Positions 1 through 47,010 of a stretch of DNA of 47,010 nt are shown one piece after another; within the stretch, counting starts at the first letter, position 1, and every line of letters starts with the position of its first letter. This DNA is from Caldithrix abyssi (GTDB lineage: Bacteria > Calditrichota > Calditrichia > Calditrichales > Calditrichaceae). The notes beneath the pieces are model-generated. The model did no database searches. It was not told where the DNA came from and worked only from the letters and a program-made list of their open reading frames with translations. Location: the NCBI GenBank assembly GCA_011369465.1, contig DRQG01000106.1:1-47010 (forward strand). The letters run 5' to 3'. The translations under genes and the position numbers were made by a program.

Positions 1-20
1 ATAATTAATCTTAAACAACT

Positions 21-1772
21 TTATTTGTCTATTGAAAAAACAAGGTGAAATGTGGTACCTTCACCCGGCTCACTTTCCACTTCAATCGAACCATTATGAT
101 TTTCCACAATACGATACACAATAGCCAGCCCCAAACCGGTTCCCTCTTTTTTGGTTGTAAAAAAAGGATCGAATATCTTGGACAGATTTTCCTGGGAAAT
201 GCCCGAACCATTGTCCCGAATGGTAATATTTATTTTGTTGCCATCCGTGTTCATACCGATTTCCAATTGACCTTCTTTTTCCATTGCTTCAATCGCATTT
301 AAAAACAGATTCAGGAAAACCTGAGTGAGCATATCCGCGTCTGCCCTGATAAAAGGGGGCGGATCAGGTAGAAAATTTTCTACTATTTTTATTCTTTTGG
401 CTTTTATATCGGGTTGTGCCAGTTTTAAACTGTGCCGAATAACCGATCGGATATCCACAGAGGATAAATGCGGTTCCTGAGGTTTGGCAAAATTTAATAA
501 ATCCTGTATAACTCTATTTAAGCGGTCCACTTCATCAATCATAACCGACGCATAATTTCTATCCTCGGAACCCTCGGCAAATTTATTGCGAAAATATTGA
601 GCAAAACCTTTTATTGAACCAAGAGGATTTCGAATCTCATGGGCAATGCCGGCAGCCATCCGGCCTAAACTGGCCAGTCGTTCGGAACGTTGTATCTGTT
701 TTTCCAGGGAGCGTATATCGCGCAAATCCCGAAGAATGACCACCCACCCGATAACCATACCGGTTTCGTCTTTAAGTCGGCTCCAGGTGGTGTTTAATGG
801 TATGATTGTGTCGTCGTTTAAATGGCATTCCACTTGTTTTTGAATAATATCTTGTCCTTCAGCGAAAGATTCCGGCAATGTACACTTATTCAATACTTCG
901 CCGAGCGGTTTGCCTTTAACATTCTCTCCCTCCAGCTTCAGAAGACGAAGTGCATAACGGTTAATGGTTTCAATTCGTTGATGTTTATCAAGAGAGATCA
1001 AACCATCGGCCATACTCTCCACTACATTGCGCGTATAACTTTCCATTGTTTTGAGTGTTCGGCCCACCGCATAATAATTTTGCGCCAACAATAGAAAATA
1101 TAATGAAGCCGTTCCCAGCATAAAAAGAATAAGACCCGATATAATAGCCCAGCGCACATCTTCCTTTTTTGCGGCATCGTATTCCTGCATTTTTAAATCA
1201 AGAACGATGTACTGTGACCCCTGTGTAATTGAATCGTTACAGTTGTCCATCATCCAGTTACCCGACATCCAGCCGCCGCCGGAATTCGAGCGCTGATTAT
1301 TACCCAACGGCACAAAATAACGAATCAGACGAAAGACATTTGTGTTTTCGGATTTTTCAAAAATCAGGGTAACGGTTTCTTCTTTTGTCTCCGGCTTTGA
1401 AAAATAAGATAGAAACCGATCTTTGTTTGCGGTATGGCTATCAATGATAACGTCTTTATTCTCATCCACTAACATAATGCGGTCAATATTGGGGCCCTTT
1501 GCCGATTCTATAAAAAGCGTTTGTATTTGATTTCCGCCCCAACGCATCTCCATCATGCCTGTTCTGGCACCCGCTTCCATAGCCCGAATCAGAGTTTCCC
1601 CCTGCCGTTTCAGATGGTCTTTTAAGAGTTTTGTTTCCCTGTTATAGTTTAAATAGGTTAAAACAGCAACAATGACCAACAGCAGGACGGTTGCGGCAAT
1701 AAGACCTACAATCGGATAGTTTATACGTCTATTCGGGGATACTTCAAATGTTTTAATCTTTTTTAGCAGCAT
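21..1772 (-). CDS. ZraS-like PAS sensor histidine kinase
   Basis: Membrane two-component sensor kinase of 583 residues. A first membrane segment (about residues 19-42) and a second (about 208-230) enclose a periplasmic sensor region of about 165 residues; its start (LIRAMEAGARTGM) resembles ZraS/HydH zinc-type sensors. A PAS domain (about 245-350) follows. The DHp box has the phospho-acceptor at H378 (AHEIRNPLG), then an N box (NLFLNAIEAM), G1 (DNGSGIS) and a terminal FFTTKKEGTGLGL box, so the kinase is complete. It is the last gene of the minus-strand metal island, 67 bases after the HMA-CDF gene. No response regulator with a receiver domain is in the window; it may lie beyond the left edge. 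A metal signal is inferred from the neighbours and the ZraS-like sensor region. Confidence 0.88.
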   Translation of the reverse strand: MLLKKIKTFEVSPNRRINYPIVGLIAATVLLLVIVAVLTYLNYNRETKLLKDHLKRQGETLIRAMEAGARTGMMEMRWGGNQIQTLFIESAKGPNIDRIMLVDENKDVIIDSHTANKDRFLSYFSKPETKEETVTLIFEKSENTNVFRLIRYFVPLGNNQRSNSGGGWMSGNWMMDNCNDSITQGSQYIVLDLKMQEYDAAKKEDVRWAIISGLILFMLGTASLYFLLLAQNYYAVGRTLKTMESYTRNVVESMADGLISLDKHQRIETINRYALRLLKLEGENVKGKPLGEVLNKCTLPESFAEGQDIIQKQVECHLNDDTIIPLNTTWSRLKDETGMVIGWVVILRDLRDIRSLEKQIQRSERLASLGRMAAGIAHEIRNPLGSIKGFAQYFRNKFAEGSEDRNYASVMIDEVDRLNRVIQDLLNFAKPQEPHLSSVDIRSVIRHSLKLAQPDIKAKRIKIVENFLPDPPPFIRADADMLTQVFLNLFLNAIEAMEKEGQLEIGMNTDGNKINITIRDNGSGISQENLSKIFDPFFTTKKEGTGLGLAIVYRIVENHNGSIEVESEPGEGTTFHLVFSIDK

Positions 1773-1839
1773 CTATTTCTTAATTCCATAAACGTACCCG
1801 TCTATTCCATTCACGATTTAACATATTACCTACGCGAAT

Positions 1840-2652
1840 TTATTTTGCCAGTTTTAAGATTCTAAAAGCGCCTCGGGCGACCACAAGAAACAAAATGCCA
1901 CCGATAACGAGATCGGGATAGCGCGTGGCGGTTACCTGCACCAGTACACCGGCTAACATTACCCCAACATTTACGATAATATCATTGGAGGTAAATATGG
2001 CGCTGGCCTGCATGTGAGCTTCTTGACTTTTAGCCTTATTAATTAGATACAACGAAATCGAATTGCCTACCAAAGTAAAAGCCGAAACAATAATCATAAC
2101 CTCAAAAACAGGCATTTCGGCAAAACCGAGAAAACGGCGCACCACCTCTGCAAAACCAATGGCGGCCAGCAATAGTTGGAAATATCCACTCAATTTGGCC
2201 ACTTGCTTTTTATGGGTAACTGCTTTCCCTACGGCCAACAAACTCAGACCATAAACAATAGCATCGGCTAAATTATCCAGTGAATCTCCTATCAGGCCCA
2301 TAGAAGCGGCAAGAATACCGGCGATAATCTCCACGGCAAAAAAGCCAAAATTGATGATAAGTACCGTCCAGAGTATTTTTCTTTGCAAACCGGCATCTTC
2401 GGCGTCAAATATCCCTTCTGTCGGCTGCGTTGCTTGCAGAGAAGAATTAAAATTCAGCTCAGCAATTCTTGCCTCAATCTGATCTACTTTCCCCTCATGA
2501 TAAACATGTAGGGTGCGTTCGGGAATATCGAATTCCAGCTTCTTAATCTGTGGAAAACCATCCAGCTTCATGCGAATGATGTTTTCTTCCGACGGACAGT
2601 CCATTTTCTCTATTCGAAAGGTGGATTTCATTAAATCTGATTTTGCCGACAT
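1840..2652 (-). CDS. HMA-like domain fused to CDF-type cation transporter
   Basis: Predicted inner-membrane cation transporter of 270 residues. The N-terminal 55 or so residues look like a heavy-metal-associated fold with the degenerate motif KMDCPSEE, which has only one cysteine instead of CxxC. The rest is a CDF membrane domain with the acidic motif SLDNLAD in one helix and SNDIIVN in the helix where the usual HxxxD pair sits. No C-terminal cytoplasmic dimerisation domain follows. I chose ATG at 2652 because AGGAG stands 8 bases upstream; the frame stays open to 2724, but that part overlaps the preceding gene. The first 22 bases overlap the end of the CzcD-like gene, so the two are probably translationally coupled. 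Metal specificity cannot be read from the sequence. Confidence 0.85.
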   Translation of the reverse strand: MSAKSDLMKSTFRIEKMDCPSEENIIRMKLDGFPQIKKLEFDIPERTLHVYHEGKVDQIEARIAELNFNSSLQATQPTEGIFDAEDAGLQRKILWTVLIINFGFFAVEIIAGILAASMGLIGDSLDNLADAIVYGLSLLAVGKAVTHKKQVAKLSGYFQLLLAAIGFAEVVRRFLGFAEMPVFEVMIIVSAFTLVGNSISLYLINKAKSQEAHMQASAIFTSNDIIVNVGVMLAGVLVQVTATRYPDLVIGGILFLVVARGAFRILKLAK

Positions 2653-3536
2653 TCTTCTTCTCCTGCGTGTTCTATTTGAATGGTTGTATGCTGTATGGAA
2701 AACCTGTCGCTCAACACATCGCATCCCTGCCGTATAAAACGATCCTGGTCAATATCACTACCGGTAACTATGTGGACGGTCAGAGCGGTTTCCGTCGTAC
2801 TCATGGCCCAGATATGTAAATCATGAAAACTGAGCACTTCATCAAGCGATTTCAGGTAATCTTCGATACCCTGCTTATCGATGTTGTCTGGTACGGCATC
2901 CAGGGCCATATTTACAGAGTCTTTCAGCAGCCCCCAGGTGCCCCAGAAAATGATCAGAGCAATAACAATGCTCACCAACGGGTCTAACCAATATAAATCC
3001 GTAACCATAAGGACAAGTCCTACCAGAACCACGCCGAAGGAAATAGCCGCATCGGCCGCCATGTGTAAAAAGGCGCCTTTTATATTTAAATCTTCTTTCC
3101 GGCCGGAAAAGAACAGCAGGGCCGTGGCCGTGTTAATCACCACGCCGATCCCCGCCACCAGCATCACCGTACCCCCGGGAATCGGTTGCGGGTTGGTCAG
3201 CCGGCCGAAAGCTTCCCAGATAATTGCTCCGATAGCCACCAGCAGAATAAGAGCATTAAGAAAGGCGGCCAATACCGAAGATTTTTTGAATCCGTACGTG
3301 TATTTTTCCGTACGGGCTTTGCGTACCAGATAACTGGCACCCCAGGCCAACAGCAAACCCAGCACGTCGCTTAAATTATGACCGGCATCGGCAATGAGAG
3401 CCAATGAGTTGATCATGAGGCCATAACCCGCTTCCACCAGGATATAAACCACATTTAAACTAATGCCGATAGCAAAGGCTTTACCAAAATCTTTCGGAGG
3501 CGCATGCCCATGGTTGTGGGAGTGTTCAGAATCCAT
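2631..3536 (-). CDS. CzcD-like cation diffusion facilitator
   Basis: Cation/proton antiporter of the CDF family, 301 residues, exporting divalent metals such as Zn, Co or Cd from the cytoplasm. It opens with a histidine cluster (HSHNHGH), typical of CzcD/ZitB proteins. Metal-site motifs are clear: ADAGHNLSD in TM2 and HMAADAAIS in TM5, followed by a cytoplasmic dimerisation domain containing LHDLHIWAMS. ATG at 3536 is preferred over the longer frame from 3596 because GGAG lies 11 bases upstream and the histidine-rich start then becomes the true N terminus. It sits between the TPR gene and the overlapping HMA-CDF gene in the metal island. Confidence 0.93.
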   Translation of the reverse strand: MDSEHSHNHGHAPPKDFGKAFAIGISLNVVYILVEAGYGLMINSLALIADAGHNLSDVLGLLLAWGASYLVRKARTEKYTYGFKKSSVLAAFLNALILLVAIGAIIWEAFGRLTNPQPIPGGTVMLVAGIGVVINTATALLFFSGRKEDLNIKGAFLHMAADAAISFGVVLVGLVLMVTDLYWLDPLVSIVIALIIFWGTWGLLKDSVNMALDAVPDNIDKQGIEDYLKSLDEVLSFHDLHIWAMSTTETALTVHIVTGSDIDQDRFIRQGCDVLSDRFSIQHTTIQIEHAGEEECRQNQI

Positions 3537-3606
3537 AAACCTTTTATCTCCACAGTTATTCAGAGTTCTCTTTGTTAAACGAACGTTTAATTGCAAATAT
3601 ACCTGT

Positions 3607-4179
3607 TTATTGCTGCATTTCGTTTTTTATTCGTTTTATTTCCTGCCGTACTTTCGACGCGGTTTCTCCTTCGTCTTCCAAGGACAGGTATTTTTCGAAA
3701 TAATCCAGTGCTTTTTTATTGTTTTTCAGGTTAAAGCGATAAAGCACGGCTAACTGCAACCAACTGTCTCCGTATTCCGGAAATTTTTGGGTCGCCTGCG
3801 ATAGGGTACTCAGTGCTTCATTTATTTTACCCAGCCCTCTTTGGGCCACTCCCAAATCCACCAGCATTTCGGCATTATCCGGCCAGGATTCCGTTCCTTT
3901 AAGGAAAATCTCTTCCGCTTTAAGATACTGACCGGTGTTTAGATAAATATGTCCGAGTTCAAAGACTAACTGCAGATTATCCGGTTCGTTTGCCAAACGC
4001 GCTTCCAATGCTTTGATTTCCTGCGGTGATGGTCCTTGTTGTGCGTTTCCCTGTGGTACATCATCCCGCGAATGAATATGATCGGGCGGCTTTAAAGATT
4101 TAAAATAGATATTTCCCACATATAGAGTAAAAGCCACACCAGCGACAAGTAAAATAATTTTTGATCTGTTTAGCTCCAT
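3607..4179 (-). CDS. membrane-anchored TPR protein
   Basis: Protein of 190 residues with one N-terminal membrane helix (about residues 8-27) and then at least three tetratricopeptide repeats, seen as recurring patterns such as ELGHIYLNTGQYLKAEEIF and LGVAQRGLGKINEAL. The domain after the helix probably faces the periplasm and mediates protein-protein contacts. A short linker contains HIHSRDD. AAGGA lies about 8 bases before the ATG. It lies between the first PII-like gene (169 bases upstream) and the CDF pair (70 bases downstream); no enzymatic role can be assigned. Confidence 0.8.
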   Translation of the reverse strand: MELNRSKIILLVAGVAFTLYVGNIYFKSLKPPDHIHSRDDVPQGNAQQGPSPQEIKALEARLANEPDNLQLVFELGHIYLNTGQYLKAEEIFLKGTESWPDNAEMLVDLGVAQRGLGKINEALSTLSQATQKFPEYGDSWLQLAVLYRFNLKNNKKALDYFEKYLSLEDEGETASKVRQEIKRIKNEMQQ

Positions 4180-4348
4180 GGTTTATCCTTTCGTATAGTC
4201 ATCTAAATTCCTCATTTTTAAAGTTAGCCCTAAAATCAATACTGTAATTAGTGCATAAGCCTGGCACAATGTATCATAGGATTCAAATTACCGAATCGCT
4301 GAATACAATGTTACTTTAATATAAAAAATCTGAAGTCTTTCTTTAATG

Positions 4349-4687
4349 TTAAATAGCTTTCTCACCTTCTTCACCCGTTCGGATACTTTTTGCTCTTATT
4401 ACCTGCGTAACAAATATCTTACCATCTCCAATACGGCCTGTGTGCCCGTTTTGATAGATGCAATCCACTATTTTATCTACATCTTCATCTGGGCAGACGA
4501 TTTCAATTTTTATTTTGGGAGTAAACTCGACAACATAATCCTGGTAATAATGAGGAAAACTTTCGTCCTTTTCCCTGCCAAAACCACGCACATCACAAAC
4601 CGACATACCATGGATATGAAGCTTTTTTAAAGCTGTTTCCACTTTATTCAACATAAAGGGCTGGATATAAGCTTTAATCTCCTGCAT
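4349..4687 (-). CDS. PII-like signalling protein (RND-linked, copy 1)
   Basis: PII-superfamily protein of 112 residues, the usual length of GlnB/GlnK. The start MQEIKAYIQPFML matches the PII N terminus, and the B-loop TGRIGDGKIFV and C-terminal RTGEEGEKAI are well kept. In the T-loop the position of GlnB Tyr51 aligns with histidine (DESFPHYYQDY), so classical uridylylation is doubtful. The start at 4687 has AAGGAG about 7 bases upstream; the longer frame to 4723 has none. It is 62 bases downstream of an RND pump gene. A PII subgroup linked to CusA-like pumps (PII-NG) is described, and this fits that group. A role in sensing or tuning the pump is inference. Confidence 0.9.
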   Translation of the reverse strand: MQEIKAYIQPFMLNKVETALKKLHIHGMSVCDVRGFGREKDESFPHYYQDYVVEFTPKIKIEIVCPDEDVDKIVDCIYQNGHTGRIGDGKIFVTQVIRAKSIRTGEEGEKAI

Positions 4688-4749
4688 AATTTTCTCCTTA
4701 TTTATCATAATATCCCGGGGCAAGAAGTTGCTATTAATTGCCCGCAGGG

Positions 4750-7700
4750 TTAAAATTCTACCCTCTTTTTCTCAAACCAGGCGTACAATGTCGGCAAAAC
4801 AAAAAGCGTTAAAAAGGTTGAAGAGACCAACCCGCCGATAACTACCGTTGCCAAAGGGCGTTGAACTTCCGAGCCGGTGCCGCTGGAAAACAGCAAAGGT
4901 ATTAAACCCAGACTGGCCACCAGGGCAGTCATTAACACGGGGCGCAGTCTCAGTTTTGAACCGGTAATAATCGCATCGTGTAAGCTGAGACCTTCGTTGC
5001 GCAACTGGTTAAAATAAGAAACCATCACGACACCGTTCAACACGGCAACGCCAAATAAAGCGATAAAACCGACAGATGCCGGTACACTTAAATAAAGCCC
5101 GGAAAAGAACAGAGCCAATATTCCACCGATCACAGCGAAAGGAACATTCAATATAATCAAAAAGGCGTTGCGCACCGAGTTAAAAGTTGAAAACAACATT
5201 ACAAAAATAAGCAGAATGGTCAATGGAACGATCAGCGCCAAACGGGCCATGGCCCGCTGCTGGTTTTCGAACTGTCCGCCGAAGGTGACATAATAACCTG
5301 GCGGTAAGCTAATCTTTTGAGCAATATTTTTCTGAGTCTCTGCCACAAAGCTGCCCATGTCTCTGCCTTCCACGTTGCACTGGATGGATATACGGCGCTG
5401 GCTGTTATCCCGGCTAATTTGCTTTGGCCCGACAATCAAACTGATATCCGCAACCTGGACAAGGGGAATACGGCCGCCATCGGGTGTGGAAATCAATGTA
5501 TTTCTGATCTTATCCAAATTATCCCGATACGTTTCGTTAAAACGGATGAAAATATCGAACCGTTTTTGTCCCTGAAATACCTGGCCTACGGTCGAACCGC
5601 CGATAGCGGTCTCAATAACTTCCTGTACTTCGTCCACATTCATTCCCAGCCTGGCAATGCGGTCGCGGTTTACTTTTATTTGTATTTGCGGTTTTCCGGC
5701 AATCTGTTCCATTTGGATATCGGCCGCACCGGGAATATCCGAGACCACAGCCTGTATTTCAGCGCCTTTTTTTGCCAAAACATCGAGATCGTCTCCAAAC
5801 AGTTTTATAGCCAATTGCGCCTTAACGCCGCTCAACAGCTCGTCAACACGCATTTGGATGGGCTGAGTAAAATTAAACAAAATTCCGGGAAATTCATTCA
5901 ATTTTTGCCGCATTTTTTCTACCAGTTCCGCCTTGTTTTCAACCGTACTCCATTCTTCTTCCGGTTTTAGAATTACATAAATTTCCGAATTATTTACCGG
6001 TTCCGGATCACCGCCGACTTCGGCACGGCCTACCCTGGATATAACATCGACAACTTCCGGGAATTCCATCAAACGCGGTTCCATAGCTGCGGAAATTTCG
6101 GCGGCTTGTTGCAACGAAGTGCTTGGCGAAAGCGTAATACGCACAGCCAGAGTGCCTTCATCCAATATGGGCACAAACTCTGTTCCCAAAAAGGGTATAA
6201 GCAGCAAACTGCCTAAAAGCAGTAGTAAAGCCGTTACCGCTACCTTTACACGATGGTTGATTACTTTTTCGAGCAGAGGAACATAGGTCGATTGCAGAAA
6301 ATTAACAATAAAATTAGGTTTTTCCTTAATACCTTTTCTAAAGAAATATGTACATAGAACCGGCACCAGTGTCAGCGAGAATATTAAAGACCCCAGCATA
6401 GCAAAACTAATCGTAAAAGCCATCGGACTGAACAACTTCCCTTCTACTTCCTGCAAGGTGAAAAGCGGCAAAAACACTATGATGATGATGGATATGGCAA
6501 ACACAATCGGACGCCCCACTTCACGGGCTGCTTGTAAAATTGTGGGTATGGTTTTACTCTCATCGCTATTATCCTCACTTAAATGGCGTATGATGTTTTC
6601 CACCATAACAATCGAACCATCTACCATCATACCGATTCCAATGGCCAATCCTCCCAGAGACATAAGGTTTGCGGACATGCCAAAATAGTTCATTAATATG
6701 AAGGCTAAAAGAGCGGATAGCGGCAGTGTAAGTGTTACGATTAAAGCGCTGCGAACATTGCCTAAAAACAGGAGAAGAATAATAATCACCAATATGCCGC
6801 CCTCAAGAAGAGCGTCTTTAACCGTATCGGTGGCCTTTTTTACCAGATCGGCCTGGTCGTAATAGGGAACCACTTTAACGCCTTTGGGAAGAGAGGCGTT
6901 AATCTGCTCGACTTTCTTTTTTATATTGTTGATTACTTCCGAGGTGTTTTCACCCAGTAATTTTAATACAATCCCGGAAACGATTTCGCCTTTGTTATTC
7001 ATCGAAACCAGTCCGCGTCTGATTTCGGGGCCATAAACTACCTTGGCGATATCACGGATGAAAACCGGTATGCCGTTTCTGCGCACTACTTTTATATTTT
7101 CGATATCCTTTAAAGAAGATACCCAGCCTAACCCGCGGATTAGATATTCTTCGGAATCGCGGACAATAAAATTTCCGCCGACATTGCGGTTGTTTGATTT
7201 TACCACGGCCAGAATTTCATCCAGTGTGATATCATATTTTTGCATAAGAATGGGGTCTAGTTGAATCTGATACTGTTTTACTTCGCCTCCGAAACTGAGA
7301 ATCTCGGTAACGCCGGGTACGGTGCGTAACTGAAACTTCACTACCCAATCCTGAATCTCACGCAATTCCATCAGCGAGTAACCCTCGCCCTGTAAATAAT
7401 ACTGGTAAACCTGACCTAATCCGGATGTTATCGGTCCTAACTCCGGATCGCCTAAACCTTCGGGGATTTCACCTTTAGCCGATTGAAGCCGTTCAAACAC
7501 TAACTGACGGGCGAAATAAATATCGACGTTGTCTTCGAAATAAACCGATACCACCGATAAACCAAATGTGGAAACCGATTTCACTTCACGGATATCGGGC
7601 AAACCATTCATGGCCACTTCGATGGGATAAGTGATCAGTTTTTCCACTTCCTCCGGGGCCAACCCGGGGGCTTCCGTGAACACTTGTACCAATACCGGTG

Positions 7701-7827
7701 AAACATCGGGAAAAGCGTCGATGGGTAATTTGTTTAACGAGATAAAGCCGGCCGCAACGATCAGAATAGTAAAAATTAGAATAAGTAACCGTTGGCGGGC
7801 GGCGAATTCAATGATTTTATTGATCAT
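4750..7827 (-). CDS. heavy-metal RND efflux pump (CzcA/CusA family), copy 1
   Basis: Inner-membrane proton-driven RND transporter of 1025 residues, the family's normal size, with the two-fold repeat of periplasmic loops and twelve predicted helices. Family hallmarks include LPIDAFPDVSP near the N terminus and MVDGSIVMVEN in TM4. The first of the two TM4 acidic residues of CzcA is replaced (GIGMMVDG), as in CusA, but the following residue is Gly, not Ala. The positions of CusA methionines 573 and 623 are Ser (LSPST) and Asn (NNSEIYVILKP), so Cu(I)/Ag(I) transport is unlikely and a divalent cation is favoured. AAGGAG is 8 bases before the ATG. Only 12 bases separate it from the adaptor gene upstream. 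Confidence 0.95.
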   Translation of the reverse strand: MINKIIEFAARQRLLILIFTILIVAAGFISLNKLPIDAFPDVSPVLVQVFTEAPGLAPEEVEKLITYPIEVAMNGLPDIREVKSVSTFGLSVVSVYFEDNVDIYFARQLVFERLQSAKGEIPEGLGDPELGPITSGLGQVYQYYLQGEGYSLMELREIQDWVVKFQLRTVPGVTEILSFGGEVKQYQIQLDPILMQKYDITLDEILAVVKSNNRNVGGNFIVRDSEEYLIRGLGWVSSLKDIENIKVVRRNGIPVFIRDIAKVVYGPEIRRGLVSMNNKGEIVSGIVLKLLGENTSEVINNIKKKVEQINASLPKGVKVVPYYDQADLVKKATDTVKDALLEGGILVIIILLLFLGNVRSALIVTLTLPLSALLAFILMNYFGMSANLMSLGGLAIGIGMMVDGSIVMVENIIRHLSEDNSDESKTIPTILQAAREVGRPIVFAISIIIIVFLPLFTLQEVEGKLFSPMAFTISFAMLGSLIFSLTLVPVLCTYFFRKGIKEKPNFIVNFLQSTYVPLLEKVINHRVKVAVTALLLLLGSLLLIPFLGTEFVPILDEGTLAVRITLSPSTSLQQAAEISAAMEPRLMEFPEVVDVISRVGRAEVGGDPEPVNNSEIYVILKPEEEWSTVENKAELVEKMRQKLNEFPGILFNFTQPIQMRVDELLSGVKAQLAIKLFGDDLDVLAKKGAEIQAVVSDIPGAADIQMEQIAGKPQIQIKVNRDRIARLGMNVDEVQEVIETAIGGSTVGQVFQGQKRFDIFIRFNETYRDNLDKIRNTLISTPDGGRIPLVQVADISLIVGPKQISRDNSQRRISIQCNVEGRDMGSFVAETQKNIAQKISLPPGYYVTFGGQFENQQRAMARLALIVPLTILLIFVMLFSTFNSVRNAFLIILNVPFAVIGGILALFFSGLYLSVPASVGFIALFGVAVLNGVVMVSYFNQLRNEGLSLHDAIITGSKLRLRPVLMTALVASLGLIPLLFSSGTGSEVQRPLATVVIGGLVSSTFLTLFVLPTLYAWFEKKRVEF

Positions 7828-7839
7828 GATTAATTCTCC

Positions 7840-9030
7840 TTAGTGTTGGTCTCCGCCAAACGATTCTTTTTCCATTTCCGATTTCACAAAAAATGCTTTG
7901 CGCAGCACAAGCCGGTCGTCTTTTTCAATTCCGCTTTTAATTTCTACCAGACTATCCGCTCTTATTCCCGGGCGTACATTTCTCCTTACAAATGAATTCG
8001 GTTCTTTCTCAATAAACACAAAGTATTCTTCCCCGTCGAACTGAAGCGCTTGTTCGGGAACAACCAAAACGGAATCCGGTCGTGAATAGTAAAAATATAC
8101 GGTGGTGAACATATTGGGTATCAGCTCGGTTTTTCCTTCGCTTATTTTGACAAACACCTTAAAGGTGCGTGATTCCGGGTGCAGTTCCTTATTAATCTTG
8201 ATAACTTTGCCGGAGAACCTTTTCCCGGGCAGAGCGGTGGCTTCTATTTGTACTTTCTGCCCTTTCTTAAGATTGACATAATCTTTCTCATAAACTCCCG
8301 CTTCCACCCAAATGCGAGTGTTATCGATTACTTTCATAATATCGGTATCGGGCTGGATCAGTTGTCCCAATTCAATATTACGTTCGGTTACGTACCCGCT
8401 GATGGGACTTTTAACGACCAGTACACCGCGGCGGTGTTCTTTGCTGCTGAACATGGTTTCCACATCTTCATCGCTAAACCCCAATGAATGAAGTTTACGG
8501 TCGGCGGCCGCCTTTAACTCCGCTTCGGCTCGTTCATAGTTTGCCTTTGCCGTAATCAGGTCCTTTTCCGCTTTAATATCTTCCTGACGCAATTTTTTAA
8601 TTCGCTCATAATTTGCTTTTTCCGCTTCAAAATCCGCTTTGGCGCGGATGTAATCTGCCGTGATGTTAGCAATTTCCAGACTTTCCAGCTCGAACAGGGG
8701 GTCGCCTTTTTTTACATAATCACCAATCTGAACATGAATTTTGCGTACCCGCCCGGTTACCAGGCTGTTTAAATGAGCAACATAATCGGGATTAACAACC
8801 ACTTTCCCCTGTGCGCTGAAACTCTGGTGCAGAATAGAATATTGCGGTCTTCCGACTTTGATGCCGATCTCCTGAATAATTTTAGGAGAAAGAACGATTT
8901 CCGAACCATGCTCTTTGGTACCGGAATCCACATTCTCTTTATTTTTTTCAGTACAACCATAAATGGACAACCCTAATAAGATCAGAATAATTAACGTCGT
9001 TTTAATAATGCTCGGTTCTTTTAAATTCAT
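7840..9030 (-). CDS. RND periplasmic adaptor lipoprotein (CusB/CzcB type), copy 1
   Basis: Membrane-fusion protein of 396 residues linking the RND pump to the outer-membrane factor. The N terminus has a hydrophobic segment ending in IYGC, a plausible lipobox with the lipidated Cys at residue 26. The lipoyl halves (GRVRKIHVQIGDYVKKGDPLF and SPISGYVTERNIELGQ) are separated by a long coiled-coil alpha-hairpin rich in Ala, Glu and Lys (about residues 120-190). Beta-barrel and membrane-proximal domains follow. The start overlaps the end of the outer-membrane factor gene by four bases (ATGA), showing translational coupling. It is a full-length adaptor, unlike copy 2. Confidence 0.93.
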   Translation of the reverse strand: MNLKEPSIIKTTLIILILLGLSIYGCTEKNKENVDSGTKEHGSEIVLSPKIIQEIGIKVGRPQYSILHQSFSAQGKVVVNPDYVAHLNSLVTGRVRKIHVQIGDYVKKGDPLFELESLEIANITADYIRAKADFEAEKANYERIKKLRQEDIKAEKDLITAKANYERAEAELKAAADRKLHSLGFSDEDVETMFSSKEHRRGVLVVKSPISGYVTERNIELGQLIQPDTDIMKVIDNTRIWVEAGVYEKDYVNLKKGQKVQIEATALPGKRFSGKVIKINKELHPESRTFKVFVKISEGKTELIPNMFTTVYFYYSRPDSVLVVPEQALQFDGEEYFVFIEKEPNSFVRRNVRPGIRADSLVEIKSGIEKDDRLVLRKAFFVKSEMEKESFGGDQH

Positions 9031-10256
9031 AATTCTTCTCCCACCAGTTTGGTTAAATGCGCCTTTTCTATTTGATAGTTGGTAAGCGAGCGTAAATAAC
9101 CGCTCTGGGTGTTAATCAGTGTTTGTTGGGCGTCTATAAACTGCAGATAGCCAATTTCGCCGACACTGTAACTTTTCTGGGCGATCCGGAACACTTCCTG
9201 GGCCTCGCTTAACAAACTGGTTTGATACAACCGCACTTCGTTTACCGCTTTCTGAAAATTTGCCATTGCCTGATGGAAATCCTTTGTAAGGCGAAGATTT
9301 TCGGCGCTCACAAAATAACGGGCCATGGAAAACCGGGCATTTTGTTCCTGAACACGTCCCTTTTGTCCGAAAAACCACAGGGGAAACGATAAACTGATAC
9401 CGCCTCCCCAAAAATCCTGGTCAGCGATTTTCTGTTTAAAGTAGGACAAGGATATTTGAGGTAAAAATCCGCCATAGGCCAGGCGGCTGGCATTTAGCGC
9501 GGCGAGCTGTTCCGTCTGAGCCGCTTTTAGAGCGGGATGAATTCTTATTCCGGGCTTCAGTTTTTCATATGAATATTCCTGAATTGCTTGCGGTATGGAA
9601 TCGGTAAGAACTATTTTTAACCGTTCGTCTTCTTTGAAGCCCAAAACCTGGCGCAAGCGAGCTATGGCTGCATCCAGGTTTTTTTCCTCACCATTCAATT
9701 GTTTATGGGCGTTGCCTAAGTTAACTTTTGCCTTTAGCACCGTTAGCCGGTCGGTCTCCCCCAATTCATAGCTGCGTTTAGACCGGTCGTAGAATTCCTG
9801 CGATAATTCCAAATTTTTACGAGCCAGGCCTAACAACTTTTCCTGTAACAGAACGTTGAAATAGGCCTGTTTAACCTGAAAAATCAATTCGCGTTTAAAT
9901 TCTTCCGTTCTGAACCGCTCACGCTGAATTTCTGCATTTAAGGATTTATGGCGGAAAATGTAATTGGTAGGAAAATCGAGGCTTTGTGATACATACACTC
10001 TCTTTTCGCCATAGCGCTTGAGCGGACTATTTTTAGGGATTTGTTCGACTTCTATCCCGAATTCCGGATTCTCAGGAATCATTTCCAGCCAGTAAACTCC
10101 TTTTTGCGCCTCAATTTTATCGTATTGCATGCGCAGCAGCGGATTCTGCTTAAGAGCAAGGGTTTCCGCTTCCGCCAGCGAAAGAGTCCTTGCTGTCTGG
10201 GCATATCCGCTTGAAAAATCAATAATCAGAAAAAGACTTAAAAGAAGTACTTTCAT
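9027..10256 (-). CDS. TolC/CusC-family outer-membrane efflux protein, copy 1
   Basis: Outer-membrane channel of 409 residues for the first tripartite pump. A signal peptide (MKVLLLSLFLIIDFSSGYAQ) is followed by two OEP repeats: the first includes LSLAEAETLALKQNPLL and SKRSYELGETDRLTVLKAKV, the second IAQKSYSVGEIGYLQFIDAQQTL. There is no lipobox cysteine, in contrast to the copy-2 protein. It is the first gene of the copy-1 pump set and overlaps the adaptor gene by four bases. CTCCTT on the plus strand about 10 bases upstream gives an AAGGAG ribosome-binding site. Confidence 0.92.
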   Translation of the reverse strand: MKVLLLSLFLIIDFSSGYAQTARTLSLAEAETLALKQNPLLRMQYDKIEAQKGVYWLEMIPENPEFGIEVEQIPKNSPLKRYGEKRVYVSQSLDFPTNYIFRHKSLNAEIQRERFRTEEFKRELIFQVKQAYFNVLLQEKLLGLARKNLELSQEFYDRSKRSYELGETDRLTVLKAKVNLGNAHKQLNGEEKNLDAAIARLRQVLGFKEDERLKIVLTDSIPQAIQEYSYEKLKPGIRIHPALKAAQTEQLAALNASRLAYGGFLPQISLSYFKQKIADQDFWGGGISLSFPLWFFGQKGRVQEQNARFSMARYFVSAENLRLTKDFHQAMANFQKAVNEVRLYQTSLLSEAQEVFRIAQKSYSVGEIGYLQFIDAQQTLINTQSGYLRSLTNYQIEKAHLTKLVGEEL

Positions 10257-10302
10257 AATGAATTATTCTCCTTGTCAAAGATTTTCTTTCTTCATCCCCT
10301 AA

Positions 10303-10325
10303 AACAGAATATTAATCATTCTGTT
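10303..10325 (-). other. perfect hairpin before pump set 1
   Basis: AACAGAAT and ATTCTGTT form an 8-bp perfect stem with a 7-base loop in the 91-base gap between the small exported-protein gene and the outer-membrane factor gene. Read on the minus strand it is followed by TTTT, so it could be a weak terminator/attenuator or an mRNA-processing site that adjusts expression of pump set 1. Confidence 0.4.
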
Positions 10326-10347
10326 TGTTGACGGATACGGAAGAGTT

Positions 10348-10677
10348 CTATATGACAAAGACCTGGAATAGCAGCCGGACAGGATTTTTTAAAATGAATT
10401 GATTTAATGAATGTATGATTGCACATCGTTGATACGAAGCCGGAAGCGTGTTGGATATATTAAAAATGCAGTTCCTGTTCACATGCTTTTTTGTGTCATT
10501 TCTTGAATCATTGTCGTCGCTCTTAATCTTTTTGGTAAGCAACAGACTGTAATCATGCTGAAGATGATATGCTTCATTTTTTACGGGGGCGCCAAATTCG
10601 GAGTGGACAAAAACAGCAGTAAAACTTAAAAGAAATAAAAGTATTACCGGTTGCAGTGCTTTTCTAAAAATTCTCAT
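10348..10677 (-). CDS. small exported protein ahead of pump set 1
   Basis: Hypothetical protein of 109 residues with a signal peptide or membrane anchor (about residues 7-25: LQPVILLFLLSFTAVFVHS) and a charged, His/Asp/Asn-containing middle (KSDDNDSRNDTKKHVNRNC). It ends in a hydrophobic stretch (NPVRLLFQVFVI). It holds the same place relative to its pump genes as the 143-residue protein at 16872 does for set 2, and both end in a similar LL-x-hydrophobic tail. I do not recognise a named family. Only a GGA five bases before the ATG marks the start. A periplasmic metal-related role is inference from position. Confidence 0.6.
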   Translation of the reverse strand: MRIFRKALQPVILLFLLSFTAVFVHSEFGAPVKNEAYHLQHDYSLLLTKKIKSDDNDSRNDTKKHVNRNCIFNISNTLPASYQRCAIIHSLNQFILKNPVRLLFQVFVI

Positions 10678-10708
10678 TTCGATCCAAGAAATGCTGATGA
10701 ATGATAAA

Positions 10709-10763
10709 TTTCCGGCAAGACAAACCCGATATTTGATTTAATCAATATTTATCCTGCCGGAAA
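10709..10763 (-). terminator. long hairpin after the second PII-like gene
   Basis: TTTCCGGCA and TGCCGGAAA form a 9-bp perfect stem whose interior contains a further AT-rich palindrome (TTGATTTAATCAA). It lies 39 bases past the stop of the PII-like gene, before the next small gene. No strong U-run follows on the minus strand, so it may be a partial terminator or a transcript-stabilising structure separating the two pump sets. Confidence 0.5.
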
Positions 10764-10801
10764 ATTAATTTTAATTACAACGGCTTAATAGGCGGCAGCT
10801 C

Positions 10802-11143
10802 TCACACCGCCACTTCTCCTCGTTCGCCGCTGCTTATGCGGATAGCGTCGCTTACTTCCGTGATGTATATCTTGCCATCTCCTTTTAATCCCGTGTGTGC
10901 ATTTGTTTGAATAACGGAGACCACCTCTTCCGCTATACTATCCAGGCAAAAGACTTCGATTTTGATGTGTTTCACAAAATCGTACAGTTCTTCTTCCACG
11001 GAAGGCGGTTCTTCGCATGCTCCTCCCCGTCCGCAGCCGCGTACATCCAGAATCGTCATCCCGCTTAGGCCCTTAATTTCATGCAGGGCCATGGTTACAA
11101 TGCTTAACTTATGCGGTTTTATATAAGCGATGATATGTTTCAT
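10802..11143 (-). CDS. PII-like signalling protein (RND-linked, copy 2)
   Basis: PII-superfamily protein of 113 residues. It starts MKHIIAYIKPHKL and keeps VRGCGRG before the T-loop, the B-loop TGLKGDGKIYI and the C-terminal RISSGERGEVAV. The T-loop is divergent, with GGACEEPPSVEEELYDF: two cysteines (in CGRGGAC) and several acidic residues, and no equivalent of GlnB Tyr51. This suits metal or redox sensing better than nitrogen sensing, but that is inference. AAGGAG lies 6 bases before the ATG. It follows the second RND gene by 63 bases, mirroring the first PII-RND pair; the two PII proteins are diverged paralogues rather than a recent duplication. Confidence 0.9.
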   Translation of the reverse strand: MKHIIAYIKPHKLSIVTMALHEIKGLSGMTILDVRGCGRGGACEEPPSVEEELYDFVKHIKIEVFCLDSIAEEVVSVIQTNAHTGLKGDGKIYITEVSDAIRISSGERGEVAV

Positions 11144-11206
11144 TACCGGCTCCTTACTATCTCTTTATAAATAAATGTTTTATTAATTTTGACATTGAAA
11201 ATATTT

Positions 11207-14200
11207 TTAGTCTAATCTTCTTTCCACGTTCAAATCGATTGCAAACCATTTATAGATGGCCGGGATAACCAGCAGGGTCAAAATTGTTGAAGTGATTAAC
11301 CCGCCGATGACAACCGTAGCCAACGGACGTTGTACTTCGCTGCCGGTTCCTGTGGAGAGAAGAAGCGGAATAAGACCCAATGCGGTGGTTAAAGCCGTCA
11401 TCAGAACCGGACGCAGACGCAGCATGGCTCCTTCAACCGAGGCTTTGTCCATAGGTACGCCGTCTTTCAGCAATTGATTGAGATAGGTAACCAGTACCAT
11501 GCCGTTTTCCAGGGCGATGCCAAACAAAGCGATAAAGCCCACTGATGAAGGCACGGATAAGTTTTGTCCGGTAATCCATAAACCGACTACCCCGCCTACC
11601 AAAGCCAGAGGGATGTTCAACAAAATCAAAAAAGTATTTTTTAGCGAATTGAAGCTGGAAAAAAGCAGCAAGAAAATAATCAACAGGGTGATAGGCACAA
11701 CAATTGCCAGACGTTTGTTGGCTTCCTGCTGTAAACGGAACTGTCCGCCCCAGGTTACCAGATATCCCGGGGGTAAATCCACATTTTCTTCAATCGCTTT
11801 TTGACCTTCTGCTACAAATGAGCCAATATCCCGGTCAACAACATTACTTTGAATCGTAATAAAACGCTGGCTGTTTTCACGTGTTATTTGCCTCGGACCG
11901 ATAACCTCTTTTATCTCAGCCAGTTGAGAAAGTGGAATTTTAATCCCTCCCGGGGCCCGGACCAGGATTTCACGAATCGCTTCAAGGGAATTGCGATATT
12001 CCGGTTTGTAACGCACCAGAATTTCAAAACGGCGTACGCCTTCGAATATCTGGCCGGCTGTTTCGCCGCCCACAGCAGCGCGGATAACCTGCTGCACATC
12101 TTCCACATTTAATCCATACCTTGCAATGGCATGTCGATCCACTTTGATCAACAACTGCGGCGTCCCGCTAATCTGATCGGCTTGTACGTCGGCAGCTCCC
12201 GGGACCTTGTTAATTACCCGGACGATTTCATCTGCTTTTTCCTTAAGCACATCCAGATTATCGCCAAAAAGTTTGATGGCCAGTTCGGCCCGTACGCCTT
12301 CCAGTAACTCATCCACTGTCATCTGAATGGGCTGGGTGATATTGGTTAAGACACCCGGAACATTGCCCACATGGTCACGAATTATTTTTTCCAGATCAGC
12401 CTGGGTCTCGGCCGATCGCCACTCGTCTTTAGGCTTAAGAAGAACGTACATTTCTGCGCTGTTTATCGGATCTGTATGCGCCCCAACTTCCCCGCGTCCG
12501 ATCCGGGTCACCACCCCGTTCACTTCCGGAATTTTCATTAAACGGCGTTCTACAATCTGTGTAATGCGTGTACTTTCTTTAAGAGATATGGACGGCGCCA
12601 TTGTCAACCGTAAAATAACGGTTCCTTCCTGCAAAGTAGGTGTAAATTCCGAACCAAGTCTGGGGAAAATAGCCGTGCCGATCAGAACCAGAACTATAGC
12701 AAGAGATATCGCCGCTCCACGTCTTCGTACGAAGAATAGAATCAAAGGCTTGTAAAATTTTAACAGCAAGCGTACAATAAAATTTTCACCGCTCTGCGAT
12801 TCCGATTTTACTTTTTTCGGACGGCGCATAAAAATATCGGATAAAACAGGCGCCAGGAAAATGGCAAAAACCAAAGATCCCAACATCGCCAAAGACACTG
12901 TATAGGCCAATGGTTTAAAGGTTTTACCCTCAACACCCTGCAGGGTAAAAAGCGGTAAAAATACAACAATTATGATAGATATGGCAAAGAGGATAGGCCG
13001 GGCCACTTCTACACATGCCCGGGCAATGACGTGAATGCGCGGTTCGCCCGGCTTTGACTGTCGCAACATGCGATCGACATTTTCCACCATCACTATTGTT
13101 CCGTCAACCATCATTCCTATGGCTATTGCCAACCCTCCGAAGGACATCAGGTTAACGGATATACCGAAATAATACATGCCGATCATAGCGAAAAGGATGG
13201 AAAAAGGAATTGATATGGATACAACCACACTGGGTCGGAAAGAACCCATAAACACCAAAAGAATAATAGCAACAAGTATGATGCCCTGCAGCAGCGCATC
13301 CGTAACCGTTTTAACGCTGGCTTCCACCAGTGATTTTTGTTGATAGTAGGGAACAATTTTTATGCCCGGCGGCAGGATACTATTAATCTCTTCCATTTTC
13401 TTTTCAACACGTTCAATAACGGTGGACGAATTGCTGCCGTAAAGTTTTACTACCATTCCCGAAACAACTTCTTCTATCCCGTTACGTGTTTGCACTCCAC
13501 GACGAACCGCCCCGCCGATTTTAACATCAGCCAGTTGTTTCAGGAAAATCGGTATACCGTCTTTGGCCTTGATGATGATGTTTTCAATGTCTTCTATATT
13601 ATGGGCCAGCCCTACAGATCGGACAATAAATTCTTCGGCATTCCTTTCGATAAATTGGGCGCCGACATTGAGATTGTTGGATTTGATGCGTTCAATCAAC
13701 TCGTTAATTGTGATATCATAGCGCAGTAAAGCATCGGGATCAACTACAACATGGAACTGTTTTTCCCATCCGCCAATACCCAATACTTCGGTAACGCCGG
13801 GTACGGTTTGTAACTGAAATTTTATCAACCAATCCTGAATGGTACGCAATTCGGTAAGCGAATACTGTCCCGTTGTATCGTCAAGGTAGTAAAAAAGAAT
13901 TAAGCCCATGCCTGTAGAAATCGGCCCCATTTGCGGGTCGCCAAAACCTTCGGGGATTTGTTCACGGGCCTCTTGCAACCTTTCGTTTACTAACTGACGG
14001 GCAAAGTAAATATCCGTACCATCGTTAAAATATATATTTACCACCGATAACCCGAAATTGGACACCGAACGTATTTTTTCCAGATTTGGCAAACCGTTCA
14101 TAGCCACTTCTACCGGAAAGGTAACGTATTTTTCGATTTCCTCGGGGGCCAAACCCTCCGTTTCGGTGAAAACCTGAACCAGGGCCGGGGATACATCAGG

Positions 14201-14314
14201 AAAAGCGTCGATGGGTAGCTGGCGGTAACTGTACCAACCGCCGGCCAAGACTAATATGCCCAGCACCAACAGGAGCAATTTATTTCTTAATACAAATTGA
14301 ATTATTTTCTGCAT
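11207..14314 (-). CDS. heavy-metal RND efflux pump (CzcA/CusA family), copy 2
   Basis: RND transporter of 1035 residues, colinear with copy 1 (LPIDAFPDVSPALVQVFTE, AIGMMVDGTIVMVEN, NITQPIQMTVDELLEGV, LFGIALENGMVLVTYLNQ). TM4 again has a single Asp followed by Gly. Positions of the CusA copper methionines are Ala (TMAPS) and Ser (INSAEMYVLLKP), pointing to a divalent cation. Many stretches are identical to copy 1, but differences are spread over the whole length, indicating an old duplication or separate acquisition. Spacing to the adaptor stop is 18 bases; GGAG lies about 11 bases upstream of the ATG. Confidence 0.95.
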   Translation of the reverse strand: MQKIIQFVLRNKLLLLVLGILVLAGGWYSYRQLPIDAFPDVSPALVQVFTETEGLAPEEIEKYVTFPVEVAMNGLPNLEKIRSVSNFGLSVVNIYFNDGTDIYFARQLVNERLQEAREQIPEGFGDPQMGPISTGMGLILFYYLDDTTGQYSLTELRTIQDWLIKFQLQTVPGVTEVLGIGGWEKQFHVVVDPDALLRYDITINELIERIKSNNLNVGAQFIERNAEEFIVRSVGLAHNIEDIENIIIKAKDGIPIFLKQLADVKIGGAVRRGVQTRNGIEEVVSGMVVKLYGSNSSTVIERVEKKMEEINSILPPGIKIVPYYQQKSLVEASVKTVTDALLQGIILVAIILLVFMGSFRPSVVVSISIPFSILFAMIGMYYFGISVNLMSFGGLAIAIGMMVDGTIVMVENVDRMLRQSKPGEPRIHVIARACVEVARPILFAISIIIVVFLPLFTLQGVEGKTFKPLAYTVSLAMLGSLVFAIFLAPVLSDIFMRRPKKVKSESQSGENFIVRLLLKFYKPLILFFVRRRGAAISLAIVLVLIGTAIFPRLGSEFTPTLQEGTVILRLTMAPSISLKESTRITQIVERRLMKIPEVNGVVTRIGRGEVGAHTDPINSAEMYVLLKPKDEWRSAETQADLEKIIRDHVGNVPGVLTNITQPIQMTVDELLEGVRAELAIKLFGDNLDVLKEKADEIVRVINKVPGAADVQADQISGTPQLLIKVDRHAIARYGLNVEDVQQVIRAAVGGETAGQIFEGVRRFEILVRYKPEYRNSLEAIREILVRAPGGIKIPLSQLAEIKEVIGPRQITRENSQRFITIQSNVVDRDIGSFVAEGQKAIEENVDLPPGYLVTWGGQFRLQQEANKRLAIVVPITLLIIFLLLFSSFNSLKNTFLILLNIPLALVGGVVGLWITGQNLSVPSSVGFIALFGIALENGMVLVTYLNQLLKDGVPMDKASVEGAMLRLRPVLMTALTTALGLIPLLLSTGTGSEVQRPLATVVIGGLITSTILTLLVIPAIYKWFAIDLNVERRLD

Positions 14315-14332
14315 ATTCTTTTAACTCCGTTT

Positions 14333-15316
14333 TTAATGTCCGTGACCTTCGCCCAATTCGCTTTTTTGTAATTCTGCTTTTATCGTAAATCCGCCTTTTG
14401 ATACATATTCCTGACCAGCCTGAAGACCAGCTATAATTTCCACGGAATAAGTGTTACTGCGTCCGACGGATACGGGCTGCGGTTTGAATCCTTCGTCGGT
14501 TTTAATAAAGACAACCGTTTGGTTTTCAAAATTTTCCAGAGCTGTCTTAGGTACAATTATATCCACTTCCATTTCCTCTTTTACTACGGTCGCGTTCACG
14601 AATAGTCCCGGACGCCAACGACCGTCCGGATTGGGTAGTACGACCCGCGCTGTCGCCGTTCGGGTCATCTCGTCAACAACCGGACTGATATAGGATATCA
14701 CTCCCACTGCTTCTTTTATTCCATAGCCGGCGGATATAGTTGCTTTCCGACCTATTTTTACGTAAGGCAAGTCTTTTTGATATACATTTAAATTAGCCCA
14801 AACATGGCTTAAATCCGCAATGAGAAAGGCATGCCTGGCATCATTTACCACCTCGCCCAGCGTTAAATGCATCTCAATTACTGTGCCGTTAATCAGCGAC
14901 TTGACCTCATAAGGCACCAAGCTCTCGTTGCTTTCGATAATGGCTAATACTTCACCCTTCTTCACTTTATCACCGATTTTTTTCCGAACATTTTTTACAA
15001 TACCGGGAAAGCGCGGAAAGATATGTGCCAACCGGTCCGGATCGATTACGATTTCGCCGGTGAGATCGATATGTACCTGCAATTTCCCTGGTCCGGCAAC
15101 GGCTGTTTCGATCCCGAACTCCTTTAGTTCCTCCGCAGAAAACCGGACAATTTCTTCCTGTTCATGCCCTTCTTCTTCCATAGATTCTTCCTTATGGGTA
15201 TCCTTTGTTTTTTCAGCATCAGACCCGTTCGCACAACTTTGTAACAATACAACGGCGGTAGTAACAAAAACTGCCAATAATCCATTCAAGAATATAGTTT
15301 TAAATCTATTTTTCAT
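14333..15316 (-). CDS. hairpin-less RND periplasmic adaptor lipoprotein, copy 2
   Basis: Membrane-fusion protein of 327 residues, about 70 shorter than copy 1. A lipobox (LLQSC) gives a lipidated Cys at residue 28, followed by an acidic/His linker (DTHKEESMEEEGHEQEE). The first lipoyl half (VKNVRKKIGDKVKKGEVLAIIES) runs almost directly into the second (YEVKSLINGTVIEMHLTLGE), so the long alpha-helical hairpin that normally reaches the outer-membrane factor is absent. The beta-barrel and membrane-proximal domains are present, and the protein ends in GEGHGH, a possible metal-binding tail. It lies between the RND gene (18 bases) and the outer-membrane factor gene (35 bases). Confidence 0.9.
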   Translation of the reverse strand: MKNRFKTIFLNGLLAVFVTTAVVLLQSCANGSDAEKTKDTHKEESMEEEGHEQEEIVRFSAEELKEFGIETAVAGPGKLQVHIDLTGEIVIDPDRLAHIFPRFPGIVKNVRKKIGDKVKKGEVLAIIESNESLVPYEVKSLINGTVIEMHLTLGEVVNDARHAFLIADLSHVWANLNVYQKDLPYVKIGRKATISAGYGIKEAVGVISYISPVVDEMTRTATARVVLPNPDGRWRPGLFVNATVVKEEMEVDIIVPKTALENFENQTVVFIKTDEGFKPQPVSVGRSNTYSVEIIAGLQAGQEYVSKGGFTIKAELQKSELGEGHGH

Positions 15317-15351
15317 TTTACTTTTCCTCTATTCCTTTTATTTAACATCAT

Positions 15352-16695
15352 CTATTTTACATTTGCCAGGCTATGGCCTGTCAGCCTTTCGATATCTGCC
15401 ACCGTTTGATTAAATTCCGTTAAAGAATTTAAATATCTGACACGTGCCTCAAACAGGGTTCTTTGGGCAACAAGAACGTCAATAGAGGCAAATTTTCCCA
15501 TTAAATACCCCTGCTTAATCACTTCAAAAGCCTCACCTGCATCCGGTATTATTTCCTCTTTTAGCGTTATGGCCTCATTGTACAAAGCAGATAGCTGTTG
15601 ATAGCTTTCCGCAAGTCGGGTTTTAATCGAGGTTTCCGTAGTACGTCGCTGTTGTTCTGCTTTCCTTACCTGGTATTCCGCTTCCTGAACAGCACCCTGG
15701 TTACGGTTGAAAACCGGCAGAGGTATGGAGAACCCCACCACAAAAGCGTTGTCTTTACTCTCATTCAGATAGCGGTAACCGCCCCTGACAAATGGGTCAG
15801 GAACAGCGCGGGCCTTTTCCAGTTCCTTTACCGCCCGCCGTTCTTCCATTTCCACAGTCCAACGCATGAGATCCGGATTATCAACAATTAAGGCCATAAG
15901 TTTTTCCAAAGGCGGAATGTCCGGCGGAATATCTAATTTACCCTTCACCGATTGGAACTCCGGCGAAACGCTACCCCAGGTTGCCGCCAGCCTTTGCCTG
16001 GCTGCTTTTAATTCACGGCGGGCTCTTTTCAGTTCAATATCCGTGACCGAGAGTTCTACCTGCGCACGCGCCAATTCTGCCGGAGATATTTTACCGGCCT
16101 TAACGCGGCTGGAAATTGTCTTGACAAATTCGGTTGCAAGTTCGTGTAACTCCTCATAAACTTTAATTCGTTCCTGGGAGGCAAGCATAAACGTAAAGGC
16201 GCTAACCACTTCTGTAAATACATCCAAACGTTTTGCCTCATAATCCCAGTTGGCCAAATCACTTTGCAAAGCTGCTACTTTGGTTCGTTTTTCCCGTTTA
16301 CCGGCCAGTTGAATTAATTGCCCAAGAGAAATGGTCGTTTCGGAAGAGTTCAAGGATTTATAAAGGCCGCTGCCAAACAAATTTTCCATCTCAACGTCCA
16401 ATTCGGGATTGGGCAAAAGACTCTCCTGCCAGGTTCTGGCTTCCCGAGCTTTTATTTCCGAATAATAAACCTTTAATCCGGGATTATTATCCAGAGCCAG
16501 CTTTACGGCATCAATAAGAGAAATCGTATCGCCGACCTGAATCGTGCCGGTTGTTAAAGTATCCGTTTGTTTCGGCTGTTCCGCTAACAGTGGCGTTTCA
16601 GCAATAGGGACGGCTGCCCGCCGGGAAGACCCGCAGCTTAACAATAACAATGCTGCCGTTCCAAACGACACAACTGTGATTATAGTTTTGTTCAT
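15352..16695 (-). CDS. TolC/CusC-family outer-membrane efflux lipoprotein, copy 2
   Basis: Outer-membrane channel of 447 residues for the second pump. The signal sequence ends in LLLLSC, a good lipobox, so this copy is probably lipidated like CusC/OprM. OEP repeats are visible: ISLIDAVKLALDNNPGL near the N terminus, SSRVKAGKISPAELARAQVEL in the first half, and IKQGYLMGKFASIDVLVAQRTLFEARV near the C terminus. GGAG stands 8 bases upstream of the ATG. It is the first pump gene after the ArsR and small-protein pair, with a 176-base gap holding two hairpins (16741-16758 and 16775-16794) that may tune read-through. Confidence 0.92.
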   Translation of the reverse strand: MNKTIITVVSFGTAALLLLSCGSSRRAAVPIAETPLLAEQPKQTDTLTTGTIQVGDTISLIDAVKLALDNNPGLKVYYSEIKAREARTWQESLLPNPELDVEMENLFGSGLYKSLNSSETTISLGQLIQLAGKREKRTKVAALQSDLANWDYEAKRLDVFTEVVSAFTFMLASQERIKVYEELHELATEFVKTISSRVKAGKISPAELARAQVELSVTDIELKRARRELKAARQRLAATWGSVSPEFQSVKGKLDIPPDIPPLEKLMALIVDNPDLMRWTVEMEERRAVKELEKARAVPDPFVRGGYRYLNESKDNAFVVGFSIPLPVFNRNQGAVQEAEYQVRKAEQQRRTTETSIKTRLAESYQQLSALYNEAITLKEEIIPDAGEAFEVIKQGYLMGKFASIDVLVAQRTLFEARVRYLNSLTEFNQTVADIERLTGHSLANVK

Positions 16696-16740
16696 CCAAT
16701 GTCTCCGTTACATTTATGTTCTACTATGCTAAGTCTATAG

Positions 16741-16794
16741 CCGGATATATTTATCCGGATTGAATATCTTTTTTGCGGGAATTTTACTTCCCAC
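16741..16794 (-). other. two hairpins in the gap before pump set 2
   Basis: CCGGATA/TATCCGG (7-bp stem, 4-base loop, 16741-16758) and GCGGGAA/TTCCCAC (7 pairs with one G-T, 16775-16794) lie in the 176-base gap between the small exported-protein gene and the outer-membrane factor gene. Neither is followed by a U-run on the minus strand, so they are not convincing terminators. They may stabilise or process the arsR transcript. Confidence 0.35.
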
Positions 16795-16871
16795 AACAAT
16801 ATTAATATGATGAATTATTATCAGAGCGGTCTATAAATAAGTGACCTTTTCTGTATTTATGGACTGAGGAA

Positions 16872-17303
16872 TCAAATGAGGATAATAGTACTTTGTAATA
16901 ATCTATGACTTGATTGCGAAAATGATTTTGTGATATGTGATTCAAAAAACTGCTTGGTATTAGCCATCTGTATAGCGTTATAAAGCCTTATGTAACTTAG
17001 GTTATGAACTTTCTGAACTTGTTTTTTCGTAACTTCGGAGGCATAGGCCGGATGAAAATGCAGACTCAAATCCGTGCATTCCATATTATGGGTTTCCGAA
17101 TGTCCGGAAGTAGTAGCGCTTAATACTCGGTTATTTACCAAGCTGCTATGCTCGCAAATTCCCTGACTATCCCGCCATTCGAATGCGATATGATCGTCAT
17201 CGCCAAAACACAATACGATATTTGGCAAAGCCACCTGGAAATATGCGGTTTGCAGTAATAATGCCAGAATTAAGAATCCGTAAAGAATTTTATTCGCTCT
17301 CAT
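16872..17303 (-). CDS. small exported His/Cys-containing protein ahead of pump set 2
   Basis: Hypothetical protein of 143 residues. An N-terminal hydrophobic segment (residues 7-26) acts as signal or anchor. The rest is rich in possible metal ligands: VLCFGDDDHIAFEW, GICEHSS, HSETHNMEC and LHFHPAYAS. Short proteins with an LCxGDDGHxAIE-like motif are, from memory, common beside heavy-metal efflux genes of Gram-negative bacteria, but I know no defined function. Its ATG overlaps the arsR stop codon (ATGA), so it is translationally coupled to the repressor. A periplasmic metal-binding or sensing role is inference. Confidence 0.75.
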   Translation of the reverse strand: MRANKILYGFLILALLLQTAYFQVALPNIVLCFGDDDHIAFEWRDSQGICEHSSLVNNRVLSATTSGHSETHNMECTDLSLHFHPAYASEVTKKQVQKVHNLSYIRLYNAIQMANTKQFFESHITKSFSQSSHRLLQSTIILI

Positions 17304-17656
17304 TTTTTTTCCAGTACGTGTGCCCGGGTTATGGTTATGAGTTCACGCACGTGATCATCATCCAGTGAATAATAGGCCATTTTACCTTCTTTTCTGAATT
17401 TGACCAGCTTCAGATTGCGCAACAGCCGCAACTGGTGCGAAATGGCCGATACGGATACGTCAATCAGAGCCGACAAATCGCAGACACAGAGTTCTTCCAA
17501 AGCGAGAGCCTGTACAATTCGCAGCCGCGTAGGATCGCCCAGTGCCTTAAAAGCTTCGGCCATGGATTGATTTATGTCCGCCGAGGGTAACACCCCGGAA
17601 ACCCGATTCACTTTTTTTTGATCTACTATGTTCGTAGAACAAACATCATTGGCCAT
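17300..17656 (-). CDS. ArsR/SmtB-family metal-responsive repressor
   Basis: Winged-helix repressor of 118 residues. The DNA-recognition region reads VSVSAISHQLRLLRN. Both classical metal sites are present: the alpha3N/CadC-type motif ELCVCDL (C57, C59, D60) and the alpha5 CzrA/SmtB motif D100-x-H102-x10-H113-x2-E116, matched exactly. This combination is known for SmtB/ZiaR-type sensors of Zn, Co, Ni or Cd. It is the first gene of the minus-strand metal island, overlaps the small exported-protein gene by four bases, and has an inverted-repeat operator at its promoter. It most likely represses itself and the efflux genes downstream until divalent metal binds. Confidence 0.93.
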   Translation of the reverse strand: MANDVCSTNIVDQKKVNRVSGVLPSADINQSMAEAFKALGDPTRLRIVQALALEELCVCDLSALIDVSVSAISHQLRLLRNLKLVKFRKEGKMAYYSLDDDHVRELITITRAHVLEKK

Positions 17657-17667
17657 ATCGCACCTTC

Positions 17668-17713
17668 ATTTGAATAGTTGCTCAAATATAACAATAGAAC
17701 GAAGTCGGTGCAA
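17668..17713 (-). promoter_or_regulatory. arsR promoter with ArsR/SmtB-type operator
   Basis: On the minus strand TTGCAC (17713-17708), a 17-base spacer and TATATT (17690-17685) make a good sigma70 promoter. Overlapping its -10 and start site is an inverted repeat ATTTGA-N8-TCAAAT (17668-17687). Read on the minus strand it contains TGAGCA-N4-TTCA, matching the ArsR/SmtB consensus TGAxCA-N4-TTCA. It sits 12 bases upstream of the arsR start codon. Repression by steric block is the expected mechanism. Confidence 0.75.
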
Positions 17714-17784
17714 ATTTAATTCCGGAATTAAAATTAAAAATGTATGGCAGCCTGTCCGGCAGTCGATAAAATATAAAAATTCTA

Positions 17785-17830
17785 TTGCGGCTGTTTACCT
17801 CTCGTGTTATATTTTAAATAATCGTGTTAC
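17785..17830 (+). promoter_or_regulatory. nikR operon promoter with two GTGTTA half-sites
   Basis: TTGCGG (17785-17790), a 17-base spacer and TATATT (17808-17813) form a sigma70-like promoter. The sequence CGTGTTA occurs twice, at 17803-17809 (overlapping the -10) and 17823-17829 (near the expected start site), exactly 20 bases apart in direct orientation. GTGTTAC-like half-sites are, from memory, reported for some NikR proteins outside enterobacteria, where they normally form an inverted pair. I propose autoregulation by NikR. Confidence 0.6.
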
Positions 17831-17876
17831 CTACCTGCTAATCCATATTTAACATCTAAAAATGAGGTAAAAAAAC

Positions 17877-18299
17877 GTGGAAAACAAACTGGTTCGGTTT
17901 GGCGTATCTTTACCCCAACAATTAATAAACAAATTTGACGCCCATATTCGGGAAAAAAATTATTCCAACCGTTCCGAAGCCATTCGCGATTTGATCCGTC
18001 AGGAATTAATCGAAGAAGAAATCGATCAGGACGAGCGCGAAGTGATCGGCGCCCTGCACTTGCTTTATAACCACCACAAGCGGGAACTATCTGATCAACT
18101 TACATCGATCCAGCACGACTTACACCATTTGATTATTTCGTCAACGCACGTGCACCTGGATCACGACAACTGCCTGGAAGTTATCTTATTACGCGGCCAA
18201 AGCAGTAAGTTACGCCATTTGGCCAATCAACTTATCGCATTAAAGGGGGTAATCCACGGACGATTGTATCTGACCAGTCGGGCGGTACAGTCGGGCTGA
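17877..18299 (+). CDS. nikR: nickel-responsive regulator NikR
   Basis: Ribbon-helix-helix regulator of 140 residues that represses nickel uptake when nickel is sufficient. The N-terminal strand and helices (VRFGVSLPQQLINKFD, NRSEAIRDLIR) form the DNA-binding domain. The C-terminal ACT-like domain keeps all four high-affinity nickel ligands of E. coli NikR: H80, H91, H93 and C99 (STHVHLDHDNCLEV). The start is GTG at 17877, with GAGG about 9 bases upstream. It is the first gene of a six-gene plus-strand operon of ECF and TonB transport genes and stands divergent to arsR, which makes nickel (possibly cobalt) the probable cargo. Confidence 0.96.
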   Translation: MENKLVRFGVSLPQQLINKFDAHIREKNYSNRSEAIRDLIRQELIEEEIDQDEREVIGALHLLYNHHKRELSDQLTSIQHDLHHLIISSTHVHLDHDNCLEVILLRGQSSKLRHLANQLIALKGVIHGRLYLTSRAVQSG

Positions 18300-18347
18300 T
18301 GAAAGAATAACGATATGCAAACTTGACGGCTTATCGGCAATCGAATA

Positions 18348-19073
18348 ATGAAATATTTTTTACAAACCCTCGATGTTCGGGCAAAGTTTATTTTCATTAT
18401 TGCCCTGATCATTCTGATAATCCAGGCTCCCGCTTCAGCGGGCATATTGTATGCTATTGTCTTTGCAGTAGAAGCTGCGCTGATTTTTTTTTCAGGAAAC
18501 GGAATCCGAATCTATTTCCGCCGTACGGTGCAAATTTATCCCATGTTTCTTTTGTTCACTCTTCCTCTGCTTTTTCGTTCACCTGCAGACGCTTCGGATT
18601 TGCTTTTTCACTGGCAATTCATACGTGTGTATTTTTCCGCTGTTTCCGGATTCATATCGGCACAGCTTCGTTTATTGCTGATTTATTTGGCCTTGTTAAT
18701 TTTTACCACCACCACCCCTATCGGGCAATTTTTTGACGCTTTGCAGCGGCTGCGCCTGCCGGCCTGGTTTAGCGCAATAATTAGACTTATGCTGCATTTT
18801 TTAAAACTCATTCGGATTGAATTTAATCGCATGTATTCAGCATTTCGCTCCCGCTATTCCGGTCATAAAAAGAGTGTTTTATTTAAAGCGGCTATAAACA
18901 TTTCTGTAACCTACATGCTGCGCCTCATTATGCGCAGCGAAAGAAGTTACATGGCAATGATGAGCCGCGGTTTCAACGGTTCCTTCCCTGCCCGACAGAC
19001 GTCACAGTGGACGAGAACCGATACGGCGGTGAGCATCGTGGGCATCACGCTACTTTTGGGCATTTTTTTATGA
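18348..19073 (+). CDS. ECF transporter T component (CbiQ/NikQ-like)
   Basis: Integral membrane coupling protein of 241 residues of an energy-coupling factor importer. It begins with LDVRAKFIFIIALIILI, resembling the conserved DPRxK start of CbiQ/EcfT, has several hydrophobic segments, and carries near the C terminus the coupling motif AMMSRGFNG (Ala-x-x-x-Arg-Gly), which docks on the ATPase. The ribosome-binding site is weak. It lies 48 bases after nikR and 13 before the ATPase gene. In group I ECF systems the T component is specific to one S component, here probably the small membrane protein at 21711. Confidence 0.85.
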   Translation: MKYFLQTLDVRAKFIFIIALIILIIQAPASAGILYAIVFAVEAALIFFSGNGIRIYFRRTVQIYPMFLLFTLPLLFRSPADASDLLFHWQFIRVYFSAVSGFISAQLRLLLIYLALLIFTTTTPIGQFFDALQRLRLPAWFSAIIRLMLHFLKLIRIEFNRMYSAFRSRYSGHKKSVLFKAAINISVTYMLRLIMRSERSYMAMMSRGFNGSFPARQTSQWTRTDTAVSIVGITLLLGIFL

Positions 19074-19086
19074 CGGACAAATTTCT

Positions 19087-19836
19087 ATGACGGTACCAAT
19101 CAAGCAAAACGCGGTAGTTTGCCAAGGGGTTGGCTATACTTATCCCAACGGCACGGTTGCTCTGTCTGATATTTCTCTCACTATTCAGGAGCGGGAAAAA
19201 GTCGCCATTATCGGTCCGAACGGCGCAGGCAAGTCAACTTTTTTAACTCTGCTTAACGGCCTGAGAAAGCCCGAGGGTGAAATACGTGTTTTTAATATGC
19301 CGGTATCCGATAAATTTGTTAAACGGATACGCGCTCTGGTAGGGCTGGCCTTTCAAAATCCGGATGATCATCTGTTTTGTCCGACCGTGTTCGATGACGT
19401 CGCCTTCGGGCCTCTGAGTAAGGGGCTCAGTCAGGAAGAGACTGCCGTTGCCGTACAGAGAGCTTTGGAAGAGATCGGTTTGCAGAATAAAATGCAGGCG
19501 CAATCCCTGAACCTGAGTTATGGCGAACGCAAGTTGGTAAGCCTGGCATCGATCCTTGCCATGCAACCGCGCCTGATCGCCCTGGATGAACCGACCGGTA
19601 ATTTGGACGCCTGGCATCGGCGCAGGTTGATCAACTGGATTTCACGGTACCGGGGCACGCTGCTTTTAGCCACTCACGATTTAGACATGGCGCTGGAAAC
19701 CTGCCAGCGCGTGTTCCTTTTTAATCAGGGCGTCCTCGCGGCATCCGGTGACTGCCAAACCGTTTTAAGCAATCGGGTACTGTTGCACAACAATAAACTG
19801 GAACTACCGCTAACACTGCAATCCAACCAAGCTTGA
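19087..19836 (+). CDS. ECF transporter ATPase (CbiO/NikO-like)
   Basis: ABC ATPase of 249 residues that powers the ECF importer. Walker A GPNGAGKST at residues 43-51, Q-loop LAFQNPDDHLF with Q90 (the QNPDDQ-like motif typical of EcfA/CbiO), signature LSYGE at 143-147 (Tyr replacing the usual Gly), Walker B LIALDE at 163-168 and the switch His at 197. Only one ATPase gene is present, so a homodimer is expected, as in CbiO/NikO. It sits 13 bases after the T gene; its stop is 14 bases before the TonB-receptor start, and the AAGGAGG site of that gene overlaps the stop. Confidence 0.93.
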   Translation: MTVPIKQNAVVCQGVGYTYPNGTVALSDISLTIQEREKVAIIGPNGAGKSTFLTLLNGLRKPEGEIRVFNMPVSDKFVKRIRALVGLAFQNPDDHLFCPTVFDDVAFGPLSKGLSQEETAVAVQRALEEIGLQNKMQAQSLNLSYGERKLVSLASILAMQPRLIALDEPTGNLDAWHRRRLINWISRYRGTLLLATHDLDMALETCQRVFLFNQGVLAASGDCQTVLSNRVLLHNNKLELPLTLQSNQA

Positions 19837-19850
19837 AGGAGGAAGCATTT

Positions 19851-21698
19851 ATGAAAACGCTGTTTTTAATCCTGCTGTTTCTTTTCGGTATGACGTTTAC
19901 GGCGGCTGCGCAGTCAGCCAAAGCGGATTCGGTATATGACTCGGCCGATTCCATTGTGGTCATTGCCAATCGCTATTCCGTTTCCCTTCGCAATGTAGCT
20001 TACGGCTATCAGGTTATTCCTGCCGAACGCATTAAAAAGCTGGCCACACATTCGGCTCTGGAAATGGTGGATATCGAATTTCCTTCTGCGTATGTGATGG
20101 AAAAAAAAGTAATCGGTTACGGCGTAGGTCCGCAGGGGTCGGGTCAGTTGTACCTGCGTGGTTTGGGCGGGCAGCCCAATACGGGCGTGCTGGTATTGTT
20201 AAACGGCCATCCGGATTTTATGGGTATTTTCGGCCATCCCCTGCCAGACGTTTACGGAGCGGACGATGTTCAACAGGTGGAAATTTTGAGCGGGGCTTCA
20301 TCCACGGTTTTCGGTGGTAACGCCATGGGCGGGGTGGTAAATATCGTTACCCAACCCGATTACAACCGATTAATGCGTTTATCTATGACGGGCGGTTCCT
20401 TCGGCACTTATGATTACGGACTGAACCTGAGTAAACAATTCGGAGCGCACGGCCTTTATCTTACCGCCCGCTCTCAGCAAACCGACGGTCATATCGCTCA
20501 AAGCGGATTTAAGGCGCTGCGCTTGCAGGGCGGTTGGGCCTGGCAGTTTACACCCGAATGGAATCTAAGCGTCAGCGGGCGTTGGGTACCGTATTCTTTT
20601 GACGATCCTTCGCGCGGGCAGGAGGATCCGGCCGGACTGGGCACGTATGCCAAAATAGAACGCGGTACGGGTGAGATAAAATTGGATAACCGGCATAAGA
20701 ACTGGCAGGGAACCACCCAGTTATACGCCAACTTTGGCTATCACCGTTTTTACGACGGGTTTAAATCCAATGATTTCAGCTACGGCCTTTCCTCATATCA
20801 GTTTTGGAACTACAGCGACCGTTTACAATTTGCCGGCGGTATCGACGTGCTGTATTACGGCGGGCAGGCCAAAAATCCCTTCGCCAAACTGCCCTGGGGG
20901 GCGCCGGTTGTAAAAGAAGATAAAAAAGCATACCAAAGCCTCGGCGCTTATCTGCTTGGCTTTTATCAGCCGGCCCGGTTTCTGCAAATCAAAGCGGGAT
21001 TACGCTACCAAACGTTAACTTCCTTTAGCAGCCGTGTTTCTCCCCTGGCTGTGGTGACCTTGCAGCCGGCACAGAGTTACAGCATTTATGCGGCTTACAA
21101 ATCTGGTTTCCGCTTCCCCACCATGCGGGAGTTATACCTCTTCCCTTCAGCCAACGAGGCTCTGAAAGAAGAATCCGTACAAACTTACGAAGCCGGCCTA
21201 ACCTATACACTGAATAAAACCACCCGGCTTCGTGTGGCCTTTTACAGGAATCAGGTGGATAATATTATTCAATTAGTGCCGGCCACCCCGCCCAACCAAT
21301 TCCAGAACAGCGGCGCCGCCACACAAACCGGCATAGAGTCGCAAATACAATTTCAACCGTTCGGACACTGGAAAGTACAGTTGAGTTATGCTTATCTTAA
21401 TCCCGATGATTTAACCGCTTATAATCCTAAGCATCAGGTAAAATATATGGCTGGCAGAAGCTGGAAATCATTTTCGGTTATTCTGTACGGTAAATATGTG
21501 CAGGATTTATATGCCTTGAATAATCATCAAAAACCTCTGCCCGACTATTTCCTGCTGAATGCGGCTTTCAACTATTCATTTCGTCAATTTGGTTTATCCT
21601 TAAAACTGTTGAATATTTTAGACCGTTCCTATTTGGTGAGCAGCGGCTACAGTGCGCCGCGCTTCCATATTTTGGCCGGTATCGATTTTGAACTTTAG
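19851..21698 (+). CDS. TonB-dependent outer-membrane receptor (probable nickel or nickel-chelate uptake)
   Basis: Outer-membrane receptor of 615 residues, similar in size to BtuB. A signal peptide ends at TAAAQS; a TonB-box-like stretch (DSIVVIANRYS) precedes the plug, which keeps LYLRGLGGQPNTGVLVLLNG and VEILSGASSTVFGGNAMGGVVNIVT. The C-terminal 480 or so residues are beta-barrel strands ending in HILAGIDFEL, with a terminal hydrophobic residue. ATG at 19851 is preceded by AAGGAGG eight bases upstream; the frame is open to 19833 but that start is TTG within the previous gene. Its place inside a NikR-led operon suggests it imports nickel, probably as a complex, across the outer membrane. Confidence 0.92.
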   Translation: MKTLFLILLFLFGMTFTAAAQSAKADSVYDSADSIVVIANRYSVSLRNVAYGYQVIPAERIKKLATHSALEMVDIEFPSAYVMEKKVIGYGVGPQGSGQLYLRGLGGQPNTGVLVLLNGHPDFMGIFGHPLPDVYGADDVQQVEILSGASSTVFGGNAMGGVVNIVTQPDYNRLMRLSMTGGSFGTYDYGLNLSKQFGAHGLYLTARSQQTDGHIAQSGFKALRLQGGWAWQFTPEWNLSVSGRWVPYSFDDPSRGQEDPAGLGTYAKIERGTGEIKLDNRHKNWQGTTQLYANFGYHRFYDGFKSNDFSYGLSSYQFWNYSDRLQFAGGIDVLYYGGQAKNPFAKLPWGAPVVKEDKKAYQSLGAYLLGFYQPARFLQIKAGLRYQTLTSFSSRVSPLAVVTLQPAQSYSIYAAYKSGFRFPTMRELYLFPSANEALKEESVQTYEAGLTYTLNKTTRLRVAFYRNQVDNIIQLVPATPPNQFQNSGAATQTGIESQIQFQPFGHWKVQLSYAYLNPDDLTAYNPKHQVKYMAGRSWKSFSVILYGKYVQDLYALNNHQKPLPDYFLLNAAFNYSFRQFGLSLKLLNILDRSYLVSSGYSAPRFHILAGIDFEL

Positions 21699-21710
21699 GG
21701 TTGCGCAGTA

Positions 21711-22244
21711 ATGAAAGAGCAAGATTTAAGACAAATCCCGCTTACGGCTTTTTTTGCCGCTCTGGCCGTTGCACTGCCCCAGTTATTCCATTTGCTGGGG
21801 TTGGGCGCGGTATTTTTACCCATGTTTTTACCGGTAACCACCGGAGCAATGCTGCTAAGCTGGCAATTTGCACTCGCCTTAGCCCTTATTGCGCCGATGA
21901 CATCCTGGCTGTTAACAGGTATGCCGCCCCTGGTTCCTCCTGTATTACCCGTGGTCATCGCGGAGCTGATTGTTATTGCGCTGGGCGCTTCCTATCTGCG
22001 GTTCCACAAGCAAATGAATGTCTGGCTGACGCTGCTCACTGTTCTGTTGTTTGATCGGTTGTTTCTTTTTTTGCTGGTTTCTTTTATAGCGCCGCTCTTC
22101 GGTTGGGAACATCCTCTGTTTTCGCTGGGTATCGTCGCCAGCGGTTTGCCCGGTATCGCTTTGCAAATTATCGCTATTCCTCTGGTCATGCGTTTCGTAG
22201 AGGAAAAATATCCGCAGTATTATAGTCCGGATTTGCATACCTAA
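21711..22244 (+). CDS. small multi-pass membrane protein, candidate ECF S component
   Basis: Hydrophobic protein of 177 residues with about five or six predicted helices, the size and layout of an ECF substrate-binding (S) component. The segment SGLPGIALQIIAIPLVM resembles the penultimate helices of BioY/RibU-type S proteins. It lacks the N-terminal MHIxxG motif of CbiM/NikM that forms the Co/Ni site, and has few histidines (H27, H99, H134, H176). It lies 12 bases after the TonB-receptor gene and 18 before the methyltransferase gene. S-component identity is inferred from size, topology and the adjoining T and A genes. The true substrate is open. Confidence 0.6.
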   Translation: MKEQDLRQIPLTAFFAALAVALPQLFHLLGLGAVFLPMFLPVTTGAMLLSWQFALALALIAPMTSWLLTGMPPLVPPVLPVVIAELIVIALGASYLRFHKQMNVWLTLLTVLLFDRLFLFLLVSFIAPLFGWEHPLFSLGIVASGLPGIALQIIAIPLVMRFVEEKYPQYYSPDLHT

Positions 22245-22262
22245 CGGAAAGTAAGATAAACT

Positions 22263-22865
22263 ATGGAATCCGCTAAAGTTTTTTTTGAAAAAATAGCTAA
22301 AGACTGGTCGAAAAATCATCATGAAAAATCAAACCAAAAATTAAGGAAAATTTTCGACCAGCGAATACCTGAGTTGCAGGCGCCGGTGCTGGATGCAGGA
22401 AGCGGCACCGGTGTCCTGATTCCTTTTTTGTACGACAAAATCAAAAATGAAAAATGTATTGTCGAATATGATATCGCTTTTAACATGTTAATGCGGGCGA
22501 AAGTGCAGCACATCTCTTATCGAGAGGTGTACTATGCCGAAGGCGACGGGCATGACATCGGTTTTAAAGAACGTTCTTTTGGCACCATATTTTGTTTCCG
22601 GTTCATTCCTCATCTGGAAGATAAAAAGAAGGCTCTCAAGGAGTTTTATCGCATACTGGTTCCGGGCGGTCGCTTTTTTATTCTCCATTTTATGGATCAT
22701 AAAGGGCTAAACCATTTGCATCGGGGAGCGGAGCCCCCAATCCACAGCCACAAAATGCCGCCGGCAGCAGAACTGACGCAAATAATTGAGCTGGCCGGTT
22801 TTGATGTGGAAGACTATGAAGAAAAAGAAGACCTGTATTTTGTACAAGCAATCAAACGGCGGTAA
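22263..22865 (+). CDS. class I SAM-dependent methyltransferase in the NikR operon
   Basis: Cytoplasmic methyltransferase of 200 residues with Rossmann-type motifs: motif I VLDAGSGTG at residues 42-50, an acidic residue at the end of strand 2 (VEYDIAF), a motif II-like stretch SFGTIFCFRFIPHL and a post-II region LVPGGRFFILHFM. A His-rich insert follows (GLNHLHRG, IHSHKMPP), with four histidines in about 20 residues, unusual for this fold and a possible metal or substrate site. It is the last gene of the operon, 18 bases after the membrane protein. The methyl acceptor is unknown. A role in modifying or releasing an imported metal chelate is speculation from context. Confidence 0.82.
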   Translation: MESAKVFFEKIAKDWSKNHHEKSNQKLRKIFDQRIPELQAPVLDAGSGTGVLIPFLYDKIKNEKCIVEYDIAFNMLMRAKVQHISYREVYYAEGDGHDIGFKERSFGTIFCFRFIPHLEDKKKALKEFYRILVPGGRFFILHFMDHKGLNHLHRGAEPPIHSHKMPPAAELTQIIELAGFDVEDYEEKEDLYFVQAIKRR

Positions 22866-22890
22866 AAATTGAATTGATGAATGGCGACTT

Positions 22891-22990
22891 TTGGAGTATT
22901 GGAGTGATGGAGTGCTTGGTGTGGGTTGGATGTATTATTCCTTTACTTCAACATTGCGTCTTCCGCCATTATTCCATCCATTCAATAATC
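22891..22990. repeat. dispersed GGAGTGATGGAGT-type intergenic repeat
   Basis: The tail of the NikR operon (convergent with xerD) holds GGAGTGATGGAGT at 22901-22913, which recurs exactly at 45742-45754 in another gap. The block also contains a rough inverted partner rich in ATTCCATCC and CAATCC (22971-22999), so a long imperfect hairpin can form. It might serve as a bidirectional transcription end between the convergent genes. Confidence 0.5.
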
Positions 22991-23005
22991 CTTCAATCCA
23001 TTTCA

Positions 23006-23896
23006 TTATGCCCGAGGATGATAGGTTTGATATTCCTGCTGCAGGAAGTTACGGTCCAGATGCGTGTAGATTTGCGTTGTGCTTATGTCGGCGTGTCCCA
23101 ACATTTCCTGTACCGCCCGCAGGTCAGCGCCGTTTTCCAGCAAATGTGTGGCAAAGGAGTGGCGGAAGGTATGCGGATGTATTTCTTTGCGAATCCCCGT
23201 TTCCTGTAAACACGCTTTTAAAATTTTCCAAAAGCCCATGCGGCTCATGGCGGTACCGCGTACCGAAAGGAACAGAGTCCCCTCTCCCCGTTTTTTTCGG
23301 TCCAAATAGGGTCGTGCCCGTTCCAGATATTGGTTGATCCAGTCCAGTGCATTGTCGGAAACGGGCACCAACCGTTCTTTGCTGCGCTTGCCCATTATAC
23401 GCAGGATATTCTGATCAAAATAGACGGAAGATATTTTAAGCCCTAAGAGTTCCGAGATACGCAAACCCGAGGCATAAATGGTTTCCAGCATGGCCCGGTT
23501 GCGCAGACCCAACGTGGTCGACGTATCGGGTACGGCGAGAATCTGGCGGACTTCATCAAAGGAAAGTACCGATGGTAAACGGCGCGCTGTTTTAGGCCGA
23601 TCTACCCCCTCGGTAGGATCATTTTCCGTCAGGTTTTCACCAATCAGAAAACGATAAAATCCCCGAATGGAAGAAACATTGCGCGCCAGTGTGGATGGCG
23701 ACAACCCCAGTTGGGTAAGTATCCGCACCATTCGATGGATGTGTTGGGAAGTTGCCTCTAAGGGAGTGGGAACGCCTATTCTTTGCAGGTAATGTAAAAA
23801 GCGTTGAATGTCGCGAATGTAAGCGTCCACGGAATGGGAAGATAGATTCTGTTCAAATATCAGGTAGCTCTTATATTGTTTCAGCAGCTCATTCAT
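23006..23896 (-). CDS. XerD/XerC-type tyrosine recombinase
   Basis: Site-specific recombinase of 296 residues, the normal length of XerC/XerD. The N-terminal SAM-like domain covers residues 1-85. The catalytic domain shows R146 in GLRISEL, a beta-hairpin Lys in GKRSKERLVP, H242-x-x-R245 in HPHTFRHSFATHLLENGADL, H268 in LGHADISTTQ and nucleophile Y277 in IYTHL. All catalytic residues are present. In cells such enzymes resolve chromosome dimers at dif. The gene overlaps the unknown 150-residue protein by eight bases and ends the sigma54-controlled operon, so its expression may be tied to that activator. No dif-like site was identified. Confidence 0.93.
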   Translation of the reverse strand: MNELLKQYKSYLIFEQNLSSHSVDAYIRDIQRFLHYLQRIGVPTPLEATSQHIHRMVRILTQLGLSPSTLARNVSSIRGFYRFLIGENLTENDPTEGVDRPKTARRLPSVLSFDEVRQILAVPDTSTTLGLRNRAMLETIYASGLRISELLGLKISSVYFDQNILRIMGKRSKERLVPVSDNALDWINQYLERARPYLDRKKRGEGTLFLSVRGTAMSRMGFWKILKACLQETGIRKEIHPHTFRHSFATHLLENGADLRAVQEMLGHADISTTQIYTHLDRNFLQQEYQTYHPRA

Positions 23897-24341
23897 CTTT
23901 GCCTGGTTCTTCTTCCAGTAGATGCTCGGCCAAAGAGAGGGCGATGCCGGAGAGCATTACTTCCGGAGCCAGTTTTTCAAAATCACCGGAAAGCAAACTG
24001 GCGTCCACATTGGTAAAAGTGGAGCAAGCGGCCTGTTTTTCCACTACGATTCCGGACAGGTGTCCTTTGTGTTCGGCAATAAAGGTTACCTCGCCCAGTA
24101 AATCGCTTACGACAACCCCTTTACAAAAATGCAACTGCACGTGGGAAGCTTGCGTAAAGATCGAAACCAGATTACCCTTTTTGCTGCCGATAGACATCTC
24201 CGGATAAATTTCGATAATCAGCTTGCGTTCCTGTTCCGTATTCAAAAGTACCGCCCTGTATTGATTGCCCCGTTTGGCAAATTTCGTTTCCAGAACCTTT
24301 TCGATTTCGCCAAGGGTTTTGTCGTCAAAATGAAATTCCAT
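23889..24341 (-). CDS. conserved-looking hypothetical protein between bshB1 and xerD
   Basis: Soluble protein of 150 residues with no recognised family. It starts MEFHFDDKTLGEIEKVLETKF, is predicted alpha/beta with alternating strands (RKLIIEIYPEM, KGNLVSIFTQ, VQLHFCKGVVV, EVTFIAE), and has two cysteines, one in HFCKG and one in QAACSTF. No signal peptide or membrane segment. ATG at 24341 is chosen because GGAG lies seven bases upstream; the longer frame would need GTG at 24353. It overlaps xerD by eight bases and lies 32 bases after bshB1, so it is part of the same operon. Confidence 0.75.
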   Translation of the reverse strand: MEFHFDDKTLGEIEKVLETKFAKRGNQYRAVLLNTEQERKLIIEIYPEMSIGSKKGNLVSIFTQASHVQLHFCKGVVVSDLLGEVTFIAEHKGHLSGIVVEKQAACSTFTNVDASLLSGDFEKLAPEVMLSGIALSLAEHLLEEEPGKDE

Positions 24342-24373
24342 CTGTATCTCCACATCAGTTTTCTATGAACAAC

Positions 24374-25072
24374 CTACGCAAAGATATCCATAAGGTTGTC
24401 TAATTTAATCGGTAATCGAACACGGAACGCTTCACCATAGCGCACGCCTGCCTGATAACCGAAATATTCCGCTCTGTTTTTAATAGATTGAAGAAACTCG
24501 GGTCGGTTAATAAAAGTTTCTTTTGTATTTTTTTCTGTTCGGATAAACTGGCTTTTATACGCTCTTACAGCTTCCATTTTTGTTTCGAAGGTATCACTAA
24601 TATCCACAATAAAGACGGGTTGTTCAACCCAGTGCTGAAAATAATACAACACCGTGTGCGGACGGTGCGGTTCAGAGCGGGTTTGTATTTTTTCCAGCCC
24701 GGCATAAAAACAGCATTCGCGTACCAACTGCGAAGTATGCTCATGGTCCGGATGGCGATCCTGATTAAACGGAGCCAGAACAATTTGCGGTTTGTGTTTA
24801 CGGATGGTTTCGATCACCCGCAGCCGGTTTTCCTCGTTGTTTACGATGCCGCCATCCGGGAACATCAGGTTTTCTCTTAAGGCAACCTTAAGTATCCGGC
24901 CTGCTGTTTCAGCCTCCTGCCTGCGCTGTTCCGGGTTGCCTTGAGTACTCAGTTCCGCCCGGGTCAGATCGATAATTGCGGTGCTGTATCCCTGTTCGGC
25001 CAGCTTTAGCAGCGTACCTCCGCAAGAAAGTTCCACATCATCCGGATGAGCACCAAACGCCAATATATCCAA
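24374..25072 (-). CDS. bshB1: bacillithiol biosynthesis deacetylase BshB1 (LmbE/PIG-L family)
   Basis: Zinc-dependent N-deacetylase of 232 residues that removes acetate from GlcNAc-malate during bacillithiol synthesis. The family start is LDILAFGAHPDDVELSCGGT with the zinc-binding AHPDD; the second zinc/active-site motif NQDRHPDHEHTS and C-terminal YGYxAGVRYGEAF-like stretch are typical of BshB1. The frame is open to 25171, but the first 33 residues (many aromatic and basic) do not belong to the fold. I prefer the TTG at 25072, just after ACAGG; an ATG at 25147 is the alternative and lacks a ribosome-binding site. It follows the TPR gene and precedes the unknown 150-residue gene. Confidence 0.87.
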   Translation of the reverse strand: MDILAFGAHPDDVELSCGGTLLKLAEQGYSTAIIDLTRAELSTQGNPEQRRQEAETAGRILKVALRENLMFPDGGIVNNEENRLRVIETIRKHKPQIVLAPFNQDRHPDHEHTSQLVRECCFYAGLEKIQTRSEPHRPHTVLYYFQHWVEQPVFIVDISDTFETKMEAVRAYKSQFIRTEKNTKETFINRPEFLQSIKNRAEYFGYQAGVRYGEAFRVRLPIKLDNLMDIFA

Positions 25073-25167
25073 ATTGTTAACCTGTTTTTTAATAAGATAT
25101 GGTAAATTAGTAAAATAATAAAAAATCGTCAAATAAATACGGCGCATAGGTAGGTGAATTAAAAAAA

Positions 25168-25614
25168 TCAATGCGCTTGCATAGAGTCGATTGAGGTAAG
25201 TCGTTTAAGAATAGAGCTTATCGTAGCTTTATAGGCGGTTTGATTCAGGGCTTTTCGGAAATAAGTAATGGATTTATCCTTATCGCAGAATAAATAAAGC
25301 ATGCCCAATGTTTCGTATAAATCGCTTTTAGGGCTGTCTTTATTCAGTTTGGATTCCCAGCCCGGAATCATGTCCAGACAGGGGCAATCATCATAATAAG
25401 GGTCGGTATTGATGATGATAAAGGGATCTATTTTTACAATATCATAAAAGAAGCTTAGCGCACGTTCAATTTGACCGACGTGAATGTAACAAATAATTAA
25501 CCTCTTTTTAATTCGATTATTATCGGGCGATTCCAACAATGCGGCTTCGAAATATTGCAGCGCTTTGTCGAATTGCCGGGCAAGAAAATATCTGTTTCCT
25601 AACATTTCGGACAT
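25168..25614 (-). CDS. small TPR protein, first gene of the sigma54 operon
   Basis: Protein of 148 residues, cytoplasmic by lack of signal or membrane helix. It carries one clear tetratricopeptide repeat (GNRYFLARQFDKALQYFEAALLESPDN), a second (ICYIHVGQIERALSFFYDIVKIDP) and a third towards the C terminus (LGMLYLFCDKDKSITYFRKAL). The middle contains YYDDCPCLDMIPGW with a CxC pair. GAGG lies seven bases before the ATG and a -24/-12 promoter only about 23 bases upstream, so the 5' leader is very short. It probably acts as a protein-interaction module; a partner is not evident. Confidence 0.82.
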   Translation of the reverse strand: MSEMLGNRYFLARQFDKALQYFEAALLESPDNNRIKKRLIICYIHVGQIERALSFFYDIVKIDPFIIINTDPYYDDCPCLDMIPGWESKLNKDSPKSDLYETLGMLYLFCDKDKSITYFRKALNQTAYKATISSILKRLTSIDSMQAH

Positions 25615-25636
25615 AATTTACCTCAAACACTCTATT

Positions 25637-25652
25637 AGCAAACGATGTGCCA
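25637..25652 (-). promoter_or_regulatory. sigma54 (-24/-12) promoter of TPR-bshB1-xerD operon
   Basis: On the minus strand the sequence reads TGGCACATCGTTTGCT, which fits the sigma54 consensus TGGCAC-N5-TTGC with exact GG/GC spacing. It faces the TPR gene, with the start site expected near 25626. The activator gene needed for such a promoter lies directly upstream (25829-27175), which makes a chance match unlikely. Confidence 0.85.
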
Positions 25653-25712
25653 GTTTTAATCGTTGGTATAACGTGGCTGGGTAAATTTAAAAAATAACAA
25701 TTTGTTCCGGCA

Positions 25713-25797
25713 TTGAAACAAAAGAGGCTATAACAAATTGAAAATAATAAAGATGAGGATTTTTATCAAAAGAAACAAAACGTTTTATTTGAAACAA
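25713..25797 (-). promoter_or_regulatory. putative upstream activator sites (TTGAAACAA)
   Basis: TTGAAACAA occurs exactly at 25713-25721 and 25789-25797, and a related AGAAACAAAA at 25771. They lie roughly 90 and 165 bases upstream of the predicted sigma54 start site, the usual range for enhancer sites. The core TGAAACA is also found as an inverted pair upstream of the activator gene (27194-27222), suggesting it is the activator's binding sequence. Confidence 0.55.
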
Positions 25798-25828
25798 TAC
25801 CTTTAAAGTCGATATGGGCCATAAACCA

Positions 25829-27175
25829 TTATCCTATCTCCAGACCCAGAGCTTTCATTTTACGCCATAGCGTTGTTCTACCCATACCCAATTCACGCGC
25901 GGCCATGGAACGGTTCCAACGGTTTCGTTCCAGCGCAGACCGAATAGTGATGTACTCTTCGCTATGATTATTGTGATTGTTTCGTCCTATAGGCTGATTA
26001 TTTCCGCTTTTCACACAGGATCCCAGGCGAACCTGGGGAGGCAGCTTTGAGGCATGAATAACATTATCCTTTGTCCGGGCAAAAGCATATTCGATGGCAT
26101 TGGCCAGCTCACGAACATTTCCGGGCCAATCGTACCCAACCAGAATATCCATGGCCTCGTCATCGGCTTCATCCACTTTTTTACCCTGAATGAGTGAAAG
26201 TCGGTTGATAAAATACTGCACCAGATGCGGAATATCACTTTTACGTTCCCTTAAAGGGGGGACATACACAGGAATTACATTCAGCCGATAGTACAAATCT
26301 TCCCGGAAAGAACCATCCTTCAGACACGCTTCAATATTTTTATTGGTGGCGGCTATAACGCGGACATTCACCTTACGGGTAATGGATTCCCCCACTCGTT
26401 CAAAGGTTCCTTCCTGGAGAACCCTCAATAACTGTACCTGCATTTGCAGAGGCATTTCGGCAACTTCATCTAAAAAAATAGTCCCGCCATCGGCCATTTC
26501 AAATCGGCCAACCCTGTCTTTTATGGCATCCGTATAGGCGCCTTTCACGTGACCGAACAATTCGCTGGCCAGCATTTGCGGTGGAAAAACCGAGCAGTTT
26601 ATTTTAATAAACGGTTTATCATGGCGGCGGCTGGTCTTTTGAATGGCATCGGCAACCATCTCTTTACCGGTGCCGGATTCTCCCTGAATGAGCACATTGG
26701 AATCCGATTCTGCCACTTCTTCGATAAGCGTATAGATTTCCTGCATACTCTTATCCTGGCCGATGATGCCGTGAAAATTGGAACGGGTTAACAAATCGCT
26801 TTTAATAGCTTCGAGGTAAGACATATCGCGGAAGGAAATGACGCCGCCTATGGGAGAATTATCGTAATCTTTTAACACTGCGGCATTAATTTTAACCGGG
26901 ATGCTTCTGCCGGAACGATGATGCAGCTCGCTTTCAAAATCGTAGATGTTTTTTCCGGTTTCCAAAACACGGCCCAGCGGGCATTCTTCAAAGCAGCGTA
27001 TGGATTTCATTACATTTTTACAATAATCGCCGATTGCTTCTTCTTTTTTTATACCCAGTATGCGTTCCGCGGCCCGATTAAATGTGTTTATACGAAATTC
27101 TTTATCAACCGTGAACAAGCCTTCGCCCAGTGAGTCGAGAATTACTTCAGTAAAATGATTATTGGTTAGCCCCAT
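25829..27175 (-). CDS. PAS-type sigma54-dependent transcriptional activator
   Basis: Bacterial enhancer-binding protein of 448 residues. A PAS domain (about 10-120) carries C52, C61 and C65 in DYCKNVMKSIRCFEECPLG, a cysteine cluster seen in several activators of this type. The AAA+ domain has Walker A GESGTGKE (165-172), the sigma54-contact loop as GAYTDA (212-217; normally GAFTGA), Walker B GGTIFLDEV (230-238) and a sensor R-finger region LYYRLNVIPVYVPPLRERKSDI. The C-terminal Fis-type HTH reads NRSMAARELGMGRTTLWRKM. There is no receiver domain, so the signal is probably sensed by the PAS domain. GGAG is nine bases upstream of the ATG. It most likely drives the adjacent -24/-12 promoter. Confidence 0.93.
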   Translation of the reverse strand: MGLTNNHFTEVILDSLGEGLFTVDKEFRINTFNRAAERILGIKKEEAIGDYCKNVMKSIRCFEECPLGRVLETGKNIYDFESELHHRSGRSIPVKINAAVLKDYDNSPIGGVISFRDMSYLEAIKSDLLTRSNFHGIIGQDKSMQEIYTLIEEVAESDSNVLIQGESGTGKEMVADAIQKTSRRHDKPFIKINCSVFPPQMLASELFGHVKGAYTDAIKDRVGRFEMADGGTIFLDEVAEMPLQMQVQLLRVLQEGTFERVGESITRKVNVRVIAATNKNIEACLKDGSFREDLYYRLNVIPVYVPPLRERKSDIPHLVQYFINRLSLIQGKKVDEADDEAMDILVGYDWPGNVRELANAIEYAFARTKDNVIHASKLPPQVRLGSCVKSGNNQPIGRNNHNNHSEEYITIRSALERNRWNRSMAARELGMGRTTLWRKMKALGLEIG

Positions 27176-27193
27176 TTATGGAAGCTCCGCGTT

Positions 27194-27222
27194 ATGAAAC
27201 ATTTTGGAATGATTTGTTTCAT
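27194..27222. promoter_or_regulatory. perfect inverted repeat upstream of the sigma54 activator gene
   Basis: ATGAAACA-N13-TGTTTCAT is an 8-bp perfect inverted repeat, 19 bases upstream of the activator's start codon. Its core TGAAACA matches the two TTGAAACAA elements at the target promoter. I infer an autoregulatory operator; no -24/-12 element was seen here. Confidence 0.55.
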
Positions 27223-27351
27223 ATTTTAAAACATTATGGGGATAATTTCAAGTAAATTCTTTATCGAATCCTTACTTCATCCGGTTTCTTTCTGACGGCA
27301 AAGGATACTTGTGTGGCAGCCATAGATCAATTGAATAAACTATGCTGCATC

Positions 27352-27672
27352 TCATTGTTCTTTTATAATTACAGCAGTACCAAAGGCCAGAATCTCAGCG
27401 GCATTGGCCATAATATATGATGTTGTAAAATGGACTCCTATCACTGCGTTGGCGCCCATTGATTCGGCTTGTTTTACCATACGATCCAGCGCCTGTTCTC
27501 TGGACTCAGCCATCAACTTGGTGTATTCCTCAATTTCGCCGCCAATTAAGTTTTTAAAAACCGCCAGAATATCTTTACCTATGTTGCGGGCACGGATCGT
27601 GTTACCTTTTACAATGCCCAATACCTTTACCAGTTTGTGATCGGGGATGTCCGGTGTCGTGGTTACTATCAT
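27352..27672 (-). CDS. YbjQ-family (UPF0145) protein
   Basis: Small soluble protein of 106 residues of the YbjQ/UPF0145 family, which forms pentameric barrels; its role is unknown although often labelled heavy-metal-binding. Family motifs are clear: TTTPDIPDHKLVKVLGIVKGNTIRARNIGKD and the later QAESMGANAVIGVHF plus ILAFGTAVIIK. AGGAG lies nine bases upstream, and its ATG overlaps the anti-sigma stop codon by four bases, so it is coupled to the sigma/anti-sigma pair. Confidence 0.9.
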   Translation of the reverse strand: MIVTTTPDIPDHKLVKVLGIVKGNTIRARNIGKDILAVFKNLIGGEIEEYTKLMAESREQALDRMVKQAESMGANAVIGVHFTTSYIMANAAEILAFGTAVIIKEQ

Positions 27673-28130
27673 CGTTGTACGCTCCTGTATTTATCTACTT
27701 TCTTTACCATAAGCTTTTCACGCAGTACAGATACAAACAGAAAAATAAGTCCCAATGTTAAAGCTCCCACACCGATTTTCAGTATGGTCGGCTGTTTGGG
27801 ATCCATGAAGAATCCTTCAAGAGCCTGGTAACCCCAAAAAGATGCCACTAAAATGAAACCGATAGAAAAGAGAATCCAACCGATTCCGCGTTCAATTTTA
27901 TTGTACACCTGATCCCAGTATGCATCCCATTGTACTTCGGGTAAGATTTCAAATTTCATCTCGGATGTTCCTTTTTTTAGTTGGACGAAACGTTCGTATT
28001 CATATTTGCATTTTGAACACACGGCCAGGTGTTCGTCCAAAATGCGGTTCTCTTCTGCCGGCAATTCTCCGTCTATTTTACCCATGATAAGTATCTGTGC
28101 TTGCTGGCAGTTTATTTCAGAATACTTCAT
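27669..28130 (-). CDS. zf-HC2 anti-sigma factor
   Basis: Membrane anti-sigma factor of 153 residues. The N-terminal zinc-binding anti-sigma domain has the motif H-x3-C-x2-C in EHLAVCSKC, about residues 34-42. Two hydrophobic helices follow (GWILFSIGFILVASFWGYQAL and ILKIGVGALTLGLIFLFVSVL), and the short C terminus is basic. It presumably holds the sigma factor inactive at the membrane. Its start overlaps the sigma gene by 14 bases, and GGAG is eight bases upstream. Confidence 0.9.
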   Translation of the reverse strand: MKYSEINCQQAQILIMGKIDGELPAEENRILDEHLAVCSKCKYEYERFVQLKKGTSEMKFEILPEVQWDAYWDQVYNKIERGIGWILFSIGFILVASFWGYQALEGFFMDPKQPTILKIGVGALTLGLIFLFVSVLREKLMVKKVDKYRSVQR

Positions 28131-28695
28131 CTATTTTCTCCAATTTTCGCAACAAACGCTGACGGGCATAATACAGTCTCGACATAACACTGCCCGCCGG
28201 TATCCCAAGCGTGTCGGCGATTTCCGCATAAGACATCCCGTCAAAATCCTTTAAAATAATGATTTCCCGATCGTTGTCTTTCAACGCATTCAAAGCATTC
28301 CACAAGAGTTGGCTGCGTTCATTCTGTTCGAAAATCTGTTCCGGATTGTCTGCTGAATTACCAGTGAAATCCGTCACCTTATCCCGGCCGATTTGTTCTT
28401 TTACCTTGCGGGTATTTCTTTTATGATTCACATAATTGATACACAAATTTTTAAGGATTCGATAAAACCAGGTATAAAAGTTCTTCTGCGGATCAAAACG
28501 ATCGATAGCACGATAAGCGTGTACAAAAGCTTCCTGTGAGAGGTCCAGAGCATCATCCCGGTTTTTGGTAAACATCAACGCGGTATGATAAGCTCTCGTT
28601 TTATATTTTTCTACTAAATAGCGATAAGCTTCTATTTGTCCCGATTGACAGGCCAAGATGGCATCCTTTTCATTAGAAAATTTCGTGATTGACAT
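28117..28695 (-). CDS. ECF-type RNA polymerase sigma factor
   Basis: Sigma-70 family group 4 (ECF) factor of 192 residues. Region 2 includes DDALDLSQEAFVHAYRAIDRFDPQKNFYTWFYRILKNLCINY with the conserved DLSQE; region 4 contains LKDNDREIIILKDFDGMSYAEIADTLGIPAGSVMSRLYYARQRL, the typical -35-binding HTH. I chose ATG at 28695 because AAGG lies five bases upstream; an ATG at 28713 has no ribosome-binding site. It overlaps the anti-sigma gene by 14 bases, the standard sigma/anti-sigma arrangement. Its target promoters are not identifiable here. Confidence 0.92.
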   Translation of the reverse strand: MSITKFSNEKDAILACQSGQIEAYRYLVEKYKTRAYHTALMFTKNRDDALDLSQEAFVHAYRAIDRFDPQKNFYTWFYRILKNLCINYVNHKRNTRKVKEQIGRDKVTDFTGNSADNPEQIFEQNERSQLLWNALNALKDNDREIIILKDFDGMSYAEIADTLGIPAGSVMSRLYYARQRLLRKLEKIDEVF

Positions 28696-28761
28696 CTTTA
28701 CCTTTTTTACCATTATAAAGTCGCTTTATTCAAAAAAATTGAATTTATTCAAATATAGTGG

Positions 28762-31700
28762 TTATTTTTGAAGGGTTTTAAGAAATGAATCGATTTCCTT
28801 TTCGATATCAAACAAGCGGTTGCTCTCTCCCACATAATCACGGGTTTTTAAATTGAGCTGTTGCACCAGGCCGGATAAACTTTTCAGTACGGCCTGTATA
28901 CGAGTTACCTGCGTTTCTGTGGTTCGCAGGAACTTTTCGTAATATTTTTCATCCAGGTTGGCCAACTGGGCCATTCCATTGATAGCCATAATCGAATTAT
29001 TAAAATAGTGCGAAAGTGTAGCCAACAGTCGATTTAACGCCGTGATACCGGCAAGAGCTTTTTCCCTGTTTATCACCGTGTCGATCAACCGATTTCGTTC
29101 ACTGAAATCTTCCATCGCAAAACTAACCGAGAACAGTTGATCGTTTTCATCATATAAAGGTGTGGCATTTACAACAAGGTCCAATGTCTGGCCTTTTTCA
29201 TTCTTTTTTTGCATTTCCAATTGCAGAATTTCACCGGATTTTTTTACTTCTTCCAGCAATTCCGAAAATGCATACGCATCTTCGGCGTCATCTAATACGG
29301 ATATGGAATTGCCGATCATCTTTTCTTTGGCATAACCGAACACGCGACTGGCGTGTTTGTTCCAGGTAGATATTTTATTTTTGTTATCTACGGCAATAAT
29401 GGCACTACCTACATGTTCAATAATGTTTTCAAGGAATGCTTTGGTAACGGCCAGTTCTTTAGTTCGCTGGGCAATTTTCGCCTCTAACCGTTTATTCAGA
29501 CGCCTTATCCGTTTTGTCCTGATGCGGATTACCAACAGACCGAGGAATAATAAGAGTCCGACTAATGCGGCAATAAACCAGTAAGTGAGATAAAACGGTT
29601 TTTCAATCACAAATACTTTTTCTATTTCTTCCGAAGTAACCTTATTGTGTTTAAGCATTGCCTTTACTTTAAAATGATAGTCACCCGGCCAAAGATTATT
29701 ATAACGAACTTCTCCCAGTCGGTCGATACGTTGCCAGCCGTTATCTACACCTTCTAATTTGTATAGAAAACTCAATTCATTCTCATCCCGGAAATAGATT
29801 CCGTTAAAATCAAAAATAATGTTATTGTTCGAAAAAGGAATGATCGCTTTTTTCTTATCAATAAAAGAAAAGGTGTTGGATGAATCACGCTGATAAGCAG
29901 CTTTTTTCAGATATATTTTGGGAGCGATTGGGCTATTGTTCGTATTTTTAGGATTATAAACGGTTAATCCGCCGAATCCGCCAAGCCAAAAAACGCCTTT
30001 GCTATCAATAAGGGAAGAATTTTGAGTTGTAAATTCTTCACCAACTAACCCATCGTGGCGGGTAAGTAAAAATGTAATTTTTCCGTTTTCGAAACGCTGA
30101 AGTCCCTGATCTCCGCAAAGCCACAGGGCGCCCTGGCCATCCTCAAGTATTTGGGCTATTATGGTACCATGCAATCCATCATCCTTGCCATAAAGCCAAA
30201 AGCCGTCATCTTTAACTTCGATTAATCCCTTGTCACACCCCAACCACAATCGTCCGTTTTTGTCTTCGTGAATCGTATGCACCAGACGGTCCGGCAAACC
30301 ATCTTCTTTTTGTATAAAGGTAAATTTTTTCCCGTCATATCTTACCAAACCGTTATCGGTGCCTAATAAAATCTCACCATCTCGTAATTCTTCTATAGTG
30401 AGCACCTGCTTAATTTTGTGCTCTGCAAATTCATCTTGTAAGATAAATTTTCTTTTCCTATAAAGAAATAAGCCGGAAGAAGTAGCAAACCAGTACTTTC
30501 CTTGACGATCCTGCATTATATCAAATATGACAAAAAGCTCTTTTGTCGGTGTATAAAATTTGAGTTTTTTCTTTTTTTTATCCCATTTCGATAAAAAGTA
30601 TTCACCGCCAGCCCAAATATTTCCCTGTCGATCTTTATATAAAACCCAGATCACGTCTTTGTCTAATTTCCTAAAGCGTGGGTCTCTCTGTAAATGAAGC
30701 TCTTTAATCTTAAATATTCCTGCGTCTGTACCAACCAGTTTAGTCCCAATCTCAGTTTCAATAATGCTGTTTACCACATTGGATTCTAACCCGATATCTT
30801 CGTTGTAGGTGAGTATATTCCGAAAGGCCAGTTTTACTAATCCGGCCGTATATGTTCCAATCCAGATATTTTGTTCCCTGTCAATGAGCAGCGAGTATAT
30901 CATTTCATCAGGCAGGCCATTTAGCTTATTTATTCGCTCTACCTCTTTATCTTTTTGCCGTATCCTGACTATTCCCGAATCAGTAGCGGCCCAAATAGTG
31001 CCTTCTTTGTCTTTTAATAAAGAGAATATGTACAAGTTTTTAACCTGATCCGTTCCTGTTTCAAAGGGGCGCAACTGTCGGTTTATCGGATTAAAACGAT
31101 ACAAGCCATTTGTGGAAGCCAGTATGGGTTCTTCTTCCCTGCCGGTTAGCACGCAGCTAAAAGCTTCCTTCTCATCCGGTGGTTTGATAATGTGCTTCTT
31201 TTTTCCCTGTTCGTCCAGTATCACGATGTGGCCGTTATCCAAAGTTGCGTAGATATTTCCCAATGCATCCTCTTCCATGGAAAAAACAGATGCATTCTTG
31301 AGTTCCGGGATAGGTACGGTTTCAAAATGGCCGGTCTTACCGACGAACAGTCCTTTATCGCTTATGCTTACCCACAAGCGGTTAGCCAGAAAACGTACAT
31401 AGACAATTTCTTCACCGTGGAAATACAGAGTAGAATCCACCAAAGGATGAATTACATTGTTAAGATTTAAACGAACCAGGCCATACGAAGTACCTACCCA
31501 TAAGTGTGACGAATCATCTTCTGCAATAGCGGAGATCTCATTAGATGGTAACCCCTCGTTCAAATCATATCGAAGCCAGTTCTCACTATCGTAACGAAAA
31601 AGCCCTACGGCAGAACCCACCCACAGGAAACCCGTCTTATCCTGATAGAGCGCCAATACCTGATTCAGATTAAAATCCTCTAACTGATTATATATTTTAA

Positions 31701-31773
31701 AATTGTATTGTTGAGAGAAAAGCAAGACCGGTATGGCCAGCAACAAGGCTATGGTGAGGACTTTTTTTATCAT
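28762..31773 (-). CDS. Reg_prop/Y_Y_Y sensor with PAS and DHp-like segment but no ATPase
   Basis: Large membrane sensor of 1003 residues. A signal peptide (ends VLLFSQ) precedes about ten two-component-regulator propeller repeats, recognisable as WVGT..GLVR/WIGTYTAGLVKL-type units, forming a periplasmic double beta-propeller. A Y_Y_Y domain (NIIFDFNGIYF to YHFKVKAML), a membrane helix (YWFIAALVGLLLFLGLLVI), a coiled coil and a PAS domain follow. The C terminus has a DHp-like helix ATLSHYFNNSIMAINGMAQL with a His in the phospho-acceptor place, then a second helix, and stops. No N, G1 or G2 box is present. It lies 66 bases downstream of the sigma-gene start region and is oriented with it, so its output may be phosphotransfer or scaffolding rather than kinase activity. 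Confidence 0.85.
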   Translation of the reverse strand: MIKKVLTIALLLAIPVLLFSQQYNFKIYNQLEDFNLNQVLALYQDKTGFLWVGSAVGLFRYDSENWLRYDLNEGLPSNEISAIAEDDSSHLWVGTSYGLVRLNLNNVIHPLVDSTLYFHGEEIVYVRFLANRLWVSISDKGLFVGKTGHFETVPIPELKNASVFSMEEDALGNIYATLDNGHIVILDEQGKKKHIIKPPDEKEAFSCVLTGREEEPILASTNGLYRFNPINRQLRPFETGTDQVKNLYIFSLLKDKEGTIWAATDSGIVRIRQKDKEVERINKLNGLPDEMIYSLLIDREQNIWIGTYTAGLVKLAFRNILTYNEDIGLESNVVNSIIETEIGTKLVGTDAGIFKIKELHLQRDPRFRKLDKDVIWVLYKDRQGNIWAGGEYFLSKWDKKKKKLKFYTPTKELFVIFDIMQDRQGKYWFATSSGLFLYRKRKFILQDEFAEHKIKQVLTIEELRDGEILLGTDNGLVRYDGKKFTFIQKEDGLPDRLVHTIHEDKNGRLWLGCDKGLIEVKDDGFWLYGKDDGLHGTIIAQILEDGQGALWLCGDQGLQRFENGKITFLLTRHDGLVGEEFTTQNSSLIDSKGVFWLGGFGGLTVYNPKNTNNSPIAPKIYLKKAAYQRDSSNTFSFIDKKKAIIPFSNNNIIFDFNGIYFRDENELSFLYKLEGVDNGWQRIDRLGEVRYNNLWPGDYHFKVKAMLKHNKVTSEEIEKVFVIEKPFYLTYWFIAALVGLLLFLGLLVIRIRTKRIRRLNKRLEAKIAQRTKELAVTKAFLENIIEHVGSAIIAVDNKNKISTWNKHASRVFGYAKEKMIGNSISVLDDAEDAYAFSELLEEVKKSGEILQLEMQKKNEKGQTLDLVVNATPLYDENDQLFSVSFAMEDFSERNRLIDTVINREKALAGITALNRLLATLSHYFNNSIMAINGMAQLANLDEKYYEKFLRTTETQVTRIQAVLKSLSGLVQQLNLKTRDYVGESNRLFDIEKEIDSFLKTLQK

Positions 31774-31951
31774 TGTTTTAACAAATTGAGAGATTTATTA
31801 CAGATTAAATTACGGTACCGGAAAATACAGTTAATTTAATACCAATGCAAGCAATCGAAATGGTAGGAATATTTAAGTTTTCTTACATTTTAAATTTTAT
31901 TAATTTTAATAAATTACGAAATTTAATCTTAACCGATAAGGAAATTAACCT

Positions 31952-32725
31952 ATGAAAAAACTTTCGGACAAAACCAGTCTGATCACAGGAGCCAGCAGCG
32001 GTATCGGTCAATCCTGTGCCTATGCCCTGGCTGAAGAAGGTTCCAATCTCATATTAGCCGCCAGACGCTCGGAACGCCTGCATCAAATCGCCCGGGAACT
32101 GGAAAATAAGTATCACATATCGGTACTTGTAAAAACGGTAGATGTACGAAAAAAAGAAGATGTTTTTAAAATGGTGGACAGCCTTACCGAAGAATGGCAG
32201 GCCATTGATATTCTGATTAACAACGCCGGTCTGGCCCGCGGTATTGAGAAGATTCCCGAAGCAGATATTGATAATTGGGAAACCATGATCGATACCAATG
32301 TAAAAGGCCTTCTGTACATGACACGGGCGGTTGTTCCCGGTATGATCCGGCGAAACCGCGGCCACATTGTCAACATCGGTTCCATTGCCGGGCATGAGGT
32401 TTACCCGGGCGGCAACGTATATTGCGCCACCAAACATGCCGTGGACGCCATTACAAAAGGATTGCGTATCGATTTGGTAAACACAGCGATCCGGGTTTCC
32501 ACGGTTGATCCGGGCTTGGTGGAAACCGAATTCAGCATCGTGCGGTTTGACGGGGATAAGGAAAAAGCCAAAAACGTGTACAAAGGTATGCGCCCGCTGA
32601 CCGGTCAGGATATCGCGGATATCGTGACCTTTATCGTTACCCGGCCGTCCCACGTGCAGATAGCCGAAGCGATTGTGTTTCCAACCAATCAGGCGGCCGC
32701 CACAATTGTTCACAGGGAAGAATAA
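31952..32725 (+). CDS. SDR-family NAD(P)-dependent oxidoreductase (YdfG-like)
   Basis: Classical short-chain dehydrogenase/reductase of 257 residues. Cofactor motif TGASSGIGQ at residues 14-22, with AARRSERL after strand 2 suggesting NADP(H); NNAG in strand 4; catalytic Ser in NIGSIAGHEVYPGG and YCATK for Tyr/Lys. The C terminus (RPSHVQIAEAIVFPTNQA) is characteristic of YdfG-like enzymes acting on 3-hydroxy acids or serine, but the substrate cannot be fixed. AAGGA lies about 10 bases upstream. It is a single-gene unit divergent from the large sensor. Confidence 0.93.
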   Translation: MKKLSDKTSLITGASSGIGQSCAYALAEEGSNLILAARRSERLHQIARELENKYHISVLVKTVDVRKKEDVFKMVDSLTEEWQAIDILINNAGLARGIEKIPEADIDNWETMIDTNVKGLLYMTRAVVPGMIRRNRGHIVNIGSIAGHEVYPGGNVYCATKHAVDAITKGLRIDLVNTAIRVSTVDPGLVETEFSIVRFDGDKEKAKNVYKGMRPLTGQDIADIVTFIVTRPSHVQIAEAIVFPTNQAAATIVHREE

Positions 32726-33051
32726 TTGGAATTAATTAAGAATTAAGAATGAAAAATTAAGAATAAAAATCCTTTGTGTTTCCTGTTCGCTCTGTGGTTA
32801 ACCCATACAGGCACAAAGTATCGCAAGATTTATCTTGCGCTCTGAAAGCCGACCCTTCGACAGGCTCAGGGAACGTAGCCAACAGCCAAAAGACCGGAAT
32901 TCCGAATATCGATTAACCTGTCCGCCTGTGGCGGGCGATTGACGATATACGAACGGAGAACGCTAACAACCCAACAACTTATTAATAACTCAATAACTTA
33001 ATAACTGAAAACTGACCCTTCGTCCCGCTCGGGCGGGATTAGGGCAGGCAA
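32726..33051. repeat. intergenic mosaic of dispersed repeats (SDR-eno gap)
   Basis: This gene-free stretch holds ACCCTTCGACAGGCTCAGGG (32852-32871), a repeat unit at 32884-32942 that returns inverted at 43236-43298, CCCGCTCGGGCGGG (33025-33038, a perfect palindromic hairpin), and short CAATAACTTA-type direct repeats. No credible ORF. The parts recur in the gap at 42798-43493, so they belong to dispersed families. Confidence 0.6.
32884..32942 (+). repeat. dispersed repeat, copy A (inverted copy at 43236)
   Basis: Begins AGCCAAAAGACCGGAATTCC and ends with CGCCTGTGGCGGGCGATTGA. The segment at 43236-43298 is its reverse complement with a few substitutions and a longer A/T run. About 10.3 kb separate the copies. 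Not coding. Confidence 0.75.
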
Positions 33052-33093
33052 CCAATAGCCAATAGCTAATAGCCGATAGCCGATAGCTGATAA
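33052..33093 (+). repeat. heptanucleotide tandem repeat
   Basis: Six consecutive 7-base units: CCAATAG twice, CTAATAG, CCGATAG twice, CTGATAA. It lies about 90 bases upstream of the enolase start. Related AACAGCC/GGCTATT units occur at other repeat-filled gaps of the window (around 32876 and 42888). Confidence 0.8.
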
Positions 33094-33169
33094 TGATTAT
33101 AATTTCTTGCAAGGCAAGTCGCTTATGCGTATTTTTTGCCGATCTTTAACGAATATTCAGCCTACCTAA

Positions 33170-34468
<1,299 letters not shown>

Positions 34469-34482
34469 ACCGTAGTAAATAT

Positions 34483-34515
34483 AAAAAAGGGCGTATATTA
34501 GAACGCCCTTTTTTT
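34483..34515 (+). terminator. rho-independent terminator after eno
   Basis: AAAAAAGGGCGT and ACGCCCTTTTTT form a 12-bp perfect stem with an 8-base loop, followed by a T-rich run, 15 bases past the enolase stop. It can function in both directions. Confidence 0.92.
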
Positions 34516-34552
34516 CTTTTAATGGCAATCGAAGTATTTTTCGCAGGTTGGA

Positions 34553-34894
34553 ATGATAATGAGAACCAAAACAACCCGACGCAGAAGCGCTAGGCCCTCC
34601 GAGAGACCCAACCGCATGTGGCCGTACCTGCTCTTTTTGGCACTGGCAGCTCTGCTGCTTGTTTTTTTTCTGAGCGGCCCGCGCGGAACAATCCGCTTAC
34701 TGGAGCAAAGCAAAGAAAAAGAACGCCTGCAGCAAGAGATTGAAGCGCTGGAACGAACCAAAGCGGCTCTGGATAGCGAAAAAGTTAAACTTCATCTGGA
34801 TGCCTACATCGAAAAGATTGCCCGTGAACAATACAACATGAAAAAAGAAGGTGAAAAGGTCTATAAAATTCAAATCGATGATAAGGACAAATAA
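34553..34894 (+). CDS. FtsB/DivIC-like septum formation initiator
   Basis: Bitopic division protein of 113 residues. A basic cytoplasmic N terminus (TKTTRRRSARP) precedes one membrane helix (about residues 23-41: MWPYLLFLALAALLLVFFL), then a coiled coil (LLEQSKEKERLQQEIEALER) and a conserved C-terminal stretch YIEKIAREQYNMKKEGEKVYKI, where the KIAREQYxMxxPGE-like motif of FtsB/DivIC is visible. Such proteins link FtsL and FtsQ at the division site. ATG at 34553 and 34559 are both possible, with CAGG upstream. It stands alone after the eno terminator. Confidence 0.88.
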   Translation: MIMRTKTTRRRSARPSERPNRMWPYLLFLALAALLLVFFLSGPRGTIRLLEQSKEKERLQQEIEALERTKAALDSEKVKLHLDAYIEKIAREQYNMKKEGEKVYKIQIDDKDK

Positions 34895-35038
34895 TATCCA
34901 TATTTTGTAGTACGGCCGTCTCCGGGCTGCGCTAATAGGATATGGTGCACTAACTTTGGCGGTGACTAGCGCAAATTTAACTTTTCAATCCGCTGTTCGC
35001 GCCGACTTACGGGGTGCGATGTACGGAGCACGAAAGCA

Positions 35039-36889
35039 ATGTCCTGTATTATGCAACTTACAATAAAAAATTTCGGCAAATGTAATATACTATCGGACTG
35101 CCGGACTGCCGCATGCGGTTCCGCCGCTTGCCGGGCTGCAATCATATCCCTGATGTTGCTTTTTTCTGCGCTTTATCCATTATCCGCTCAATCGGTTTCC
35201 GTCAATCCCCTAACCAACCAACCTTATTTTAACAGCGAATTCCAAAAACAGCAGTCCACCTGGAACTGGTACTTTCAATTTGAACTGAACAACCGGCCAG
35301 GATCCGTGTGGGAGTGGAACGTAAGAGAACAATTCCGCAGCAATCTGCTGGTTCCCAACGCTTTGAGCAAGCTGTGGAAAGACGAGCACAATTTCCGGGG
35401 TACGTTTTACCGCAATATTGCCGCTGTAAAACTGGGGCTGTATGCCGATTCATGGCTGCAGAACGACGAGCAGGTTTCGACCAAAAACACCTATGCCAAT
35501 CACGCTCTGGGCCTTACGGCGCGATACGGTACTCCCGGTTTTTCTTTGGACCCGTATATCGGGTACCAGCAGCTGCAAACGCGTTCCAAAACCGAATGGG
35601 GCTGGGATGTGGGCTTGCGAGGACGTATTTCCCGTTTTGAATTGGGAAATTATACCAGCGATATCGAAGCGCATTCGGATTATGATTTTTACCGGAACCT
35701 GCGTAACTATGAAAACAGCTTCCAGTTCCGTACGATGACGCGCTTTAACCGTTATACCCACGATTCATTGGCTGTTATCTTTAGCGAGATAAACAAAGAA
35801 AATTACACAGCCGATTTAAGCGGTATCAGCCGGGCGCGTATTAACCACCGTGAGTTAAAGAATCAGCTCTTTTACAATATTTCTTCCGCCAACCGTCTGG
35901 CTTTGCTTACCCGGTTAATGTCGCGCAATCTGGCCTACGTGAGTGTACGCGACATTGTTTATATTGAAAATCAGCTGCGCTATTTGTATTTGGGAGGGCA
36001 AACCCAGCTGCAGGCGTATCTGCGCACCAACGACGAAACACAGGATATTACCGGCACCATTACCGACAGCCGTACCCGCGAGACCGCCATCGGGTTTCAG
36101 ATTACCCGTAAATTTAGCAGCAAGAAAAGCCTTTACGGGGATTTTTCGTACGTGAAACTGCAATACGACACGCCCGATGAGCGCAACAAAGACGATCGCG
36201 ACGAACAGCGTTTCATTTTCACTTTGCGATACCGGCAGCAATTAAGCCCTGTGCTTACTATGGAATGGCTGGGCTACGCCTACCTGTTTCATCAGATTTA
36301 TATTTTTAAGGAACGAAGTTCGGCCAACAACTGGAACAGGGTGTACAAACTAAGCCCGAAAATCCACTATCGGCACGATCGTCTTTCCAATACGTTAACC
36401 ACACAAGTGTTGGCCAATTACACGGTGTACGACTTCGAAGCGCCCGAGCAAACGCCGCGCAGTTTTATTTTTCGTAAATACATATTATCGGACTCGCTTA
36501 CCTTTCGCTATTTTGCGGCCAATTACGCCGGTTTCTTTGTCCGGCTGGAGCTGGAAGATAAAGGTACCTTTTACAAAGAGCTGTTTGCCCAGCGTGTGGT
36601 TCAATCGTACGAATCTCAATTTTTCAATGTGTTTTTATTGAACAAACGGTTTTATAAATTCAATTTACGCCTGGGCTACACCTATTACCTGCGCCGCGAA
36701 TGGCGGCATATCCCGATCAAAAAACAATCGCGCGAAATCACCAATCAGGGCCCCTATATCAGCCTGACCTACGCCGGCAGCCGTCGTTTGATTTTTTTTA
36801 CCTCCATTGCGCTGGCTCACCTGAACGATTCTATCAGCAGCAGCAGTACCTATGTAACCGGTTATCTTAAAATGTATTACACTATTTAA
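35039..36889 (+). CDS. predicted outer-membrane beta-barrel protein
   Basis: Exported protein of 616 residues with no recognised family name. A signal peptide core (SLMLLFSALYPLSAQS) lies unusually deep, at about residues 37-52, behind a Cys-rich N-terminal region (DCRTAACGSAACRAA), so the real start may be further in. The mature part is a run of amphipathic strands with many aromatic residues and alternating YFQFEL, FRSNL, LQAYLRT, YYLRREW patterns, ending in YVTGYLKMYYTI, a typical outer-membrane barrel ending. GGAG lies 11 bases before ATG 35039. It precedes the PorU-like gene by 132 bases; a shared secretion role is possible but not shown. Confidence 0.7.
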   Translation: MSCIMQLTIKNFGKCNILSDCRTAACGSAACRAAIISLMLLFSALYPLSAQSVSVNPLTNQPYFNSEFQKQQSTWNWYFQFELNNRPGSVWEWNVREQFRSNLLVPNALSKLWKDEHNFRGTFYRNIAAVKLGLYADSWLQNDEQVSTKNTYANHALGLTARYGTPGFSLDPYIGYQQLQTRSKTEWGWDVGLRGRISRFELGNYTSDIEAHSDYDFYRNLRNYENSFQFRTMTRFNRYTHDSLAVIFSEINKENYTADLSGISRARINHRELKNQLFYNISSANRLALLTRLMSRNLAYVSVRDIVYIENQLRYLYLGGQTQLQAYLRTNDETQDITGTITDSRTRETAIGFQITRKFSSKKSLYGDFSYVKLQYDTPDERNKDDRDEQRFIFTLRYRQQLSPVLTMEWLGYAYLFHQIYIFKERSSANNWNRVYKLSPKIHYRHDRLSNTLTTQVLANYTVYDFEAPEQTPRSFIFRKYILSDSLTFRYFAANYAGFFVRLELEDKGTFYKELFAQRVVQSYESQFFNVFLLNKRFYKFNLRLGYTYYLRREWRHIPIKKQSREITNQGPYISLTYAGSRRLIFFTSIALAHLNDSISSSSTYVTGYLKMYYTI

Positions 36890-37021
36890 CACATCTGGCG
36901 GGAACAATCGCCCGCAAAATTCGGTTTAAAACGATACCGTTTTTTTCTATTGAATGATATTCCGCAGCGGTTTAAATTGCAGACTGTGATTTTATTACCC
37001 GGTATATTTAAGGAGTAACGA

Positions 37022-40000
37022 ATGATATCCAGTTTTAAGCGGTCGCTATTGCCGGCCTTTCTATTCCCTTTGGCCCTTTTTGCCCAAAATACAGCGACCC
37101 TATATCCAGACGTTAAAATCATCGAACAATCGGCCAGCCGTATCGTTATCGACTGGCAGCCGCAGGACTTCCGGCTGAATGAAATCGAAACAGACGGAAA
37201 AATGTTCAACCGCGCCGTTTTTGATATGGCCTTTAGTGCGGGCGAACCGGGTATGCCGGATATTCCCTGGCGCAGTTTTACGGTGGGTAAACCGAAAGGT
37301 AGCGCGGTCCGTATAACCCTACTCGAAAGCGACAAAACCACGTTTAGCAATGTGAATTTGGCGCCTCTTCCCGAAATGGGGCAAAACAAACAGGGGATTT
37401 CCCGTTTCATATATATACAAGACGCCTCTGTGTACAATAGTGAACGCCTCTATCCGCAGCAAACCATCCTGCATGCCGACGGCGGGAAATTCCGCGATAT
37501 CGCCATTGAGAAAATTCAGCTCACGCCGCTGCAATATTCGCCTGCTACAAAAACAGTACAGTTCCATAAGCGGATGCGTCTGCTTATCGAGTTTACCCCG
37601 CCGCCGGGCCGGAGTGGAAAATTCCGCAGCCGGGGCAAACTGGACGCATTGTATCAATCCATTCTGCTCAATTTTGATCAGGCTAAAAACTGGCAGAGCA
37701 AAGAACGGCTGGCCTTAAAAAAGGTTTCGATGAGCGACGGTGACTGGTACCGCATTCCGGTTACCGAAGACGGCATGTATAAAATTACGCGGGCAGTACT
37801 CGCTGACGCCGGAATCAATACATCCGGTTTATCCATAGATGCGGTGCGCTTATACAACAACGGCGGGCATTATCTGAGCTACAAAGTAAACGGCACCCAT
37901 TACAACCCGCCCTATACCATGGAGATTCCCCGTTTTGTGCACGACGCGAACGGCAATACAATCTTCGATGACGGCGATTATATTCTGTTTTACGGTAAAA
38001 ACGTCAACGGCTGGTTCTATTCCGAAGAGGCGCAGGATTTCCGTTTCCATCAACATCCTTACGCCAAAGTTAACTACTACCTGCTAAACATCAATTCTGC
38101 AGGCGGCGCCAAAACCATGGCAGAAGATATTCCTCCCCCGCAAACCAATCCCGCGCCGGCCGATTTTTTTTACGACCGTTATCATTTCGAAGAAGACTTG
38201 TACAATCTGCTGGCTTCCGGTCCGGACTGGTACGGCAACCGGTTTTTCGGTTTAAGCGACAGCTACAGCAAAACCTTTTCCGTGATCACCAGCCAAAATC
38301 CCGGAGCGCTGCCGCGGTTCCGTATCCGTTTAAAAGGCGGTTCGGGGATCAAATACGGGGATAATCAGAATTACCGTTACTACTTCACCGTAACCCTGAA
38401 TGGCCGCACTCTGCTTAACAACGTCAGTTTTACCGAAGAGAATCGCCAGACCTACAGCAAAGACATTACCGATCCGACTTCTGTGGAAAACGGCGATAAT
38501 ATCCTCAATATTCAGTATTCGGCGGATCGTTACGAATCATCCAGCGCCTATCTGGATTGGTTTGAGTTGTATTACCCAAGAGAATTTACGGCAGAAAACG
38601 AACAGCTTCTCATTTACACAAAAACCTGGCAGCAGCCTGTCCGTTATACGGTTAACGGGTTTTCGGCCGGCAGCGATGTGTATGTGTTTAATGTAACCGA
38701 CCCGGTGAACCCGACAATCCTGTATAAAAACCTGAACGTCCAAAACGGCGCCGTAAGTTTCGATACGCCTGTTTTTGAGACACCTCAGGCGTTGTTGGTT
38801 CTGGCTCAGGGATCTTCGGCAGTATTGGCTCCGCAAACGCCGGCGCGTTACAACCACGGTCAGGATTTATTGGATGTGAACCAGCAGGCCGACATGCTCA
38901 TCATCACCCACAAGTCGTTTGTTCCCTATGCTCAACAGCTGGCCGAACTGCGCAGCGAACTGACCAGCAAAATTATCACCATGGATGAAATCTATTTCAA
39001 TTTTAACAGCACGGTTCCGGATCCCACCGCTTTGCGTAATTTTATTCGTTACGCCTATCTGAACTGGCAGACCCCGGCGCCGTCCTATGTGCTGTTGTTT
39101 GGCGACGGACATTACGACTATCGCAATATTACTTTGCCGGACACCATGCGCGTACCGCCCTTTGAGATTTACGACGACCATGAAATCGACAGCCGAACCG
39201 CAGACATGTATTATGTTGATCTGGATTACAGCAACAGCGATACCTTTCGCAGCCTCAGTCCCGATCTGGGAATCGGTCGTTTGCCCATCGAAAGCACGCT
39301 GGACGCCGAACGAATGATCGAAAAAATCATCACCTATGAAAAAAACCCGCGGCAGGAGGGTTGGCAAACCCTGATCACCCTGGTGGCGGACGATGAAATT
39401 ACGCCCCGTTCCAGCAGCGAATGGATGCATCAAAACCAGGCCGAGTCCTTTGCCCGTCTCAGCCAGTTAAAAAAATTCAATAAAAAGAAAATTTACCTGT
39501 CCGCCTATCCTTCGGTGCCCGGAGGTTTTGGACGCATAAAGCCGGAGGCGAATGACGATCTGATTAAAACCATTAATCAGGGCACTTTAATTGTGAATTA
39601 TGTGGGGCACGGTTCCCCCGTGCAATGGGCACACGAGAATGTATTCAATATGAGCCGCGATCTGGAGCGGCTGAATAACCCCGGCAAACTGACTTTTGTG
39701 GTTGCCGCCACCTGTGACTTCGGGAAATTTGACGATCCGCACGACCCCAGTTTCAGCGAGGCGATGATATGGCGGGAAGAAAGCGGCGCCATTGCCGTTC
39801 TGTCCGCCACCCGTTTGGTTTATTCGGGAGACAACGCGGCTTTTAACACCCGTTTTTACAAAAATCTGTTTCCCGGAGGGGGGCCATCCGCCCATCTGGG
39901 TAACGCCTGGCTGGCGTCTATCTACAGCAGTTCAACCCCCAATTCACGCTATTCCAATGTGAACGACCAGAAATACCATTTATTTGCCGACCCCAGTATG

Positions 40001-41044
40001 CATCTGGCCGATCCGCGGGGCAAAATCCAGATAAACAACATAAAGCCCGATGTGCTCAAAGCGCTCAGTCAGGTTGATATTGAGGCGGAAGTCTTAACCG
40101 ATGGGCAGCGGAACACATCGTTTGACGGCGGTGCGGTGCTCATCGTGAACGACGCCCGATACGATTCGGTTAAACTCGGCGGACGATTTGATCCGGTAAC
40201 CTTAGACGGCCCGCTTATTTTCAAAGGAGAAGTGGCCGTGCAGGCCGGGCTGTTAAGCGGCCGTTTTATTGTGCCTAAATCGATCCGTTATAAAAACAAA
40301 CCCACAGGACGGGTAACGATTTTTGCCTGGACCGACGATAACTCGCAAACCGCTCTGGGTTACAACAGCAGTCTTCTGTTCAACGGTTCGACCAATATAG
40401 ATGACGCCGAAGGGCCGGAAATCGACATCTATTTTGAGAATCAGGAACAGTTTACCTCCGGGGATCTGGTGAGTGAGAATCCGGTGCTTATCGCTACGTT
40501 AGAAGACAACAGCGGAATCAATATGACCGACCAGACCGGGCATTTCATTTCGCTCAAAATCGATGATCAGCCGCCGCAAAATGTGTCCGGCTTCTTCGTT
40601 TACGAACGGAACAGTTATACCAGAGGAACGATCAACTACCCGCTGGATAATGTAAAAGAGGGCGAGCACCGCCTGCATATTTTAGCTTACGACAATGTGA
40701 ACAACCCTTCCGAGCGTGAGATTACCTTCAAGGTAGTCAAATCGGAAAACATTGCTCTCTCGGATGTGATCAACTACCCCAACCCGTTCAGCACATCCAC
40801 CCGTTTCACTTTTCAGACCAACCGCACGGGCGCGGATGTAACAGTTAAAATATACACCATCAGCGGGCGCCTGATTGAAGAACTGCGCGGCATATCGGTG
40901 AGCGGTTATAACGACGATATCGTCTGGAACGGCCGCGACCGGGACGGCGATACGGTTGCCAACGGCGTATATCTGTATAAAATTATTTTAGACGACGGAC
41001 AGGATTCCAAAGAAGTCATTGAGAAACTGGTGATTGTGCGATAG
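37022..41044 (+). CDS. C25 (gingipain-family) peptidase, PorU-like, with C-terminal sorting domain
   Basis: Secreted cysteine peptidase of 1340 residues. Signal peptide MISSFKRSLLPAFLFPLALFA, then an N-terminal region of about 620 residues, then the peptidase C25 domain (starts ADMLIITHKSF). Catalytic residues are visible: H863 in VNYVGHGSP and C898 in AATCDFGKFD. The C-terminal 90 residues form a T9SS type A-like / FlgD-like domain beginning NYPNPFSTSTRFTF and ending LVIVR. This domain order and length fit PorU, the sortase that removes sorting domains from type IX cargo; another surface C25 protease is possible. AAGGAG lies six bases upstream. Confidence 0.88.
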   Translation: MISSFKRSLLPAFLFPLALFAQNTATLYPDVKIIEQSASRIVIDWQPQDFRLNEIETDGKMFNRAVFDMAFSAGEPGMPDIPWRSFTVGKPKGSAVRITLLESDKTTFSNVNLAPLPEMGQNKQGISRFIYIQDASVYNSERLYPQQTILHADGGKFRDIAIEKIQLTPLQYSPATKTVQFHKRMRLLIEFTPPPGRSGKFRSRGKLDALYQSILLNFDQAKNWQSKERLALKKVSMSDGDWYRIPVTEDGMYKITRAVLADAGINTSGLSIDAVRLYNNGGHYLSYKVNGTHYNPPYTMEIPRFVHDANGNTIFDDGDYILFYGKNVNGWFYSEEAQDFRFHQHPYAKVNYYLLNINSAGGAKTMAEDIPPPQTNPAPADFFYDRYHFEEDLYNLLASGPDWYGNRFFGLSDSYSKTFSVITSQNPGALPRFRIRLKGGSGIKYGDNQNYRYYFTVTLNGRTLLNNVSFTEENRQTYSKDITDPTSVENGDNILNIQYSADRYESSSAYLDWFELYYPREFTAENEQLLIYTKTWQQPVRYTVNGFSAGSDVYVFNVTDPVNPTILYKNLNVQNGAVSFDTPVFETPQALLVLAQGSSAVLAPQTPARYNHGQDLLDVNQQADMLIITHKSFVPYAQQLAELRSELTSKIITMDEIYFNFNSTVPDPTALRNFIRYAYLNWQTPAPSYVLLFGDGHYDYRNITLPDTMRVPPFEIYDDHEIDSRTADMYYVDLDYSNSDTFRSLSPDLGIGRLPIESTLDAERMIEKIITYEKNPRQEGWQTLITLVADDEITPRSSSEWMHQNQAESFARLSQLKKFNKKKIYLSAYPSVPGGFGRIKPEANDDLIKTINQGTLIVNYVGHGSPVQWAHENVFNMSRDLERLNNPGKLTFVVAATCDFGKFDDPHDPSFSEAMIWREESGAIAVLSATRLVYSGDNAAFNTRFYKNLFPGGGPSAHLGNAWLASIYSSSTPNSRYSNVNDQKYHLFADPSMHLADPRGKIQINNIKPDVLKALSQVDIEAEVLTDGQRNTSFDGGAVLIVNDARYDSVKLGGRFDPVTLDGPLIFKGEVAVQAGLLSGRFIVPKSIRYKNKPTGRVTIFAWTDDNSQTALGYNSSLLFNGSTNIDDAEGPEIDIYFENQEQFTSGDLVSENPVLIATLEDNSGINMTDQTGHFISLKIDDQPPQNVSGFFVYERNSYTRGTINYPLDNVKEGEHRLHILAYDNVNNPSEREITFKVVKSENIALSDVINYPNPFSTSTRFTFQTNRTGADVTVKIYTISGRLIEELRGISVSGYNDDIVWNGRDRDGDTVANGVYLYKIILDDGQDSKEVIEKLVIVR

Positions 41045-41226
41045 CCGCATAAAATCACACGGATATTTCTCTTTTCAAACTGTATATGCATATTTTATCC
41101 TTATCAGAGCGATTGCTGCTTTTTATCTCATGAGGCCCCATCATGCTTTGCCTCCCAACACTTTGGGTGACGGCGATGACCTTTGAGAATGGCTCGGTAA
41201 AGGTTTATATATCTTTCACATTTTCT

Positions 41227-41495
41227 ATATAGATTCAATGGTGTCCGGTTAAATTATCGATGGATCTCACAAATCGTATTTGGAACACTTAAAAAAACTG
41301 TTGACCCTCCCCAACCCCGACAGGTCGGGGCTTCCCCTCCCTAATGCGATTAGGGAGGGGATTAGCCGAAGGCAAGGGGTGGGTTAGTGATTTGGCCTAA
41401 AGTGAAGTCGTGTTCTAATTAGAATCCAACTATCCTTGCTATTACTGATTTTTGCTATAAGCTCCATTTTTAACCGGACACTACTAATATAGATT
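41227..41495. mobile_element. MITE-like element with terminal inverted repeats and 9-bp direct repeats
   Basis: The 13-base sequence GTGTCCGGTTAAA at 41241-41253 recurs inverted at 41469-41481. The nonamer ATATAGATT stands at 41227-41235 and again at 41487-41495, as target-site duplication would leave. The element between (41236-41486, 251 bases) has 18-base imperfect inverted ends and no transposase ORF, so it is non-autonomous. GTGTCCGGTTAA ends look like those of some IS4-type elements (from memory). Inside are two strong hairpins. Confidence 0.8.
41315..41360. repeat. paired GC-rich hairpins inside the MITE
   Basis: CCCCGAC-AG-GTCGGGG (41315-41330) is followed by CCCCTCCCTAAT-GCG-ATTAGGGAGGGG (41334-41360), the latter a perfect 12-bp stem. 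Together they resemble other GC-rich repeats in the window, so a dispersed repeat may have been captured by the element. Confidence 0.75.
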
Positions 41496-41546
41496 AGTTT
41501 TGTAACCGAATTATTTCCTTATGTTCAATTACACCGGGAGGTTTCG

Positions 41547-42797
41547 ATGAAACTTGTTCTGTGTGGAATACTGATTCTTATTATGTTGGTATCCGTCCTG
41601 CCCGCAGCAAATTCTCCGGACAGCCTCGCTTCAACTCAAAATGATTATCCCAATGTTTTTATCGACTGCCGCAGTTGTGATACCGATTATATCCGTACGG
41701 AAATCACCTTTATCAACTATGTAATCGACCGTAAAGACGCGGATATCCATATTCTTATTACACGGGAACGTACGGCCAGCAACGGCCGGGAATACACCCT
41801 AACTTTTTACGGTGAAAAACGTTTTAGCGGTATCAATGACACATTATCTTATACCACTTTTCAAGACGATACGGATGATCTTATACGTCAAAAGATGGTT
41901 CATTATTTAAAATTAGGTCTGATCCGTTATATGGCCCGCACGCCCATGGCCGGGAATTTATCCGTAAATTATCGTTCCGCCTCTAAAAAGGAAAAAATTG
42001 AAGATGACTGGGACTACTGGGTTTTCCGCACAAGTTTAAACAGTTTTTTCAACGGTGAAAAAACATACAATTCCCAGTATCTTAATTTTCGTTTCCGCAT
42101 AGACCGCATTACCGAGGACTGGAAAATTCGTTTCCGTTTTGGGGCAAATTACAGCGAAGATAATTTTGACTACGGCGGACAAACGCTGTCCAGTTATAGG
42201 CGCGGGCAGAATATTTCCGCGCTGGTAGTAAAAAGCCTTAACAATCATTGGTCAGCCGGTATTAAAAGTTTAGCCTATACATCGACTTATGCCAATATCG
42301 ATCGATCAATTTCTATATTTCCCGCGCTCGAGTACAATGTTTTTCCCTATTCCGATTTTACGCGGCGGGAGTTGCGTCTGTTATACCGCCTGGGATATTC
42401 CTATTCGGTTTATAACGAGGTAACCATTTACGACAAAACGGAGGAAGGGCGCTTTTCAGAATCTCTGGAGATCGTTTTGGAACTGAAACAGCCCTGGGGC
42501 TCGGTGGAAACCAGTTTGCAAGGGTCGCACTACTTTTTTGATTTTTCCAAAAACAGTCTGACATTCTACAGCGAATTATCGCTGCGTCTGTTTAAGGGTT
42601 TTTCTCTGAATTTAAGAGGCGGTTACTCTATGATTCACGATCAGTTGAGCCTGCAGAAAAGCGATATCAGGCCCGAGGAAGTGCTTTTACGGCGGAAACA
42701 GCTGGAAACACAATACAGTTATTGGGGATCGATAGGGATCAGCTATACATTCGGATCGATTTACAACAATATCGTCAATCCGAGATTTGGGAATTAA
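41547..42797 (+). CDS. predicted periplasmic/outer-membrane beta-barrel protein
   Basis: Exported protein of 416 residues, not recognised as a named family. A signal peptide ends near VLPAANS. The segment VFIDCRSCDTDYIRTEITFINYV is highly distinctive, with a CxxC pair, and is followed by an alpha/beta region (ADIHILITRER, TLTFYGEKRF). From about residue 150 it is a beta-barrel of amphipathic strands (KIRFRFGANYS, ELRLLYRLGYSYS, FSLNLRGGYSM) ending in YWGSIGISYTFGSIYNN. GGGAGG lies six bases before the ATG. It stands alone between the MITE and the repeat-filled gap. Confidence 0.75.
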   Translation: MKLVLCGILILIMLVSVLPAANSPDSLASTQNDYPNVFIDCRSCDTDYIRTEITFINYVIDRKDADIHILITRERTASNGREYTLTFYGEKRFSGINDTLSYTTFQDDTDDLIRQKMVHYLKLGLIRYMARTPMAGNLSVNYRSASKKEKIEDDWDYWVFRTSLNSFFNGEKTYNSQYLNFRFRIDRITEDWKIRFRFGANYSEDNFDYGGQTLSSYRRGQNISALVVKSLNNHWSAGIKSLAYTSTYANIDRSISIFPALEYNVFPYSDFTRRELRLLYRLGYSYSVYNEVTIYDKTEEGRFSESLEIVLELKQPWGSVETSLQGSHYFFDFSKNSLTFYSELSLRLFKGFSLNLRGGYSMIHDQLSLQKSDIRPEEVLLRRKQLETQYSYWGSIGISYTFGSIYNNIVNPRFGN

Positions 42798-42926
42798 CGG
42801 AAGCCGATCAAAATTATAGCTCGGTGTCGAATAGCTGTCGGCTCTCAGCCATCGGCTATTTGCCCTGAGTGCAGTCGAAGGGTTGGCTGTTGGCTATTAG
42901 CCTCAGCCTCTGTAAATACGTTCCCT

Positions 42927-42982
42927 GAGCTTTGCCTGTCCCGATTTATCGGGGCCTGTCCCGACTTGTCGGGGTCGAAGGG
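42927..42982 (+). repeat. 56-base direct repeat, copy 1
   Basis: Runs from GAGCTTTGCCTG to GTCGAAGGG and contains two hairpin-forming palindromes (CCCGATTTATCGGG and CCCGACTTGTCGGG). Copy 2 at 43158-43213 differs at four positions. Confidence 0.85.
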
Positions 42983-43157
42983 AACGGAGACCGGCTTCGA
43001 TAGGCGTTGTATTGAGCTTGCCGAAATGCTCAGCCTCCGAATCCTGAGCTTTCGACTGATCCCGCCCGGGCGGGACGAAGTCTTGTCGAAGGGCGCGTCA
43101 TAGTTCGACGTTGCTCACTATGACGCTATGTTGTCACCCTGAGCCCCGTCGAAGGGT

Positions 43158-43213
43158 GAGCTTTGCCTGCCCCGATTTATCGGGGCCTGTCCCGACACGT
43201 CGGGGTTGAAGGG
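43158..43213 (+). repeat. 56-base direct repeat, copy 2
   Basis: Same orientation and length as copy 1, with four substitutions. One hairpin changes from CCCGACTTGTCGGG to CCCGACACGTCGGG, where the loop bases change yet the stem is kept, indicating selection on or origin from a structured unit. Confidence 0.85.
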
Positions 43214-43235
43214 TCAGTTATCAGTTCATAAATCT

Positions 43236-43298
43236 TCAATCGCTCGCCACAGGCGGACATGTTAATCGAAATTCGAAAATCCGGTCTTTTTTTTGGCT
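43236..43298 (-). repeat. dispersed repeat, copy B (inverted copy of 32884)
   Basis: Reverse complement of 32884-32942 apart from scattered substitutions and an expanded run (CTTTTTTTTGGCT against CTTTTGGCT). Both copies lie in repeat-filled gaps. Confidence 0.75.
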
Positions 43299-43326
43299 AT
43301 TCATAAAGAGCCCTGTAAAAACATTC

Positions 43327-43411
43327 CCCGACAGGGGAGGCATAAAACAGCATAGGGCAGCGCCCTATGGTGATGAGAATTATATGTAAAATTATAGAAG
43401 CCCTGAAAGGG
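43327..43411. repeat. three-hairpin interspersed element
   Basis: Three tight stem-loops in a row: CCCC-GACA-GGGG (43327-43338), CATAGGGC-AGC-GCCCTATG (43351-43369) and CCCT-GAA-AGGG (43401-43411). From memory, similar blocks are common between genes of FCB-group bacteria. They lie downstream of the MoxR gene (minus strand) and may end its transcript. Confidence 0.6.
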
Positions 43412-43493
43412 TTTAAAAAAACAACGTTGTAAATTTTAAGATAAAATTTTTTTACCGAAATTTAGATACCAAAAAATTTATAACCCAAATTCC

Positions 43494-44498
43494 TTACTCT
43501 GTTATTCTGCTACTAATATACTCAATTATTTTTTCCACCGTCATTCCTTCGGCTTCAGCGCTGTAGGAAAGAATGATCCGATGCCGCAAAACCGGCAGGA
43601 TCAAGGCCCGAATGTCATCCACATCGGGTGTGAAGCGCTGATGTAAAATAGCCCGTACCTTGGCGCCGATAATCAGATACTGCGAGGCGCGCGGCCCGGC
43701 GCCCCAGCGGATCCATTCCCGTATGCGTTCGTCGGAACCGTTTTCGCTGCGTGTGGCGCTCACCACTTTTACGGCATATTCCACCACATTATCCGCCACG
43801 GGCACGCGCCGCAGCAACTGCTGGAAAGCAATAATCTCATTTTTATCGAGCACCGGAGCAACCCGCAGGTCCGCATCCGCCGTGGTGCGTTTGACGATTT
43901 CCACTTCCTGTTCAAAGGGGGGATAATCCAGCCATAAACTGAACATAAATCGATCGAGCTGGGCCTCGGGCAAGGGATAGGTGCCCTCCTGCTCAATGGG
44001 ATTCTGAGTGGCCAGAACAAAAAAGGGTTCTTCCAGAGTGAAGGTTTGTCCGGCCGCGGTAACCCGGTATTCCTGCATGGCCTCCAACAGAGCCGATTGG
44101 GTTTTGGGCGGCGTGCGGTTGATTTCGTCCGCCAGAATGATATTGGCAAACAGAGGGCCTTTGATAAAGCGAAAGGCTTTTTGTCCGGTACTGCGGTCTT
44201 CTTCCAGAATTTCGGTGCCGGTAATATCGGAAGGCATCAAATCCGGCGTAAACTGGATACGCGAAAAACGCAAATCCAATATTTGCCCCAGCGTGCGGAT
44301 AAGCAGCGTTTTGGCCAGCCCCGGAACGCCCACCAGCAGACAGTGCCCCCTGGCAAAGAGCGAGATCAGCAGTTGTTCTATAATATCGTCCTGTCCGACA
44401 ATAATCTTGCCGATTTCTTCCCGTGTTTTATCAAAGGCGGCGTGTATTTTTTCCGCCTGCTGCACATCGGATGAATTTGTTTGTATATCCTTGTTCAT
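43494..44498 (-). CDS. MoxR-family AAA+ ATPase
   Basis: AAA+ chaperone of 334 residues, of the MoxR proper type. Walker A GVPGLAKTLLIRTLG, Walker B plus following motif LADEINRTPPKTQSALLEAMQE, sensor 1 ATQNPIEQEGTYPLPEAQLDRFMF, and C-terminal lid with GAGPRASQYLIIGAKVRAIL are all intact. Such ATPases act with von Willebrand A-domain partners in protein or metal-centre maturation; those partner genes are usually downstream, but here the gene is followed only by a repeat-filled gap. It is divergent from rlmN. AAGGA lies 12 bases before the ATG, a weak site. Confidence 0.93.
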   Translation of the reverse strand: MNKDIQTNSSDVQQAEKIHAAFDKTREEIGKIIVGQDDIIEQLLISLFARGHCLLVGVPGLAKTLLIRTLGQILDLRFSRIQFTPDLMPSDITGTEILEEDRSTGQKAFRFIKGPLFANIILADEINRTPPKTQSALLEAMQEYRVTAAGQTFTLEEPFFVLATQNPIEQEGTYPLPEAQLDRFMFSLWLDYPPFEQEVEIVKRTTADADLRVAPVLDKNEIIAFQQLLRRVPVADNVVEYAVKVVSATRSENGSDERIREWIRWGAGPRASQYLIIGAKVRAILHQRFTPDVDDIRALILPVLRHRIILSYSAEAEGMTVEKIIEYISSRITE

Positions 44499-44663
44499 TG
44501 GCTGTTAATTTCCTTGAGATTTATCCCTTATTTGCGTACATTTTCCCTTTGTTAAAATGAGGCGTTTTCCGCCGTTTTTATGCGGCTAATCGCCTTTTTT
44601 TTGTTGTTAAATTAAATCATTCGATTTTACTTACTTATCAATTTAAAAGCAAATTTGAATTTT

Positions 44664-45716
44664 ATGCGTCACATCATCGATCTCACCCCTGACGAACTGA
44701 TCGAATATTTAAAGGGAATCAATCAACCACGCTACAGAGCGGATCAGATATACAAAGGATTGTACGTTAAAAACTGGGATTCTTTCGAAGATTTCAGCAC
44801 CTTGCCCAAAAGTTTGCGCGCTGAACTGGCCGGCCAATTTTATCTGCGGCGCTTTACGCTTATTGACGCCATCAAGTCACCGGTGGATAACACCACCAAA
44901 TATCTCTGGCAGCTCGGCGACGGCAGCCGGATTGAAAGCGTAACCATTTATGAGGGGAAACGGGTTACTTTTTGTATTTCGTCACAAGTGGGCTGCCCGC
45001 TGGATTGTAAATTTTGCGCCACGGGAAAAATGGGACTGCTGCGCAATCTCAGCGTTGCGGAAATAGTGGAACAGGTCCTGCAGATGAAAGCGCGTGCCGA
45101 GCGGCCGCCGACCAATATCGTTTTTATGGGTATGGGCGAACCGCTGCTGAATTATGATACGGTTATCCGGGCCGCCGATATTTTATCCCACCCGGAAGGG
45201 TTGTGTTTTAACCGTAAAAAAATAACCATTTCCACCAGCGGAATCGCTAAAAATATCCGCAGAATGGCGGATGAAGGTCTGCCCTATTCGCTGGCTGTTT
45301 CGCTCAACGCGGTTACGCAGAATATGCGGGAAAAGATTATGCCCATCGCCCGTAAATATCCGCTGGATGAACTGTTGGACGCCGTACGCTATTACACCAA
45401 AAAAACCCGGCGGCGGGTAACGTTTGAATATGTGTTAATGAAAGGACTGAACGACAGCGAGGCAGACGCCCATAGTCTGGTCAAACTGACCGCGGGCATC
45501 CCCTGTAAAATAAACGTGATCCCCTGCAATTCGGACGACCCGCTCTATGCGCCGCCGGAGGACGATGTGCTAATTCGTTTCGATCAAATTATAAACAAGA
45601 AAAATCGCACCATAACCATCCGCAGCCGCAAAGGGTGGGATATTCGGGCCGCCTGCGGGCAGTTGTACGCGGATAACGAACGTAAAAAACGAATTCATGT
45701 AGAAATGTTAGAATAG
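44664..45716 (+). CDS. rlmN: dual-specificity 23S rRNA/tRNA adenosine C2-methyltransferase RlmN
   Basis: Radical-SAM enzyme of 350 residues that methylates C2 of A2503 in 23S rRNA and A37 in some tRNAs. The iron-sulfur motif CxxxCxxC is in GCPLDCKFCATG, the GGE-like MGMGEPLLNYD motif and SLNAVTQNMREKIMPIARKYPL stretch are typical, and the active-site Cys near the C terminus is in WDIRAACGQL. ATG at 44664 is taken; the frame extends three codons to a TTG at 44655. No clear ribosome-binding site is present. It is a stand-alone gene divergent from moxR. Confidence 0.96.
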   Translation: MRHIIDLTPDELIEYLKGINQPRYRADQIYKGLYVKNWDSFEDFSTLPKSLRAELAGQFYLRRFTLIDAIKSPVDNTTKYLWQLGDGSRIESVTIYEGKRVTFCISSQVGCPLDCKFCATGKMGLLRNLSVAEIVEQVLQMKARAERPPTNIVFMGMGEPLLNYDTVIRAADILSHPEGLCFNRKKITISTSGIAKNIRRMADEGLPYSLAVSLNAVTQNMREKIMPIARKYPLDELLDAVRYYTKKTRRRVTFEYVLMKGLNDSEADAHSLVKLTAGIPCKINVIPCNSDDPLYAPPEDDVLIRFDQIINKKNRTITIRSRKGWDIRAACGQLYADNERKKRIHVEMLE

Positions 45717-45930
45717 CAAACAATCGGATTGTTATCGGGAAGGAGTGATGGAGTACCGGAGTGATGAAATGGACTAATGGGTAGAATATCGTTTATTTAT
45801 CCGATTCATCACGCTCCAAAATTCCCTGTGTTACAATCAGAGTCATTACTGTCCAAAATAATTTATTATTGAAAAAACAGGCATTGTTTTATAAGGAGTT
45901 ACAACAACAATTATCTTCATTGTCATATCT

Positions 45931-45991
45931 GCTTGTGCGCCGTGGCGGGCTTGTCCGCTGTGGCGGGCTTGTCCGCTGTGGCGGGCTTGTG
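45931..45991 (+). repeat. 18-base tandem repeat, about 3.4 units
   Basis: Units of 18 bases at 45938-45955, 45956-45973 and 45974-45991, core TGTGGCGGGCTTGTCCGC with one or two substitutions, after a partial unit GCTTGTG. A fourth related copy GCTTGTCCGCCGTGGCGG stands detached at 46041-46058. The unit matches the CGCCTGTGGCGGG module of the repeat at 32884. Confidence 0.85.
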
Positions 45992-45995
45992 CGTC

Positions 45996-46073
45996 AACTC
46001 TCCCCCTTGGTCCCCCTCTCTTTTCGAAAGAGGGGGAAATGCTTGTCCGCCGTGGCGGAAAAGGGGGTGAGTT
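45996..46073. repeat. long inverted repeat with nested hairpin
   Basis: AACTCTCCCCCTT (45996-46008) pairs with AAGGGGGTGAGTT (46061-46073), one mismatch. Within it CCCCCTC and GAGGGGG (around 46013-46036) form a second stem. The same CCCCCTT/AAGGGGG pairing recurs at 46932-46949. Confidence 0.75.
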
Positions 46074-46186
46074 ACCATTTTCAGCAAGCAGGATTGTGTT
46101 AAAATTTCTATTTTGGACAAGTATGAATCAGAGTTTTTTCTTAAATAGCTAATTGTGATTTGAAATCTGGTCGGAAGGAGCTGAAA

Positions 46187-46843
46187 ATGAACTTGATCTT
46201 GTTTGGTGCGCCGGGAGCGGGTAAAGGAACACAAGCCAAATTGATCAGCAAAAATTACGGAATCCCTCAAATTTCCACAGGCGATATGCTGCGTGAAGCG
46301 GTACGCTTGCAAACCGATTTGGGCAAACAGGCCGAAAGCATTATGGCCGCCGGACAACTGGTGCCGGATCATCTGATGCTGCGATTGATTCGGGAACGGA
46401 TTACCAAACCGGATTGCGCTAACGGTCTCATCCTGGATGGTTTTCCACGCACCATCCCGCAGGCGGAAGACCTGGCCCGGTTAATGAACGAGCTTAATCT
46501 GCCGCCCTTTGTCTGCCTCGAAATCAGCGTGCCGGAAGAAACCATCATAAACCGCTTGAGCAGCCGCAAAACCTGCTCTCAATGCGGCGCCGACTATAAC
46601 CCGGCCATCAACCCGGCCCCGGCCGATATGAAATGTACTGTATGCGGCGGCCGGATCGTAACCCGCCCGGATGACAATGAAGAAACGGTAAAAAAACGTC
46701 TGGAAGTGTTTAAGCGGCAAACCGGCCCGGTAAAAGACTATTACGCCAAAAACGGGAACTTTTACTCTGTGGACGGCAATAAACCGGTAAACGAAGTTTA
46801 TGAGTCTATTAAAAAGATTCTGGACGCCTTGTTTAAATCGTAA
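46187..46843 (+). CDS. adk: adenylate kinase (zinc-lid type)
   Basis: Adenylate kinase of 218 residues, catalysing ATP + AMP to 2 ADP. P-loop GAPGAGKGTQA at residues 7-17, AMP-binding STGDMLREAV and GLILDGFPRT, and an LID with a four-Cys zinc site (CSQC and CTVC, typical of Gram-positive and many FCB enzymes). ATG at 46187 has AAGGAG about six bases upstream; the frame to 46160 would need TTG. It stands alone, after the repeat-filled gap. Confidence 0.97.
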   Translation: MNLILFGAPGAGKGTQAKLISKNYGIPQISTGDMLREAVRLQTDLGKQAESIMAAGQLVPDHLMLRLIRERITKPDCANGLILDGFPRTIPQAEDLARLMNELNLPPFVCLEISVPEETIINRLSSRKTCSQCGADYNPAINPAPADMKCTVCGGRIVTRPDDNEETVKKRLEVFKRQTGPVKDYYAKNGNFYSVDGNKPVNEVYESIKKILDALFKS

Positions 46844-46931
46844 TTTAAAGCTTTGTTGTCCGGAACACAGCTGTCCTAAATAATTTGCTATATCAATATG
46901 TAACCATATTATTTAAAACAAATACAAAATT

Positions 46932-47010
46932 CCCCCTTAAAAAAGGGGGTTAGGGGGTTGTAATTAAGACAGGAACAATAAATTCTACTTCTGCAGAAAA
47001 CACCCCCTTA
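46932..47010. repeat. CCCCCTT/AAGGGGG hairpin repeat at the right edge
   Basis: CCCCCTTAAAAAAGGGGG (46932-46949) forms a 7-bp stem, followed by TTAGGGGGTTG and, at the window end, a second CACCCCCTTA beginning (47001 onward). Likely a tandem or dispersed repeat continuing past the edge; it may end adk transcription. Confidence 0.6.

Follow-up and report, generated by a model that had tools for sequence, protein, structure and literature searches.

Introduction

Several kinds of short repeats scattered between bacterial genes invite comparison with the element described here. Miniature inverted-repeat transposable elements (MITEs) of prokaryotes are characterized, in the sections of a review cited here (PMC10969869), as noncoding units shorter than 500 bp with inverted repeats, a target duplication and a stable fold, and as largely intergenic, and the present element is alike in all these respects. 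In the same sections, the term 'IS4' has no occurrence, and no core common to MITE families with unrelated ends is described. The insertion sequences (IS) closest to our case belong to the IS4Sa subgroup, which is defined, in the cited part of PMC2266710, by ends starting with CA and having T at position 9, by duplications of 8-10 bp, by a length of 1150-1750 bp and by the YREK motif. BrickBuilt, a MITE of Porphyromonas gingivalis, likewise has a distinct repeat module inside, lies between genes and occurs in many copies, but its module is a 23-nt minisatellite according to the portion of PMC4596501 consulted, whereas that of our element is a cloverleaf of hairpins. REP/BIME and other stem-loop families, as far as the passages cited describe them (PMC3733652, PMC2267715, PMC2817692), are short palindromic intergenic repeats, as cores without clear ends may be in our case, whereas the present cores are multi-hairpin units of ~65-100 nt.

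A literature search on IS4 ends and MITEs, DUF4372, transposases of Calditrichota and Caldithrix, hairpin repeats and the GGGAGGGG motif, with subscription journals mostly outside its scope, gave, among the papers listed, none on the element. A family of IS4-type MITEs and its likely partner IS are now known in a poorly studied bacterial class. While an IS4-type MITE is an ordinary kind of element, and well supported here, the interesting part, which a specialist might not expect, is a core shared by elements with unrelated ends.

The element in the window

The window, that is, the whole stretch of 47,010 nucleotides analyzed (contig DRQG01000106.1), is part of the draft assembly of Caldithrix abyssi, hereafter the host, which amounts to 4.31 Mb in 161 contigs. 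One gene ends at 41044 and another starts at 41547; in the gap between them lies a 251-bp element at 41236-41486, the first member of what we call family A, with the following features.

41227 to 41235, no strand: left copy of the 9-bp target duplication ATATAGATT (direct reading; register test)
41236 to 41486, plus strand: 251-bp MITE of family A, the strand being assigned from its core
41236 to 41253, plus strand: left end, CAATG followed by the inverted repeat GTGTCCGGTTAAA
41302 to 41387, plus strand: 86-nt cloverleaf-like core (fold; covariance model R1)
41302 to 41312 paired with 41376 to 41386, plus strand: outer stem of the core, enclosing three inner hairpins
41315 to 41330, plus strand: core hairpin H1 (CCCCGA-CAGG-TCGGGG), whose sequence differs between subfamilies
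41333 to 41361, plus strand: core hairpin H2 (TCCCCTCCCTAAT-GCG-ATTAGGGAGGGGA), by eye the best conserved inner hairpin
41365 to 41373, plus strand: core hairpin H3 (GCC-GAA-GGC), from the fold
41469 to 41486, minus strand: right end, TAGTA followed by the inverted repeat GTGTCCGGTTAAA in the minus-strand reading
41487 to 41495, no strand: right copy of the 9-bp target duplication ATATAGATT (direct reading; register test)

A preliminary description of this DNA had pointed to inverted ends and a 9-base duplication around a transposase-free element of 251 bases with two strong hairpins, and it was right on each of these points. GTGTCCGGTTAAA at 41241-41253 pairs with its complement at 41469-41481 in 13/13 positions, and the ATATAGATT flanks at 41227-41235 and 41487-41495 are identical in 9/9. 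The ORF scan found no reading frame of at least 60 aa inside 41236-41486, which is thus without a transposase gene. The two hairpins, at 41315-41330 and 41333-41361, are parts of a larger fold with four helices. It is to be noted that five bases (CAATG / TACTA) separate the ends of the element from the start of the inverted repeats. With its length of 251 bp, its perfect inverted repeats and duplication, and copies at unrelated sites, 41236-41486 can be classed as a MITE.

The perfect 13-mer GTGTCCGGTTAAA occurs nine times in the host genome and the reversed pattern not at all. When up to two mismatches are allowed, the end has three matches within the window against 1.4 expected, a number reached by 17/100 shuffles, and TAGTGTCCGGTTAA, a 14-mer resembling AGTGTCCGGTTAAA, has 43 matches genome-wide against 25 for the control. 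Ends matched as loosely as this are not specific.

Copies of family A and the register of target duplications

The preliminary description had proposed a search for other copies, and this was rewarding: besides the window copy, the host genome has four full copies (C34, C78, C74 and C113), 77-86% identical to it, as well as an incomplete one of 94 bp at C65 (97%) and, at C139, a fragment of one end, and many copies are found in relatives. Between the copies at C78 and C74 the identity is 95%. Matches to the 14-mer AGTGTCCGGTTAAA across 40 genomes of the class number 4 in the host, 30 in G006, 17 in G011, 9 in G022, 2 in G003 and a single one each in G017, G021 and G037, with no match in G002 and G014; its reversed control has one match across all 40 genomes.

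Some of these copies have peculiar structures. The one at C65 (L006, G000:C65:12430-12523) is chimeric, its left MITE half stopping inside hairpin H1 and running into another hairpin-rich repeat. The fragment at C139 (L079, 4156-4395) is located at the end where a reading frame is truncated, presumably one resembling a REP-associated tyrosine transposase to judge from its motif NHFHLLV. Three loci in relatives, L168 (G011:C190), L167 (G011:C181) and L174 (G003:C161), have family A ends around quite different structured interiors, of the types GTCATTGCGAGCGA... and TTACTTTTTG...CCAAAAAGTAA.

If the flanking repeats are true target duplications, they should appear in one register relative to the ends. 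Sixty-nine loci of the host and its relatives were scanned, 22 of which had no end-pair; 50 end-pairs were found, and 49 were testable, the right flank of the remaining one ending with its contig. Flanks of nine bases were taken 5 bases outside GTGTCC, with twelve other offsets as control. At the 5-base offset the flanks agree in at least 7/9 positions in 28/49 pairs and in 9/9 in 17/49, while at each of the twelve other offsets 0 or 1 of the 49 pairs reaches 7/9. The count of 28/49 is conservative, since some of the 49 pairs are chance pairings, with up to 6 mismatches. As to the five host copies, the duplications are identical in 9 of 9 positions for the window copy, 7 for C34, 9 for C78, 7 for C74 and 5 for C113, and both the window copy and C78 retain 13/13 ends along with their 9/9 duplications.

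Likely partner insertion sequences

What kind of transposase could recognize such ends? Complete IS elements of ~1.3 kb are found at G025:C20, with the duplication ATCAGTTAT (9/9, within a tandemly repeated stretch), and at G028:C74, with the duplication TCTTAAAGT (9/9). Their left ends are CACTAGTGTCCGG and CACTACTGTCCGG, their right ends are inverted, and both start 5 bases before (G/C)TGTCC, like the MITE. At G034:C33 both ends of an IS match and no duplication is readable; at G022:C147 the right end of an IS is present; and at G017:C135 an IS whose left part is off the contig has the right end TTTTAACCGGACACT, the only AGTGTCCGGTTAAA match of that genome, with the stop codon of its DDE transposase overlapping the repeat. 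The pattern of these IS4-type ends is CA(A/T)TAGTGTCCGGTTAAA. Against NF033592 (IS4 family), 4/4 partner transposases score above the cut-off of 115 bits, at 207-262 bits, and 3/3 full-length ones have DUF4372 and DDE_Tnp_1 domains. The YREK motif has the spacing Y-x2-R-x3-E-x6-K, and in the alignment this spacing was read by eye in P0001 as YKSRWEIEIFFRTIK.

In comparison with IS4Sa as outlined in the cited part of PMC2266710, the partner IS agree in CA ends, T at position 9, duplication, size and YREK. The IS left ends CACTAGTGT and CACTACTGT, each next to a 9-bp duplication, accord with the IS4Sa ends, as does the left end CAATGGTGT of the MITE; at the right end of the MITE, TAGTAGTGT, the first base deviates. 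The window element differs from that subgroup, as far as the same source describes it, in having no transposase gene, in its 251 bp and in a right end of TA, not CA. Judged by ends, duplication and size, and not by a tree, the partner IS and the MITE would thus fit an IS4Sa-like assignment. A Mutator-type (IS256) partner had also been considered because of the 9-bp duplication; in the host, Transposase_mut has a single match, a partial one covering positions 14-65 of 379, and the partner that did turn up is of the IS4 type.

In the host itself the search for a source gave nothing: the draft assembly yielded neither a DDE_Tnp_1 gene nor a relative of the G017 transposase. A protein search with the G017 transposase gave matches in 10 of 40 genomes; in G006 and G011, the genomes richest in copies, it gave none. 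The IS with the same ends that the preliminary description had asked for exists in relatives (both ends in G025, G028 and G034, the right end in G017 and G022) and was not found in the host assembly, and the transposase it had placed elsewhere in the genome has IS4-family candidates in related genomes and none found in the host draft assembly.

An empty site

A sister copy at G006:C6 sits where two genes nearly abut. Its flanks were joined, with the duplication counted once, and aligned to relatives. Among the matches listed out of nine loci, the joined flanks align across the junction in G005 (197/280 identical, 70%, with one 1-base gap), G012 (187/273, 68%, 4 gaps) and G003 (186/274, 68%, 12 gaps), and match G001 in two separate pieces. 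For this sister copy only, the empty-site comparison envisaged in the preliminary description thus gives, among the matches listed, a continuous site in three relatives. Around the window copy the neighborhood is not conserved: the downstream gene is present in 5/14 relatives, only 1/5 of which has a match, a weak one (31% over 83 residues), to the C-terminal 240 residues of the upstream protein, and the corresponding intergenic DNA of G011 does not align. That genome has a further G+C-rich cluster of hairpins (ACCCACCCTCCCGATAAAAAGCATCGGGAACCC...) upstream of its relative of the 41547-42797 gene (L228, G011:C150). When insertion sites are rejoined, no open frame of 60 codons runs across the junction in 20/28 of them, that is, the sites are largely intergenic.

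A core shared by elements with unrelated ends

Elements of G006 and G011 with the same ends as the window element have other arms and similar cores, in which the sequences of H1 and H3 vary with pairing mostly kept. A covariance model (R1) was built from 13 cores, and its matches were counted on both strands, with a single place able to contribute two of them. They occur in 13/40 genomes, with 73 in G022, 59 in G006, 47 in G002, 41 in G011 and 24 in G014. Of the ten matches in the host, five are its full copies, four are the opposite strand of such copies and one is a copy of family B, at C41.

In relatives, the core also lies in elements with other ends. Family D of G006 (L267, L269, L270 and L271; L268, cut at a contig end, was left out) consists of elements of 325-326 bp with the ends GGCTCTATGT or GGGCCTATGT and a core of the type seen in the window element. 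Its 8-bp duplications, read in four copies, are 8/8, 8/8, 7/8 and 6/8 identical, the 8/8 ones being TAAATGTT and TGAAATTT; in ends and duplication length, family D would resemble the ISL3 family. Family E of the same genome (~200-215 bp, ends GTGTCTGTCTATAAA, both ends found in 3/4 loci) carries the core as well. At G002:C210 (L276) and G002:C120 (L275) the core lies between long inverted repeats of the ATTAACTTGAGTTCGATCTAAGAA type, and at G028:C6 a core-like unit lies between repeats of the CTATCACGTGACATTTGAGAATTTT type with a flank repeat of 10/10.

Are these cores related, or merely built alike? Pairs of cores were compared with 300 shuffles that keep fold, strand and base-pair composition. 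The A-D, A-E and D-E pairs score above all 300, and so does the window core against G002:C276 and against G022:C102; the cores of A, D, E and these two loci are therefore related in sequence. For family B, 43/300 shuffles score as well (2/300 when pairs are also flipped), and for G028:C6 24/300 do (0/300 when pairs are also flipped). Sequence homology of the window core with these two is thus not established, and it is the architecture alone that is alike. Within G006 the D and E cores share 82% identity, which is higher than the value for several core pairs of family A. Because elements with the same ends carry other interiors, the 86-nt core looks like cargo.

Some cores may even be free-standing. 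A search for flanking inverted repeats covered 29 core loci in comparison with shuffles: no repeat clearly above shuffles was found at 5/8 G002 loci and 4/4 G022 loci, and in G002 a repeat was weak at C276 and strong at C210, being also read at C120. Yet the same search missed family A, D and E ends that are readable by eye (for instance at L278, L267 and L272), so that a free-standing state of such loci is likely rather than proven.

The shared core may come from its own movement, from recombinational exchange between MITEs, or from retention by selection. As a tentative proposal, to which we give somewhat less than an even chance, the core would be a separate transferable hairpin cassette, which MITEs belonging to several unrelated transposase families would have captured or exchanged within one class, and it might stand free elsewhere. 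Its hosts would then be A (IS4-type), D (GGCTCTATGT, 8-bp duplications), E (GTGTCTGTCTATAAA) and the ATTAACTTGAGTTCGATCTAAGAA element of G002, and transposition of the MITE would spread the core. If the core does pass from one MITE family to another with unrelated ends, it would be a passenger structure outliving any one transposase, and core exchange, if true, would offer a testable account of the similar G+C-rich intergenic hairpin clusters in many genomes.

Mobilization, age and alternative explanations

Further copies, IS4-family IS with like ends and 9-bp duplications in relatives, and the empty site of the sister copy together argue that the MITE moved in trans. Very probably, then, the window element is a non-autonomous MITE with IS4Sa-like ends, mobilized in trans by a transposase of the IS4 family. 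Such a DDE transposase (DUF4372 + DDE_Tnp_1) would recognize the CAATG/TACTA + GTGTCCGGTTAAA ends, excise the element and insert it at a pair of staggered cuts 9 bp apart, with ATATAGATT duplicated as a result. These cut-and-paste steps are established knowledge of the IS4 family. We infer that a transposase of this class moved the window copy, and that the source IS was lost from the host or is missing from its draft assembly.

How recently did this happen? The preliminary description had suggested fairly recent movement, for which the intact duplication and ends speak; the suggestion is weak because no other full copy exceeds 86% identity. A refinement of our reading, and not an alternative to it, holds that the element is old and immobile, its transposase gone and its perfect duplication having merely survived. 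Consistent with this are the failure to find a transposase in the host assembly, the divergence of the other copies from the window copy (77-86% identity) and the duplications decayed to 7/9 in two host copies and 5/9 in one, but the window copy and C78 are intact in ends and duplications, and the host IS may be absent only from the draft, since multi-copy IS elements are often lost from draft assemblies. On balance, we regard such a relic as quite conceivable though rather short of probable.

Another explanation shifts the weight from the ends to the interior: the core would be selected as an RNA or DNA structure, for example as a protector of transcript ends, the MITE ends being only a delivery vehicle. 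Related cores do occur in elements with different ends, and where no clear ends are found, and the fold is far more stable than that of shuffles (whole element, -97.1 kcal/mol, z -7.3; 86-nt core, -53.5 kcal/mol, z -5.8; 0/200 shuffles as stable in either case), but long inverted repeats fold well whatever their function. Covariation in the core is weak: RNAalifold on 13 cores gives a compensatory change in 1/28 pairs, that is, almost none, and an unfavorable covariation term of +1.04. Nor was there any Rfam match for 41100-41620 up to E = 1, or any terminator- or promoter-like site in 41040-41560, and we therefore hold selection for such a function to be unlikely. Searches for the core in plasmids, for the element in phages and for the H2 pattern in viral contigs gave no match.

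Finally, that an A+T-rich 9-mer is repeated by accident around a coincidental inverted repeat, for which nothing but the A+T richness of the duplication speaks, is refuted by the further copies, the IS elements whose ends are of the same kind and the register-specific duplications in 28/49 pairs, and this, with the 9 to 0 excess of the perfect 13-mer over its reversed pattern, makes chance, already called unlikely in the preliminary description, a negligible explanation.

A second family in the window

Another MITE family, named B, is represented in the same window by the following features.

45835 to 45843 and 46126 to 46134: family B target duplication AATCAGAGT, 9/9
45844 to 46125, plus strand: second MITE in the window (family B), with the ends CATTACTGTCCAAAATA / CATACTTGTCCAAAATA and the duplication AATCAGAGT (9/9)
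45996 to 46073: G+C-rich hairpin core of family B, similar in architecture

Family B has 56 matching stretches in the host genome, and it may break the assembly, because several of them are close to contig ends. In one family B MITE of the host (L213, G000:C58:12000-13100), H2 is interrupted by an element with ends of the CAGGCTGTTGCAG / CAGGCTGTTTCAG type, and a similar element interrupts H2 of a family A-like MITE in G011 (L169, G011:C229:1-1500); elements with such ends may target hairpin loops.
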